Positions 1 through 64,000 of a stretch of 64,000 nt of DNA are shown in pieces. The stretch covers positions 74,764 through 138,763 of the forward strand of contig JABHZQ010000020.1 of assembly GCA_018656555.1 (NCBI GenBank), given 5' to 3'. Origin of the DNA: an archaeon (GTDB lineage: Archaea; Nanobdellota; Nanobdellia; SCGC-AAA011-G17; GW2011-AR17). The notes beneath the pieces are model-generated. The model was given only the letters and a program-made list of their open reading frames with translations. It was not told where the DNA came from and did not search any database. Made by a program: the position numbers and the translations under genes. Positions within the stretch are counted from its first letter, which is position 1; every line of letters begins with the position of its first letter.

Positions 1-241
1 TTCCTGAAATAACTAAAACCCACCAAGGAATAGCTACTAACCAACCTAGATAGCCGAATGCTAAACAAATTCCAATAAAGAATATTAATCTTCCAATAAA
101 ACTACAGTCCGGTGTACAGGCCATAGATGTTGTACTGCAACAATTATCATTTTTGATCTCTTTTTCAACTTTTTTTCCAATAGTTTGTCCTATTTTATCC
201 CAAGATGGATCTTTTTTTGTTTTTTTCTTTTTAACGACCAT
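1..241 (-). CDS. Partial small membrane protein (runs off the window edge)
   Basis: Reverse strand reads MVVKKKKTKKDPSWDKIGQTIGKKVEKEIKNDNCCSTTSMACTPDCSFIGRLIFFIGICLAFGYLGWLVAIPWWVLVISG...; Cys-rich then a hydrophobic helix. Confidence 0.6.
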   Translation of the reverse strand, partial: MVVKKKKTKKDPSWDKIGQTIGKKVEKEIKNDNCCSTTSMACTPDCSFIGRLIFFIGICLAFGYLGWLVAIPWWVLVISG

Positions 242-286
242 AATATCACCTGTTTAATTTAATGCTAATAAGATTTAAGAATATTT

Positions 287-1123
287 CTATTTTGGGAGTT
301 TTTTACTATTTCTCCAAATTTTATTAAAATATTTTTTGTTAGTATTTGCATAATCTTTGTTTTTGATAATGATACCAGTTAGTAAGCTTCCCCAGATAAG
401 GATAATCACTCTATCTTTGAATATTAGAGTTGTATGTGGATTATAGAAGTCTTCATCAAAAATCCTATATTCTGTGTTTGGACTATTAAAGAATGTTTTT
501 ACATTTTTGTAAGCAATTAGTTTTTCTTTGATTTTATAAGTTTTTAATTCTCTAAGATATTGTTTTTTCATTATTGAATCATGCTCTAGAAATCTTGCTT
601 CGTCAATACCAATACCTAATAATGGTTCTTTTGTTTTTTTAAGAGTAGTGATAATAGTTCTTAATACGGTTTTTAATACTGATTTACCTTTTAATACTTC
701 TACTGCTGTTTCTTGTTTTTCTCTTTTGTATAGTTTTTCAAGTCCAGGTAGGATTTCAATTATATCATTTTTTTGTGTTTCTATGATATCTAGTATTTTT
801 TTTGGTTCTAAAGGACTAAAGTATTTTTTGTTATTTTTGGTAATATATGAAACAAACCCTTTTTCTTGTAATCTGTCTAGGGCATCATAACAAACCTGCC
901 TATGTAGGCCTGATTTAGAACTTATTTCATTTACTGTAATTTCACTTGCAGATAATAGAACATAGTATATATTAACTTCATTTTTAGTTAGTCCTAAACC
1001 TATTAAGATTTCTTTTGACATTATTTGAATTATTGTTTTTATATATTTAAGCCTTTCGTAATAACTTTTACTACTCAGATTTATATCTAGTAAGGTGTTA
1101 TTGTTAATTCCAAACGTAGTCAA
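287..1123 (-). CDS. TrmB-like transcriptional regulator (start may be the internal MSKEILIGLGL, near 1022)
   Basis: LGLTKNEVNIYYVLLSASEITVNEISSKSGLHRQVCYDALDRLQEKGFVSY wHTH typical of TrmB family plus coiled-coil linker. Confidence 0.75.
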   Translation of the reverse strand: MTTFGINNNTLLDINLSSKSYYERLKYIKTIIQIMSKEILIGLGLTKNEVNIYYVLLSASEITVNEISSKSGLHRQVCYDALDRLQEKGFVSYITKNNKKYFSPLEPKKILDIIETQKNDIIEILPGLEKLYKREKQETAVEVLKGKSVLKTVLRTIITTLKKTKEPLLGIGIDEARFLEHDSIMKKQYLRELKTYKIKEKLIAYKNVKTFFNSPNTEYRIFDEDFYNPHTTLIFKDRVIILIWGSLLTGIIIKNKDYANTNKKYFNKIWRNSKKLPK

Positions 1124-1132
1124 AAAAAGGAG

Positions 1133-1168
1133 GGATTGATATGCCCAGTTTTTCTGGGTAATCAGTCC
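1133..1168. other. Strong two-tier hairpin in intergenic region, followed by T-rich tract
   Basis: GGATTGAT-ATG-CCCAG-TTTTT-CTGGG-TA-ATCAGTCC; outer 8-bp (one G-U) and inner 5-bp stems, then TTTTAATTTCT. Confidence 0.55.
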
Positions 1169-1239
1169 TTTTAATTTCTATAATTAAGTAAGATTTCTTA
1201 CTACCTATTATTTTATACTTTTAGAAGGATAACTATTTT

Positions 1240-2436
1240 ATGAAGGGAAGAATTTTTTCTATTATTATTGTTTTATTATTAATAACAATAAGTTTTACAC
1301 TAGCAACTGATAATTCTGGAAATTATAATGGAGAGGAAGAGGATAGTAATCATTTCGAAGTAAGAGATACTAAAGAGCCAGAAGAGGATACTTGGAATGT
1401 GGAAGGTGTTGTTGATTTTTTTGATGAGGAGAATTTGTTTGAAGCATCACAAGTTCTTTGTGAAGATGATGATGGAGGTAAGGATTATTATGATAAAGGA
1501 ACTACTTCTGGTGAAGCACATGAATACTTGGCTGTTGAAGGTTATGTTGAAAAAGTAGATTATTGTGATGGTGTTGGAAACTTAGTTGAATATTATTGTT
1601 ATCAAGATGCTGTTTATTTTGAATATAGGGCTATACCTGGAGGTTATTTTTGTTTTGATGGTGCTTTAATGGCTTATCCTGAATGTACTGATAGTGATGG
1701 TGGCGAAGAATATTATTTGAAGGGAACTACCACAGGTGAAGCTCATGAATATCTGGCTCTTGAAGGTTATATTGGATTGGATGATGTTTGTGCTCAAAAT
1801 GGACAGTTACATGAATATTATTGTTTTGAAGAAAATGTTTATTTTAGGGCTGTTACACCTCCAGAAGGTTATACTTGTTTTGATGGAATTTTCTTTCCTG
1901 AAGTAAGAACTTCTTGTATTGATACTGATGGAGGAATAAATCCTTATGGAGAAGGAACAACTGTAGGGTACTTAGGTGGAGAAACTGTTAATATCGAGGA
2001 TGAGTGTGATGAAGAGGGAAGGCTAGTTGAATCCTATTGTTTAGATGACCAAACTGTGACTTCAATTACTCTTGAATTAGAAATGGGTTATGAATGTTTT
2101 GGCGGAGAGTTTATTGCTCAAGGAGATTGTGAAGATTCTGATGGTGGAAGAGATTATTATACAACAGGATATATTACTGGAATAAATTATATGTCTTTTT
2201 TACAAGGTTCTGAAACTCTCCTTGAAAATCAATCAGATTATTGTGATGAGGGAAATTTAATTGAGTATTTTTGTACTGGTGGATATGTACAGTATACAAC
2301 AAATAGTCCAGCATTTGATGAAGAGTGTTCTGATGGTGCTTTTGTTTCTAGGTTTGAATTAGAAGAACAAGGTGGGGATAATATATTTGAACGGTTGTTA
2401 GATGATGTTTGGATTTTGAATTATATTTTTAGGTGA
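1240..2436 (+). CDS. Secreted Cys-rich repeat protein
   Basis: N-terminal signal peptide; four ~70-aa repeats of C-x-DxDGG-x(n)-G-TT-G...C...EYYC...GY-CF-G. Confidence 0.7.
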   Translation: MKGRIFSIIIVLLLITISFTLATDNSGNYNGEEEDSNHFEVRDTKEPEEDTWNVEGVVDFFDEENLFEASQVLCEDDDGGKDYYDKGTTSGEAHEYLAVEGYVEKVDYCDGVGNLVEYYCYQDAVYFEYRAIPGGYFCFDGALMAYPECTDSDGGEEYYLKGTTTGEAHEYLALEGYIGLDDVCAQNGQLHEYYCFEENVYFRAVTPPEGYTCFDGIFFPEVRTSCIDTDGGINPYGEGTTVGYLGGETVNIEDECDEEGRLVESYCLDDQTVTSITLELEMGYECFGGEFIAQGDCEDSDGGRDYYTTGYITGINYMSFLQGSETLLENQSDYCDEGNLIEYFCTGGYVQYTTNSPAFDEECSDGAFVSRFELEEQGGDNIFERLLDDVWILNYIFR

Positions 2437-3496
2437 ATTCTCTAATAGAACTCTGTCTTTTACCATTAATTGAGATGAAAGGACTTGCTTTTTTAACATA
2501 ACCTCCAATTTTAAAGAAATCTTCCATTTTGTTTAGTTTTTTTAATCTTATTTTTCTTGCAGTTGCAGGACCTATTCCGGGTATTCTAATCAGTTCATCA
2601 TATGAAGCCTCATTTATATCTATAGCTCCGTCATAATTTTGTAGAGCTAATGCTAGCTTTGGATCTTTATTGGGTAACATACCTTCTTCCATTATTGAAA
2701 ACATCTCTTTTGTTTTGAAATTATATTTTCTTAAAAGAAAATCAACATTGTACAAATGATTTTGCCTTTCAAGTGGTTGAGCTTCTTTATTTTCAAATGC
2801 AGTTCCCTTTACTGGTTGGAATGCAGAAAAATAAAATCTTTTTAATTTAATTTTTTCATATTCCCAGTCGAGCATTTTTATTATTTCTTTGTCTGTTGAG
2901 TGTTCTGAAACTATTAATTGAGTGCTTTGTCCTGATGGAAGATTAAGGTTTTTTATCCATGCTTGTCTTTTTAAGATATCATTTTTGTAATCTTTTACTG
3001 ATGAAAATTCATTTAGTGTTGATGAATTAGGGGCTTCTATGTTAATACTCATTCTATTGCAGAGTTCACTTGCTTGTTTGATTAGTTCATAAGATGTTCC
3101 TGGTAAAACTTTGAAATGGATATATGCTTTGAAGGTTTTTCTTATTATCTTTACTGCTTCTATCATTTTCTCTGTTGTTTTATCTGGTGTGTTTGTTACT
3201 CCTGATGATAGGAAGAGTCCATTTAGGTTTAGATTTGTTTGTAAATAATTGAAAGTTTTTGCAAGTTCTTGGGGTTCAAATTCTACTTTGTTTTTATTAT
3301 TACAATTAGTACAGTATTTGCAATCATATTTACAAGAATTACTCATTAAGGTTTTGAACATTCTACAATCTTTGTGTTCATTATTGGCTGTGAAGGTTGT
3401 TAGTCCTTTTGTTATTTTAGTTGCACAGATTTTAGGACCACAGCTATCATACCTTCCAGAGTCTGCAAGTATCTTTGCTTTTTTTAGAATGTCCAT
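2429..3496 (-). CDS. Putative DNA modification/repair radical SAM protein with C-terminal helix-hairpin-helix
   Basis: CKYDCKYC radical SAM motif; C-terminal DINEASYDELIRIPGIGPATARKI HhH; resembles the rSAM_link_UDG family. Confidence 0.75.
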   Translation of the reverse strand: MDILKKAKILADSGRYDSCGPKICATKITKGLTTFTANNEHKDCRMFKTLMSNSCKYDCKYCTNCNNKNKVEFEPQELAKTFNYLQTNLNLNGLFLSSGVTNTPDKTTEKMIEAVKIIRKTFKAYIHFKVLPGTSYELIKQASELCNRMSINIEAPNSSTLNEFSSVKDYKNDILKRQAWIKNLNLPSGQSTQLIVSEHSTDKEIIKMLDWEYEKIKLKRFYFSAFQPVKGTAFENKEAQPLERQNHLYNVDFLLRKYNFKTKEMFSIMEEGMLPNKDPKLALALQNYDGAIDINEASYDELIRIPGIGPATARKIRLKKLNKMEDFFKIGGYVKKASPFISINGKRQSSIREFT

Positions 3497-3568
3497 GTAG
3501 GAGTATAAAGAATTTGTTTATTAATGGCTTACGTGTATGTGCCCTTGACATAGAGTGTAGAGGATATA

Positions 3569-4912
3569 CTATTCTCTTATTTCTCTAACTGCTTCCATAG
3601 CTTTTAGAACACTATGTTTTGGTTTAACTGAATAATCTACTCCGGTTTTTGTTGCTAAGGCTTCAGTTAGTTTATCTACACAAGTTCTAACATTTGGAAT
3701 AGCTAAGAAATCTGCAAATCTTTGTATAGAAGTAGTTGCATAGGCATTTGTAAGGGTTCCAATATATTCTCCTATATAAGATTCTAATTCTTTAAATGTT
3801 CCACAAGTAGATCTCATATCAATATCAAAAACTCTTGCATCAATAAAACTTCTTGCTGCAACTGAATCATATTCTATTAGGGCTTCATAATGGGCTAAAA
3901 CAATTTTTGAGTATTTACTTACTGATTCATCTGGATCTTCAGCTTTTTTTCTATGTAAATTCAAGAGGAAGTTATACATTTTATCATCAAATAGGTATTT
4001 GTTGCCTTCATCATCTGTTTGTAGAGGTACTCCTAGAGCTTCACCATTTCTTAGCATAAAATCATAGACCAAATCAATACAAACTCCAATTTTATCATCT
4101 TCTTCTAATTCATCAAGAAATTCTGGATAGAATTCAAGACCACTTCCTTCTGAATATCCCAATACTGGAATTCTTTTTCTCTCTCCAAGTAAGAATGCAG
4201 GTGCTATTCCAATTTCTTCATCAAATTCTATAGATCCATTTGAGGGCATTATTGAGTAGGCATAGTATATTGATCTTGCATCACTATTAGGATTTAATAC
4301 AAATAAGAATTCAGCTATTCTATTTTTTGGGGCATATTTTACTTTTGCATTTATTGTTCCATATCTAAAATGTATTTTATATAAATCTTGTCCACAAGTA
4401 ATTGCATCAAGGAAACTTTCTCCTGATCTTAATGAATGGACTCTTTCAAGGACTTCTCTATCATCTTCTAGAACAATTAAGTTATCAAATTCAGTTTTAT
4501 TACCATCAATAACTAAACTATTATTATCAATACTATCGATTTTACTAACCTGATCATAGTCTAAATAGTTGTCGTCCATCATAACAAATTCATGGAATTG
4601 ACCTTCTCCTCTCCAATTTTCAGCAATACAATATTTAACTGGTAAGCCTAGGGTTCGAGCTAGTAGATAATTTTTTAGGGCTTCTTCAGAACAAAATCTT
4701 TGGTTTTCAACTTCACTTGGAAACATGTACCATTTGTCACTTAGAATTGCTTCTTCCCAGCCATATTCTTTATCAGAAAATACTTGACAAATTCTATTTA
4801 GTATATCCTCTAAAGTACCATCACTATCCTTTACAATTCCAACAGCAGTTTTTGTTAAGAATTCTATTTCACGGTCTGGCAGTTGTAGGTGTGGTGCTTG
4901 AAGCTGCTTCAT
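3569..4912 (-). CDS. Hypothetical protein with possible transglutaminase-like segment
   Basis: RFCSEEALKNYLLARTLGLPVKYC...FHEFVMMDDNYLDYD fits C/H/D order of transglutaminase-like folds. Confidence 0.4.
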   Translation of the reverse strand: MKQLQAPHLQLPDREIEFLTKTAVGIVKDSDGTLEDILNRICQVFSDKEYGWEEAILSDKWYMFPSEVENQRFCSEEALKNYLLARTLGLPVKYCIAENWRGEGQFHEFVMMDDNYLDYDQVSKIDSIDNNSLVIDGNKTEFDNLIVLEDDREVLERVHSLRSGESFLDAITCGQDLYKIHFRYGTINAKVKYAPKNRIAEFLFVLNPNSDARSIYYAYSIMPSNGSIEFDEEIGIAPAFLLGERKRIPVLGYSEGSGLEFYPEFLDELEEDDKIGVCIDLVYDFMLRNGEALGVPLQTDDEGNKYLFDDKMYNFLLNLHRKKAEDPDESVSKYSKIVLAHYEALIEYDSVAARSFIDARVFDIDMRSTCGTFKELESYIGEYIGTLTNAYATTSIQRFADFLAIPNVRTCVDKLTEALATKTGVDYSVKPKHSVLKAMEAVREIRE

Positions 4913-5243
4913 AAAATTGTGTCCTTCCTTCTAATGATCTTGACACCTCTAATTCTGGAACTGGAGAAGATCCTCCTGCTCGTACTGGTTTTTTTCTAAC
5001 TGTTCTTGGCGGGGTTGGGGCTTTGTAGGGTTTATCTGCAAAACTTAAACCATATCCTTCTAATAATCTTGCAACTTGGTCAACATTTGGTTTTCCAACT
5101 TTAGCATGTGTTAATTGACCCGGAGAATATCTTGCAAGGTCGTCAATAGTTTCAACTCCTCTATCTAGAACAAATCCTGCAACTTTCATAGCTGCAGCAT
5201 CTCCAAGTTGTTTAATTAAACCAAAAACATGTTCTTTTGCCAT
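4869..5243 (-). CDS. Small HhH protein, weakly alpha-CTD-like (start chosen at MAKEHVFG)
   Basis: VETIDDLARYSPGQLTHAKVGKPNVDQVARLLEGYGLSF resembles HhH/alpha-CTD spacing; Pro/Arg/Ser-rich tail. Confidence 0.5.
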   Translation of the reverse strand: MAKEHVFGLIKQLGDAAAMKVAGFVLDRGVETIDDLARYSPGQLTHAKVGKPNVDQVARLLEGYGLSFADKPYKAPTPPRTVRKKPVRAGGSSPVPELEVSRSLEGRTQFYEAASSTTPTTARP

Positions 5244-5281
5244 AAAATAGAATAATTTTATGTTGTTTATAAGCTTTAGGA

Positions 5282-6010
5282 TTAGATACTGGGAAAACAA
5301 GTATGCATTAGGCCATCTGCTGCTTCATAACCTACAATACTAGCAACCTCTGCACATCTTATATCCAATTGTTCTGCTGCATCTAAGGCTTGGGTTCTCC
5401 AATTTGCAGCTTGACTTTCCAATGCATTTATTTCTCCGATTCTTGTATAAAAAGCATCATCTAAAAGTGAATCTTCCCAATCTATCTGTACTTTTCCAGT
5501 TTTTGCAGATTGAGTACCTTGCATGAACCTATCTATTCCAGGTTGGGTAGCTCTTAGTAAAACTATTTCCTCTCTCATAAATTCTTCTGCAATTGTATTT
5601 CTGTAAAGAAAGGTATTTGACCAGTAATCAATAGCAGTTTCCATTTCTCCTATTCTAGCTGCCCCATATTCTTCTAGTTGGGGAGTACAATTATCAGATA
5701 GAGAATAAAATATTGCTGTTTCAATGTTTAGTGCATTCCACCTTTCAGCTCTTGCACCCATTTCAGGATCACATTCTTTTAGTTCTTCTAAAGATTGTGC
5801 TAATCTTGCTTTATCCTCTTGAAGTTTTTGAGGGGCATGACTTATTCTAGATTCAAGTATTTTTTTTCTAGATTCAAGATCAGCAGGAGCTTCAACTTCT
5901 GCCATCTTACCTTCAATTTCAGCAATCCAATTTGTAGTATAACTTTCATTAGCTAGAGCTGGTAATGCAGTTAAAGCTACTATTGCTGCTGTGTAAAGTA
6001 AGGTTCTCAT
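5282..6010 (-). CDS. Secreted helical hypothetical protein
   Basis: MRTLLYTAAIVALTALPALA signal peptide, then helix-forming Glu/Ala/Leu-rich sequence with scattered Cys. Confidence 0.55.
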   Translation of the reverse strand: MRTLLYTAAIVALTALPALANESYTTNWIAEIEGKMAEVEAPADLESRKKILESRISHAPQKLQEDKARLAQSLEELKECDPEMGARAERWNALNIETAIFYSLSDNCTPQLEEYGAARIGEMETAIDYWSNTFLYRNTIAEEFMREEIVLLRATQPGIDRFMQGTQSAKTGKVQIDWEDSLLDDAFYTRIGEINALESQAANWRTQALDAAEQLDIRCAEVASIVGYEAADGLMHTCFPSI

Positions 6011-6033
6011 AATAGAAGTTTTTAAATAATGCT

Positions 6034-6795
6034 TTATAAGGTTTTTGAATGAGTTTCTGCGACTTTCCAGAGGCTATTGAATAGAGAAGTGAATGAATTT
6101 GAAATATCTTGTGATTTTATATGAATACAAGTAAATTCTTCTTTGTAGGAGAAGATAAAAGTATTATCATCAATTATTGTAATTGCAGATGGACTTATTG
6201 AAAGAGATTCTTTGACTTTGGTGTATTTTAGTTTTTTAAAAAATTTCCAATAGTCTGATTTGTAGTCAGAGAATAAGACTTTACATTCTTTTTTTAGTGT
6301 AATTCTTTTTCTGTGCCATTTTTTCCAGAAATTGTTGAACTTAATTGATTTTGAAGAACTTACACCCATTACTTTGATATCTTTACCTTTTTCTAGTGTT
6401 TCATTGACTAAAGTTGATATTCCTCTGAAGCCTTTTATTAGAGATACTGTTTCTTTTACTTCTGCAGTTTTCATTAAGTTCTTTAGATCTGGGATTATGT
6501 TTTCTAATTTTTTCTCTTGTTCTCTTAGTTTTTTCTCTTTTTCTTTTAAGTAGAGGAGTAATGTATTTGGATCGGCTGCAATAAAGGTTTTTACACCATT
6601 TTCTATTACTGTTTTTACTAATCCTTTTTCTATTAGTTTATCTAGAGTTTCGTAGATCTTTCCACTTGAGACTTTTGCTTCTCTAATTATTTTACTTGCC
6701 TTTGCTTTTCCAAGTTTTAGTAGATTAAGATAGACCAAAGTTTCATTCTTTGTTAGTCCTGCATCTTTGAGTATTTCTTTCATATTACACACCAC
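6034..6795 (-). CDS. TrmB family transcriptional regulator
   Basis: LKDAGLTKNETLVYLNLLKLGKAKASKIIREAKVSSGKIYETLDKLIEKGLVK wHTH; C-terminal TrmB effector-like region; start likely MKEILKDAGL. Confidence 0.8.
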   Translation of the reverse strand: MVCNMKEILKDAGLTKNETLVYLNLLKLGKAKASKIIREAKVSSGKIYETLDKLIEKGLVKTVIENGVKTFIAADPNTLLLYLKEKEKKLREQEKKLENIIPDLKNLMKTAEVKETVSLIKGFRGISTLVNETLEKGKDIKVMGVSSSKSIKFNNFWKKWHRKRITLKKECKVLFSDYKSDYWKFFKKLKYTKVKESLSISPSAITIIDDNTFIFSYKEEFTCIHIKSQDISNSFTSLFNSLWKVAETHSKTL

Positions 6796-6866
6796 TAAGA
6801 GGGAGGTAATATTTAAATAGGTTCTGGTTCTATGTTATTACTATGGAATAGTAAAGAGGAAATAAA

Positions 6867-7229
6867 ATGAATGAAGAAAATGAACAAAAAGAAGAAGAGA
6901 AAAAAAATGCTTATTTGAATGGATTATGGAAAGGCGGTATTGTAACTTATTTATGTATGAGTGCATTGTTAGTTGCAAAACCAAATTTTAATACTTTTAA
7001 TGTTGCTGAGTATGAAGGAAAGCCAGATGTTGTAAGAATAGAGAGAATTGGAAGAGATGCTATTAGGGTAGATGCGGATGATAGTGGCTCATATGAGTCT
7101 ACATTGCGACAATATCTGAATAGAAACTTTGACAATAGATCTGATAGGCTTGTTGAAAGGGAAAGAATTAGAAACCAAGTTGATTGGTATGAACCTCAAA
7201 CAAAGATAACAATTACTTATACAGATTAA
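6867..7229 (+). CDS. Small hypothetical membrane protein
   Basis: MNEENEQKEEEKKNAYLNGLWKGGIVTYLCMSALLVAK: charged start and one hydrophobic segment. Confidence 0.45.
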   Translation: MNEENEQKEEEKKNAYLNGLWKGGIVTYLCMSALLVAKPNFNTFNVAEYEGKPDVVRIERIGRDAIRVDADDSGSYESTLRQYLNRNFDNRSDRLVERERIRNQVDWYEPQTKITITYTD

Positions 7230-7636
7230 TCTGCCTTATTACTATCTGAAATGTATACTTGATATCCAAGTTTATTCCATTGTTTGATAAATGGGAAGAA
7301 TTTATCTTGTTTTACTGCAAGACATCTTCCAGATAGTCCTATTTTTTCCCCTTTAATAAATATGGGAAAATCTTTGCAGGTTTGTGGTCTTAAAGCGTTT
7401 TTATGAATTTTACATTTAAAATCGGGTTTTAGTGCGGGGCAAGTTGCACCTAGGAATAGAGTAAATTTACCTTCTTTGATATTTTCTACCACAACTTCTT
7501 CTTTTCCTTTAATGAGATCTAATTCTTCTTTTGAGAGAATAATATAACCCTTTCTACAACAGTAAGCGCTACATTCTTCAAAACAAAATTTGCTTATAGA
7601 TTTTCTTGCTTTGGTTGCTATTTGTTCTGCATTCAA
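7226..7636 (-). CDS. YkgJ-like cysteine cluster protein
   Basis: CFEECSAYCC...CPALKPDFKCKIHKNALRPQTCKDFP Cys pattern. Confidence 0.75.
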   Translation of the reverse strand: MNAEQIATKARKSISKFCFEECSAYCCRKGYIILSKEELDLIKGKEEVVVENIKEGKFTLFLGATCPALKPDFKCKIHKNALRPQTCKDFPIFIKGEKIGLSGRCLAVKQDKFFPFIKQWNKLGYQVYISDSNKAD

Positions 7637-7719
7637 GATTAGAGGGGAGAAGGAGAGAGGTTTATATATTTTTATGTTAAGCTGGTTTGTATGAAACTAT
7701 CTTTGTAGGTGGGTGAGAT

Positions 7720-9318
7720 TTAACCCCTATAATTTAGATAACCTCCATCATGTTCTTCAATGCTTTTATTTTCAATGACTAAGGTCTTTGTTGCAACTTT
7801 GTTGATGAAATATCTATCATGTGAAACAAAGATAACTGTACCTTTGTAATTTTTTAGGGCATTTTCTAACATAGTTCTAAGTTCAAGATCTAAGTTGTTT
7901 GTTGGCTCGTCTAATAGTAATACATTACAATTTTGTTCCATTAGTCTTACTAAGTTAATTCTTGCTTTTTCTCCACCACTTAAGGTTTTCATTTTATCTC
8001 TAAGTTTATCTCTTGGAAATCCAAATTTTATGGCAGTTGCTATGATAACATGATCTCTCATATGTGCAAAATGGTTTGTTAAAAACTCCATTACTCGTTG
8101 GTTCATGTTGATATCACTAAATTCTTGATCAAAATAACCTACTTTTAGATTTATACCTTCACTAATTTCTCCTTTATTAGGTTTTATAATCTCGGCCAAG
8201 ATTTTTAGCAGGGTTGTTTTTCCAGTTCCATTGCCACCAATGATTGCAACTTTATCTTCTCTGTTTACTGTAAATTCTACATTATCAAAGAGGTTTAGAT
8301 CTCCAAATGATTTTTTTAGATCTTTAACAGCAAATATTCTCTTTCCAGTATTTAAGCCAGGTTCAAATTTTAGTTTAAAATCCTTTATGAACTCTTTAGG
8401 GTTGAATACTTCGGGTAGTTCTTCTGCTCTTCTTTCTAAAGCATCAGCAAAGTTTTTCAATTGTTTAGAACCATGGACTTGGGCCCATTGTCTTTTTTCT
8501 TTTGCAGAGGCCATTAGTCTTTTTTTCTCTTTGGTTACTGTTTTAAATTTATGTTCAGTATTAAGTAAATGATGTTCTCTTCTTGCAATATACTCTGCAT
8601 ATGTACATTTGTAGTCCTTAATATTTAAGTTTTCTATTTCAATTACTCTATTAACGAGTTTTTTTAGGAAATATCTATCGTGTGAGACTACAATGAAAGT
8701 TGCTATGTTTCTTTCTAAATGGTCTTCTAACCATTTTAGGGTTTCAAAGTCAATGTGATTGGTTGGCTCATCAAAAATGTAAAAATCAACATTTTTTGCA
8801 AGACATTCAGCAAGTCTTAGTTTTGTTCTTTGTCCACCACTTAGATTTTTTATCTTTTTATCATAGTCTTCCATTTCAAATTTAAGACTTTTGAGGGTTT
8901 TTCTAATATTTACTTCTTCAATCTTTTCTGTTTGTCTCGCTAGTAGAATTTGAAATTCATTATCTATTCTTTCAAATTTTTTATAATCTTCATAGATATT
9001 TGGATCTCCTAACATTTCTTCATATTTGATTTTAAGTTTTTCAATTTTATCATGTTTTTCTTGAAGATATTCTGTGAAAGTTCCTTCTGATTTTTCAAAT
9101 TCTCTTTCTTGTTCCATAATACTGATTTTTGTATTATTTGTATCAATTGTACCTTCAAAGTCTTCTTCTCCTGAAATACATTTGATTAATGTGGACTTTC
9201 CAGTACCATTTTGTCCGATTAATGCAATTTTGTTATTTTTATGAATGGATAGTTTACAATCCTTGAATAGGATCTTGTTTCCGAATGCTTTTTTTAAGTT
9301 TTTTATGTTGAGTATCAT
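7720..9318 (-). CDS. ABC-F family ATPase (duplicated ATP-binding cassettes)
   Basis: Two Walker A (GQNGTGKST, GGNGTGKTT), two LSGGQ/LSGGE signatures, two Walker B DEPTNHID/DEPTNNLD, inter-domain linker, no TM; RBS aggaggt upstream. Confidence 0.95.
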   Translation of the reverse strand: MILNIKNLKKAFGNKILFKDCKLSIHKNNKIALIGQNGTGKSTLIKCISGEEDFEGTIDTNNTKISIMEQEREFEKSEGTFTEYLQEKHDKIEKLKIKYEEMLGDPNIYEDYKKFERIDNEFQILLARQTEKIEEVNIRKTLKSLKFEMEDYDKKIKNLSGGQRTKLRLAECLAKNVDFYIFDEPTNHIDFETLKWLEDHLERNIATFIVVSHDRYFLKKLVNRVIEIENLNIKDYKCTYAEYIARREHHLLNTEHKFKTVTKEKKRLMASAKEKRQWAQVHGSKQLKNFADALERRAEELPEVFNPKEFIKDFKLKFEPGLNTGKRIFAVKDLKKSFGDLNLFDNVEFTVNREDKVAIIGGNGTGKTTLLKILAEIIKPNKGEISEGINLKVGYFDQEFSDINMNQRVMEFLTNHFAHMRDHVIIATAIKFGFPRDKLRDKMKTLSGGEKARINLVRLMEQNCNVLLLDEPTNNLDLELRTMLENALKNYKGTVIFVSHDRYFINKVATKTLVIENKSIEEHDGGYLNYRG

Positions 9319-9514
9319 TTTAACCTCCTAAAATATTTGAGATTGAGTCTGAAAAATAATAGAGTGGTGTCTATAGAAAACTAAAATGGGTGTGCCAGTC
9401 TTAGTGGTAAGTATATTGATTTCATAAGAGAAATTGGATTTTTTGGGATTTATAAGGGTTTTGCTAATGAAAAAACTTCATAAAATTAAGCAAAGGTAAA
9501 TAAGTCATTACCTT

Positions 9515-10363
9515 TTGTATTATCTTATGGTTAAGAAATATCTCTTTGCTACCCTGGATTTTATTTTTGATGAGAATGAAGAGCTATATTTTTTAGAAGC
9601 AAATTCTGTGCCTGGTGGTATGTCTGATGCTGAGAATGTGTTTAAGGGACATCAACCTATGAAAGAAATTGCTGAATTTATGAAAAAGCAAGGGAAAGAA
9701 CTATGTGTAATATCTACTAGTAGAAAGAATAAGTTTTGGGTTTATAGTCATCTTAAGGAATATCTACCCCACTTAAGGCTTTGCTATAGAGAAGATAATA
9801 GAACTAATAGAATTTACCTTAGAGATGTTAATAATGAAAAATTTAAACCAAGTTGTATCTATCGTAATGGAAATTTGATATCCACTTCATTTGAAAGTAA
9901 AATTCCAGTTATAAATCCAAAAAGTGTAGTTAATATTACTTTAAACAAGATAAAAACTTACCAACTGATTAGTAAACATGCAAATATACCTCCTTATTAT
10001 GTGATAAGAAATAAAAAACAGCTTAATTCTAAGATAAAAGAGTTTGGTTCTGATTATGTGATAAAGGGTATTTGTGGTTCTTATGGTGATGAGACTTATA
10101 TTTCTAAAAAGACTGGTTTTGGTTATCCCTGTATTTTACAAAAGAGAATTTTTCCTAAAAAGATTAAAAATCAATTTTGGGATGTTAGGGTTTTTATTAT
10201 TAATGGGAAATATAATAATGCCGTGGTGAGGTTGAGTAAAAATCCAGTAACAAACTTTTGCTTTGGTGCAAAGGCCCATCACTTACCTAAAAGGTTAGAG
10301 AATAAATTAAAAAAGGTTTCTGAGAAGATTGTTAGGGTTATTGATCTCGCGGCTAGGAAATGA
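9515..10363 (+). CDS. ATP-grasp (RimK/glutathione-synthase-like) protein with unusual motif order
   Basis: N-terminal LDFIFDENEELYFLEANSVPGG (normally the last ATP-grasp motif), then YVIKGICGSYGDE, ILQKRIF...WDVRVFIINGKYNNAVVRLSK; likely ATG at 9527. Confidence 0.65.
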   Translation: MYYLMVKKYLFATLDFIFDENEELYFLEANSVPGGMSDAENVFKGHQPMKEIAEFMKKQGKELCVISTSRKNKFWVYSHLKEYLPHLRLCYREDNRTNRIYLRDVNNEKFKPSCIYRNGNLISTSFESKIPVINPKSVVNITLNKIKTYQLISKHANIPPYYVIRNKKQLNSKIKEFGSDYVIKGICGSYGDETYISKKTGFGYPCILQKRIFPKKIKNQFWDVRVFIINGKYNNAVVRLSKNPVTNFCFGAKAHHLPKRLENKLKKVSEKIVRVIDLAARK

Positions 10364-10384
10364 TTTTTGAAATGAAAAGATAAT

Positions 10385-10397
10385 ATGCGCAAGCCGG
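10385..10397. repeat. 13-bp match to tRNA-Gly 3' end (possible att-like remnant)
   Basis: atgcgcaagccgg identical to 14528-14540, same orientation. Confidence 0.5.
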
Positions 10398-10485
10398 AAG
10401 CATGCCTTGAAGGTAAGGTGCGTGAGTTCTTTTGAAACTATTACCTATTGAGGTATATGTCGTCGATATTTATAAGCTCTTCTAT

Positions 10486-11454
10486 TTATAGCTGTTGAGT
10501 TAAATCTAATTCTCCTTTTGGTTCCGAAGTTATTAACATGATTTCATAACTTTTGATATACTCTGGAAATTTTTCTTTCATTATTTTCATTAACTCATTT
10601 ATTTTTTCATAACTCTTTACATTCATTTCTAATTCTAACATCCAAGGTCCAATTTTTTTTTCATAATGAAAGATGTTTCCCAGTTGTTTACAGTACTGCA
10701 TTAGTTTTATATCATTTTTTGGAGATCTATTTTTGAGATGAACAATAACCTTGTAAAATCCATAACCCAATTTACTTACATCTAGCTGTAATCGGAACCG
10801 CGTAATTATCTTTTTCTTAATTAGCTCTTTTATTCTATACGAAACAATTCTTGGAGTGATATCTAACTTTTTTGCTAGTTCAATAGAACTAATTCTCGCA
10901 TTGGTGGATAATTCTTTAAGAATGTTTTTGTCAGTTTTATCAATTTTAATTGATTCAAATGTTTTATACCATGTTACACCAATAGCTGGTTTTTTTAAGA
11001 AAAACCCTCTAGATAATATTTCTACTTCAACATGGGCAGCCAAGCTTTGATTTAAAATATAATGTCCAAATTTAGAATTAAAATCATTAACAGTAGAGTA
11101 AAATTCTTTGATGTTTTTTACAAAAATACTATATATTAAATTCCACTTTCCAGAAGGAAGAGCAACCCACCATACTTTTTTATTATCTTTTAGATATTCA
11201 ATGATTTCCTTTTCAATTTTTGGTGTCAAGTTTTGGAATTCTATATAAACATTCCAAACCATTAATCCTAATTTTCCTGCATCTAAAAGAGTAACAAATT
11301 TTTTTATAATACCTTTTTCTTGTAGTCTTTCAATTCTGTATTCAATTGTATTTCTGTTTTTTCCTAACTTTTTAGCTAATTGGGTGAGGAGTTGTCTGGA
11401 ATTAATATCCAATTCATATAATATTTTTTTATCTAATATGTCTAATTTGTACAT
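10486..11454 (-). CDS. Tandem Lrp/AsnC-type transcriptional regulator (two HTH-ligand units fused)
   Basis: LDILDKKILYELDINSRQLLTQLAKKLGKNRNTIEYRIERLQEKGII and IDKTDKNILKELSTNARISSIELAKKLDITPRIVSYRIKELIKKKII. Confidence 0.8.
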   Translation of the reverse strand: MYKLDILDKKILYELDINSRQLLTQLAKKLGKNRNTIEYRIERLQEKGIIKKFVTLLDAGKLGLMVWNVYIEFQNLTPKIEKEIIEYLKDNKKVWWVALPSGKWNLIYSIFVKNIKEFYSTVNDFNSKFGHYILNQSLAAHVEVEILSRGFFLKKPAIGVTWYKTFESIKIDKTDKNILKELSTNARISSIELAKKLDITPRIVSYRIKELIKKKIITRFRLQLDVSKLGYGFYKVIVHLKNRSPKNDIKLMQYCKQLGNIFHYEKKIGPWMLELEMNVKSYEKINELMKIMKEKFPEYIKSYEIMLITSEPKGELDLTQQL

Positions 11455-11527
11455 ATTTATAATAAATTACATATTATTTATAAGTTTTGTGTTTTTTTAC
11501 TAAAATTTAAACAATATTCTTATATAA

Positions 11528-13333
11528 ATGTTATATCATTGTGATTACTTAAGAGTGAATACTATGTTAGATGAATTGAATGTTTTATGGATAAATCCTC
11601 CGGAAATTCAGCTTAAGCTTTATGAGAAAGCAAGGGTTAGAGTAATCTCTCAAAAAGATAGTGTTCTCAGCTATGATGTTCAGGCAAATTATCCTATCAC
11701 TCCATTAGTAGAGGCAATAAGACAATTACAAAGTGTTTATGCTGGAGTAATCCACCCTTCAATATTAAATTTAGCTGCAGTTCCTAGGAGCCAGTTTATA
11801 AATGAAATTTGGAAAAATAATTATTTAAGTGGTAAAATTAAAGAAATTCCTTTTGGTTCTTCAAAAATAGAAGTGAGAAGAATAGGTAGAGAACTATTAG
11901 ATGTTCCTAATCTTGATGATATTATAAATAATCAAGATCTTGTGGTGGTTACTACTCCTTATGAAATGAACGTTAATGAAGTAAGAAGACTTGGTAAAAT
12001 TCTAAGAGAAAGGGATCCTTTTTTATTATTAATGGCTTCGGGTATTGGTACTGAAACTAGGGAAGAATTACTTTTGGAGGCTGGTTTTGATTTGGTTTTT
12101 GAAGGTTTAGTAACAGATCGGGGAGAGGAAGTACTTGAGGCATTAGTTGCAAGAGATGTTCAAAAATTGAGCACTATACCTGGAGTTTATACTAATCTGG
12201 AAGGGACTAATATAAGAAATCTTCCAGGTAGGAGTTTTAGAAATTTACAAAGATCTACACATATTAGAAAATGGAAAAGTAATTTATCAAAATACTTTAA
12301 GTGGAGGAAAATTGGTGTAAATTTTGTTGGTAGAGAGGATTTAATTGAAGGAAATGTTACTCTTGATCAATCTTCTTTTGAACCTTATTGTGCTTTTCAG
12401 GATCTCCCTTATGATACTTTAATTAATTTATCTAGGGCTGGAGAAGAACTTGTTATCGGAGCAGCAGATATTAGTCTTTCTATTGGTTGTTTTAGAAATG
12501 ACTGTCATTTTTGTACTTCTTCTGGCAAAGGTTATGGTACAAAAGATGCTAATTATGTTGTAAGTTTGTTAACTGAGTATTATTCTATGGGTATTACTGA
12601 TATAATCCCTACTGATGATGCCTTGTTAGCTGGTGCACTCAATCCTAGTAGAATAAAAGGGATGATTGAGATTTTTAGGAAGTTGAAAGAATTTGATATG
12701 TCATTATTTCCAGGAAATGGAATTTCTACCTATTCTTTTTCTGAAGTTATCAGAAATTCTAGTAAGGGTAATGAATTTGGTAGAAATTCTCAAAAATTTC
12801 TAAGTTTATTTTTAGATGTTGTTCCTTATTTTTATTTACCTGTTGAAAGGTTGTATGCAGTATCTGGGGAAGAAACTAATGAAGATCATCATAGCAAATT
12901 ACAAGGTGCTCGACAGCGATTTTGTGATGTTGTTCAGTATATTGTTAAAATGTCTCCTAGGAATCAAATCGAAATGGCTACAAATATTATGTATACTTCA
13001 ACTCCAGATGAAACAGAAATCCAGGGTTATTATAATGCAATGGATGAACTTGTTGAAAAATTGGATCTTTCTGAGAAAGTGAATGTAAGATATGTTGGTT
13101 TTTTTACGATTCCGACAAATGGAGCAGAACATATTTTAGATTTAGAAAGAAGATATAATTTGGGATTCCAAAGAGAAAATCCTGAATTACAAGCTGTTAG
13201 TATTCCTCTAATTTTAAGTAAGGAAGAAGACACATTTATGCTTGAACGGAGATTAAAATGGAATATTTTGTATAGAAATAGTTCTGGTACAGGTAGAAGA
13301 TTAAACGGGGGAACTTACCGTGAAAATAGCTAA
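11528..13333 (+). CDS. Divergent radical SAM protein with N-terminal B12-binding-like region
   Basis: LSIGCFRNDCHFCTSSGKGYGTK (CX4CX2C) after a Rossmann-like B12-type region (LVVVTTPYEMNVNEVRRLGKILRERDPFLLLMASGIG...); likely start at ATG near 11564. Confidence 0.65.
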   Translation: MLYHCDYLRVNTMLDELNVLWINPPEIQLKLYEKARVRVISQKDSVLSYDVQANYPITPLVEAIRQLQSVYAGVIHPSILNLAAVPRSQFINEIWKNNYLSGKIKEIPFGSSKIEVRRIGRELLDVPNLDDIINNQDLVVVTTPYEMNVNEVRRLGKILRERDPFLLLMASGIGTETREELLLEAGFDLVFEGLVTDRGEEVLEALVARDVQKLSTIPGVYTNLEGTNIRNLPGRSFRNLQRSTHIRKWKSNLSKYFKWRKIGVNFVGREDLIEGNVTLDQSSFEPYCAFQDLPYDTLINLSRAGEELVIGAADISLSIGCFRNDCHFCTSSGKGYGTKDANYVVSLLTEYYSMGITDIIPTDDALLAGALNPSRIKGMIEIFRKLKEFDMSLFPGNGISTYSFSEVIRNSSKGNEFGRNSQKFLSLFLDVVPYFYLPVERLYAVSGEETNEDHHSKLQGARQRFCDVVQYIVKMSPRNQIEMATNIMYTSTPDETEIQGYYNAMDELVEKLDLSEKVNVRYVGFFTIPTNGAEHILDLERRYNLGFQRENPELQAVSIPLILSKEEDTFMLERRLKWNILYRNSSGTGRRLNGGTYRENS

Positions 13334-14165
13334 ATTTGAAGTTAACCTTAATCCTACAATGAGAGAATTTGAACTTATGAATTATTTAGATCGTAGAATC
13401 TTTAGAGAAACTGCCAAAGAAAGGTTTACTAAGTTAGATCATGATTATATTTATAAAAAGTTTAATGAAGAAGAATTCCCTATAGAAGGAAATAATCTTT
13501 TGAGTAGTTATATATTTAAATTTTTAGAAGATAATTATGAATATTTAAAAAGGAAGAATGAAATTATATTAGTCGATATTGGTGCAGCAGGTGGAGCTCT
13601 TACAACAATTTTTGCACTTAAAGCTTTGAATAGCCTAAAGTTATTAGAAAAGACTAAAATTATTTTAGTTGATGTCGCTAAACAAGCATTATATTCAACA
13701 CAGGTAGGTAATTTTAACCTTACAAAAGAGTTTATAGCTGTATATAACTTAGGAGATTTTGGGAGCAATGGTAAAGATATTAAAAGTATTCTTTCTAAGG
13801 CAAAGTATTATTGTTCAGATTTATTAAAATTACCTCAAGATTTAAAGGATGTAGATATTTGTATTACTGGTTTTACTCACCATCACCTTAATTTGTTAGA
13901 TAAAGAATTAGCTTGTAAAGAAATGGAAAGAATAACAAGAGAAAATGGTTTTATAGGAATTGTTGATGAATCATTAAATTATAAACAGTACACAAAATGG
14001 TTAAAACAACATAAGAATGAAACTAATTTTAGAAATGAATTAGTTCCAATTGCGCAAGAATCATTTATTACTCTGGATGAACATATATCATTATTTAGTT
14101 CTATTGTTGTGATCAATAAAATGAATTCAAAAAAATATTATTGTTTTTGGGGGGTTAAAAAATGA
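13320..14165 (+). CDS. Class I SAM-dependent methyltransferase
   Basis: EIILVDIGAAGGALTTIFALKAL motif I, DVDICITGFTHHHL motif IV-like; GTG start overlapping the preceding rSAM gene. Confidence 0.65.
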   Translation: MKIAKFEVNLNPTMREFELMNYLDRRIFRETAKERFTKLDHDYIYKKFNEEEFPIEGNNLLSSYIFKFLEDNYEYLKRKNEIILVDIGAAGGALTTIFALKALNSLKLLEKTKIILVDVAKQALYSTQVGNFNLTKEFIAVYNLGDFGSNGKDIKSILSKAKYYCSDLLKLPQDLKDVDICITGFTHHHLNLLDKELACKEMERITRENGFIGIVDESLNYKQYTKWLKQHKNETNFRNELVPIAQESFITLDEHISLFSSIVVINKMNSKKYYCFWGVKK

Positions 14166-14305
14166 AACACAAAATATCAGTATCAATTGAAGAGGAAACT
14201 TTGTTTAGGTTAAGAGAGGAGTTAAGGAATAGAAAATATAGAAATAGAAGTCATGCTATAGAATATGCCTTAAGTAAGTTAATAGAAGATGGACAAAGAA
14301 ACTAA
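14162..14305 (+). CDS. Ribbon-helix-helix-like small DNA-binding protein
   Basis: MKHKISVSIEEETLFRLREELRNRKYRNRSHAIEYALSKLIEDGQRN; ATGA overlap with upstream methyltransferase; not in the ORF track. Confidence 0.6.
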   Translation: MKHKISVSIEEETLFRLREELRNRKYRNRSHAIEYALSKLIEDGQRN

Positions 14306-14417
14306 ACAAAAGATGTTAGATTTAAAGAAAAAGATGTATGAAAGAATAGATCAGATCTTAAAAGAAACAGAAGAAGAAATGAATAAAATACAAGAGGAAT
14401 TTGATAATAAAGGGTAG
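14289..14417 (+). CDS. Tiny coiled-coil protein
   Basis: MDKETKQKMLDLKKKMYERIDQILKETEEEMNKIQEEFDNKG; overlaps the RHH gene. Confidence 0.35.
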   Translation: MDKETKQKMLDLKKKMYERIDQILKETEEEMNKIQEEFDNKG

Positions 14418-14442
14418 TTGGCGCATCTTATCTTGAAGTCAT

Positions 14443-14464
14443 ATGCGCAACAGGCGAATCAAAC
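14443..14464. repeat. Degenerate tRNA 3' end (T-arm/acceptor-like)
   Basis: atgcgcaacaggcgaatcaaac vs tRNA-Gly atgcgcaagccgggaatcgaac (17/22 by eye). Confidence 0.4.
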
Positions 14465-14528
14465 TTCAAAATGAATTCTTTAGAATTAAGGCTTAAGACC
14501 TTTAAATTTTGATAGTAAAATTAGAAGA

Positions 14529-14600
14529 TGCGCAAGCCGGGAATCGAACCCGGGTCCCAGCCTTGGCAAGGCCAGATTATAACCACTAAACCACTCGCGC
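14529..14600 (-). tRNA. tRNA-Gly(GCC)
   Basis: Reverse strand GCGCGAG TG GTTTAGTGGTTATAAT C TGGCC TTGCCAA GGCTG GGACC CGGGTTCGATTCCCGG CTTGCGC A folds as a cloverleaf; anticodon GCC. Confidence 0.92.
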
Positions 14601-14674
14601 GTACACATTCAAAATTAATTTTCATTTAAAAGCTTTTCCAATACTTTTATTAATAATTCTACTACTTTAACATC

Positions 14675-15565
14675 ATGGCTGATTGGAAAAAGAGCTTTAT
14701 AGAGAGATATGCAAAATTAACAGATGTAGATGCTTTTACAGAAGCGTCACTAAAGCCTATGAGAAAATCAATTAGGGTAAATACTCTAAAGACTTCTATT
14801 AAACATATTAAAGATACTTTCAAACTAACTCAAGTGCCTTGGTGTAAAGAAGGTTTTTTCATAAACCGAAAAGCAGTAGGAAATACTTTAGAACATTACT
14901 TAGGATATATATACATACAAGGGGCAGCAAGTATGATCCCTCCAACTATTTTAAAACCTAAAGCTAATGAAGTAGTTTTAGATATGTGTGCTTCTCCAGG
15001 TTCTAAAACTTCACAAATGGCTGCAATGATGAAAAACACTGGAATGATTGTTGCTAATGATAATAAGATAGTAAGATTAAAACCTTTAACACTTAATCTA
15101 CAAAGGTGTGGAGTGACTAATACTGTACTAACTATAATGGAAGGGAGATGGTTTAAACATAAATTTGATAAGATTTTAGTGGATGCTCCTTGTTCAGGTA
15201 TTGGTACAATAAGAAAATCCTACAAAACTATTGAAATGTGGAATCCAAATACAATAAGAAAGTTTGCAGGTGTTCAAAGACAGTTAATTAAAACAGCTTT
15301 TGATAATTTAGAAGAAGATGGAACAATGGTTTACTCTACTTGTACTTTAGAACCAGATGAAGATGAAGGAGTTATTGATTACCTACTAAAAGAATATGAT
15401 AATGCTAAGCTAGAGAAGTTTTCTATTGATATGAAACGAGGTGAAACCACTACTGACTTCGAGGGAAAAGTGTTTGATTCTGATGTTAAAAAATGTCTAA
15501 AGGTATGGCCACAGGATAATGATACTGAAGGATTCTTTGTTGCTAGAATAAAGAAAACCTTTTAA
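14675..15565 (+). CDS. NOL1/NOP2/Sun family RNA (m5C) methyltransferase
   Basis: VLDMCASPGSKTSQMAAMM, ILVDAPCSGIGTIRK, MVYSTCTLEPDEDEGVI. Confidence 0.92.
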   Translation: MADWKKSFIERYAKLTDVDAFTEASLKPMRKSIRVNTLKTSIKHIKDTFKLTQVPWCKEGFFINRKAVGNTLEHYLGYIYIQGAASMIPPTILKPKANEVVLDMCASPGSKTSQMAAMMKNTGMIVANDNKIVRLKPLTLNLQRCGVTNTVLTIMEGRWFKHKFDKILVDAPCSGIGTIRKSYKTIEMWNPNTIRKFAGVQRQLIKTAFDNLEEDGTMVYSTCTLEPDEDEGVIDYLLKEYDNAKLEKFSIDMKRGETTTDFEGKVFDSDVKKCLKVWPQDNDTEGFFVARIKKTF

Positions 15566-15608
15566 ACTATATAATCATAATATTTCTAATAACTAAAAGG
15601 GTGATCTC

Positions 15609-18600
15609 TTGGTAAATAAAGAGAAAATAATATACAATCAAATTACAAAGCTAAGAAAACAAGGTTATTCTTATAGTCAAGTATTCCAAGAGTTATCAAA
15701 ATCAAACAAAGATATTTCTAAATTTAAGAATTTAGTTCATGAAAGATACTTAACAGAGACTGTTGAATCTTGGATGAAGAAAGGTTACAAATTACCACAA
15801 ATTAAAAAGTTCTTAGATGCACAAGCAAAGGCTGGTAAGGTTAGTCCTGGAATGGTTAAGAAAGTTATGAAGAAATTTGATAAGACTGTTAAGTGGGTTG
15901 CTGTTGGAGTTATTGCAGTGGTAGTTCTATTAATGTTTGCTTTGGCTGGTACTTTATTATATATACCTAGCTGTATTGATAATGATGGAGATGGTTATGG
16001 AAGTATGGGAACAAGTGATTTAGTACGGTGTGGTTTCTATGAAGCATATGATTGTGATGATGATAATAGTATAGTAAATCCAGGTAGTGTAGAAGAGTGT
16101 GATGGAATAGATAATAATTGTGATGATATTATTGATGAGAATTGTGGGGGGATAGAAGAACCAGAGGATGATGGTGGTCCTGAACCTCAATTGGATATTA
16201 CTTATCAATGTGAAGATGGTATTGATAATGATGGAGATGGTTATATAGATATGGAAGATGGTTGTTGTTATACTACTGATGATAATGCAGAGTCTGGATG
16301 TTCTGATGATGATGTAAGTGGTGGGGTTTACCCTATTTATGAATGTAATGATGGTATTGATAATGATGGTGATGGAGCTGCTGATTTTATTGGTGCTGAT
16401 ATAGATGGTGATGGTACTCCTGAGAGAAGTGATGCTTGTTGTACTTCTGAAGATGATAATGATGAGGATGATTGTGGGGGAACAAGTAGTCCGCCTGCCG
16501 CAACTACACCTGAATGTAGTGATGAAGTGGATAATGATGGTGATAGTTTAATTGATATTGATGATCCTGATTGTCATACTGATGGAGATGTTGATAATCT
16601 AGATAGTTATGATGATAGTGGTAGTGAGGATGGAGCTAATGATGAGCCAATTCCAGTAGCTAGTAGTTGTGAACATTTTGCTTTGGGTTTAGGAGAGAGT
16701 TATGATTATGATTCTAGTGTTGTTGTTGTGAAAGAATTAGAAGAATTGGTTGTTACTTTAGATGTAGATGGTACTGAGATTAAGTTAGGAATTTTAGATT
16801 ATGAGACTGTTGGTGACCTGGTTGTTACTCTGTATGATACTAGTTTAGATATTAATGGAGAGTTAGTTGCTCATTTAGGACTTAATTGTGAGGAATCAAA
16901 AATAGGTGATATTTGTGATAGTAGTCCTACTCAGTGTGGAGATGGTATTGATAATGATGGTGATGGAAAAATAGATTTTGATAGTGATTCTGGTTGTGAT
17001 AATTGGGTAGATAATGATGAGTTTGATTTAATTTGTACTGAGACTCCTCCTCAGTGTGGAGATGGTATTGATAATGATGGTGATGGTTTGGTTGATTATG
17101 GTTATGATCTTGATTGTGACTTCTGGTTTGATAGAACAGAAGAAGGATTAATTGAATGTACTGAAGGATCTGCTCAAGCTTGTACTTCTAATAATGGCTG
17201 TAGTGGTTTGAAGGATTGTGTGGGTGGAGTTTGGGGAGAGTGTGAAATTTCAGGAGCTTATTGTGATAGTGATTGTGATGGTATTGAGGAATGTGTACTA
17301 GATCCTTTATTATGTGGAACTTGTGATTGTGATGTTCCAAGTACTCAAATTTGTGATGATGCAGATGGATGTGCTGGTTTACAGAGTTGTGAATTTGATG
17401 GTGCTACTTTTTCATCAACTTGGGGAGAATGTGTTTCTCAAAATGAACCTTGTGATGATAATTGTGATGGAGTTGTAGATGATTGTAGAGACCCTTTAGC
17501 TTGTACTGTTTGTGAATGTACTGAAGGAAGTACTGATAGTTGTAGTACTGTAGATGGTTGTGATGGATTTATGGATTGTGAGTATGATCCTTCTAATCAC
17601 TTATATGCTTGGGGAGATTGTAATTCTCAATTAGCCGCTTGTGATGATAATTGTGACGGAGTTGTAGATGATTGTAGAGATCCTGCAGATTGTACTACTT
17701 GTTTGTGTGATGAAGGTGATACTGATTCATGTACCGATAATGATGGTTGTGATGGAGAGAGTAGTTGTCAATATAATCCAATGACTCATGTTTATGATTG
17801 GGGAGATTGTGTTTCAACTGTAAGTTATTGTGATACTGATTGTGATGGTGCTGAAGATAGTTGTGCTGCTGATTGTGGAGTTTATACTTGTGAGTGTGTA
17901 TTTGGAGTTGATGCACCTAATGTTTGTTACAATGGACCAGATAATACTAAGGGAGTTGGAATTTGTGTAGAAGGTTTACAAGATTGTTTACAAGGGGGAA
18001 TTTGGAGTGATTGTAGTGGATGGGTTGGTCCTGAAGATTATGATGCTGTTTGTGATGGTTTAGATAGTGATTGTGATGGAACTGTTGATGAAGAGTTTGT
18101 AGTTACAGCTACTGTATGTGGTACCGGTGATTGTGTTGCTGCAGGTGAATTAAAATGTATAAATGGTGTGGAAGTAGATACTTGTACTGAAGGATTGCCA
18201 ACTGGAGATGATAGAAATTGTGATGGTAAGGATAATGATTGTGATGGAGTTATTGATGAGGAATATGGTTCTACTATGACTACTTGTGGTGAGGGAGAGT
18301 GTTCAGCTACTGGAACTCTGATGTGTGTTGTTGGAAGTGAAGTAGATAGTTGTGTTGAAGGAAGTCCTGGGGCTGAATATTGTGGGGATGGTTTAGATAA
18401 TGATTGTGATGGAACAATTGATGAAAATTGTTTATGTACTCAGTATGATTTCCAGTCTTGTTATGATGGAGCACAAGGTACAGAAGGAGTGGGTGAATGT
18501 GTAGCAGGTCAACAGATGTGTGATGTTGATTATCAAGGTGATGCTTATTGGGGAGATTGTAGTGGACAAGTGAAACCAGTGGCAGAAGTTTGTGATGATG

Positions 18601-19097
18601 GTAAAGATAATGATTGTGATGGCGATAAAGATTGTGATGATACAGATTGTGGAACTACTCAGATTTGTAACCCTTGTGAATTAAAACAAGCTTATTGGTT
18701 TGCGCCCACTTTAGAAGCTGATACATTTAGAGTTATGGGTGGTGATACTGTTTATATGTCTGTATTGGGTAATGCTAATTGTGTGGGTAAAGAATTGACT
18801 TTTGAAGTTTGGGAAAAAGATAGGACCAGATTATTTTCAAGTTATGATGATTTGATTGAAACACAAACAGCGACGATTAATAATGTAGGAAATTTTATTT
18901 ATGTCTCACCTCAATGGATAGCTTTTTTTGAGGAGGATGATAGTAATAATATTAATATTTACACTGAGAATTATTTTGTAGCTTATCTTACTAGTGATCC
19001 AAGTGAAAAGATTGAAACAAAGACTTGTGATATTACAAATCCAGCTTATGCTACTTGTGATAAAACTGAGAGATTATTGGAGGTCCAAAAACCTTAA
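15609..19097 (+). CDS. Large membrane-anchored Cys/Asp-rich repeat protein (MopE-like metal-binding motifs)
   Basis: Cytosolic N-terminus, TM WVAVGVIAVVVLLMFALAGTLLYI, then many C-x-DGIDNDGDGxxD / CDGxDxDCDGxxDE repeats; start TTG. Confidence 0.75.
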   Translation: MVNKEKIIYNQITKLRKQGYSYSQVFQELSKSNKDISKFKNLVHERYLTETVESWMKKGYKLPQIKKFLDAQAKAGKVSPGMVKKVMKKFDKTVKWVAVGVIAVVVLLMFALAGTLLYIPSCIDNDGDGYGSMGTSDLVRCGFYEAYDCDDDNSIVNPGSVEECDGIDNNCDDIIDENCGGIEEPEDDGGPEPQLDITYQCEDGIDNDGDGYIDMEDGCCYTTDDNAESGCSDDDVSGGVYPIYECNDGIDNDGDGAADFIGADIDGDGTPERSDACCTSEDDNDEDDCGGTSSPPAATTPECSDEVDNDGDSLIDIDDPDCHTDGDVDNLDSYDDSGSEDGANDEPIPVASSCEHFALGLGESYDYDSSVVVVKELEELVVTLDVDGTEIKLGILDYETVGDLVVTLYDTSLDINGELVAHLGLNCEESKIGDICDSSPTQCGDGIDNDGDGKIDFDSDSGCDNWVDNDEFDLICTETPPQCGDGIDNDGDGLVDYGYDLDCDFWFDRTEEGLIECTEGSAQACTSNNGCSGLKDCVGGVWGECEISGAYCDSDCDGIEECVLDPLLCGTCDCDVPSTQICDDADGCAGLQSCEFDGATFSSTWGECVSQNEPCDDNCDGVVDDCRDPLACTVCECTEGSTDSCSTVDGCDGFMDCEYDPSNHLYAWGDCNSQLAACDDNCDGVVDDCRDPADCTTCLCDEGDTDSCTDNDGCDGESSCQYNPMTHVYDWGDCVSTVSYCDTDCDGAEDSCAADCGVYTCECVFGVDAPNVCYNGPDNTKGVGICVEGLQDCLQGGIWSDCSGWVGPEDYDAVCDGLDSDCDGTVDEEFVVTATVCGTGDCVAAGELKCINGVEVDTCTEGLPTGDDRNCDGKDNDCDGVIDEEYGSTMTTCGEGECSATGTLMCVVGSEVDSCVEGSPGAEYCGDGLDNDCDGTIDENCLCTQYDFQSCYDGAQGTEGVGECVAGQQMCDVDYQGDAYWGDCSGQVKPVAEVCDDGKDNDCDGDKDCDDTDCGTTQICNPCELKQAYWFAPTLEADTFRVMGGDTVYMSVLGNANCVGKELTFEVWEKDRTRLFSSYDDLIETQTATINNVGNFIYVSPQWIAFFEEDDSNNINIYTENYFVAYLTSDPSEKIETKTCDITNPAYATCDKTERLLEVQKP

Positions 19098-19112
19098 AGG
19101 AGGAAATAAAAA

Positions 19113-20765
19113 ATGAAAAAAATATTCATCTTACTTAATGTAGTCATATTCACAGTTGTTTTGTGTGGTCTAGCTAGTGCTGCATGTGATTGTTGTAGTT
19201 GTTTTGTTGATGATGGACAGGGTGGTTTGGAAGTTGTAGCAGATGATGCACTATGTGGAGATTGTTATAATCGGTATGTGACTGGTGCAGGAGTTACTTA
19301 TGCTTTAACTGCAGAAGGTACTCAATGTGAAACTGATTTAACTGCTGATCCTGCTTTATGTGATCCATTGGAATGGGAGTGTTGTGAGTGTTATGATGGA
19401 ACTTGGAATAGTGCAGATGCAGCTTGTGCGGAGGTTTCAGTTGCTGAACAAGAAATTTGTATGAATAGTTATGCTGATGAATGTCTTACTGAGTGTTGTG
19501 GATGTGTTGGAGATGATGATTATTATACTCCTGCAGTGGAATGTCCAGATGTTACAGGTGATGATTTAGAAGCTTGTGATGCATGGGCTAATTATTATTT
19601 AGAACAAATGGGTACTGAATTACATGATGGTAAAGGTCTTTGTCCAGATGATGTTACTGTTGATTGTTGTAGATGTGTTGGAGATGATGGTTATTTTGAT
19701 TTAACTAATTGTCCAGCTTTAACTGGAACAGAACGAGAGTTTTGTTTACAATGGGCTTCTTATGAATTAACATATAATGCTGCTACAGATAGTTATACAG
19801 ACGATAATGAGCTTTGTGTTGTAGTTGAAGAAATAGATTGTTGTAATTGTGTTGATGCTAATGGTTTTTTAATACCTAACTGTCCTTTTGTAGCTGGAAG
19901 AGAATGTTATAATGAAGCTATGGTTTTATGTACTGATTTGTATAGTGCAGATGTTTGTAGTACTGAACAGAGTGACTTTTTGTATGATACTTTTGAGTTT
20001 GGTGCTCAAATAGGATGCCCTGGTGAGATTGATGTAGATTTGTGTGACAATCTTGAAGATGATGATAAAGATGTTAGAGTTGAAATAATCAATGTTGGTG
20101 GAACTGCTAGACCTATGGTTATTTCCGGAGGAATAGATATGTGGGGAGGTTGTGATACTGATTTAGATTTAGCAACTATAGAAATTAAGGGATTTACTGA
20201 TACTGCAACAATAATACAATGCCAAGAAGTTGGAGGTATTATTATTCCCCCTGATGAGTGTTGTGTAGAAGGTGGAACCGAATTTGGACCAACAGCAACT
20301 AGTTTTGATACTTTTGCTTGTGCAGATGGTAAAGATAACGATGGAGATAGAGCTAAAGTAGATATTCAAGGTAATCTTGTTGGTGGAATTGATTATTGGG
20401 GAGCTTGTGAGTTGAATACACTTATTCTAACTTGTAATAGATATGCTGATGCTGCTGATAGGGCAACTGATGCTGCAACTTGTAGGATTTTAGCAGGTGT
20501 AGAAACTTGTGAAGATGCAGGTGGTGTTTTTATCCAAGCTGATCCTAAGTGTTTGAGTCCATTTTTTAATGAAGATGGTACTGTGGGGTTAACTAATCCT
20601 TATGGTGGAGATGCTTCACTTCTTAGAGTTGCAGAATTAACACCTATAGATAATCCTGGTTTTTTCCAAGCAATAGGTGGTATTCAGTTACCAACTGGAA
20701 TTGCAGATATTTTGTCAGGTGCTGGTGGAGCAACTAGTGGTTTCTTCTTTTTCTGGAGAGACTAA
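19113..20765 (+). CDS. Secreted Cys-rich repeat protein
   Basis: Signal peptide MKKIFILLNVVIFTVVLCGLASAACDCC; repeated CCxCVGDDGYF...CP-LTG...C-W modules. Confidence 0.65.
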   Translation: MKKIFILLNVVIFTVVLCGLASAACDCCSCFVDDGQGGLEVVADDALCGDCYNRYVTGAGVTYALTAEGTQCETDLTADPALCDPLEWECCECYDGTWNSADAACAEVSVAEQEICMNSYADECLTECCGCVGDDDYYTPAVECPDVTGDDLEACDAWANYYLEQMGTELHDGKGLCPDDVTVDCCRCVGDDGYFDLTNCPALTGTEREFCLQWASYELTYNAATDSYTDDNELCVVVEEIDCCNCVDANGFLIPNCPFVAGRECYNEAMVLCTDLYSADVCSTEQSDFLYDTFEFGAQIGCPGEIDVDLCDNLEDDDKDVRVEIINVGGTARPMVISGGIDMWGGCDTDLDLATIEIKGFTDTATIIQCQEVGGIIIPPDECCVEGGTEFGPTATSFDTFACADGKDNDGDRAKVDIQGNLVGGIDYWGACELNTLILTCNRYADAADRATDAATCRILAGVETCEDAGGVFIQADPKCLSPFFNEDGTVGLTNPYGGDASLLRVAELTPIDNPGFFQAIGGIQLPTGIADILSGAGGATSGFFFFWRD

Positions 20766-20771
20766 TTTTTT

Positions 20772-21539
20772 TTAAATTTCTTTTAGAATTCTATTCATCA
20801 TTAAAGCATCATTCCAAGGATCTGGAGATTCATTTATGATGTTTATGTTTACTTTGTGTTTTTTTAGAAATGATAATAATTCTTTTGCCTCTTTCATAGG
20901 AGTCATAATATGTCTTTTCTCTCCTTTATCAGTCCATTCTATTCCTGAGAAGTGTGCATGCACATGTTTGTAGTGTTTTAGTTTTTTAACTACATCTTCA
21001 TAGTTTATTTTACCCAGTAGTCTTGCTTTTAGGTGAGAGAAATCAATACAAAAAGCAGTTTTAGTTTCTTTTGCTAGGGAAAGTGTTTCATCTAGATTAC
21101 CAAAGACTGATATCTTTCCAGTTGTTTCTGGTGCTAGTTTAACTTTCCAGTTATTTTCTTTTACTGAGTCTCTTAATTCTAGTAATTCTGTTTTAATATT
21201 TTCATAAGTTTCTTCTCTTGTCATCTTTCCTACAAAACCTGCATGGAATACAATATAATTAGCTCCTAAGTAATGTCCTCTTTCACAAGTGTCTAAAATT
21301 CTTTTTTTACTTGCATTAGTTTTTGCTTTTTCAATAGAATTTAGATTTATGTAGTAAGGGGCATGAATTGAAAGTTGAACTTTGTTTTTCTTTGCAAGAG
21401 GATTTAGTAATTTTGCTTTTTCATTTGACATGTATATTGAGTGTACGAATGCAACTTCTGCAATAGACATGCTTAGTTTCCTTAATTGAGGTATTGAATC
21501 GCTTCCAGAACCAATCCCTGCTGGACCAACTTGTATCAT
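20772..21539 (-). CDS. Endonuclease IV-like TIM-barrel (AP endonuclease family 2)
   Basis: IGSGSDSIPQLRKLSMSIAEVAFVHSIYM, LSIHAPYYINLNS, YIVFHAGFVG, APETTGKISVFGNLDE, FCIDFSHLKAR, HVHAHFSGIEW. Confidence 0.8.
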   Translation of the reverse strand: MIQVGPAGIGSGSDSIPQLRKLSMSIAEVAFVHSIYMSNEKAKLLNPLAKKNKVQLSIHAPYYINLNSIEKAKTNASKKRILDTCERGHYLGANYIVFHAGFVGKMTREETYENIKTELLELRDSVKENNWKVKLAPETTGKISVFGNLDETLSLAKETKTAFCIDFSHLKARLLGKINYEDVVKKLKHYKHVHAHFSGIEWTDKGEKRHIMTPMKEAKELLSFLKKHKVNINIINESPDPWNDALMMNRILKEI

Positions 21540-21566
21540 AGAATTATCAAGAGAGTTATTCTTTAT

Positions 21567-22472
21567 TTATTTTTTGTAAGCAATATAGATATCTGCTTCA
21601 AGCATTACTCCATCTTCATAGAAATGGTGTGTGAAGTATATGTTGCCTTCTTCGTCGAGAGTTGGTTCTCCTGCAAATTGTGAGATGATTAGTTCAGGTT
21701 CTTGCCAGTCTCCATTTTTAATTGATCTATAGATTGCAGGGGTTCCTAAATAGACCCTAGTAAACCATAGTTCATTTCCATCATCTGTAATAAAGGGCCA
21801 ACCTTCAGTCTCTTCTGTATTTACAATATCTAAGCTTATTGGAGCTTGCCAGATATCATCTACTAATTCAGTGTAGAATATATCATAATTTCCTTCATTA
21901 TCTGCATGGAAGTACATTAGATTATCATGAATGTGCATTTCACCAGCACCAACTTCTAAGTTTATATTTTCACCTGCATTTTCCCAGTTTGTCCACTTTC
22001 CATTTTTGTATTCTGCTGTGTAGAGATCTATCTCTCTTAGATTATTTGCTCTTACTGTACAGAACCACATAATATCTCCATCAACATACTCACAACCATC
22101 TAATGAAAGATCATTGTTTAAGATCACTCTCTCTGCTTCTTGCCATCCATTGTTGTATTCAGAAACATAGATTCCTGTTGCTCCATCAGTGAGTTGGGAT
22201 TGAGCTGGTATGTTTGGATCTGGTGTGAAAAAGAAGAATAGTCTATTATCATCATAGAAAGCAGAGTCTTCTGCTCCAGCTGAACTTACTACTGCTAGTG
22301 AAACTGGTTCTTCATAATCATTAGAATGTAAAATTGGCGGGTGGTTATCCATTTCAGGTGTTATTTTAACTGCATCTACCGGAATAGAGGTTAATCTATC
22401 AATTGGTTCTTCTTCACTTACACAACCAACTAATAGAATTAATGTTAAGATTATAAGGAATTTTAATTTCAT
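21567..22472 (-). CDS. Lipoprotein with PD40/WD40-like beta-propeller repeats
   Basis: MKLKFLIILTLILLVGCVSEEE lipobox; repeated DIFYTELVDDIW / EGWPFITDDGNELWFTR units. Confidence 0.7.
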   Translation of the reverse strand: MKLKFLIILTLILLVGCVSEEEPIDRLTSIPVDAVKITPEMDNHPPILHSNDYEEPVSLAVVSSAGAEDSAFYDDNRLFFFFTPDPNIPAQSQLTDGATGIYVSEYNNGWQEAERVILNNDLSLDGCEYVDGDIMWFCTVRANNLREIDLYTAEYKNGKWTNWENAGENINLEVGAGEMHIHDNLMYFHADNEGNYDIFYTELVDDIWQAPISLDIVNTEETEGWPFITDDGNELWFTRVYLGTPAIYRSIKNGDWQEPELIISQFAGEPTLDEEGNIYFTHHFYEDGVMLEADIYIAYKK

Positions 22473-22506
22473 TAGTTAAATATAAGAGAAATAAAGTTTA
22501 TAAGGT

Positions 22507-22692
22507 TTATTTTTTCTCAAAAATAGTATATCCGCACTTTCCACATGTTTTTCTATTTTTGTGTTGAGCTAGGAATATTCCAGGACCACACTTTGGACAG
22601 AAAGGAGCTCTTTCTATTTTATCTCCAGACACTGTGTATTTAGTGTGTTTTTTACTTGGATTTTTGTTCTTCGGTTTTGGTTTCTTTGCCAT
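22507..22692 (-). CDS. rps27ae: 30S ribosomal protein S27ae
   Basis: [30 protein letters not shown] zinc ribbon. Confidence 0.88.
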
Positions 22693-23104
22693 CTTCTTTT
22701 ACTTCCTCTTTTGGAGTTTCTTCTTTTGGTTTCTCTTCAGCTACTTTTACTTCTTCTTTTGGTTTCTCTGCAGTTGCCTTTGCTTCTTCAGCAGCTTTCT
22801 TTTTCTCTTCTTCTGCTTTCTTTGCAGCTTCTACTTCTTTCTTCTCTGTTTTCTTAGTTTTTTCTAGCTTTTCTTTGTATTCTTTATCAGAATAAATATG
22901 TGCAATAACTTTTGCTGTAGGTTTACCAAATCTTTGATATACATGTCTTATTGCAACTAGACCTTTATCTACTTTTAATTTAGATGATAATGAATCTCTG
23001 AATTGAACTATTGATGGTGTTGGACCTGTAAATTCAAACATACAAGCTACTCTTTTCCTCTTCAATAGTGGGAATTCTCTTTCTTTTAGTATTTTCATAT
23101 CCAT
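22652..23104 (-). CDS. rps24e: 30S ribosomal protein S24e with long charged C-terminal tail
   Basis: [65 protein letters not shown]; Lys/Glu/Ala-rich tail. Confidence 0.9.
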
Positions 23105-23105
23105 T

Positions 23106-23288
23106 TTATCTTACCTTTATTGCATATTCACCCTTTACAGTGATTCCTATTTTTTTTGCAATTTCTGATTTGTTTGCATCTAGAATAAATATTCTTCCTT
23201 TCCATGAATCTGAGAAATTTGAATTATGGCAGAGTGGACACTCGTTACCCTCTACAAATATTTTACATTTTTTACATGCTTTTCTCAT
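23106..23288 (-). CDS. spt4: Transcription elongation factor Spt4 (RpoE'')
   Basis: MRKACKKCKIFVEGNECPLCHNSNFSDSWKGRIFILDANKSEIAKKIGI. Confidence 0.92.
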   Translation of the reverse strand: MRKACKKCKIFVEGNECPLCHNSNFSDSWKGRIFILDANKSEIAKKIGITVKGEYAIKVR

Positions 23289-23854
23289 TTTTTAACAGCC
23301 TTTACTTTTTTAGTTTCTTTTTTAAGATCTTCATCTATCCAATTAAATACACCTAATCTGTGTTGTCTCATTGTCAAACCAATTTTTGGGTTTGAGATAT
23401 CTTTGTAAGATACTGAAACTATCCTTGCTCTACAAGGATCTCCAACTTTTAGGTTTCTTTTTGACTCTTTTCCTGTAAGTATATTACTTTTTGAAAATGA
23501 TACATAGTCGTCCATTGTTTGTGAGACGTGGATCATACCATCTAATGGTCCTATGTTAATAAAAGCACCAAAGTCTGTGATATCTGAAATCTTACCTAAT
23601 ACAACTTCTTGTACTTCTGGTTTATATGACATTATTTTGAAAGTTGTGTCATAGTAAGCAGCACCATCACCAGGGATTACAATACCTTCGCCAATGCTAG
23701 TTACATCAGTTACTTCTATTACAATACCTAGATCTCTAGAGATAAAACCATCAAACATCTTTATTAAAGAATCTCTTACTGATTTCTTTGTGTCTTCTCC
23801 AAAGAGTTTTGGTTCAACCCTTATATGCCCGTGCACTTCAATTTCGTAAAACAT
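23285..23854 (-). CDS. rpo7: DNA-directed RNA polymerase subunit E' (Rpo7)
   Basis: MFYEIEVHGHIRVEPKLFGED...EGIVIPGDGAAYYDTTFKIMSYKPEVQEVVLGKISDITDFGAFINIGPLDGMIHVSQ. Confidence 0.95.
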   Translation of the reverse strand: MFYEIEVHGHIRVEPKLFGEDTKKSVRDSLIKMFDGFISRDLGIVIEVTDVTSIGEGIVIPGDGAAYYDTTFKIMSYKPEVQEVVLGKISDITDFGAFINIGPLDGMIHVSQTMDDYVSFSKSNILTGKESKRNLKVGDPCRARIVSVSYKDISNPKIGLTMRQHRLGVFNWIDEDLKKETKKVKAVKK

Positions 23855-23856
23855 TT

Positions 23857-24234
23857 TTATTCGAGTATAATATATTTTTTTTGTTTTATAGTTAAAATTT
23901 GGATTTTTTCCTTTTTAAGTTTTTGCTTTAATTCCTTGTCAACTGTAGCTACAATATAGCCCTTTTGTTCAAGGATTAAATCATCAACATAAGTGTTTTC
24001 AGCAGTTTTTATTATTTTTATTGGCTTTTTTTCTAAAACCTTTAAAGCAAACTTTGCTGCTTGAGAATCTGAGAGTTTTGAGGTCTTTATAAGCTTTTCT
24101 AATTCATTTTTAGTCTTATCGATGATAAAGAACTCTACATTTTCCATTAATGCATTTTTAGTTTCCTCAAAGATATCAATTTTGAATTGATAGATTGCCA
24201 TCAAAAAATTGGTATCTAAAAGTATTTTTTTCAT
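23857..24234 (-). CDS. PIN-domain protein (FCF1/Utp24-like)
   Basis: ILLDTNFLMAIYQFKIDIFEE; YVDDLILEQKGYIVATVDKELKQKL; conserved archaeal position next to rpo7/spt4. Confidence 0.8.
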   Translation of the reverse strand: MKKILLDTNFLMAIYQFKIDIFEETKNALMENVEFFIIDKTKNELEKLIKTSKLSDSQAAKFALKVLEKKPIKIIKTAENTYVDDLILEQKGYIVATVDKELKQKLKKEKIQILTIKQKKYIILE

Positions 24235-24311
24235 TATTTTTATAAAGGTTAAATTTGCTTTAAAAAGCTTTCTGTTTACTATTTGGGGTAAAATCTAAAA
24301 TGGTGCTATAA

Positions 24312-28848
<4,537 letters not shown>

Positions 28849-29160
28849 CTTGTCTTAAATGTGTTTCACCTTTATTATGGGCTTCTTTCATTATGTCAAA
28901 AGCATCATCAGTTACTTCAATTCTTTGTGCGGTTCTCATAGAATATGGATCCCATTCACTATTCATTCCAATAATAGTAGGAGGGTGATTTAGACTAATA
29001 CCCTCGCAAGAGACTGGATCAAAATAGAATTCTCCAAAAGGAGTTTGTTGGATATATACTAGTTCCATAAAAAGCATTTTTAAAAGTTAATTAATAAGTC
29101 TTTTGGAATTAATATAGAACAACAATAATCTTTAAAAACATTATTTTCTTCTTATATTAC

Positions 29161-29772
29161 ATGGAAAAGGGATTATTTATAGTAGTTGAGGGTGGTGAGG
29201 GATGTGGGAAGGGTACTCAGATAAGAAGATTAAAGTGGTATTTAGAGACTAAAGGGAAAGAGGTTGTCATTGTTAGGGATCCAGGTCAAACTTCTGCTGG
29301 TGAGGAAATAAGGAACATTTTATTACATTCTAAGAGTCCTATGCTTTCTAATACTCAGATGTTGTTATATACTGCTGCTAGGAATCAAATGCAGGAAGAG
29401 ATTATTAAACCAGCTTTAGCAGAAGGAAAGATTGTTCTTAGTGATAGGTTTGATCTTTCTACTTATGTTTATCAAGTAAATGCTCAAGGAGCTAGTAGTG
29501 ATTTGTTTGAGGCTTTGAAAGGTTTTGTTTTAAGACCCCATTTGGAGTTGTATTTAGATGTTGATGATGTTGAGGTTGCTTTGGAAAGAGCTAGGAAAAG
29601 TTCTGGTAAGTATGATAGGTTTGAATCAAAGAATTTAGATTTTCATCATAAGATTAGAGATACCTATAGGGGTAGTTGGGCTAAGTTGGTTCCATCTGGT
29701 ACTATTGAAGAGGTTTGGGAAAACGTTAAAAAGGAGATTGATTTTTTCTTAGATAATGAAGGAAATAACTGA
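29161..29772 (+). CDS. tmk: Thymidylate kinase
   Basis: IVVEGGEGCGKGTQIRRL, DPGQTSAGEEIRNILL, VLSDRFDLSTYVYQ. Confidence 0.92.
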   Translation: MEKGLFIVVEGGEGCGKGTQIRRLKWYLETKGKEVVIVRDPGQTSAGEEIRNILLHSKSPMLSNTQMLLYTAARNQMQEEIIKPALAEGKIVLSDRFDLSTYVYQVNAQGASSDLFEALKGFVLRPHLELYLDVDDVEVALERARKSSGKYDRFESKNLDFHHKIRDTYRGSWAKLVPSGTIEEVWENVKKEIDFFLDNEGNN

Positions 29773-30037
29773 TGAGAAATTAGAGAAATATTTTTCTATT
29801 ACTAAGGAAGCTTTTGAAGTAGCTAAGAAATCAGGTAATAGGACCGAACTTAAGGATGAAAGAGAAGATTTTCTTGATATGATTGAAAGATATATTAAGG
29901 ATGCTGAAGTTTTTGAGAAGAATGGAGTGAGAGTGGATGCTTTTGCAGCACTAAACTATGCACATGGTTGGTTGGATGCTGGAGCTAGGTTGGGAATGTT
30001 TGATGTACATGATTCTAGATTATTTACTGTGGATTAA
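29756..30037 (+). CDS. DUF357-like protein
   Basis: YIKDAEVFEKNGVRVDAFAALNYAHGWLDAGARLGMFDV. Confidence 0.75.
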   Translation: MKEITDEKLEKYFSITKEAFEVAKKSGNRTELKDEREDFLDMIERYIKDAEVFEKNGVRVDAFAALNYAHGWLDAGARLGMFDVHDSRLFTVD

Positions 30038-30067
30038 ATTTATAAACTTTTAAACTATAGAAATATT

Positions 30068-30733
30068 ATGAAAACAATAGTTATTTCTGTTGGTGGCTCT
30101 GCTATTAATCCTGGAAGGATTAATTTAAGATTCTTAAAATCCCTAAAAAAGGTTATTCTATCCTATTCAAAAAGGAATAAAGTTGTTTTAGTTTGTGGAG
30201 GAGGGAGTACTGCTAGGAAGTATATTAATGCATTAAAAGATAAGAATGAGTATGTTAAGGATTTAATTGGTTTAGAAACAACCAGATTAAATGCGAGATT
30301 ATTAGCGTCATATATAGAGAATTGTAATCAAGATATTCCTACTCATTTAGAAGAAGTTAAGGATTTGTTAAGAACTTTTAATATTGTTGTAGCTTCTGGT
30401 TTTCAACCAGGAAGTACTAGTGATGGTAGTGCAGCAGTGATTGCAGATTATTTAGATGCTAAATTATTTATTAATTATACAAATGTAAGAGGGCTTTATA
30501 CTAAAAATCCTAAATTGAAAGGGGCTAAGTTTGTACCTAGGATTTCACATGAAGCTTTTCAAGAACAGTATATTTCTAAGTTTGATGAAAAACCTGGACA
30601 ACATTTTATTCTTGATTCTTTAGCAGCAAAGATTTGTAGAAATGCAAATATCAAAGTGGCTATTCTAACTGGTATGAGAAATCTTGAAAAATGTTTAAAG
30701 AATAAAGATTTTACCGGGACTTTCGTTTCTTAG
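30068..30733 (+). CDS. pyrH: Uridylate kinase (archaeal type)
   Basis: IVISVGGSAINPGRINLRFLKSLKKVI, VLVCGGGSTARKYINA, TSDGSAAVIADYLDAKLFINYTNVRGLYTKNPK. Confidence 0.9.
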   Translation: MKTIVISVGGSAINPGRINLRFLKSLKKVILSYSKRNKVVLVCGGGSTARKYINALKDKNEYVKDLIGLETTRLNARLLASYIENCNQDIPTHLEEVKDLLRTFNIVVASGFQPGSTSDGSAAVIADYLDAKLFINYTNVRGLYTKNPKLKGAKFVPRISHEAFQEQYISKFDEKPGQHFILDSLAAKICRNANIKVAILTGMRNLEKCLKNKDFTGTFVS

Positions 30734-31097
30734 GTTTTCTTTCATGATAAGCAACTAGTAATACTATAGCAGCTAAGATAATACCTAATGAAATAGCAAT
30801 ATAATTTTGTTGGAAGGATACTTCCCTAACATAAGATTTAATTTCTGTTGCACTCATCGAAGATTGATGAGAAGATACTTCTTTTGTTGCATCGTAAACC
30901 CCACCACAATTAGTATCTAGATCACATATACCATATTCTTCACCATAGACTGGACAGCATGTTTCTGCGCAGTCAGAGTCACTTAAACAAGTATTCTGTT
31001 GAAAATCCATTAAGTAGAATCCAGTAATTCCTTGTTGTAATAGGAATACTGCGGTTAATGCAATCAAAATGGAAAATAATTTGTCTCTAGTTAACAT
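30711..31097 (-). CDS. Small Cys-containing membrane protein (two TM)
   Basis: TM near N-terminus, CLSDSDCAETCCPVYGEEYGICDLDTNC, TM near C-terminus, basic tail. Confidence 0.55.
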   Translation of the reverse strand: MLTRDKLFSILIALTAVFLLQQGITGFYLMDFQQNTCLSDSDCAETCCPVYGEEYGICDLDTNCGGVYDATKEVSSHQSSMSATEIKSYVREVSFQQNYIAISLGIILAAIVLLVAYHERKPKKRKSR

Positions 31098-31169
31098 GAT
31101 AATATAGTACTTAATTTATTATTTAAAGGTTTTGGTAATATTTTTAAAGAGTATAATATTATTCCACTT

Positions 31170-31661
31170 ATGATAATTGTATTTAGTGGGACACCTGGAA
31201 CTGGAAAGACTACTGTTTCTAAAGAATTTGCTAAAAAGAAGAGATGGAAATATGTAGATGTTAATGGGGTTATCGATGATAATGAGTTGATAGAGAAGTA
31301 TGATTCTGCTAGAGATACTTTTGTTGTAAATGAGAAGAAATTGAGTAAGATTCTTGTTGATATGATTAAAAAAAGTAAGAATTTAATAATTGATTCGCAT
31401 ATGGCTCATTATATTCCTAAAAAGTATGTGGATATTGTTTTTGTTACTAAATGTGATTTAAGGATGTTGAAGAAGAGATTAGAGTATAGGAAGTATAAAC
31501 CTAAGAAAGTTAGGGAGAATATGGATGCTGAGATCTTTGATATCTGTTTGAATGAAGCTATTGAGTTGAAACATAAGGTTATTATTTTAGATACAACTCA
31601 TGATAATGTTAAAAAACTATTGAAAGTGATTCAAGATGCGATTGGTAAAAACAAAAGATAA
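31170..31661 (+). CDS. AK6/Fap7-like adenylate kinase
   Basis: IVFSGTPGTGKTTVSKEFAKKKRWKYVDVNGVI; LIIDSHMAHYIPKKYVDIVFVTKCDLRMLKKRLEYRKYKPKKVRENMDAEIFD. Confidence 0.9.
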   Translation: MIIVFSGTPGTGKTTVSKEFAKKKRWKYVDVNGVIDDNELIEKYDSARDTFVVNEKKLSKILVDMIKKSKNLIIDSHMAHYIPKKYVDIVFVTKCDLRMLKKRLEYRKYKPKKVRENMDAEIFDICLNEAIELKHKVIILDTTHDNVKKLLKVIQDAIGKNKR

Positions 31662-32238
31662 TAGTGATACTTTTTATTCTGATGAGTATGAGGAAACTTT
31701 TCATTCTGTGAGTGGTGCTTTTGATGAGGCTTTGAAGAAGTTTGTTCTTGCTAGTTCTTTGAAAGAGGGAGAGAGAGTATTAGATGTTTGTTTTGGTTTA
31801 GGGTATAATACTTTTATTGCTGTTAAGAATGTTAAAAACTTGAAGATAATTGCTTTAGAGAAGGATAGAAAAGTGTTGGATGAGTTACAGAAATTGGAGA
31901 TAGAGGGTTTTGAGTTTGTTAAAAGAGTGGCTAGTACTGGTTTTTATGAGAATAGTTGTTCTATTAAGTTAATTGTTGGAGATGCTTTAGAGACTATTGA
32001 TCAGGTTGATGAAGTTGATGTTATTTTCCATGATCCTTTTTCACCTAAAAAGAATCCTGAGCTTTGGACTGAGGAGTTTTTTAGTAAAGAGTACTCTAAG
32101 TTAGCAAAAGGTGGTAGGTTGGTTACTTACTCTTGTGCTAAGGCAGTTAGAGACAATCTTAGAAAGGCTGGTTTTGTTGTTGAGGATGTTGCACCAGTGG
32201 GTAGGAGAGGGCCTTCTACTTTGGCTTTAAAAAGGTAA
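31636..32238 (+). CDS. MnmC-like (DUF752) tRNA methyltransferase domain protein
   Basis: SDEYEETFHSVSGAFDEALKKFV; VLDVCFGLGYNTFIAV; VIFHDPFSPKKNPELWTEEFFSKEYSKLAKGGRLVTYSCAKAVRDNLRKAGF. Confidence 0.85.
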   Translation: MRLVKTKDNSDTFYSDEYEETFHSVSGAFDEALKKFVLASSLKEGERVLDVCFGLGYNTFIAVKNVKNLKIIALEKDRKVLDELQKLEIEGFEFVKRVASTGFYENSCSIKLIVGDALETIDQVDEVDVIFHDPFSPKKNPELWTEEFFSKEYSKLAKGGRLVTYSCAKAVRDNLRKAGFVVEDVAPVGRRGPSTLALKR

Positions 32239-32276
32239 TTGGGAAAATTTATATAGACTATTATATATTCTTAAAT

Positions 32277-33362
32277 ATGCAGCAATTAAATGTTTTAGCA
32301 AATGTTTCTGATTCTTGTCCATTATCATGTAGTTATTGTTATGCTGGAGAAAAATCAGGAGAGGTTATGTCTGATGAGGTTTTAGCTAGAATGGTGGAGT
32401 TAATTCAAGGGAGAGAGAATGTTGGTTCTACTACTTATATTTGGCATGGGGCTGAACCTTTGGCTGTTGGTAAGAGATTTTTTGAAAGTGTTAGAAGAGA
32501 ACAGAGTAGATTTGATCATAGAGTAAGGAATGGGATGCAGTCTAGTGGTGTTTTGTTGACACCTAGTTTTGCAGATGTTTTGGTTGCTAATGAGATTAAT
32601 CTGGGACTTAGTTTAGATGGACCTAATGAATTACATAATCAAATGAGGCCGTTTAGAACTGGAGGAGGTTCTTTTGATCAGGTTATGAGATCAATAGATT
32701 TAATGAGAGAAAGAGGGAAGAAGCCAGGTGTTATTGCAGTTTTGACTAAAATGTCTTTGCCTTATTTGGATGATATGTATGATTTTTTTAAGAGTACTGG
32801 ATTGAATTTTAAAATTAGTCCAATTTTGGATTGTGGTTTTGCAGAAGATAAAGGAACAGATTTACAATTAACTTTAGATGAGAGAGTTCAAGCTATTACT
32901 CATCTTTTTGATAGGTGGTTTTTTGATGAACAAGATGGACATATAATTGATTATGAAAATATGAGAACTTTAACAAGGGCTATTTTTACAAAGGGTGGAG
33001 GTTCTTGTGATATGATGCATAATTGTCAGGATGCATTTATTTCAGTTGAAGTTAATGGAGATGTATATCCTTGTTCAAGGTTTGGTGATTTTTCTTATGG
33101 GAATATATTTGATGTGGATAGTTTTGAAGATATTTTAGCATACCCATTAAGACAACAAGTTTTAGGTAGGTTTGATGGTATTCCTGAGTGTGTTGCATGT
33201 GAATATAACTTTTTATGTTATTCTGGTTGTATGCATAACGCTTATTTAGTTGGTGATATTATGGATAAGGATCCTAATTGTGATGCAAATAGGAGAATTT
33301 ATGATCATATCTCAGAAAGAGTTTTAGCGGAGTTGGAGAGAGATGGTGCAATAGGAGGTTAA
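32277..33362 (+). CDS. Radical SAM/SPASM peptide maturase-like protein (anSME/FxsB-like)
   Basis: CPLSCSYCYAG (CX3CX2C), TTYIWHGAEPLAVG, C-terminal SPASM Cys set CDMMHNC..YPCSRFGDFSYGNI..CVACEYNFLCYSGCMHNAY..DPNC. Confidence 0.85.
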   Translation: MQQLNVLANVSDSCPLSCSYCYAGEKSGEVMSDEVLARMVELIQGRENVGSTTYIWHGAEPLAVGKRFFESVRREQSRFDHRVRNGMQSSGVLLTPSFADVLVANEINLGLSLDGPNELHNQMRPFRTGGGSFDQVMRSIDLMRERGKKPGVIAVLTKMSLPYLDDMYDFFKSTGLNFKISPILDCGFAEDKGTDLQLTLDERVQAITHLFDRWFFDEQDGHIIDYENMRTLTRAIFTKGGGSCDMMHNCQDAFISVEVNGDVYPCSRFGDFSYGNIFDVDSFEDILAYPLRQQVLGRFDGIPECVACEYNFLCYSGCMHNAYLVGDIMDKDPNCDANRRIYDHISERVLAELERDGAIGG

Positions 33363-33363
33363 A

Positions 33364-33648
33364 ATGGGTAAAGCTTTTCAAAGATTATGTGAATTAACTG
33401 CAGATGCTGTTGATACTACAAGAGTAAAGAATCATCGTTTAAGAAGAATTTTTGCTGAAGTTATTGGTGAAGAAGGAGATGGATTTATTTTTTGGAAAAG
33501 GAGAAGGATGTATACAGAACATAGTCGGCAGTATATGGATGATGATTTAAATCATATGGAAACTTATGATATAGCAGATCATGATCAACATAGTCGGTAT
33601 ACTGAACATTCAGAATATAATGATGGACATTTAGATTTTTATGATTAA
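33364..33648 (+). CDS. Short protein with repetitive His/Tyr/Asp-rich tail; candidate rSAM peptide substrate
   Basis: Starts 1 nt after the rSAM stop with RBS ataggaggt; tail MYTEHSRQYMDDDLNHMETYDIADHDQHSRYTEHSEYNDGHLDFYD repeats YTEHS and HSR. Confidence 0.7.
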   Translation: MGKAFQRLCELTADAVDTTRVKNHRLRRIFAEVIGEEGDGFIFWKRRRMYTEHSRQYMDDDLNHMETYDIADHDQHSRYTEHSEYNDGHLDFYD

Positions 33649-34484
33649 GAAGCTTTAGGTTTTTTTATTTTTTTAGCTAATTTTTTAGTTTTAGTAATTG
33701 TCATCTTTGTTGCATATCTTGTTAACATAATGATAAAAGTAATTTCAAAGGTAGTTGGTGCTACTAAGTAGATTCCAAATAAAGTTATCTTTAATTTGTT
33801 TTCATTAGGGTTAGCTACAACTTCTTTTACTTTTGTAATAACATAGTCGACATCTTGTTGTATAAATTCATGAAATTCTGATTTTTTTATTTTATTTAAT
33901 AGAATTAAAAGGTGTTTTCCTCTTTTTTGTACAAGTTTTGTATTTCCTATTGCATTTGCAAGCTCTCTTATTTCTCTATTAGCAAGAGCCATTGCTTCGT
34001 ATGCTTCTAGAAAACCATTTTTTCTCTTTGTAAGATCTTTTGGAAATGCTGTTTTTTCTATTAATTTTTTGAAATCATTATTGATCTTTATTTCTTCATC
34101 ATAGTATGATTTGAATAATTTTAATTGTTGTTCAAAGAAGTTTGTATCTCTGTATAAAATTGATTCTATTTTGTATGCAATCATGTTGAAATGATTAATT
34201 TTTGATATTGTTTTATTTTCTCTATGAAGAGTTTTTCTCATTTTTTTGAGGTTTTCTCGTAATGGGCTGATACAAGTATTATTTATCTGTTCAGGGAAGA
34301 GTTTTCCTAGTTTTTTTACTTCTTCTTGTAACCTAAAGTTTAGTAGAAGTTCTTTACTGATTATTCCTCTGATTTCATTAATTGTATTATAGTTATCTCG
34401 ATAAGAAATTGTTTGTATTTGTTGAATTAGTCTATACTTTTTATCTGCATAAAATAATCTTTTAAGTAGTAGGGTTTCAAGCAT
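33645..34484 (-). CDS. Helical hypothetical protein with C-terminal TM
   Basis: Long Lys/Leu/Glu-rich helices, hydrophobic ITLFGIYLVAPTTFEITFIIMLTRYA. Confidence 0.5.
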   Translation of the reverse strand: MLETLLLKRLFYADKKYRLIQQIQTISYRDNYNTINEIRGIISKELLLNFRLQEEVKKLGKLFPEQINNTCISPLRENLKKMRKTLHRENKTISKINHFNMIAYKIESILYRDTNFFEQQLKLFKSYYDEEIKINNDFKKLIEKTAFPKDLTKRKNGFLEAYEAMALANREIRELANAIGNTKLVQKRGKHLLILLNKIKKSEFHEFIQQDVDYVITKVKEVVANPNENKLKITLFGIYLVAPTTFEITFIIMLTRYATKMTITKTKKLAKKIKKPKAS

Positions 34485-34485
34485 T

Positions 34486-34794
34486 TTAATCTAGAAGTTC
34501 AATTGAGATATTAATATTTTCTGGGATTGGGACTCTCATAACTAACCTTAGAGCTCTTTCATCAACTCCAAGATCTATTAATCTTTTATGAATTCTCATT
34601 TCAAAATTATCAAATGAAGCTTTTCCCTCACCATCTGGTGATTTTCTAGTTGTCAGTTTTAATTTTTTAGTCGGAAGTGGAATAGGTCCTGACATTTTAA
34701 CTTTTGTTTTTTCAACGATATCCCTAATAGAAGAAGTGATTTCATTTAATTTGTTGATATCGTTACTCGATAACTTTATTCTTGCTTTTTGCAT
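34486..34794 (-). CDS. rps10: 30S ribosomal protein S10
   Basis: [45 protein letters not shown]. Confidence 0.95.
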
Positions 34795-34819
34795 TTTAAA
34801 TAAAATAAAAAAAAGGTGT

Positions 34820-36100
34820 TTATTTTTTGACTAAGTCAATACACCTTCCAGCCGCAACTGTTTGACCAGCATCCCTGATAGCAAAACTTGATAGCTGAGG
34901 GATTTCTGATTGTTTTTCGATAACCAATGGTTTTGTTGGTTTCAATTTAACAATAGCTGCGTCTCCATTTTTGATGAAGTCTGGATTTTCTTCCATAGTT
35001 TCTCCAGTAGCTGGGTTTAATTTTTTCTCAATTGCCATGAATTGACAAGCTACTTGAGCTGTGTGGATGTGGAATACTGGTGTGTACCCTGATGTTACAA
35101 CAGTTGGATGGTTCAAAACAACAATTTGTGCTGTGAACTCTGTTGCTATAGTCGGGGGATTATCTGTATGTCCAAGAACATCTCCTTTTGCGATGTCCTT
35201 TTTACCAATTCCTCTTACAGAGAAACCACAGTTGTCTCCAGGTTCAGCTGTTTTAATTTGCTCATGATGCATTTCTATGGTTTTAACTTCACCAATTGCA
35301 CCAGTTCCTTCTCTAGCTGGTACTACAATAACTTTGTCTCCAATCTTCATCACACCAGATTCAACTCTTCCTACAGGAACTACACCAATACCTGTGATGT
35401 TATATACATCCTGGATAGGTAGTCTTAATGGTAGGTTTGTTGGTTTTTCTGGCTGTTCGAACTTATCTAATTGTTCTAAGATTGTTGGACCTTTGTACCA
35501 ATCCATATTTTCGGATTTCTTAGCAACATTGTCTCCTTTCAAAGCACTAATTGGGATGAAAGGTGTATTTGCTGGAGCGTATCCAACTTGTTGCAATAAT
35601 TTTGAAACTTCATCTTTAACAGCGTTGTATTTAGCTTCATCATAGTTAACTGCATCCATTTTGTTTACAGCTACTGCAATTTGCTTAACATTCATTGTTC
35701 TACACAAGAATACATGCTCTTTTGTTTGTTCCATAATACCTTCTGTACCAGCAACAACTAGAACTGCAATATCTGCTTGTGAAGCACCTGTGATCATATT
35801 TTTGATAAAGTCTTTGTGTCCAGGTGCGTCAATGATTGTGTATTCAAATTTATTTGTTAAAAGTTTTTTATGCATTAAATCAATGGTAACCCCTCTTTCT
35901 CTTTCTTCTTTAAGGTTATCCATAACGAATGCGAATTCGAATCCAGCTTTTCCTAATTCAGCTGCTTTTTCTTTTAATTTTCTCATTGTTTGTTCATCAA
36001 TTACACCTGAGTCATAGAACAGTCTACCTACTGTAGTTGATTTACCGTGATCAACGTGTCCTACGAATACAATATTAACATGTGGTTTTTCTTTTGCCAT
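34820..36100 (-). CDS. tuf: Translation elongation factor EF-1 alpha
   Basis: [53 protein letters not shown]. Confidence 0.98.
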
Positions 36101-36234
36101 TTCTATTCCTCCTCTTTAATTAAGAGTATTATATGGGTTAGAAAATGTAGGGTGTTTATAAAGGTTTCGGCTCTTTTAAACATATAAATTTTCTTATTAT
36201 AGTTGCATTAAATTTAAAAGTCGAAGATTTATAA

Positions 36235-37188
36235 TTGATATATATGAAATCGATTCTTGTTACAGGGGGGGCTGGTTTTTTAGGTTCTCATTTATGTGAA
36301 TATTTATTAAACAAGGGTGAGCATGTTATTTGTTTGGATAATTTCTTTACAGGTAGTAGGAATAATATTGTTCATTTGATAGATCATAAGAATTTTGAAT
36401 TGGTTAGACATGATATTACTATGCCTTATTATGTAGAGTGTGATCAGATATATAATCTGGCTTGTCCTGCTTCACCTATACATTACCAATATAATGCAAT
36501 TAAGACAATAAAAACTTGTGTTTTGGGAATGCATAATATGTTGGGGTTAGCTAAAAGATTAAATGCTAGGTTATTACAAGCTTCTACTTCTGAAGTTTAT
36601 GGGGATCCTTTAGAACATCCTCAAAAAGAAAGTTATTGGGGAAGAGTTAATCCAATTGGTGTTAGGAGTTGTTATGATGAAGGGAAGAGAGCTGCTGAAA
36701 CTATGATGATGGATTACCATAGACAGAATAAAGTAGATATTAGAATAATTAGAATCTTCAATACTTATGGTCCTAGGATGGCTTTGCAAGATGGAAGAGT
36801 TGTGAGTAATTTTATTATTCAAGCTTTGGGAAATAAAGATATTACTATGTATGGGGATGGTTCTCAGACGAGAAGTTTCTGTTATGTTTCTGATTTAATT
36901 GAAGGAATGGTAAGAGCAATGAATCAAGATTATATTGGTCCAATAAACTTAGGCAATCCTGGAGAGTTTACAATCTTAGAGTTGGCTAAAAAGATTATTG
37001 AGATGACTGGATCTAGTTCTGAAATTGTTTATAGGGAGTTACCTAAAGATGATCCAGTAAAAAGAAGACCAGATATATCTCTTGCACAGGAGAAATTAAG
37101 TTGGGCTCCGAGTGTTCCTCTTTCAGATGGATTGAAGACAACTATCGAATATTACAGAAAGATGTGTAGTATTCCTAATGGTTATTGA
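36235..37188 (+). CDS. NAD-dependent nucleotide-sugar epimerase/dehydratase (UDP-glucuronate decarboxylase-like)
   Basis: [69 protein letters not shown]; start probably MKSIL at 36244. Confidence 0.9.
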
Positions 37189-37197
37189 GGTGAAAAA

Positions 37198-38241
37198 ATG
37201 GAATATGCAGTAATAATGGCTGGTGGATCTGGAACAAGATTCTGGCCCGAGAGTACAAGAAATAAACCTAAACAATGTTTGGCTTTGAATACAGATAAGC
37301 CTATGATACAAGAGACTGTTGATAGGTTGAGTGGTTTGTTTGGTGATAATCTTTATATTGCAACAGGGAGTAGATTGAAAGAAAAGATTTCTGAGATTTT
37401 GCCTTCTGTTAAGTTTATATTAGAACCTATGGCTCGGAATACAACTGGGTGTATTGGTTTGGCTTGTGTTAAGTTGTTAAAAAAAGATCCAGATGCAGTA
37501 ATTTTTATGTCTGGTTCTGATTATGTTATTAAGAATAAAGAAGTGTTTCTCGAATATGTAAAAGAGGGAATGGAATTAGCAAAAGAAGGTAAAATTGCTA
37601 CAATCGGGATAACTCCTTTTGAACCAAGTTCTGCTTTTGGTTATATTAATTTTACAGATTTGTATAAAGGAAGTAGTTATTTGGTTAAGGGTTTTGTTGA
37701 GAAGCCTTCTAAAGAAGTGGCTATGAGATATTTACAAGAGGGTGCTTATTTGTGGAATTCAGGGATGTATATTTTTAGAGCTAGTGTAATGATGGAAGAA
37801 TTAAAAAAATATGAGCCTGAGGTTTATTCTTCTTTGATGAAAATTTATGATGCAATTGGGTCAGAGAATGAAGAAAATGTTACTAAAGAACAATTCGAAG
37901 GAATGAAATCAGTTCAAATAGATTATTCTGTTTCTGAGAGGAGTGATAACTTAGTTGTTGTAAAAGCTGATCTGGAATGGGATGATATTGGTTCTTGGAC
38001 TTCTTTAGATCGACATAGAGAGAAGGATGAGGATGGTAATGTTGTTAAAGGAGATTTTCTCGGGATTAGTAGTTGGAATAATATTGTTTTCTCTGATAAG
38101 ATGGTTGCAACTGTTGGTGTCGAGGATATGATTATTGTATCTACTAAAGATGTAGTCTTTGTTTGTCCTAAATCTAGAGCTCAAGAGATTAAATTATTGA
38201 TTCAGAAGATGAAGGATAAGAATATGGAAAGTTTTTTATAA
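37198..38241 (+). CDS. Mannose-1-phosphate guanylyltransferase
   Basis: AVIMAGGSGTRFWPESTRNKPKQCLAL; LEPMARNTTGCIGLA; ADLEWDDIGSWTSL. Confidence 0.92.
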   Translation: MEYAVIMAGGSGTRFWPESTRNKPKQCLALNTDKPMIQETVDRLSGLFGDNLYIATGSRLKEKISEILPSVKFILEPMARNTTGCIGLACVKLLKKDPDAVIFMSGSDYVIKNKEVFLEYVKEGMELAKEGKIATIGITPFEPSSAFGYINFTDLYKGSSYLVKGFVEKPSKEVAMRYLQEGAYLWNSGMYIFRASVMMEELKKYEPEVYSSLMKIYDAIGSENEENVTKEQFEGMKSVQIDYSVSERSDNLVVVKADLEWDDIGSWTSLDRHREKDEDGNVVKGDFLGISSWNNIVFSDKMVATVGVEDMIIVSTKDVVFVCPKSRAQEIKLLIQKMKDKNMESFL

Positions 38242-38262
38242 AAAACTCCATTATTTCTTTTT

Positions 38263-38667
38263 ATGTATGATTACTTTGAGCATCAGGCTGATGTAGGAAT
38301 TATTGGTATTGGTAATACTTTAGAGGAAGCTTTTGTTGAAGGAGCTAAGGCTATGTTTCAAGTTATGTGTGAGATTAAGGAAGTTGAAGCTAAGGAAGAG
38401 GTTAAGATTGAAGTTGATGCTTCTGATCAAGAGACCTTATTTGTTGAATGGTTGAATGCTTTATTGGCTCAAAAGGATATCAAGGATATGTTGTTTTCTG
38501 ATTTTGATGTTAAGATTGAAGGGAATACTTTAAAGGGTGTTGCGAGAGGGGAGACCATGGATTTGGATAAGCATGAAGTCAAGACTGAAGTTAAGGCTGC
38601 GACTTATTCTCAGTTGAAGATAGTAAAAGATAAGGATTATAAAGTTCAATGTGTGGTGGATGTATAA
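38263..38667 (+). CDS. Archease
   Basis: YDYFEHQADVGIIGIGNTLEEAFVEGAKAMF; TLFVEWLNALLAQKDI; KAATYSQLKI. Confidence 0.93.
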   Translation: MYDYFEHQADVGIIGIGNTLEEAFVEGAKAMFQVMCEIKEVEAKEEVKIEVDASDQETLFVEWLNALLAQKDIKDMLFSDFDVKIEGNTLKGVARGETMDLDKHEVKTEVKAATYSQLKIVKDKDYKVQCVVDV

Positions 38668-40109
38668 TGAAATTAGAGTTAAAAGAAAAAAGGAAATATG
38701 TCTGGGAATTAGAGAAACATGGAGATATGAATGTTTTGGGTAGAGTGTATGGTGAGGAAGAGACTGTTAAACATTTACATAAAGATGTGGAGATGGGTAA
38801 AGATTGGAATGCTTTGAAACAAATATATAATGTTGCTTGTTTACCCGGAATACAAAGGGCTTCATTGGCAATGCCAGATGTTCATCCAGGATATGGGTTT
38901 CCAATTGGTGGGGTTGGTGCATTTAATATGAAGGAAGGAGTTATTTCTGTGGGTGGAGTTGGTTTTGATGTTGGATGTAATGTTGCTAATATAATTATAC
39001 CAGTTAAGAAAAGTGATATTATTTCTAAGCAAAAAGAATTAGCTGAAGCTTTGTTTAGAGATATTCCTGCTGGTTTAGGAGAGAAAGGGGAGATTGGTTT
39101 GCAACCAGGAGAGTTGGATGAGGTTTTAGTTAAAGGAGTGGATTTTGTTTTGAAAAAAGGTTATGGTTTGAAATCTGATAAAGAATATTATGAGAAGAAG
39201 GGAGTGTTGGAAGGAGCTGATCCAGCAAATGTTTCTGATATTGCTAAGAGAAGGGAAAAGAAACAATTAGGAACTTTAGGTTCTGGAAATCATTATTTAG
39301 AAGTTCAATATGTTGATGAAGTTTTCGACGAGGAAACTGCAAAAGTTTATGGTGTGGATAAGGATTCTATAATTGTTTCCATGCATTGTGGTTCAAGAGC
39401 TTTAGGACATCAAATTGGAACTGATTATTTGAAAGTTTTAGATGGGGCTGCAAAAAAATATGATATTCCAATTAGAGAAAGGGAATTAGTTTGTGCTCCA
39501 ATTGAATCCCAAGAAGGAAAGGATTATGTTTCTGCAATCTATGCTGGAATGAATTATAGTTATGCTAACAAAGAAATATTATTACATTTAACAAGAAAAA
39601 CTATTGGAAGGATATTTGGTTTATCTGAAGAAGATATGAAATTACTTTATTGTATTAGTCATAATAGTGTTATGAAAGAGAAACATAATGGTGAAGAGTT
39701 AATGGTTCATAGGAAAGGAGCTACAAGAGCTTTTGGTCCTGGTCACGAAGATTTACCTATTAAGTATCAAAAAGTGGGACAACCAGTTTTAGTTGGTGGA
39801 ACAATGGGAACTAGTTCTTATATTTTGAAAGGTACTCAAGTTGCTATGGATGAAACTTTTGGTAGTGCTTGTCATGGTGCAGGTAGGGCTATGAGTAGAA
39901 AACAAGCTGTTCAGAATTGGAGAGCAGATGATATTGTTAGAGAGTTGGCAGCTAAGGGAATTATTGTTAAAGGACATGGTAGAAAGGGAATTGCTGAAGA
40001 GAGTCCAGGTGCTTACAAAGATGTTAACCAAGTTGTAGATGTCATGGACAAATCTGGTATTTCTACTAAAGTTGTTAAAGTAAAACCTTTAATTTCTGTT
40101 AAGGGGTAA
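38667..40109 (+). CDS. rtcB: RNA-splicing ligase RtcB (start adjusted to ATG at 38667)
   Basis: ALPDVHPGYGFPIGGVGAF, VGFDVGCNV, GTLGSGNHYLEVQ, SMHCGSRALGHQIG, SACHGAGRAMSR; start overlaps archease stop. Confidence 0.97.
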   Translation: MKLELKEKRKYVWELEKHGDMNVLGRVYGEEETVKHLHKDVEMGKDWNALKQIYNVACLPGIQRASLAMPDVHPGYGFPIGGVGAFNMKEGVISVGGVGFDVGCNVANIIIPVKKSDIISKQKELAEALFRDIPAGLGEKGEIGLQPGELDEVLVKGVDFVLKKGYGLKSDKEYYEKKGVLEGADPANVSDIAKRREKKQLGTLGSGNHYLEVQYVDEVFDEETAKVYGVDKDSIIVSMHCGSRALGHQIGTDYLKVLDGAAKKYDIPIRERELVCAPIESQEGKDYVSAIYAGMNYSYANKEILLHLTRKTIGRIFGLSEEDMKLLYCISHNSVMKEKHNGEELMVHRKGATRAFGPGHEDLPIKYQKVGQPVLVGGTMGTSSYILKGTQVAMDETFGSACHGAGRAMSRKQAVQNWRADDIVRELAAKGIIVKGHGRKGIAEESPGAYKDVNQVVDVMDKSGISTKVVKVKPLISVKG

Positions 40110-40161
40110 AGTTATTTTTTATTATATAAAACCTATTAAATGAAATTGTTTTTATTTATTT

Positions 40162-41577
40162 ATGGCACTAGTATCTCATAATTGTGGACTTTGTTTGGCT
40201 CATAGTTTGCACGATGCTTATTCTTTAATTGGTGATTTATCTCATAGAGGTATGGAAGCTACAGGTTTTATGGCTGTAGGAGATAGTATTGATGTTTTGA
40301 AATATGTTGGGCCTCCAGGAAGTAAAGGTTTGTTTGATATTGATGGTTTACATAGTATTTTTCCAGCACATAAGTATCATACTTTTGCTGCACATGTTAG
40401 ATATGCTTCAATGGGAAGGAAAGATCAGATTTTAGAAGATGCACATCCCCATGTTATTGGTGGAGAGATAGATAATAGGGGTAATCATATACTAATAAGA
40501 AATTGTGACAGTGCTATGTTACATAATGGACAAATTGATCAGAGGTTTCTTGGTACTTATGAGGGTTTGAGAACAGGGTGTGATACTGAGGCACTTCTTC
40601 ATCATTTTAAGATGCTTGGTCCTGAAGGTGTTTTGAGAACAGTGCCTGGTGCTTATACTTTGATTGTTGCCGATAAGAGAAGGAAAGATGTTATTGTTTT
40701 AAGAGATGCTAGTGGAATAAAGCCTGGAGTTATGGGAATAAAAGATGGTAAGGCTGTTGTGGCCTCTGAAGATATTGCTATTAGAAAAAGTGGTGCAAGA
40801 TATAAATTTGATTTACTTCCAGGTGCTGCTTATTACATGGCACCAGATGGTAGTTATACTTATGAGGTTCTTGTTGAACCTAATTTGAGAAAATGTTTTT
40901 TTGAATGGAATTACTTAGCTCATCTTGATACTGTTTTAGGTAGAATAAGTGTTAGAGTTGTTAGAGAAAGTTTAGGTGAACAATTAGTTGAGGAATTTTG
41001 TCCAGAGGATATTGACTTTGTTACTTACTTACCTCGATCTCCAGAAGTTGCTGCTGAGGCTTTTGCAAAGAAAAGAGGATTACCTTTTGTTCCTGTTTTT
41101 TACAAATTAGATGGAACTAGATCTTTTCAAGGTTCAACTGCAGATGAAAGAGAGGATTCCATTAATCATAATTTATTTTTATCTCCACAAATTGCAGGAA
41201 TGGATAGTTTGGATTATTTGCGAGGAAAAGTTGCTTTGATTATTGATGATAGTATTGTTAGAGGGAATAATTCTAGGAGAGCTATTGAATTGATTAGATC
41301 TACTGGTGTTAAAAAAGTTTATTTTGCTTCTTATACTCCTCCAATTGGGATTATTGGAGAAGATGGTGAGCCAAGGGGATGCAAGAGTGGAGTTGATATG
41401 CCTTTGGATGATGATTTTATTGCAAGGGGAAGAGATGTTAGTGAGATTGCTTCTAAGTTAAGAGTTGATGGTTTAGGTTATTTATCTTTAGAAGGGATGA
41501 TTAGTGTTTATGAAAGATTGGGAATTTCTGGAGATAATCTTTGTACTTTTTGTGTTGGTGGAGCTGAGCCTTTTTAA
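40162..41577 (+). CDS. Amidophosphoribosyltransferase-like protein
   Basis: MALVSHNCGLCLAH, SHRGMEATGF, HVRYASMG, PRPP loop VALIIDDSIVRGNNSRRAIELIRSTG. Confidence 0.88.
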   Translation: MALVSHNCGLCLAHSLHDAYSLIGDLSHRGMEATGFMAVGDSIDVLKYVGPPGSKGLFDIDGLHSIFPAHKYHTFAAHVRYASMGRKDQILEDAHPHVIGGEIDNRGNHILIRNCDSAMLHNGQIDQRFLGTYEGLRTGCDTEALLHHFKMLGPEGVLRTVPGAYTLIVADKRRKDVIVLRDASGIKPGVMGIKDGKAVVASEDIAIRKSGARYKFDLLPGAAYYMAPDGSYTYEVLVEPNLRKCFFEWNYLAHLDTVLGRISVRVVRESLGEQLVEEFCPEDIDFVTYLPRSPEVAAEAFAKKRGLPFVPVFYKLDGTRSFQGSTADEREDSINHNLFLSPQIAGMDSLDYLRGKVALIIDDSIVRGNNSRRAIELIRSTGVKKVYFASYTPPIGIIGEDGEPRGCKSGVDMPLDDDFIARGRDVSEIASKLRVDGLGYLSLEGMISVYERLGISGDNLCTFCVGGAEPF

Positions 41578-41621
41578 ATAGCTATACAAACTTTATAAGT
41601 AAACAGTAAATTATTTTTCTT

Positions 41622-43208
41622 ATGTCACTTGAAGTTATGTTTGAGATAGGAGCAGGACCTAGCCAAGAAGAGGGAGAGTTTGGTGCTTTTGTTATGATAA
41701 ATAATCATATTTTTGATCCTGGAATGGCACCAGATAGGACTAATGAGATCTATGAATTTCCTCATACGGCTGCTGCACATTCTGCTTTGATGATTTTAGA
41801 ATCTTTAGGTTTAATTCCTGAATTAGAGCATACTTGGAGAGAGGACTATGAAAGATTAAGAGGGAATGTTCCTGATAGACTAAAAGGGATTGAAGGTACT
41901 GTAACTACTCATACTCATTTAGATCATATGGGTCTATTGAAATATATCGCTTATCATAAACCTGCTTATATTCCTGGTACTGGAATAAAGATTGCTTGGG
42001 CTTGGCAACAAACTGCAGGAAGAACTTCTAATCAAAATATTGATGTTCATGCACATATGGCTTTAATGGCTAATACTCAAGGAGGAGTAAAATTTGCAGA
42101 TGGTGATTTTGCTACACTACCAAGAAATATAACTTCAATTAGAGATAGAGAGGTTTTTAGAACTGGTAGTTTAGAGATTGATCCTTATCTTGTTGATCAC
42201 TCAATGCTGGATGCTTATTCATTTTATATTACAGATATGGAAGAGGGAGTTACTGCTGCCTTTACTGGTGATATTAAGATGAGGGGAAGGAGACCGGAAA
42301 AAACTCATGAATTTCTTGATGATTTACATAGGAGAGGATTGGATCATTTGATTATGGAAAGTTCCTTATTACATTTTGATCATAGGGGGAATGAAAATGA
42401 TGTTAGAGAAATTTTTGTTAGAGAATTAAGAGGTAGAGATCATATGACTACTGATACACCCCCCCGGGATTTTGATAGAATAACTTCTGTTTATGAGGCT
42501 TGTAAGGAATTAGGCATAATGTTTTTGGTACCACCTGCAATTGCTTTTAGTTTGGATGTTTTGAATGGTGCTTTTGGTATTCCTAAAATGACTGATAAAA
42601 ATATGGGAGTAATATTTCCAAGGAAGAGAAGAGGGATTTTAGGTAATGATGAATTTCCAAGAGATTTACAATTAAAAGATTATAATCGGATGGAAAGATT
42701 TTTGTTAAATAGATACCATGATTGGAATGGTTCACATGAAAGGAAAAGACAGGTTGTTTCTTTGGGGGAATATACTGAAAATCAAGATAGATTTTTAGTT
42801 TACTTACCTTATGCTTGGATGCCTGCTTTTTATTCTGAAGTTGATCCAAATGTTGATGGAAATAATGTTCATCTTTCTTCAGTTCCAGAGGGTTGGACTG
42901 AAGATATGGCCTTAACTGCTGAAAGAGTTGTAGGTTTACAAGAGAGATATGGTATTAACAAGCCAAGAGATATTGAGAGAAAAGATTTCTTGAATCCTGA
43001 GAAAATTAGTACTCAACCAAGGGCCCATGTTCCTGGGCATTTTAATAGAGATGAGGTTAGAGAGATTCTTGGTAGATTTAGAGGAACTAATACTAATATT
43101 TGGGTTTATCATGCTGCAGATCCATTTTACTTTGAAAGTGATGTTGCTCAAGGATTAAAGTTACATATTCCAGTAAGAAGGCAGAGGTATATTTTAGATG
43201 CAACTTGA
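41622..43208 (+). CDS. MBL-fold hydrolase, possibly beta-CASP/RNase J-like
   Basis: GTVTTHTHLDHMGLLKYIAYHKPAYIPGTG; AAFTGDIKMRGRRPEKT; TDTPPRDFDRITSVYEACKELG. Confidence 0.75.
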   Translation: MSLEVMFEIGAGPSQEEGEFGAFVMINNHIFDPGMAPDRTNEIYEFPHTAAAHSALMILESLGLIPELEHTWREDYERLRGNVPDRLKGIEGTVTTHTHLDHMGLLKYIAYHKPAYIPGTGIKIAWAWQQTAGRTSNQNIDVHAHMALMANTQGGVKFADGDFATLPRNITSIRDREVFRTGSLEIDPYLVDHSMLDAYSFYITDMEEGVTAAFTGDIKMRGRRPEKTHEFLDDLHRRGLDHLIMESSLLHFDHRGNENDVREIFVRELRGRDHMTTDTPPRDFDRITSVYEACKELGIMFLVPPAIAFSLDVLNGAFGIPKMTDKNMGVIFPRKRRGILGNDEFPRDLQLKDYNRMERFLLNRYHDWNGSHERKRQVVSLGEYTENQDRFLVYLPYAWMPAFYSEVDPNVDGNNVHLSSVPEGWTEDMALTAERVVGLQERYGINKPRDIERKDFLNPEKISTQPRAHVPGHFNRDEVREILGRFRGTNTNIWVYHAADPFYFESDVAQGLKLHIPVRRQRYILDAT

Positions 43209-44607
43209 TTTATTTGATAGAGAACAAGAGGAAGAAGTTTTTCTAGAAAGAGAAGTAAAAGAAGGAGATATAAGATTAATAACTGAATCTGAATTAAGAA
43301 GATTTTTTAGATGTCCTTATTCTTATTTTTTAGGAAGACATAAGGGATTAACTAAAATTCCTCTATCTGGTTCTGCTGCTTTAGTTATTCATTTTAGAAA
43401 TGCAAGAAAAGGTTTGTTTAATCTTAAAGATGAAGGGGGAAGAATAATGCCTTATCAGACTAGGGCAGGGAAAGATTGGAAGATGGCTGAAGATATGGAA
43501 GCTGAAGAGCTTGCAAAACATCTTGCAAATAAAAGTGGAGATGCTTTTGGTGGAGCAATGTGGGGGAGATGGTTGAGAGTTGTGGATAGAGGTTCTTTTG
43601 CAGGAAGAGAATTAATTTGGTCTTATGATTCACAACCAGGACATAGGGGTAGTCAGTTGAAAACAGCTGGTCAAACTTATTATGATTTTGTTATGGAGAA
43701 TGGTGCACCAGTTTTGGGTGGAATTGATTTAACAACTTCTTTTCAATTTGATGGTTTAGCCTTTAAAGTAAAATTTCCAGAATTAAGAAAGGGGACTTTA
43801 ACTGTTGATGATCCTGGATTGTGGGGGTTTAATTCTTATTTTAGTGAAAGAGGAATTGGTGATATTAATACTAGTAGTTTAGTTACTTTGAGATTATTGG
43901 CTTATGCTTCATTAGCACAGAAGTTTTGGTTATTTAGAGAGAAGTTACAAATTCCAGAGGAGATGAGTGAGGTTTGGGGAGGTAATCCTTTTCACTTAGA
44001 TGATAGATTAATCTATAGACATGTGAATTGTTCTACTGGTGAGATTAGTGAGACTAGAAGAACAGATAGACAATTAGGTTTGTTTAGAAAACATTTAGAT
44101 AGATTTTTAGCTGCTGAAGAAAAACAAGATTATCCTATTTCAAGAAAGCATTGTGGTTCTTGTCCTTGGAATGCTGTTGATTTAGCTGGAAAGAGTGTTT
44201 GTGATTTACCTCAGACTACAAAACCTTCTGCACCTATGTATTATTTTGATCCACTTAATTATTCTATTGAAGTTGTTAATGAGGATGGAGAGATTAGTTT
44301 AAGAGGATCTATTAGGCATGGAGAGATGGTTAAAGAAGTAAATAGGATGGATTTGGAACATTCTTTACATGGAGAAGATCTTGTTGTTTATTCTTCTTAT
44401 GAGAGTCATGCAAGGGGATTTGGGTTTGAGAATAGGATGATAGAGGAAATGGATAGACAGTTGAGTAGATTATCTCGAGTAATGAGAAGAAATGTGATTC
44501 ATAGATTACATTTTGATAGAGATTTTAAGTATGCTGGCCAGAGATCTATTGAAGAATTGTTAGGTGTGTTGGATTATGTTGAGAATGAGAAAGTTTATAC
44601 TCCTTAA
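43198..44607 (+). CDS. Putative PD-(D/E)XK / Cas4-RecB-like Fe-S protein
   Basis: ITESELRRFFRCPYSYFLGRHKGL and distal CGSCPWNAVDLAGKSVC Cys cluster; DINTSSLVTLRLLAYASLAQK; overlaps the upstream MBL gene by 11 nt. Confidence 0.55.
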   Translation: MQLDLFDREQEEEVFLEREVKEGDIRLITESELRRFFRCPYSYFLGRHKGLTKIPLSGSAALVIHFRNARKGLFNLKDEGGRIMPYQTRAGKDWKMAEDMEAEELAKHLANKSGDAFGGAMWGRWLRVVDRGSFAGRELIWSYDSQPGHRGSQLKTAGQTYYDFVMENGAPVLGGIDLTTSFQFDGLAFKVKFPELRKGTLTVDDPGLWGFNSYFSERGIGDINTSSLVTLRLLAYASLAQKFWLFREKLQIPEEMSEVWGGNPFHLDDRLIYRHVNCSTGEISETRRTDRQLGLFRKHLDRFLAAEEKQDYPISRKHCGSCPWNAVDLAGKSVCDLPQTTKPSAPMYYFDPLNYSIEVVNEDGEISLRGSIRHGEMVKEVNRMDLEHSLHGEDLVVYSSYESHARGFGFENRMIEEMDRQLSRLSRVMRRNVIHRLHFDRDFKYAGQRSIEELLGVLDYVENEKVYTP

Positions 44608-44625
44608 TATTAAAAATAAAAAAAA

Positions 44626-46782
44626 TTAATTTAAACCTTTTCTTTCTTTAATTTTTGAGATAACCTTTTGTTGTAATGATTCAGGTAATTTATCAAATTT
44701 CTGATCAATTACAAATGAGGACCCTCTACCTGATGTTCCAGATCTTAAATCTGAAGACCATCCAAACAATTCTGCAACTGGAAGTACTGCTTTAACAGTA
44801 AGCATTGCTCCTTCTTGTTCCATGTTTAGTAATTGTCCTCTCTTGTTCTGAATTAGTTTTGAAATTTCACCCATATATTCAGCTGGTCCTTCAATTTGCA
44901 TAATCTGCAGTGGTTCGAAGATTACTGGATGAGCGTCACCCATTGCTTCTCTTACACCCTCTCTAATTGCAGGATACATTTGTGCTGGACCTCTGTGGAT
45001 GGTATCTTCGTGTAGCTTACAATCCATTAACCTTACAAGTACTTTTGTACAAGGTTCTCTTGCTAGACTTCCACCTTTCATAACATCTTCAAATCCATCC
45101 ATTACCATTCCCATGATCTCTCCAATGTGTACAATACCTCTTGTATTGTCTATAAGCATGTTTCCACCATAGATTTCTGCAACTTTTTTAGATTCTTTTG
45201 TTTCCATTCCAAGTTCTTGTAATTGTTGGAAGATTGCAGAGTCTTTTTTCCTTAATCTCATTTCAGGTAGATCACCAGCTTTGATAGCAGCAAAAATATT
45301 ATCTGGAAGAGGCTCAACAACAAAGTATAATTTGTTGTGTTTGTTAGGAGATTTTCCTTCAAATTGTCTTGATTTATCAGTTATTGTTTCTCTGTATACA
45401 ACAATTGGATTTGAAGTTTTAACTGTTAATCCTTTTTCAGATACAATTCTGTTTTCAATAACTTCTAGGTGAAGTTCACCCATACCAGACATTAGGTTTT
45501 CTCCTGTTTCTTCATTAATTTCGATTTTAATAGTTGGATCTTCTTTTGCAACTTGTTTTAGGATCTCAATTAACTTAGGTAAGTCTGCGGGAGTTGTAGC
45601 ATCAATAGATTTTGTGATAACTGGTTCGAATATATGCTTGATTGCTTCGAATGGTTCCATGTCTTCTTTTGATATTGTTTCTCCTGAGAATATTCCTTTT
45701 AATCCTACAAGACCAATAATGTTACCAGCTGTTGCTTCTTCTACTGGAACTCTTTTTGCTCCTTTGTAGATAGAAACTTGTTGAAGTCTGATTTTTTTCT
45801 TAGCCATGTTCATGTAAACTTCATCACCATGTTTTAGGGTTCCTGAGAATAATCTTCCTGCAGCAACTTCTCCTGCGTGTTTGTCTATAACAATTTTTAC
45901 AGCTACAAATGCAAGATCTCCATTTGGATCACAAGAAACTAATGATTTTCCAATTTCTGAATCTGGATCACCATGCCAGATTTTTGGAATTCTGTAAGCT
46001 TGTGCTTCTTTTGGGTTTGGGTGGTGTTCAATACACATGTTTAAAACAACTTCATGAATAGGTGCTTTTTTAGCAAATTCTTTGAAGGTGTCATTTTCAT
46101 ATGCATCAATAACATCTTTGAATGTCAAATTTTTCTTTTTCATATAAGGGAATGAAAGAGCCCAATTGTGGAATGCAGATCCAAATGCAACTGATCCATC
46201 TTGAACAGATAGCTGCCATTTTTCTTTGTAACCTTTTGGTGCAATTTCTGAAATTAATCTGTTAACATCATCAATGATTTTGATAAATTTATTTTGCATT
46301 GCTTCAGGTGTTAGTTTAACTTCTTTGATTAATCTATCAACTTTGTTAATGAATAGAACTGGTTTTACAAGTTCTTTTAGTGCTTGTCTTAGAACTGTTT
46401 CTGTTTGAGGCATGATTCCTTCAACTGCACAGCATAGAACAATAGCTCCATCAACAGCCCTCATAGCTCTTGTAACATCTCCTCCAAAATCAATGTGTCC
46501 TGGAGTGTCAATAAGATTGATTAGATAATCTTTATCTTCCCAGGTGTGTACCATTGATACATTTGCAGAATCAATTGTGATTCCTCTTGATTGTTCATCA
46601 TCGTGAAAGTCTAGAGCAAGTTGTTTACCTGCTAGTTCTTCTGAGATCATACCAGCTCCTGCTAGTAGGTTGTCTGAGAAAGTAGTTTTCCCATGATCGA
46701 TGTGTGCTGCCACACCTATATTTCTAATGTGTTCTGGTTGTTTCATTAAGTCTACAACCGCATCTGTTGATTTATCTGCCAT
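44626..46782 (-). CDS. fusA: Translation elongation factor EF-2
   Basis: IRNIGVAAHIDHGKTTFSDNLLAGAG; IDTPGHIDFGGDVTRAMR; diphthamide-loop LHEDTIHRGPAQMYP. Confidence 0.98.
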   Translation of the reverse strand: MADKSTDAVVDLMKQPEHIRNIGVAAHIDHGKTTFSDNLLAGAGMISEELAGKQLALDFHDDEQSRGITIDSANVSMVHTWEDKDYLINLIDTPGHIDFGGDVTRAMRAVDGAIVLCCAVEGIMPQTETVLRQALKELVKPVLFINKVDRLIKEVKLTPEAMQNKFIKIIDDVNRLISEIAPKGYKEKWQLSVQDGSVAFGSAFHNWALSFPYMKKKNLTFKDVIDAYENDTFKEFAKKAPIHEVVLNMCIEHHPNPKEAQAYRIPKIWHGDPDSEIGKSLVSCDPNGDLAFVAVKIVIDKHAGEVAAGRLFSGTLKHGDEVYMNMAKKKIRLQQVSIYKGAKRVPVEEATAGNIIGLVGLKGIFSGETISKEDMEPFEAIKHIFEPVITKSIDATTPADLPKLIEILKQVAKEDPTIKIEINEETGENLMSGMGELHLEVIENRIVSEKGLTVKTSNPIVVYRETITDKSRQFEGKSPNKHNKLYFVVEPLPDNIFAAIKAGDLPEMRLRKKDSAIFQQLQELGMETKESKKVAEIYGGNMLIDNTRGIVHIGEIMGMVMDGFEDVMKGGSLAREPCTKVLVRLMDCKLHEDTIHRGPAQMYPAIREGVREAMGDAHPVIFEPLQIMQIEGPAEYMGEISKLIQNKRGQLLNMEQEGAMLTVKAVLPVAELFGWSSDLRSGTSGRGSSFVIDQKFDKLPESLQQKVISKIKERKGLN

Positions 46783-46875
46783 TATTAATCATCCTCCATA
46801 AATATGATGAATTCAGAGGATTTTTAAGTGTTTTTAAAGATTTTGGTTATTATAGTTAATTTTAAATAATAGGTT

Positions 46876-48357
46876 TTGTATGATATGTTTATGAGAGGTG
46901 TTCAAAAACTAATATTTCTACTCTTCGTAATAGTTTTATTTTCTTTTGGGATGGTAGTTGGAGAAGAGTGGCAGCAAAAAGACTCAGGTACTGAAGCAAC
47001 ATTATATGATATAGAAATCATGAATGAATATATGGGTGTTGCCGTTGGAGGAAGCTATCCAGGAGAACCTCATTCAGTTATTTTAAAGACTCTTGATGGT
47101 GGGGATGAATGGATTCCACAAGAATCAGCTGTTGACGAGAGATTGTTTGGTGTTTGTTTTTCAAGTTATGATAAGGGTTGGGCTGTTGGTTCAAATGGTG
47201 CTATGATTATTACTAATGGTGCAACTTGGACTACTCAAGATTCTGAGAAGACTACAACTTTGTGGGATGTATTTTGTATTGATGATTTGAATGTTGTTGC
47301 AGTTGGTGGAGCAGAATATGGTTTGAGTGAAGGATATCATGCTAATATAATTAGGACTACTGATGGAGGTTTGAATTGGGAATCTGATTATAGTGGAAGT
47401 GATATAGCTTATCTTGCTTTGTATTTTATTGGTGATGTAGGTTATGCTGTTGGTGGAGAGGGATCTGTTTTGAAATATACTGGTAGTTGGACTGAGGTAG
47501 GTCCAGTTGAAACTTCTGGTGGGATTGCAGTTGAATTAAGAGACATACATTGTTTATCTGAAGATTTGTGTTGGGTTAGTGGGGATAGTGATGAGTTGTA
47601 TTATACAGCTGATGGTGGAGATGAATGGAGTATTGTAGATACTGGTATTGAGACTGCTTTGCATGCTGTTTATTTTGCAGATGAAGAAACAGGATGGGCT
47701 ATTGGTCAACAAGTGATTAGGTATACAGAAGATGGTGGTGAGAGTTGGGAATCTCAGGTTTCAGATATAGAAGGAAGTGCAACTGATTTAGGTTTGTTAC
47801 CTGTTGCTTATGCAAGAACTTTGGAGTTTGTTGATGATACAGATGGTTGGATTGTTGGAGATGATGGTTTAATTTTAAGATATGGTGAGGTGTATAATCC
47901 TTGTGAAGAAGCAGAGCCAGTTATTTGTGAAGAAGGATTTGTTCCTGAATTATATTTAGAGGATGATGCATGTTTTTCTTCATTTAGGTGTATTCCAATT
48001 GAAGATTTAGATGAAGAGTTTGAACCTGAAGATTATGAAGAAACTCTTGATGAGATGGATGATAGTTTTAAGGATAGATTAGAGAAATATGAAATTAATA
48101 TTAATGTGATTGATTCTGAGAAGAAGAGCTTTGGATTTTTAGTTTTAGAAGGAAAGACTAGTGTTCAAGGTTTGTTTGATAAACCAGATATCTCCATTTA
48201 TGTTGATTTAGCGACGATAACAGAGTTGACAAAGAGTGAAGATAAGATGGGTGTTATTTCAGAAGGTTTGAAATCTGGTGCTATTGATATTAAAGGAGAA
48301 ACATTTTTGACTAAGTTGAAACTCTTCTTTTTTGTGAATGGCTTGAAAAATTATTGA
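46876..48357 (+). CDS. Secreted YCF48/BNR-like beta-propeller protein
   Basis: Signal peptide; repeated GWAVGSNG / TTDGGLNWES / YTEDGGESWES motifs. Confidence 0.8.
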   Translation: MYDMFMRGVQKLIFLLFVIVLFSFGMVVGEEWQQKDSGTEATLYDIEIMNEYMGVAVGGSYPGEPHSVILKTLDGGDEWIPQESAVDERLFGVCFSSYDKGWAVGSNGAMIITNGATWTTQDSEKTTTLWDVFCIDDLNVVAVGGAEYGLSEGYHANIIRTTDGGLNWESDYSGSDIAYLALYFIGDVGYAVGGEGSVLKYTGSWTEVGPVETSGGIAVELRDIHCLSEDLCWVSGDSDELYYTADGGDEWSIVDTGIETALHAVYFADEETGWAIGQQVIRYTEDGGESWESQVSDIEGSATDLGLLPVAYARTLEFVDDTDGWIVGDDGLILRYGEVYNPCEEAEPVICEEGFVPELYLEDDACFSSFRCIPIEDLDEEFEPEDYEETLDEMDDSFKDRLEKYEININVIDSEKKSFGFLVLEGKTSVQGLFDKPDISIYVDLATITELTKSEDKMGVISEGLKSGAIDIKGETFLTKLKLFFFVNGLKNY

Positions 48358-48432
48358 TTTTTTTCTTTTTTATTGAAAGATTTTCAGGTTTTTATAGAGA
48401 TAATTTTTAAATTTGATTTTCTTAAATTAATT

Positions 48433-49281
48433 ATGCTTCCTTTAACTGAGAATAAACTTAAAATAATATGCTCTTTGAGAGAAAAAGGAAATTCTTATTT
48501 TGAAATTTCTAAAAAGTTGTCAATAGCTAAGTCTACAGCATATAAGTATAGTAAGGATATTTTATTATCTAGAAAAGCGATAGCAAGAATTAATAAAAAT
48601 ATTAATAAAAATTCTATTAGGTTTGTAAAAAATTATGCAGTTGAGAAAAAACTAAATAAAAATATTTTTTGGTCTCTTGAAACTGCTCGAGTAATTGCTC
48701 ATTGTATTTTTGATGGGTCTGTAACTTCTGATGCAATAAAATATACTAATTCTTCTTATGAATTAATTCAACAATTTATACAAGATATTAAGAAGATATC
48801 AGATATGAAACCTACAAATATTTATACTACTAAAGGAAAATATTTTAATAAGTTTCAAGTTGCTTTTTGTTCAAAAAGATTATGTAATGAATTATTTAAT
48901 TATTCAAAATCATTTAATTCTACTTCAAATTTGACAATTATTCCAAAATTAGTTTTTAATTCAGAGGATAAAATTATTATCGAGTTTTTGAGAGCATTTT
49001 GGGAAGATGAAGGATGTATTACTTATAAAGGTGAATTATTGGCTAGACTTAAAAATAAAGGATTAATAAAACAGTTATCTAGTTTACATAATTTATTGGG
49101 AATTGAACATAGTTTGTATAGTTGTTCAGATGGTGCATGGGGGATTAGAATATTGAGAAATGGGAAAAATTTAAAAAGGTTTAATTTAATCAGATTTAGA
49201 TATGCCTTGGTCTCGAGAGGTCAAAATGTTGGCATATTGAAGAAAAACTTATTTGAAAAAATATATGGGCCCGTGATCTAG
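48433..49281 (+). CDS. LAGLIDADG-type homing endonuclease with N-terminal HTH
   Basis: ETARVIAHCIFDGSVTSDA and IIEFLRAFWEDEGCITYKGE (two LAGLIDADG-like helices); N-terminal HTH KGNSYFEISKKLSIAKSTAYKYSKD; stop codon lies within the tRNA-Val gene. Confidence 0.8.
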   Translation: MLPLTENKLKIICSLREKGNSYFEISKKLSIAKSTAYKYSKDILLSRKAIARINKNINKNSIRFVKNYAVEKKLNKNIFWSLETARVIAHCIFDGSVTSDAIKYTNSSYELIQQFIQDIKKISDMKPTNIYTTKGKYFNKFQVAFCSKRLCNELFNYSKSFNSTSNLTIIPKLVFNSEDKIIIEFLRAFWEDEGCITYKGELLARLKNKGLIKQLSSLHNLLGIEHSLYSCSDGAWGIRILRNGKNLKRFNLIRFRYALVSRGQNVGILKKNLFEKIYGPVI

Positions 49282-49358
49282 TGGCTATGATGCCTCCCTT
49301 ACATTTCATTTAAGAATAAGAGAGGAGGATATCCCAGGTTCGAGTCCTGGCGGGCCCA
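49267..49358 (+). tRNA. tRNA-Val(TAC) with intron
   Basis: GGGCCCG TG ATCTAGTGGCTATGAT G CCTCC CTTACA[intron]A GGAGG ATATC CCAGGTTCGAGTCCTGG CGGGCCC A; mature cloverleaf of 73 nt. Confidence 0.93.
49304..49322 (+). other. 19-nt tRNA intron at canonical position 37/38
   Basis: tttcatttaagaataagag must be removed to give 7-nt loop CTTACAA between CCTCC and GGAGG. Confidence 0.85.
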
Positions 49359-49361
49359 TTC

Positions 49362-50537
49362 TTATTTTATAGGCCAAGTAATATCATAATCTATTCTTAG
49401 AATTTCTTTAATTTCATTAAGAGATTTTCTTCCAAAGTTTTTAGTTTTTAGCATATCTGGTTCAGTTTTTTCTAGAAGATCTCCAATTGTTGTTATATTT
49501 GCATTTTCCAAGCAGTTGCCTGTTCTTATTGAAAAGTCCATATCAGTTAAAAGTGTTTTAGCTACTTCACCATATCTTTCTGCTATATCTCGTTCTCTTA
49601 GTTCTTGTAATTCTTCAAGTCTTCCAGGCACAGAGACTGCTTCTGCTAGAACTCTTTCTGTAATTCCAGGTTCTAATCTCTCGGTCCATATTGCTTGTTC
49701 TGCAAGATAGTCTATTTGTGATAAGTATGATTGAACTTCTTCATTAGTTCTTGGTTGAGCTAAGAATCTTAATTGTTTTTCTAATTTAGGATGTCTTAAT
49801 TTTCTTAATGCTTTTGCTTCTACCTGTCTTATTCTTTCTCTATTTACTTCATAAACCTGACTTACTTCTTCAAGAGTCATGGGAGCTTTATCAAAACCAT
49901 ATCTTAATTTAACAACTTCCCTTTCTCTTGGTGTTAATCCTTCAAGAACTCTATTAACTAGTTCTAATTTTTCTGGACTGGCTGTAAATCCTCCATTTCT
50001 TATTACTGTAAGGATATCATCTTTTGTTTGTGATAATACTTTACTTAATAGCATTTTTTCATCTGATAAATATGCTGCTTCTAGTCTGTCTAGTAATGTT
50101 CTTCTAGTATAATCTAATGGATTCATTCGGCCACTTGTTTCAGCTACTACTCTTTCATATCCTGTTTGAGGTTCTACAAAGAATAGTAAGTTAGTATCAT
50201 GAGTTACTCCTGCAACAGCTGGTTCATATAATGCTTCTATTTTATCATCAATGGCTCTTGGTACATGTTCTAATAATTCTGGGTGAGGTACATGTCTGTC
50301 ATTTTGTGCTAAGTAGATATGAACACCATTTCTTACTCTTTGTCTTGTAGGTGTTTGTCTATAGAACTCAACTAATGGATTTTCCCATTCTTTTGATCTT
50401 TTCCCTAAGATATTGTTTCTTATCATATCTGGGCCTACTCCATAAGCTTCTGTGAAGTCTTCTATTGGAAAACCACAGAGTACGCCAAGGGCTATTTCAA
50501 CCTCTTGCGGATCCGTTAATAATCTTGGAGTTCCCAT
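49362..50537 (-). CDS. Sigma-70 region 4-like / RNA polymerase alpha-CTD-like fusion protein
   Basis: aa ~200-257 [58 protein letters not shown] (sigma region 4); aa ~333-381 [49 protein letters not shown] (RpoA C-terminal domain); no sigma region 2 seen. Confidence 0.9.
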
Positions 50538-50591
50538 ACATTCGGTGAGAATTTAGTGGTTTATAAGTGTTTCTATAATTATTAATTGTTG

Positions 50592-50626
50592 AGTAGTAAC
50601 AAAAACAAAAGATTTATAAATAAGTT
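50592..50626 (+). promoter_or_regulatory. 35-bp promoter-like element, copy 1 (upstream of metG)
   Basis: agtagtaacaaaaacaaaagatttataaataagtt identical to 57027-57061; A-rich tract plus TATA box. Confidence 0.75.
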
Positions 50627-50665
50627 TACAGAAGGTTTATATAGGCTAGTTTAAAAATTTTTTAT

Positions 50666-52357
50666 ATGGCAAAAGTCCTTGTAACTGCAGCACTTCCTTA
50701 TATAAATAATGTTCCTCATATGGGTCATATTGTTGGTTCTCATTTGCCTGCTGATATTTTTCATAGATATTTGATAAGTTCAGGCAGAGATGCTGTTTTT
50801 GTAGGGGGTTCTGATGAGCATGGGACTCCTTCAGTTGTAGCTGCAAAGGAATTAGGAGTTAGTCCACAGGTTTTGGTTGATAGATTGTATGATGTTCATA
50901 GGGCTGTTTATGAGAGGTTAGATATAGGATATGATATTTTTTCTAGAACTTCTTCAGAGGGTCATCATCAAACTGTTAGAGATTTTTTTGAAGGAATAGA
51001 AGGGAATGGTTTTATTTCTCAAGGATCTGTAGATATGCCTTATTGTGAGAGAGATGATATGTTTCTTCCAGATAGGTTTATTGAAGGTGAGTGTCCAAAA
51101 TGTGGTTATGAGGATGCAAATGGAGATCAATGTGAAAATTGTTCAACAATATTGAATTCTGTAGATTTAGTAAATCCTCATTGTAAAATATGTGGAGATT
51201 CACCTGAAGTAAGAACTTCTGAACATTTATATTTAGATTTGCCTAGACTAGGTGAAAGATTGGACTCTTGGATTGAAGAAAATGAGGCAAACTGGAGAAA
51301 TCATGTTCATGGTGCAGCAAGACAATGGCTTGATGATGGATTACAAAGTAGATCCATTACTAGAGATATGGATTGGGGAGTTCATGTTCCTGGACAAGAA
51401 GGGAAGGTATTCTATGTTTGGTTTGATGCTCCTATTGGATATTATAGTTTTACAAGAGAATTGGGGGAGGATGTGGCTAGAGAGGTTTGGGAAGAGGATG
51501 GAGAGATTTATCATTTTTTAGGAAAAGATAATGTTCCATTTCATACTGTTTTTTGGCCAGGGATGTTATTAGCTCATGAAGGTTTAAATTTGCCAACAAG
51601 AGTAGTAGGTTATAATTATTTGAATTTTGATGGAAGGAAGTTTTCAAAAAGTCAAGGAGTGGGAGTTTTTTGTTTTAATTTATTAGATTCAGATATTGAA
51701 ATTGATACTCTTAGATCTTATTTGACTACAGTTATTCCAGAAAATAAAGATTCAAGCTTTAGATGGGATGATTTTAGAAGTCATGTTAATAATGAGTTGA
51801 TTGCTACAATGGGAAATTTGTTTAATAGAACACTTAGAATGATTTTTAATAATTTTGATGGTGAGTTAGATTACTCTGGTCTTGAAGGTTTAACTGAAGC
51901 TGATAGAGAATTGGTTGATGCTATTGAAAGGATGCCTGGAGAAATAGGAGATTCATTAGAAAATACAGAGATTAGAGCAGCTTATAGAAAAGTTATGGAA
52001 TTTGCTTCAATGGGTAATGCTTATTTGAATAAAACAATGCCCTGGACAACAGTAAAAACTGATAAGGAAGAAGCAAGAAGAAGTTTATACTTGACTTTGA
52101 ATCTTTGTAGGTCTTTAGCAATTGTTTCGGCACCAATATTACCTGGGAGTATGCAAACTTTGTGGTCTGAACAAATGGGTTTTGATGGAAGTGTTTTAGA
52201 AAAAGGGAGATGGTCTGAAGCAGATAAAGTAATTATACCTAAAAATCATAGGTTAAAAGGGCAGTCTATAATTTATAAAAAAGTTGATGAAACTAGATTA
52301 GATGAATTGGAGAAGCATTTTCAAAGGCCACATTCATTGGAATCTTTGGTAATTTAA
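50666..52357 (+). CDS. metG: Methionyl-tRNA synthetase
   Basis: VTAALPYINNVPHMGHIVGSHLPADIFHRY, GGSDEHGTP, zinc knuckles CPKCGYEDANGDQCENC / CKICG, GRKFSKSQGVGVF. Confidence 0.95.
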   Translation: MAKVLVTAALPYINNVPHMGHIVGSHLPADIFHRYLISSGRDAVFVGGSDEHGTPSVVAAKELGVSPQVLVDRLYDVHRAVYERLDIGYDIFSRTSSEGHHQTVRDFFEGIEGNGFISQGSVDMPYCERDDMFLPDRFIEGECPKCGYEDANGDQCENCSTILNSVDLVNPHCKICGDSPEVRTSEHLYLDLPRLGERLDSWIEENEANWRNHVHGAARQWLDDGLQSRSITRDMDWGVHVPGQEGKVFYVWFDAPIGYYSFTRELGEDVAREVWEEDGEIYHFLGKDNVPFHTVFWPGMLLAHEGLNLPTRVVGYNYLNFDGRKFSKSQGVGVFCFNLLDSDIEIDTLRSYLTTVIPENKDSSFRWDDFRSHVNNELIATMGNLFNRTLRMIFNNFDGELDYSGLEGLTEADRELVDAIERMPGEIGDSLENTEIRAAYRKVMEFASMGNAYLNKTMPWTTVKTDKEEARRSLYLTLNLCRSLAIVSAPILPGSMQTLWSEQMGFDGSVLEKGRWSEADKVIIPKNHRLKGQSIIYKKVDETRLDELEKHFQRPHSLESLVI

Positions 52358-54034
52358 ATGTCATTGCGAGATAGAGTGGATAGAGAAATTAGAACTCTTT
52401 TTCCTATTGATTATGATGCAAATTTATTACCTCAATATCTTAGAAGAATGTTTGGTGTTTTAGGGAGAAAGCTTAGAAAAATTGACTCTCCTCGTTTTTC
52501 TGGAAGACATGATAAGGAAGGTTATAGAGATTTGATTGATAAGTTTTCTATATTGCCAGAAACTGTAGCTGATCCAATTGCTGGAATGGAAGGATTGGTT
52601 TCAGAATTGTTTTCTGGTGTTCCTAGGTGGAGGAGTCCAAAACTTCAGCATAATGTTGGAGCACCAGTTAATTCTCTTGCTGTTGCTATGTATGCTTTAG
52701 CTTTAGATGAAAATGTTTATGCAATCAATAATGGTTTGGCAGGTAATGCACTTGTTGCTGAGCAGGCTGTTGCTAGGATGTTAGCTAATTTAGCTTCTAT
52801 AGAAATCCCTGCAGCAGGTTTATTTACTTTTGGTGGAACAGCTACTAATTTTTATGCTACAAGATTGGGGATTATGAAAGCTGCTCCAGATTCTGGAAGA
52901 ACAGGAGTTCCTAGAAATTTGAAAGTGATTGTTACAGAGGATTCACATTTTTCTCATACTATTTCAGCTGAATGGTTAGGTATAGGTACTGATAATGTTG
53001 CAGTAGTTTCTTCAGATGTTAATAGAAGATCTGATTTAAGAGATGCTGAATTGAAGATGAGGAGAATTTTTGATGATGGAGAATTATTGGGAAGTATTAT
53101 TGTAAATGGAGGTACAACTTACGGACAGGTTGTTGATGATATTTCTGGTTTTGTTAGATTGAGAGACCAGCTTGTTGATGAGTATGATTTATCTTATGTT
53201 CCTCATCTACATGTTGATTCAGTTATTGGTTGGGCTTGGTTAATGTTTAAAGATTATGATTGGGATATAAATCCATTAGAAATTCCTAATTCTACTTTAG
53301 CAGTTATTAGAGAACAATTTAATAGAGTTGCTGCTTTAAAATATGCTGATTCTTGGGGTGTTGATTTCCATAAAGGTGTTGGTGGTTGTCCTGTAGATTC
53401 AAGTATTGTTATGTTTAATGATGCAACAGATTTAAATTATCTATCTAAGAAAAAAGGTGCTGTTGTTGAGATGCATCAATTGGCTACTGATTTTTCATTT
53501 GATTCACCTGCTGATTTTACTTTGGAAACTTCAAGAGCTGGAGGAGCTGCTTTATCTGCTTTGGCTGCTTTACATTCAATGGGTGCAAATGGTTATAGGA
53601 GAAATTTGGCTTTATTGGTAGACTTAAGTCTTTATACTCGGGAATTATTATTTGAAGAACAAGATGTTGTTGTTTGTCATCCGGAATCTTCATTGGGTTA
53701 TGTTACAATGTTGAGACTTTATCCTCCAGAATTTATTGATGAAGGTAGAATGGGATTAGAATTAATGGATGGAGAAGGGTTAGGAGATTTTGTTGATAGA
53801 GTTAATAGTTATATGAAACAATTTTTTGTTTGGGATTCGGAAAATAGGATGGTAGATAGAGAGAGTTTAGAATATTCTTTTAGTAGTGGTTATGTTAATA
53901 TTGGTGGCAGGAATTTATCTGGGATTAAACTATATCCAGTTTCTCCTTTAATGACTAGAAGAGATGTTGATGAAACTGTGGGTATTCTTATGTCACAAAA
54001 GAGAAAATTTGATGCTGAGGTTTGGAATAAATGA
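52358..54034 (+). CDS. PLP-dependent group II amino acid decarboxylase-like
   Basis: FTFGGTATNFYATRLGIMKA, TEDSHFSHTISAEWLGIG, PHLHVDSVIGWAW, ADSWGVDFHKGVGGCPVDSSIVM. Confidence 0.85.
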   Translation: MSLRDRVDREIRTLFPIDYDANLLPQYLRRMFGVLGRKLRKIDSPRFSGRHDKEGYRDLIDKFSILPETVADPIAGMEGLVSELFSGVPRWRSPKLQHNVGAPVNSLAVAMYALALDENVYAINNGLAGNALVAEQAVARMLANLASIEIPAAGLFTFGGTATNFYATRLGIMKAAPDSGRTGVPRNLKVIVTEDSHFSHTISAEWLGIGTDNVAVVSSDVNRRSDLRDAELKMRRIFDDGELLGSIIVNGGTTYGQVVDDISGFVRLRDQLVDEYDLSYVPHLHVDSVIGWAWLMFKDYDWDINPLEIPNSTLAVIREQFNRVAALKYADSWGVDFHKGVGGCPVDSSIVMFNDATDLNYLSKKKGAVVEMHQLATDFSFDSPADFTLETSRAGGAALSALAALHSMGANGYRRNLALLVDLSLYTRELLFEEQDVVVCHPESSLGYVTMLRLYPPEFIDEGRMGLELMDGEGLGDFVDRVNSYMKQFFVWDSENRMVDRESLEYSFSSGYVNIGGRNLSGIKLYPVSPLMTRRDVDETVGILMSQKRKFDAEVWNK

Positions 54035-54897
54035 AAGTATTAGATTTACATGAACCTGGCAAGGATTTGATGAGAAGAATCAATATTGATACTGGGTTGG
54101 ATTCATTTGTTTTGTATGGTACAGGTGCTTTGGATTTGTTATTAGATCCACACCATGATGTAAATGATCTGGATATAGCTACTCAAAGTAGTGATATTGG
54201 AGGATATAGGGGAAGAGTTATTTCTTCTGGTTTTGAAATTACTGAGCCTTATAGAGAATATGTTGTTTGTCATGATAAAAAAGTAGGTTTAGTTTATGCT
54301 CAGAGAGAGGGACTTGTTTTAGATGTTTGTTTTTTAGATGATTTTAATATTATTGGTCAATTTGATTTGGAATCTATTATGTGGAGATATCCAGAACTTG
54401 ATGTTATAGATAGATATGATGCTTTGGGAGCTTTGGAAAGAAGGAAGCTTGTTGCATTTAGGGGTTTAGATGGAGAGCATCCTCTTTTGTTGGCTTCTAG
54501 ATTTGTTGCATTATGTGGTAAGTATAATCTTTCAGTTGTTAATGAACCTAGTCAGAGATTGTTGGCAAGTGCTATTGCAGAAAGACTTGGAGTTGTTGGG
54601 ATTGATGAATCAGATCCAAGATATGCTTCTTGTTTATCATCTTTATTTGAAGCTATTGTTAGAAGTAGTGATAAAAATGCTTTTGTTAATGAGTTAGTTG
54701 AATCAAGAATTGTTAAATTAGTTGTACCTGAATTAGAGACTGCAGCTGAGAATGATAAATTTGATATTGGAAGATTAGAATCAAAACAAGAGTTATATAT
54801 AGCATTAGAACAATATTTACATAGGGGGGATGTTGAGAGTTTGAAATCAAGAGTTAAATTATTGAAAAAAAGGAATTGGGATGAACAAGATGCCTAA
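54031..54897 (+). CDS. Nucleotidyltransferase-superfamily protein (CCA/poly(A) polymerase head-like)
   Basis: FVLYGTGALDLLLDPHHDVNDLDIATQSSD; LVLDVCFLDDFNI. Confidence 0.6.
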   Translation: MKVLDLHEPGKDLMRRINIDTGLDSFVLYGTGALDLLLDPHHDVNDLDIATQSSDIGGYRGRVISSGFEITEPYREYVVCHDKKVGLVYAQREGLVLDVCFLDDFNIIGQFDLESIMWRYPELDVIDRYDALGALERRKLVAFRGLDGEHPLLLASRFVALCGKYNLSVVNEPSQRLLASAIAERLGVVGIDESDPRYASCLSSLFEAIVRSSDKNAFVNELVESRIVKLVVPELETAAENDKFDIGRLESKQELYIALEQYLHRGDVESLKSRVKLLKKRNWDEQDA

Positions 54898-56152
54898 GAA
54901 TGTTTATTTAGAATCAAATGGATGTGCTGTAATTAGACATGATACACAAAGGTATGCTAAATATTTTAGATTAAATGGTTGGGATGAAGTAGATAATGTT
55001 GGAGATGCAGATTTAGTGCTTTATACTACTTGTGGAGTTATTGATCTTACTGAAGAGTTTGCATTAGAAGCTATTGATAGAATTAAAGGAGAACTTAGAG
55101 ATGGTTCGAAGTTGATTGTGGGGGGATGTTTACCTAAGATTAATCCTGAAAGGCTTATTGGTGTTTTTGATGGAGTGTCTTTTGGACCAACAGAAGAAGT
55201 TAGGTTAGATGATTTAATTGGGGCAAATGTAAGTATTAATGATGTTTTTTGGGATGGTGAGATTGTAAGAGAACATTCAATGGGAGATCCAGAATTAGCT
55301 TATTCTCCAGAAGAATTGGAAGAGTTAGAAGTAGTAGATTATTTATCGGGCGTGTTTAAGGATAGAGGATTTTTGGAGATTTATAATTATTTAACTAAAG
55401 GAAGATTCTTTTGGCAAGAGGATGGACTTTTTGAGGTTAAGGTAGGGGATGGTTGTATGTATAATTGTGCTTATTGTGGTACAAAAAATGCTAAAGGAAA
55501 TTTAGTTAGTAGAGATCCTGGAAAAATTATTGAAGAATTTAAATTTGGAGTTGAAAGAGGGTTTCCAAAAATACTTTTAACTGGGGATGAAGTTGGTGAA
55601 TATGGTAGAGATAGGGGATCAAGTTTGGTTGAATTGTTGAGAGCATTAATTCCTGAGTCTAGAGATTCTAGAATTGCATTAAGATATGTTTCTCCTTCTT
55701 CTTTAGTTAGACAGTATAATGATTTAGCGCCCTTGTTTGATAGTGGAAATGTATATTATTTTTGTTCTTCAATACAGTCAGGGAGTCCAGATGTTTTGAA
55801 GTTAATGAGAAGACCAAAAGATATTGGTTCTTTTTTAGATCTTGTTGCTAAAATTGATGTTAATTTTCCAGGTGTGTATAAACATACTCAAGTAATTGTT
55901 GGATTTCCACAGGAAACTGAAGAGGATTTTAAAATGACTATGGAGGCCATGGAAAGAAGTGGTTTTGATTATTTTAGTGTTATTAGGTATTCTAGGAGAC
56001 CAAATACTCTTGCTGATGGAATGGATGGACATTTGGATCCTGAAGTTATTGAGGAAAGATTTCAAAGAGCTAAGAGTTTAGCTTCTGAGATAAGATCAAG
56101 AAAATTAAGAAAAAGAATTTTTGATAAGTTTGTTCTTACATTTAAAGATTAA
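54881..56152 (+). CDS. Radical SAM methylthiotransferase (MiaB/MtaB/CDKAL1-like), no obvious TRAM domain
   Basis: VYLESNGCAVIRHDTQRY, LYTTCGVIDLTEE, IVGGCLPKINPE, CMYNCAYCGTKNAKGNLVSRDPGKIIEE. Confidence 0.88.
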   Translation: MNKMPKNVYLESNGCAVIRHDTQRYAKYFRLNGWDEVDNVGDADLVLYTTCGVIDLTEEFALEAIDRIKGELRDGSKLIVGGCLPKINPERLIGVFDGVSFGPTEEVRLDDLIGANVSINDVFWDGEIVREHSMGDPELAYSPEELEELEVVDYLSGVFKDRGFLEIYNYLTKGRFFWQEDGLFEVKVGDGCMYNCAYCGTKNAKGNLVSRDPGKIIEEFKFGVERGFPKILLTGDEVGEYGRDRGSSLVELLRALIPESRDSRIALRYVSPSSLVRQYNDLAPLFDSGNVYYFCSSIQSGSPDVLKLMRRPKDIGSFLDLVAKIDVNFPGVYKHTQVIVGFPQETEEDFKMTMEAMERSGFDYFSVIRYSRRPNTLADGMDGHLDPEVIEERFQRAKSLASEIRSRKLRKRIFDKFVLTFKD

Positions 56153-56951
56153 TTTTCATTCCATCATGAGCATATTCAAAATTAATTTCAGGATATTCTT
56201 CTTTTAATTTATCTAAGTGCTCTAATCCCCACCTATTAAGTTCAATTTCTTCTATATGGGTAAGTATAACTTTCTTTGGTGTTATTTCTTTGAATCTTTT
56301 TATCATATTGGGGAATGAAATTTCTGAACTAACCTTATCATGAGAAAATATACCACATTCATGTACTAGAACATCAATATCTTTATGATTAATGTAATTT
56401 TTAAAGTGTAGTGTGTCACATGGAGCATATACTAGTTTTTTATTATTTTCTTCAAAGTGATATACATACCAATCTGATTCTTTACCTTGAAAACCAATAA
56501 TTTTTATTTTTATGTTATTGATATTTAAAATATCTCCATCTTCAACTAGATTTAATTTAAAAACTTTTAATTTTTCTATGTAATAGGAGATTGTAGGGAA
56601 TTTTTCTTTTAATGTTTCATATACTTTTTTACCAGTATATAGTTTTATTTCATGTGTTGGTTTCCTTTCTATAAAATCATAAATTGCTTCAGCTATAACT
56701 CTTAATCCAAAAGTATGATCTGGATGCCAATGTGTTAAGAAAAGGTGGTCTATTTGTTTAATGTTTTCTCTATTAATTGATTCACCTATATCTTCGGGGC
56801 AGTCTATTAGTGTGTTAATATCATTTAGAAATATAGAACAAGAATTTCTTTGTGATGTGGGATTATTCCTTGCATTATTGCAAAGTTTACACTGGCAAAA
56901 AGGTCTTGGAACAGGCATAGCTCCACCAGATCCTAATATTGTGAATTCCAT
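56142..56951 (-). CDS. MBL-fold hydrolase (PhnP-like)
   Basis: FTILGSGGAMPVPRPFCQCKLCNNA; LFLTHWHPDHTFGLRVIAEAIY; VILTHIEEIELNRWG. Confidence 0.88.
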   Translation of the reverse strand: MEFTILGSGGAMPVPRPFCQCKLCNNARNNPTSQRNSCSIFLNDINTLIDCPEDIGESINRENIKQIDHLFLTHWHPDHTFGLRVIAEAIYDFIERKPTHEIKLYTGKKVYETLKEKFPTISYYIEKLKVFKLNLVEDGDILNINNIKIKIIGFQGKESDWYVYHFEENNKKLVYAPCDTLHFKNYINHKDIDVLVHECGIFSHDKVSSEISFPNMIKRFKEITPKKVILTHIEEIELNRWGLEHLDKLKEEYPEINFEYAHDGMKINL

Positions 56952-57026
56952 AAGGAGAATATTGCTAGGTTTATATTTAAATGTTTCTCGTTAGTAGTGA
57001 TAATTATGATTTTGTTTTTATTCAGA

Positions 57027-57061
57027 AGTAGTAACAAAAACAAAAGATTTATAAATAAGTT
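57027..57061 (+). promoter_or_regulatory. 35-bp promoter-like element, copy 2
   Basis: Identical to 50592-50626; TATA box about 25 nt before ATG 57075. Confidence 0.75.
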
Positions 57062-57074
57062 GTTTTATAGATAA

Positions 57075-58280
57075 ATGAAAATGAGAACCTTACTATCTTT
57101 ATTGGCTGGAGGAATGGCTGTTTTTGGTATGGCAAATGCTGACGCTGATGAATTGCCTGATTCTGATTTAGAACCATTAACTGAAGATGTTGCATATGAA
57201 CCTACTTCTAATTGGTTTTTTGGAAGCATGTTTATTAGAGATGGTAGTAATGCTGAGGCTAGTGCTGAAGAGATGCATGGTTTTGATAGTTTGCTTACAA
57301 TGGATGCTGATGATGGTAGGAAAGTTGTTTTTAGTTCTACAAATCCTCTAGATGTTAATATAGAAGATGGTAGATATCATCAGACTGCTGTTGGTGTTAG
57401 ATTTCCTTATCTTTGGAATGATACTTTAGCTATTAGTGCTGGAACAAGAGCAAGGTGGGATGATAGTGATAGTTTTAATTTAGGAGCAAGAGCAGATTTG
57501 TTACCAAGAGCTCCTGTTACTCCTAGAGCTGGTTATCTTCATGATCCAGAACATGGTTCAGGTGGTTTTGGTGGTGTGAGGTTTGATCTTCCTTTAGATG
57601 ATGGTGTTTTGCATGGTGATATTGATGCTGTGGGTTATGATGGAAGGTTTGATTTAAGAGGTTTTGTTTCTGCAACAATGCCTTTAGCATCTGAACAAGG
57701 AAGTGTTTATGCTGGTTTAGGTGGAAAGTTACAAGATAGAGTTGTTATGGCAGATGTTGGTTTTTTAGGTAATGATAAACCTGGATTTAATTTATTGGTT
57801 CAATATGATGTTGATGATCGAGCTTTGAATGGAAAATTACATATGGCTTTTATGGATTGGGATTGGCAACAAGGAAATGTTGATTTTCCAGAGCATGTTA
57901 GAATGGGAACTGGTAATCAAGTTATGGATGGTGGAAATGGTTTAGCTGTTTTAGATGGATGGGCTCCTTTTGATTCTCATGCTGGAAGAGGTCTTGTTAT
58001 GGTTGCTAATTATCATCTTAATCAAGTTGGTACTGGGGCTGATGCTACTTTGTACTTAGTTGCAAAAGGTGGACCTGTTGAAGCTTTTGTTGGAGTTAGG
58101 GGTGGAGTTGAAAGAACTGAAGAAGAAGTTTCTGGTTCTGTTGGAGCTGAAGGTCAATTATTTTTTAATGTAAGTGATGATTTTGGTGTTGAGTTATGGG
58201 GAACTGCTGATTTGTATCCTACACATGAAGAACTTGTTAGAGCTGCTACTGCTTATGGTGGTTTAGTGTGGGCTTTGTAA
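57075..58280 (+). CDS. Secreted beta-rich protein, possibly beta-barrel-like
   Basis: Signal peptide MKMRTLLSLLAGGMAVFGMANADA; alternating hydrophobic/polar strands with G/D turns throughout (LAISAGTRARWDDSDSFNLGARADL, VEAFVGVRGGVERTEEEVSGSVGAEGQLFF), ends YGGLVWAL. Confidence 0.55.
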   Translation: MKMRTLLSLLAGGMAVFGMANADADELPDSDLEPLTEDVAYEPTSNWFFGSMFIRDGSNAEASAEEMHGFDSLLTMDADDGRKVVFSSTNPLDVNIEDGRYHQTAVGVRFPYLWNDTLAISAGTRARWDDSDSFNLGARADLLPRAPVTPRAGYLHDPEHGSGGFGGVRFDLPLDDGVLHGDIDAVGYDGRFDLRGFVSATMPLASEQGSVYAGLGGKLQDRVVMADVGFLGNDKPGFNLLVQYDVDDRALNGKLHMAFMDWDWQQGNVDFPEHVRMGTGNQVMDGGNGLAVLDGWAPFDSHAGRGLVMVANYHLNQVGTGADATLYLVAKGGPVEAFVGVRGGVERTEEEVSGSVGAEGQLFFNVSDDFGVELWGTADLYPTHEELVRAATAYGGLVWAL

Positions 58281-58319
58281 TCTAAATCTTTATAAAATGT
58301 TTTTCTTTGAATTTTTCTG

Positions 58320-59657
58320 ATGTATGATGTTATAATAGTTGGAGGGGGTCCAGCTGGTTTATTTGCTGCTTATGAGTTAGCTGTAAAGTCTAATAAGACT
58401 GTTTTGTTAATTGAAAAGGGAAAAGGAATTGAGACAAGAGGTAAGAATGAAGTTATGTGTGGGATTGGAGGGGCTGGAACATTTTCAGATGGTAAATTGC
58501 ATTTTACACCTTGTTTGAGTCATGAGAAGATGTTAGACTTGTATTCGGTTGCTGAGTATCAAGAGTATGTTGATTATGTTGATAAATTATTTTCTGAGTT
58601 TGGAGTTACTGCTGAGTATTATCCTAAGGATAGTAAGAAAGTTCAAGAATTAGTAGATAGGTGTAAGAGAAATAGTATTCATTTATTTGTTAGAAAGATA
58701 AGACATGTAGGAAGTGATAAGCTACCTAAAGTTATTGGAAATTTTGAAAAATTCTTAAGAGAGAAAGGTATTGAAATAAAAACTGAGAAAGTTGTTACTG
58801 ATTTAATTGTTGAAGAGGGTGTTTGTAAGGGTGTTAAGATAAATGGAGATTTAGTTGAGGGAAGGAATATAATCTTAGCTCCTGGACGATTTAATGCTTC
58901 TTGGATGCAAGAGATTGCAAGTAGATATGATTTGAACTATGAGTTTGAGAAAGTTGAAGTAGGAGTTAGAGTTGAATTCCCTGAAGGTATTATGCGAGAG
59001 TATTCTGAAGAGATGTATGAGGCTATTTTTATGATTAGAACCCCATCTTATGATGATGTTATGAGAAGTTTTTGTCCTTGTCCTAAAGGTTTAGTTGCAA
59101 TTGAAGATTATGAAGGATTTGTTTGTGTTAATGGACATAGTAATTCTGATCATAAATCAGATAATAGTAACTTTGCTTTTGTTACAGAGATAAAATTAAC
59201 AGAGCCTGTTGAGAATACAACTTTATATGCAAAATCTATTGCACAGTTAGCAAATACTATTGGAGGGGGTAAACCAATTTTACAAAGACTAGCTGATTTG
59301 AGAGCAGGTAGGAGAAGCACTTGGAGTAGGATAGACAAGAGTTATGTTAGTCCTTCTTTAAGAGATGTTGTTCCAGGAGATATTTCAATGGCTTTTCCAC
59401 ATCGAGTTGTTACAAATCTTATTGAAGGTTTGAGATTATTAGATAGTGTTATGCCTGGAATTTATTCTGGTAATACTCTTTTGTATGCACCTGAGATAAA
59501 ATTAAGAAGTTCTAAGATTAAAACAAATAAACATTTACAAACTAAGATTAAAGGTCTTTATGTTGCAGGTGATGGTGCTGGTGTTTCTGGAAATATTGTT
59601 GGTGCTGCTGCAACTGGAGTTATTGCTGCTCAAGGTATTATAAAGAACGGTTCTTAG
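58320..59657 (+). CDS. FAD-dependent oxidoreductase
   Basis: YDVIIVGGGPAGLFAAYELAVKSNKTVLLIEKG; GLYVAGDGAGVSGNIVGAAATGVIAAQGI. Confidence 0.88.
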   Translation: MYDVIIVGGGPAGLFAAYELAVKSNKTVLLIEKGKGIETRGKNEVMCGIGGAGTFSDGKLHFTPCLSHEKMLDLYSVAEYQEYVDYVDKLFSEFGVTAEYYPKDSKKVQELVDRCKRNSIHLFVRKIRHVGSDKLPKVIGNFEKFLREKGIEIKTEKVVTDLIVEEGVCKGVKINGDLVEGRNIILAPGRFNASWMQEIASRYDLNYEFEKVEVGVRVEFPEGIMREYSEEMYEAIFMIRTPSYDDVMRSFCPCPKGLVAIEDYEGFVCVNGHSNSDHKSDNSNFAFVTEIKLTEPVENTTLYAKSIAQLANTIGGGKPILQRLADLRAGRRSTWSRIDKSYVSPSLRDVVPGDISMAFPHRVVTNLIEGLRLLDSVMPGIYSGNTLLYAPEIKLRSSKIKTNKHLQTKIKGLYVAGDGAGVSGNIVGAAATGVIAAQGIIKNGS

Positions 59658-60015
59658 ATCTCATTCCTTGATACATTTCCCAAGGTATTGTTCTGTATCC
59701 AGGAAAATTTGGAAGAGAATCAGCTGTTCTGTAGATTGCAAAGGTTTCAGTTGTGGTTAATCCCATTAACCCTATCATAACTAGATCATGAGGTGTACTT
59801 TCTGCTCTAACATCTCTGATTGGATATCTAGAAAGTTGATGTCTTGGATCAATACTCCAATCTAATGTGTGGGGTTTTTCAGGACCAATGAATAAACATC
59901 CTGCCCCATAAGTAAATTGAATTCCACAATATCCTTGTGTGTCTAATACTACATCTGAATTTGCAAGAACCATTAATAATTCAAGGGGGATATCTTTTGG
60001 AGGATCGTTTGGCAT
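59638..60015 (-). CDS. Hypothetical protein
   Basis: 125-aa intact ORF convergent with FAD oxidoreductase, fills otherwise empty region. Confidence 0.45.
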   Translation of the reverse strand: MPNDPPKDIPLELLMVLANSDVVLDTQGYCGIQFTYGAGCLFIGPEKPHTLDWSIDPRHQLSRYPIRDVRAESTPHDLVMIGLMGLTTTETFAIYRTADSLPNFPGYRTIPWEMYQGMRSKNRSL

Positions 60016-60096
60016 AAAATTGTTATTTTAGTTTAGTTTAAATAAATTTGTCTTATAGAGGAAACACTTATAAACAAAATGTAAATTTCTTTATAT

Positions 60097-60402
60097 ATGG
60101 CAGGAATTGATAGTTTAATGGATGCGTATGATTCACAACATCCTGGTAGAAGGTTAACAGCCCATGAAAGAGGTCAACTTAGAACTGCTGCTAGAACCAA
60201 AAGTTCTTGGTATATACCTGGTAGACTTGGAAGTTTTTTTGATGGGGTTATTCCTGGTAGTGAAGATTTAATGGATGCATATGATGAAGTTCATAATCCT
60301 GCTGACAGATTAACACCTAATGATAGAGATAGACTTAGGACTGCTGCTAGAACTGGTGATGATAGCTATATACCTGGTAGACTTAGACGTGATAGGTGGT
60401 AA
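60097..60402 (+). CDS. Small protein with internally duplicated domain
   Basis: Two copies of LMDAYD-x2-H-x4-RLT-x3-R-x2-LRTAART-x4-YIPGRL. Confidence 0.6.
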   Translation: MAGIDSLMDAYDSQHPGRRLTAHERGQLRTAARTKSSWYIPGRLGSFFDGVIPGSEDLMDAYDEVHNPADRLTPNDRDRLRTAARTGDDSYIPGRLRRDRW

Positions 60403-60609
60403 TTAAAGAACTAAATGTTCTAATCCAGAAGGTATTTCTAATATTTCAGGTTTGTCAATTTGATATCCTTGTGACCTCCAACGAGCTAGAACTGCTCCAG
60501 CAATTAAAGAGGATTGTCTTACGACTTCTTCAGGTGGTCTAAATGGAATATTTCTATAGAGTTTTACTCCTGTGTCAACTCTGTCAAACCCATAGAATGC
60601 CCTATTCAT
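60403..60609 (-). CDS. Small hypothetical protein
   Basis: 68-aa intact ORF, end abuts the preceding convergent gene. Confidence 0.4.
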   Translation of the reverse strand: MNRAFYGFDRVDTGVKLYRNIPFRPPEEVVRQSSLIAGAVLARWRSQGYQIDKPEILEIPSGLEHLVL

Positions 60610-60662
60610 GTTAATTATTATGGTCTTATACTATAAAAACATTTTTATAGTCCTTTTCCGTA

Positions 60663-61001
60663 ATGCTATTTGGTGATAATATGTTTCATAAAGATTTACA
60701 GGACGCATTAAGGTATATTGAGGAAGGGAAGGGGGATGAAGCTTTAAATATTCTTAACGAACATAGAAAAATTGAAGGACCCGAATCACAATCTAACCAA
60801 TTTATTTGGGCTAAGTTATTGGGAGCTATTAAAGGTTATGAGCTTAACATTGATTTAGCTATTGAAAATATACAGTCAAGTACTAATAAACGTCAACAAA
60901 GAAGATATATTGATGAGGCTTTAATTCATTTTGATAGTTTTGTAAGAAATGCACAAGAACTAATTAAAATTTTAGAATTAGAAGAAAAGGACTTAAAATG
61001 A
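60663..61001 (+). CDS. Hypothetical helical protein
   Basis: MFHKDLQDALRYIEEGKGDEALNILNEHRKIEG...; overlaps next ORF start. Confidence 0.5.
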   Translation: MLFGDNMFHKDLQDALRYIEEGKGDEALNILNEHRKIEGPESQSNQFIWAKLLGAIKGYELNIDLAIENIQSSTNKRQQRRYIDEALIHFDSFVRNAQELIKILELEEKDLK

Positions 61002-61198
61002 CAGATTATAATGAACCATTGTGTAGTTATGAATGTATGTATAGAGTAGGTGATTTAAGACCTAGAGTTCCTCAAGTTGTTTCTAGGAGTTTAGAACTTA
61101 GAAAAAGAGCACTTACTGTTACTTTAAGAAGAGGTTTGAGAACTGAGAGTATTGATGGGTTAATGAGAGAACATGTGTTAAGATCTCGGAGATTCTAA
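60998..61198 (+). CDS. Small Arg-rich hypothetical protein
   Basis: MTDYNEPLCSYECMYRVGDLRPRVPQVVSRSLELRKRALTVTLRRGLRTES; ATGA overlap with preceding ORF. Confidence 0.45.
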   Translation: MTDYNEPLCSYECMYRVGDLRPRVPQVVSRSLELRKRALTVTLRRGLRTESIDGLMREHVLRSRRF

Positions 61199-61201
61199 AT
61201 T

Positions 61202-61654
61202 ATGGATATTATTCAGAAAGCTGAGGAATTTGCAAAGAAAGAGTATAAGAAAAATGATTCTTTTCATCAATGGTCTCATATTCAAAATGTTCTTAAAAGA
61301 GCTCTTGAGATTGCAGAACAATTAAAGGATGTTGATTATGAAGTCTTAAAGCTTGCAATTATTTTTCATGATATTGATTATAGAAAATATGAAACTCATG
61401 TAGAAGCTAGTATTGAAGTGGCTGAAACTTTTCTTAAGAAAGAAGGATACCCTAAAGAGAGAATAGAAAAGGTAAAAGAGATTATGTTAAATCATTCAAG
61501 TCCACATAGAAGAAAGTTTGGTGAGGCTAAGTTGTTGGAAGGCAAGATTATTTATGATGCTGATAAATCAATTAGTATGGGTGATGCTGAATTTTACAAA
61601 AAATATTATATTAAGTTATATCTTGATGAAACAAGAAAATTGGTAAAAAAATAA
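61202..61654 (+). CDS. HD-domain phosphohydrolase
   Basis: HQWSHIQNVLKRALEIAEQ...LAIIFHDIDYRKYETH...IMLNHSS...IIYDADKS. Confidence 0.85.
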   Translation: MDIIQKAEEFAKKEYKKNDSFHQWSHIQNVLKRALEIAEQLKDVDYEVLKLAIIFHDIDYRKYETHVEASIEVAETFLKKEGYPKERIEKVKEIMLNHSSPHRRKFGEAKLLEGKIIYDADKSISMGDAEFYKKYYIKLYLDETRKLVKK

Positions 61655-61686
61655 AAAAAAATTGAAATTATTTAAGAAATATAAAA

Positions 61687-61842
61687 TTAATAGCTCTTAT
61701 TTTTTCTAAAACAGTCTCTGCAGAATACATCTCTGCCTTCTGTGGGTTTAAACGGTACTTCACATTCTTCACCACATTCTGCACAAGTTGCTTTGTGCAT
61801 TTCTCTTGGGCCTTGGTTAAAACCGCCCCTTCTATTATCCAT
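61687..61842 (-). CDS. Small CxxC zinc-ribbon protein
   Basis: MDNRRGGFNQGPREMHKATCAECGEECEVPFKPTEGRDVFCRDCFRKNKSY; absent from ORF track because of its size. Confidence 0.8.
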   Translation of the reverse strand: MDNRRGGFNQGPREMHKATCAECGEECEVPFKPTEGRDVFCRDCFRKNKSY

Positions 61843-62048
61843 TTTTTGCTCTCCTTTGCATAAATATGCTTAAGTTTGGGTTTAAGTCACCCTTTATAAA
61901 TGTTGCGATTTTAGTGGATTTTAGTTACAATGAGGTGGTAACAGAAAAAGAGCATTTATACTGGATTTTTGGGTTTTGATGTGAATTTATAACGACCAGT
62001 TGCAATATTTTCTAAACTAATATAAATATTTGATTGATTCTCTTTATT

Positions 62049-62411
62049 ATGATTGGTTGTACTTTACCTAGTAATGATATTTATGTCTTTTTTGAGGATG
62101 GAGAGATTGAACAGCTTAGTTTAGGACAATTAGAGGGAGCTCATGTTAATACAAGCTTTGAAAGAATTGCCTTGGAAGTTATTGTTGATGATAAAAGATG
62201 TCAAGATGCTTGTGAAAGGGTTTTAATTGATAGAAAACCTGGAGAATATCTGCGTTTGTATATTAGAGATGAGATTTTGAGTAGATTAAAAGAAAGGAGG
62301 TCTTATGAAGACCATAAAGGATATTGTCATGTTTCTTTGAAGGGTTTAGATGATTTGCCTATTTCTGAATTGTCGATATATTATGCAATTGGTGGAGAAA
62401 CTGAAATTTAG
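62049..62411 (+). CDS. Hypothetical protein
   Basis: ORF from ATG 62049: MIGCTLPSNDIYVFFEDGEIEQLSLGQLEGAHVNTSFERIALEV. Confidence 0.5.
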   Translation: MIGCTLPSNDIYVFFEDGEIEQLSLGQLEGAHVNTSFERIALEVIVDDKRCQDACERVLIDRKPGEYLRLYIRDEILSRLKERRSYEDHKGYCHVSLKGLDDLPISELSIYYAIGGETEI

Positions 62412-62446
62412 GATAGTTTTTTATATTATTATAACATAGAATTATT

Positions 62447-62794
62447 ATGGGTGGAAGTTGTTCTAGTTTAAGTCCTGCAGGGTGTAGGTTAGTTACAAGA
62501 GAAGAAATTGAGAATGATTTAGATAAGATGTTAGGGGGCGAAGTAGTAGGAAAGTATAGGCCTCCTGGTGGTTATTTAACAAGAAGACAGAGAATGTTAT
62601 TTCATGATCCTGAAGCTTATGAAAGAAGAAGGGCTAGAATATTGTCAACACCTTTACCTGGTGGACCAATTGAGGATCCAGTTGTGATTGAAGCTACTGT
62701 TGTTGAGAAACCAAGTGTTGATTTGAGAGATCCAAAATTTGGTAGAATTCGTTTAGCTCTTTATTCTGTAATCGATAGATTGTATAGAAAATGA
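62447..62794 (+). CDS. Hypothetical protein
   Basis: Intact 115-aa ORF with TATA-like region upstream. Confidence 0.5.
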   Translation: MGGSCSSLSPAGCRLVTREEIENDLDKMLGGEVVGKYRPPGGYLTRRQRMLFHDPEAYERRRARILSTPLPGGPIEDPVVIEATVVEKPSVDLRDPKFGRIRLALYSVIDRLYRK

Positions 62795-62910
62795 ATAGAA
62801 AGGGTCATCATGAGATTGGAATTGCACCCTATGTATTACTTGTTACAGCAATTGGTTTTATTTCTTTATTTGTTAAAAGGATTTACTTTGGATTGAAGAA
62901 AAGAAATTGA
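62791..62910 (+). CDS. Tiny single-TM protein
   Basis: MNRKGHHEIGIAPYVLLVTAIGFISLFVKRIYFGLKKRN; ATGA overlap with upstream ORF. Confidence 0.5.
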   Translation: MNRKGHHEIGIAPYVLLVTAIGFISLFVKRIYFGLKKRN

Positions 62911-62945
62911 TAAACTTTAAAAATAAAGGTTTTATTATTAGAACT

Positions 62946-63176
62946 ATGTATCCAGAACAGATTGATAATTTAGAAGCTCAATTGGAGAAACATAGATATC
63001 CTCTTGATGTATTAAGGAAATTTTATCGTGCTAATCCTGATGAGTTTGAAGCTTATTGGACTTTAACTATTGGGATTTTAAGAAAAAGAGTTGAGTCTTA
63101 TGAAGCTTTTATGGCTGATGTTGATGCAAAACCCCTACGTCCATTAAGTCCCCATCTTACAGTATTGGATAGGTAA
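62946..63176 (+). CDS. Small hypothetical protein
   Basis: MYPEQIDNLEAQLEKHRYPLDVLRKFYRANPDEFEAYWTL...; ATG 62946 preferred over upstream TTG. Confidence 0.45.
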   Translation: MYPEQIDNLEAQLEKHRYPLDVLRKFYRANPDEFEAYWTLTIGILRKRVESYEAFMADVDAKPLRPLSPHLTVLDR

Positions 63177-63221
63177 ACTTTAAAAAGAAAATAATAATTC
63201 TTAATTTTATGGAGAATAAAA

Positions 63222-63545
63222 ATGAATGAACCAACAATAACTTATGGAGTATTTGAACAACCATTACATACTAATGGACAGTATTTGTTAATGGAAGCAG
63301 ATATTGGTAATAGAGAATATTCAACTACTGATTTTATTGCAGCAATAGAGGGAGTAGATGTTAGTAGAGTTCTTACAGGAGAGGGTAGGAGAGATGTGGG
63401 AAATCAAAGAATGGTATTAAAGACAATGGCAAGGATGGCAGATACTGTTACTATTGCTAATTTTGAACCTGATAGAGTAGCATTAGAAAGGTTTGTTAAT
63501 ACTACTTTTGCACAGATGCGTGCTGAGATGGAGAGAAGTAGGTAA
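63222..63545 (+). CDS. Hypothetical protein
   Basis: Intact 107-aa ORF, ATG start, preceded by promoter-like AT-rich region. Confidence 0.45.
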   Translation: MNEPTITYGVFEQPLHTNGQYLLMEADIGNREYSTTDFIAAIEGVDVSRVLTGEGRRDVGNQRMVLKTMARMADTVTIANFEPDRVALERFVNTTFAQMRAEMERSR

Positions 63546-63752
63546 TTAATTAATAATTGAGTAAATAAATAATGTTAGTGCTATAATCAATAAAACAAAA
63601 CTAATGATATAATTTGCTTTCTTAGTGTAGGTAGATCTAAGGTGTAGTCTCTTTGATAGATAGGCTTGTATTTTTATTATTTTTTGGGGAATGATTAGAA
63701 GTATTAAACCAGCTACTAAGAAAATAACTGCTCTTAGGTAATTTAGTTCCAT
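63546..63752 (-). CDS. Small two-TM membrane protein
   Basis: MELNYLRAVIFLVAGLILLIIPQKIIKIQAYLSKRLHLRSTYTKKANYIISFVLLIIALTLFIYSIIN. Confidence 0.6.
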   Translation of the reverse strand: MELNYLRAVIFLVAGLILLIIPQKIIKIQAYLSKRLHLRSTYTKKANYIISFVLLIIALTLFIYSIIN

Positions 63753-63884
63753 TGTTTAAGTAAAAGATTATGGTTATATAAATATTCTTTGATTTTTGAG
63801 AGCTGGAGGGAAATTCCTTAGGGATTTAGTTTTTGAGTTATTTTAATAAAAAGATTTAAAAAAGGTGGATAAATTCCTTAGATT

Positions 63885-64000
63885 ATGGAAGATATGCCAA
63901 TATTTAGTAAAGATACTTATTTAGGGGATTCTATGGATGGAGCTAGATTCATGTTATTTAGAGAATCATCTTCTGGAAGAGGGATAGTAAGAATTACTGA
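63885..64000 (+). CDS. Partial hypothetical protein (runs off the window edge)
   Basis: MEDMPIFSKDTYLGDSMDGARFMLFRESSSGRGIVRIT... Confidence 0.4.
   Translation, partial: MEDMPIFSKDTYLGDSMDGARFMLFRESSSGRGIVRIT

Follow-up and report, generated by a model that had tools for sequence, protein, structure and literature searches.

A SPASM radical SAM enzyme and its aromatic- and acid-patterned peptide in archaea: an inferred two-gene system for three-residue peptide cross-links

What is made by a SPASM radical SAM enzyme that is encoded, in an archaeal genome of 1.08 Mb (97.7% complete), directly before a short peptide with a strange, repetitive tail? The question arises from the window, by which is meant the whole stretch of 64,000 nucleotides analysed here, and from a sequence-only reading of it, which had proposed an undescribed archaeal peptide modification system. 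The two genes on which that proposal was built are both present on the plus strand. The first (32277-33362) encodes a 361-aa SPASM radical SAM peptide maturase, as judged from its open reading frame, from Pfam and NCBIfam and from an AF2 model, and the second (33364-33648) encodes a 94-aa precursor peptide, which rests on its open reading frame and on a leader HMM built without it. The peptide starts 1 nt past the TAA stop of the enzyme, and its Shine-Dalgarno sequence, GGAGGT (33354-33359, plus strand), falls within the final enzyme codons, from which translational coupling of the peptide is inferred. The contig itself is archaeal to judge from its neighbouring genes: a gene which, from reading its sequence, we take to encode EF-1 alpha (34820-36100) lies 1.2 kb from the pair, and is followed by what, on the same grounds, are presumably genes for archease-like and RtcB-like proteins. 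A 279-aa protein encoded on the minus strand at 33645-34484 converges on the peptide gene, and matches no Pfam or NCBIfam family above cut-off. Elsewhere in this genome, on contig C3, there are further radical SAM enzymes, and in the stretches taken for them no aromatic-acid peptide is found.

Pfam recognises both a Radical_SAM domain (4e-16) and a SPASM domain (1e-5) in the enzyme, and the earlier observation of a CPLSCSYC motif accompanied by a full SPASM-like cysteine set is confirmed. The three cysteines of this CX3CX2C cluster motif (enzyme residues 14-21; 32316-32339, plus strand) are invariant in 13 homologues, as are the eight of the SPASM region (33006-33281, plus strand), namely Cys 244, 250, 266, 305, 308, 314, 318 and 335, for which two auxiliary FeS clusters are predicted by alignment with anSMEcpe. 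The occurrence of GAEP in place of GGEP, to which attention had been drawn, is real and is common to the window enzyme and its closest relative, L012, the other family members having GGEP, but it is a minor feature.

Membership of a known non-peptide family would have refuted the assignment as a peptide maturase, and the enzyme falls in none. The top NCBIfam model is that of DynA (NF041298), at 4e-73 and 246.3 bits against a cut-off of 450, which is not met; the same model matches all 13 family enzymes, at best with 1e-98. TIGR04083 gives 159 bits against 300 and the GrrM/OscB model 125 bits against 310; indeed, across the catalogued models of cyclophane maturases (GrrM, YhhB, FxsB, AmcB and HxsB) the window enzyme reaches 71-125 bits and leaves cut-offs of 310-445 unmet. 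The AF2 model (pLDDT 86.5, pTM 0.86) opens straight into the barrel and no RRE domain is present in the enzyme. The closest solved folds are those of anSMEcpe, with a TM of about 0.86, and of ChlB, solved with its leader (9gm3), with a TM of about 0.82, the latter being the nearest peptide-maturase structure; the epimerase EpeE appears among the fold matches at lower rank.

The search for homologous enzyme-peptide pairs, which had been suggested as a check, returns 13 loci once it is extended across archaea more widely and to 85,462 species genomes. Eleven are archaeal (the window, L005, L012, L013, L015, L016, L032, L033, L034, L035 and L053), their records naming Woesearchaeota, Pacearchaeota, Aenigmatarchaeota or just an archaeon, and two are bacterial (L036 from a Verrucomicrobia bin and L037 from a Kiritimatiellae bin). 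Within the window's order the enzyme has matches at 1e-20 in only 4 of 103 genomes, among which L005 has a matching peptide just upstream of the enzyme. In a sample of 378 genomes the family enzymes match at 5e-143 or lower, the next enzymes following at 4e-82. A peptide adjoins the enzyme at all 13 loci, directly downstream of it at 12 and upstream in L005, with two peptides each at L013 and L035, and the junctions range from a 14-nt overlap to a 20-nt gap. In a quick maximum-likelihood tree the 13 family enzymes group against the other rows with a support of 88 (98 with labelled groups only), one row outside the family, L078, having been entered in the wrong frame. The enzymes of L036 and L037 nest with that of the archaeal L035 (support 98), and a transfer between the two domains is thereby suggested; the L036 contig is only 3.9 kb long, such that its bin could be wrong. 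Hence the initial proposal of an undescribed archaeal peptide modification system is supported by the pairs, and by the leader and the triplet spacing set out below, but with its Verrucomicrobia and Kiritimatiellae members the system is not strictly archaeal. Phage records contain only distant relatives of the enzyme, with identities below 31%. No protease or exporter common to the family is seen in the flanks listed, selected flanking proteins have no informative Pfam match, and the peptides themselves fall under no family in NCBIfam or Pfam. In the open-access literature there is no report that joins Woesearchaeota, RiPPs and radical SAM enzymes; subscription journals are largely uncovered by this and priority is not established.

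From an alignment of 14 precursors, the leader of the window peptide comprises residues 1-48 (33364-33507, plus strand), and the spacing statistics assign residues 49-94 (33508-33645, plus strand) to a core that is free of Cys. It had been anticipated that the leader would be conserved and the tail variable, and this is what the 14 aligned peptides display. Their common leader motif is [IV]xN[PHR]x[LIV][RK], in which the Asn is invariant and after which most peptides have F-x-F; in the window peptide the corresponding stretches are VKNHRLRR (33424-33447, plus strand) and GFIFW, also within the leader. A leader HMM made without the window peptide places that peptide top of the 815 window ORFs (E = 3.5e-8) and, when the closest relative is omitted too, still gives it an E of 1.4e-4, the next best ORF being at 0.22 or worse. 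Leave-one-out HMMs miss only one of the 15 leaders, that of L015, and find the other 14 at E <= 0.0012.

Over the 378 genomes the leader profile reaches E <= 1e-11 in eight, all of which bear the enzyme, and the ninth enzyme genome of the sample is that of the L015 variant. As the profile contains the leaders of these eight, their recovery is partly built in; what the scan does tell is that no further genome has a match of this strength without an enzyme. Peptide homologues lacking the enzyme, which would have refuted the pairing, are therefore not seen at this threshold in the sample, and a chance pairing of enzyme and peptide is ruled out. Weak matches (E 7e-4 to 0.05), inspected in part, are unrelated proteins or implausible frames. 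In L005 the peptide reads through naturally and in frame into the enzyme, and an AF2 model of this read-through, with its TGA modelled as Trp, has the leader as a hairpin and a helix (pLDDT 78-90) and the core disordered (pLDDT 35-59).

The tail of the window peptide is as strange as first described, with its YTEHS and HSR repeats, although these exact repeats are specific to it and the family-wide unit is instead [Y/H]-x-[D/E]. Eight aromatic-x-D/E triplets are found in the window core (YTE, YMD, HME, YTE, HSE, YND, HLD and FYD), along with two HSR sites, which would match the His-Arg type of YhhB. What had been offered as a loose likeness to aromatic-x-polar triplets proves to be statistically real: in the window tail D/E stands at +2 from 8 of 14 aromatics against 3.5 expected (p about 0.002) and, when aromatic (Y, H, F, W) to D/E pairs are counted at each spacing in the pooled cores and compared with within-peptide shuffles, the i,i+2 spacing holds 115 pairs against 43.5 expected (z = 14.7). 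The other spacings are depleted (i+1, z = -2.0; i+3, z = -5.2; i+4, z = -2.8), with the exception of spacing 5, which is raised (z = 4.9), as is expected from neighbouring triplets given that the aromatic-aromatic spacing of 3 is raised also (z = 6.7).

The pooled cores amount to 665 residues, of which D makes up 15.6%, H 11.7%, Y 11.3%, E 10.1% and Cys 1.4%. Not every aromatic fits the i,i+2 rule: D/E is found at +2 from 63 of the 78 His and from 44 of the 75 Tyr, the middle residue of the triplet being enriched in Thr (3.4-fold) and Ser (2.2-fold). Considered one by one, 11 of the 14 peptides show the enrichment at p < 0.01; those that do not reach significance are L012 (0.052), L035b (0.21) and L036 (0.22), the core of the last containing several Y-x-K sites. 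Core length runs from 19 to 78 aa across the family, with varying order, with Tyr dominant in several cores (L005, L036) and with arrays of 4-14 triplets. Because the core boundaries were set by the analyst, at the FxF motif or its equivalent, and because the peptides are akin to one another, the value of z should not be read as an exact probability; how the spacings contrast with one another is unaffected by either. The aromatic-to-acid i,i+2 rule has the geometry of three-residue cyclophanes (triceptides).

From the recurrence of the pair in distant archaea and a few bacteria, the inferred product is very probably a cross-linked peptide, of a sort as yet uncatalogued in such organisms. The reading that we consider probable is that the pair is a minimal, two-gene and RRE-less RiPP system which installs several i-to-i+2 cross-links. 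No chemistry has been observed, and both the tail as the substrate and the i-to-i+2 cross-linked product are inferred. That the links are of the cyclophane type is likewise an inference, drawn from the i,i+2 rule, the Cys-free window core, the full-cluster SPASM enzyme and the ChlB-like fold. In such a system, the translationally coupled peptide would be bound via its N-terminal leader, with its hairpin, NPxLRR helix and FxF motif, and the absence of an RRE implies that the radical SAM/SPASM enzyme might itself recognise the leader, for which there are no docking data. The enzyme would then move along the disordered core, joining each His or Tyr side chain to C-beta of the Asp/Glu at i+2 at a cost of 2 H per ring, and the putative outcome is a string of three-residue cyclophane-type rings.

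It is also conceivable that the same pair makes DynA-like C-N links, from the His imidazole N to C-beta at i+2, at the HxD/E sites, Tyr being linked differently or left unmodified. In this regard, DynA is the best NCBIfam model for the enzyme and matches every family member, the i+2 rule is kept better by His than by Tyr, and the dynobactin His-Tyr link has i+2 spacing (PMC11002830); yet the DynA cut-off is missed by the window enzyme, and the cores of L005 and L036 are dominated by Tyr, which cannot form such a ring N link, and this alternative appears unlikely. The strict aromatic-acid spacing of two, with spacings of 1, 3 and 4 depleted, fits a pairwise link and not single-residue chemistry, and it thereby makes quite improbable a tail that is modified without cross-links, by hydroxylation, epimerisation or Asp/Glu decarboxylation, notwithstanding the varied chemistry of SPASM radical SAM enzymes and the presence of EpeE among the lower-rank fold matches.

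A further possibility is that the enzyme matures anaerobic sulfatases or some other protein and that the His/Asp-rich peptide is an unrelated metal-binding protein, as its tail composition would allow. The sulfatase maturase model TIGR03942 does match at 3e-49, and anSMEcpe shares the full SPASM Cys set as well as being the closest fold. The match, however, stops at 168 bits where the cut-off asks for 349 and where true anSMEs of the set reach 365 and 415; a sulfatase gene (PF00884) is absent from the genome; and the Asp after the YPC Cys of anSMEcpe, D277, which is the proposed base of that enzyme, is Ser in the window enzyme and Gly/Pro in most relatives. A sulfatase maturase is thus contradicted by profile score, genome content and the missing Asp and, with the adjoining peptide conserved alongside the enzyme across distant lineages, the whole of this reading is highly improbable. 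A sactipeptide or ranthipeptide maturase making Cys thioethers, to which only weak matches of the PapB and SCIFF maturase models point, is scarcely credible given the rarity of Cys in the pooled cores, and for the window peptide is contradicted by its Cys-free core.

Returning to the i-to-i+2 cross-linking system, its likeness to the triceptide enzymes (YxdB, HaaB, YhhB, GrrM/OscB, XyeB, FxsB) lies in a SPASM radical SAM enzyme whose neighbour is a short peptide of leader and core, and in an aromatic at i with its acceptor at i+2, Tyr-x-Asp and His motifs included (PMC11002830). Among the known cases, YxdB acts on Tyr, whose C3 it joins to Asp C-beta, HaaB and YhhB act on His, whose C2 they join to the C-beta of an Ala or Arg at i+2, and the dynobactin maturase forms a His-Tyr C-N link (PMC11002830). 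Unlike triceptides, the window family is mainly archaeal, has two genes and its own leader motif, meets no NCBIfam cut-off, and mixes His/Tyr donors with Asp/Glu acceptors, its arrays running to as many as 14 triplets. The examples given in the review PMC11002830 include no three-residue rings of the His-to-Asp/Glu or Tyr-to-Glu kind, and no described precedent for His-to-Glu or Tyr-to-Glu rings was found. In other words, the system would work like a triceptide system, but formal membership, for which a C(sp2)-C-beta bond between residues i and i+2 is required, is not established, since the bond type is undetermined and no catalogued cut-off is met.

ChlB (Ruel et al. 2025, cited in PMC12636437) is a multiple cyclophane synthase that resembles the window enzyme in fold and puts several cyclophanes on one peptide; it differs in an identity of about 20% and in a fused HEXXH hydroxylase domain that is absent from the window system. 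DynA (DynE in the review PMC11002830) is similarly a compact enzyme, one of whose links is i,i+2, whereas the two rings of dynobactin are discrete (W to N at i+3, and His-Tyr) and make up no acid-acceptor array.

Several loci around the family merit description in their own right. At L015:953-1471 (minus strand) the family leader motif is fused to CFI-box-CTERM (50.5 bits, cut-off 40) beside a family enzyme; with this domain in place of a triplet array, the enzyme may accept other substrates, and the fusion is a possible clue to the purpose of CFI-box-CTERM. After the two peptides of the L013 locus, L121:5655-6326 encodes a 223-aa protein with a cysteine-peptidase-like RCGSTCIRIAHEHFG stretch and no Pfam or NCBIfam match, which is possibly a leader protease. 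In another archaeon of the same class (L023, genome G372), a 63-aa peptide, whose gene precedes a radical SAM gene by about 500 bases, ends in SSEWSDGWDDWSDGGWNDQWANWDDGV, a Trp-x-Asp version of the aromatic-x-acid tail. Four Bacteroidales bins (L038, L040, L041 and L044) have related enzymes with short peptides about 0.2-1.1 kb upstream, which carry a different leader, are enriched in aromatic-x-D/E and in several cases end in variants of YNDCHGDYYD. Short peptides rich in YxE/YxD/HxD, with leaders unlike that of the window family, also lie by related radical SAM genes at L081:2850-4107 (IMG/VR 3300037044_000078) and near 3760 in L064 (a Ruminococcus bin).

Among the viral records, L082:1040-5249 and L083:584-5249 (IMG/VR 3300006674_000647 and _000765) encode a 408-aa protein that has a C-terminal tandem repeat like YSDHTNTGYSAYSNHTNTGY and is covered by neither a PHROG nor an NCBIfam family. 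Directly after its gene come three for radical SAM enzymes, of which two are related to DynA and sulfatase maturases; this looks like virus-encoded modification of the repeat protein. In L080:5-5970 (IMG/VR 3300014613_000187), a DynA-like radical SAM gene lies between those of a tail tape-measure protein and of a 634-aa protein without a PHROG match.

As for the family as a whole, a fuller picture can be put forward only tentatively, our confidence in it falling a little short of even: that of RiPPs made by DPANN archaea and a few bacteria, with a single enzyme building a long ladder of three-residue rings from mixed His and Tyr donors and Asp/Glu acceptors, His-to-Glu and Tyr-to-Glu rings among them, to give a rigid, poly-anionic peptide. 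Such a ladder may serve in metal binding, or may act on hosts or competitors; a role in host interaction, in warfare or in metal binding is equally conceivable without data for any of them. The compactness of the system, with one enzyme, one peptide, a clear element for recognition and 4-14 repeated sites in the substrate, suits it to tests of processivity and of His/Tyr ring chemistry with acidic acceptors. The genomes of DPANN archaea are very small, and many of these archaea are believed to rely on hosts. The keeping of a dedicated peptide-modifying system within 1.08 Mb of DNA implies a costly product, which is probably outward-facing.
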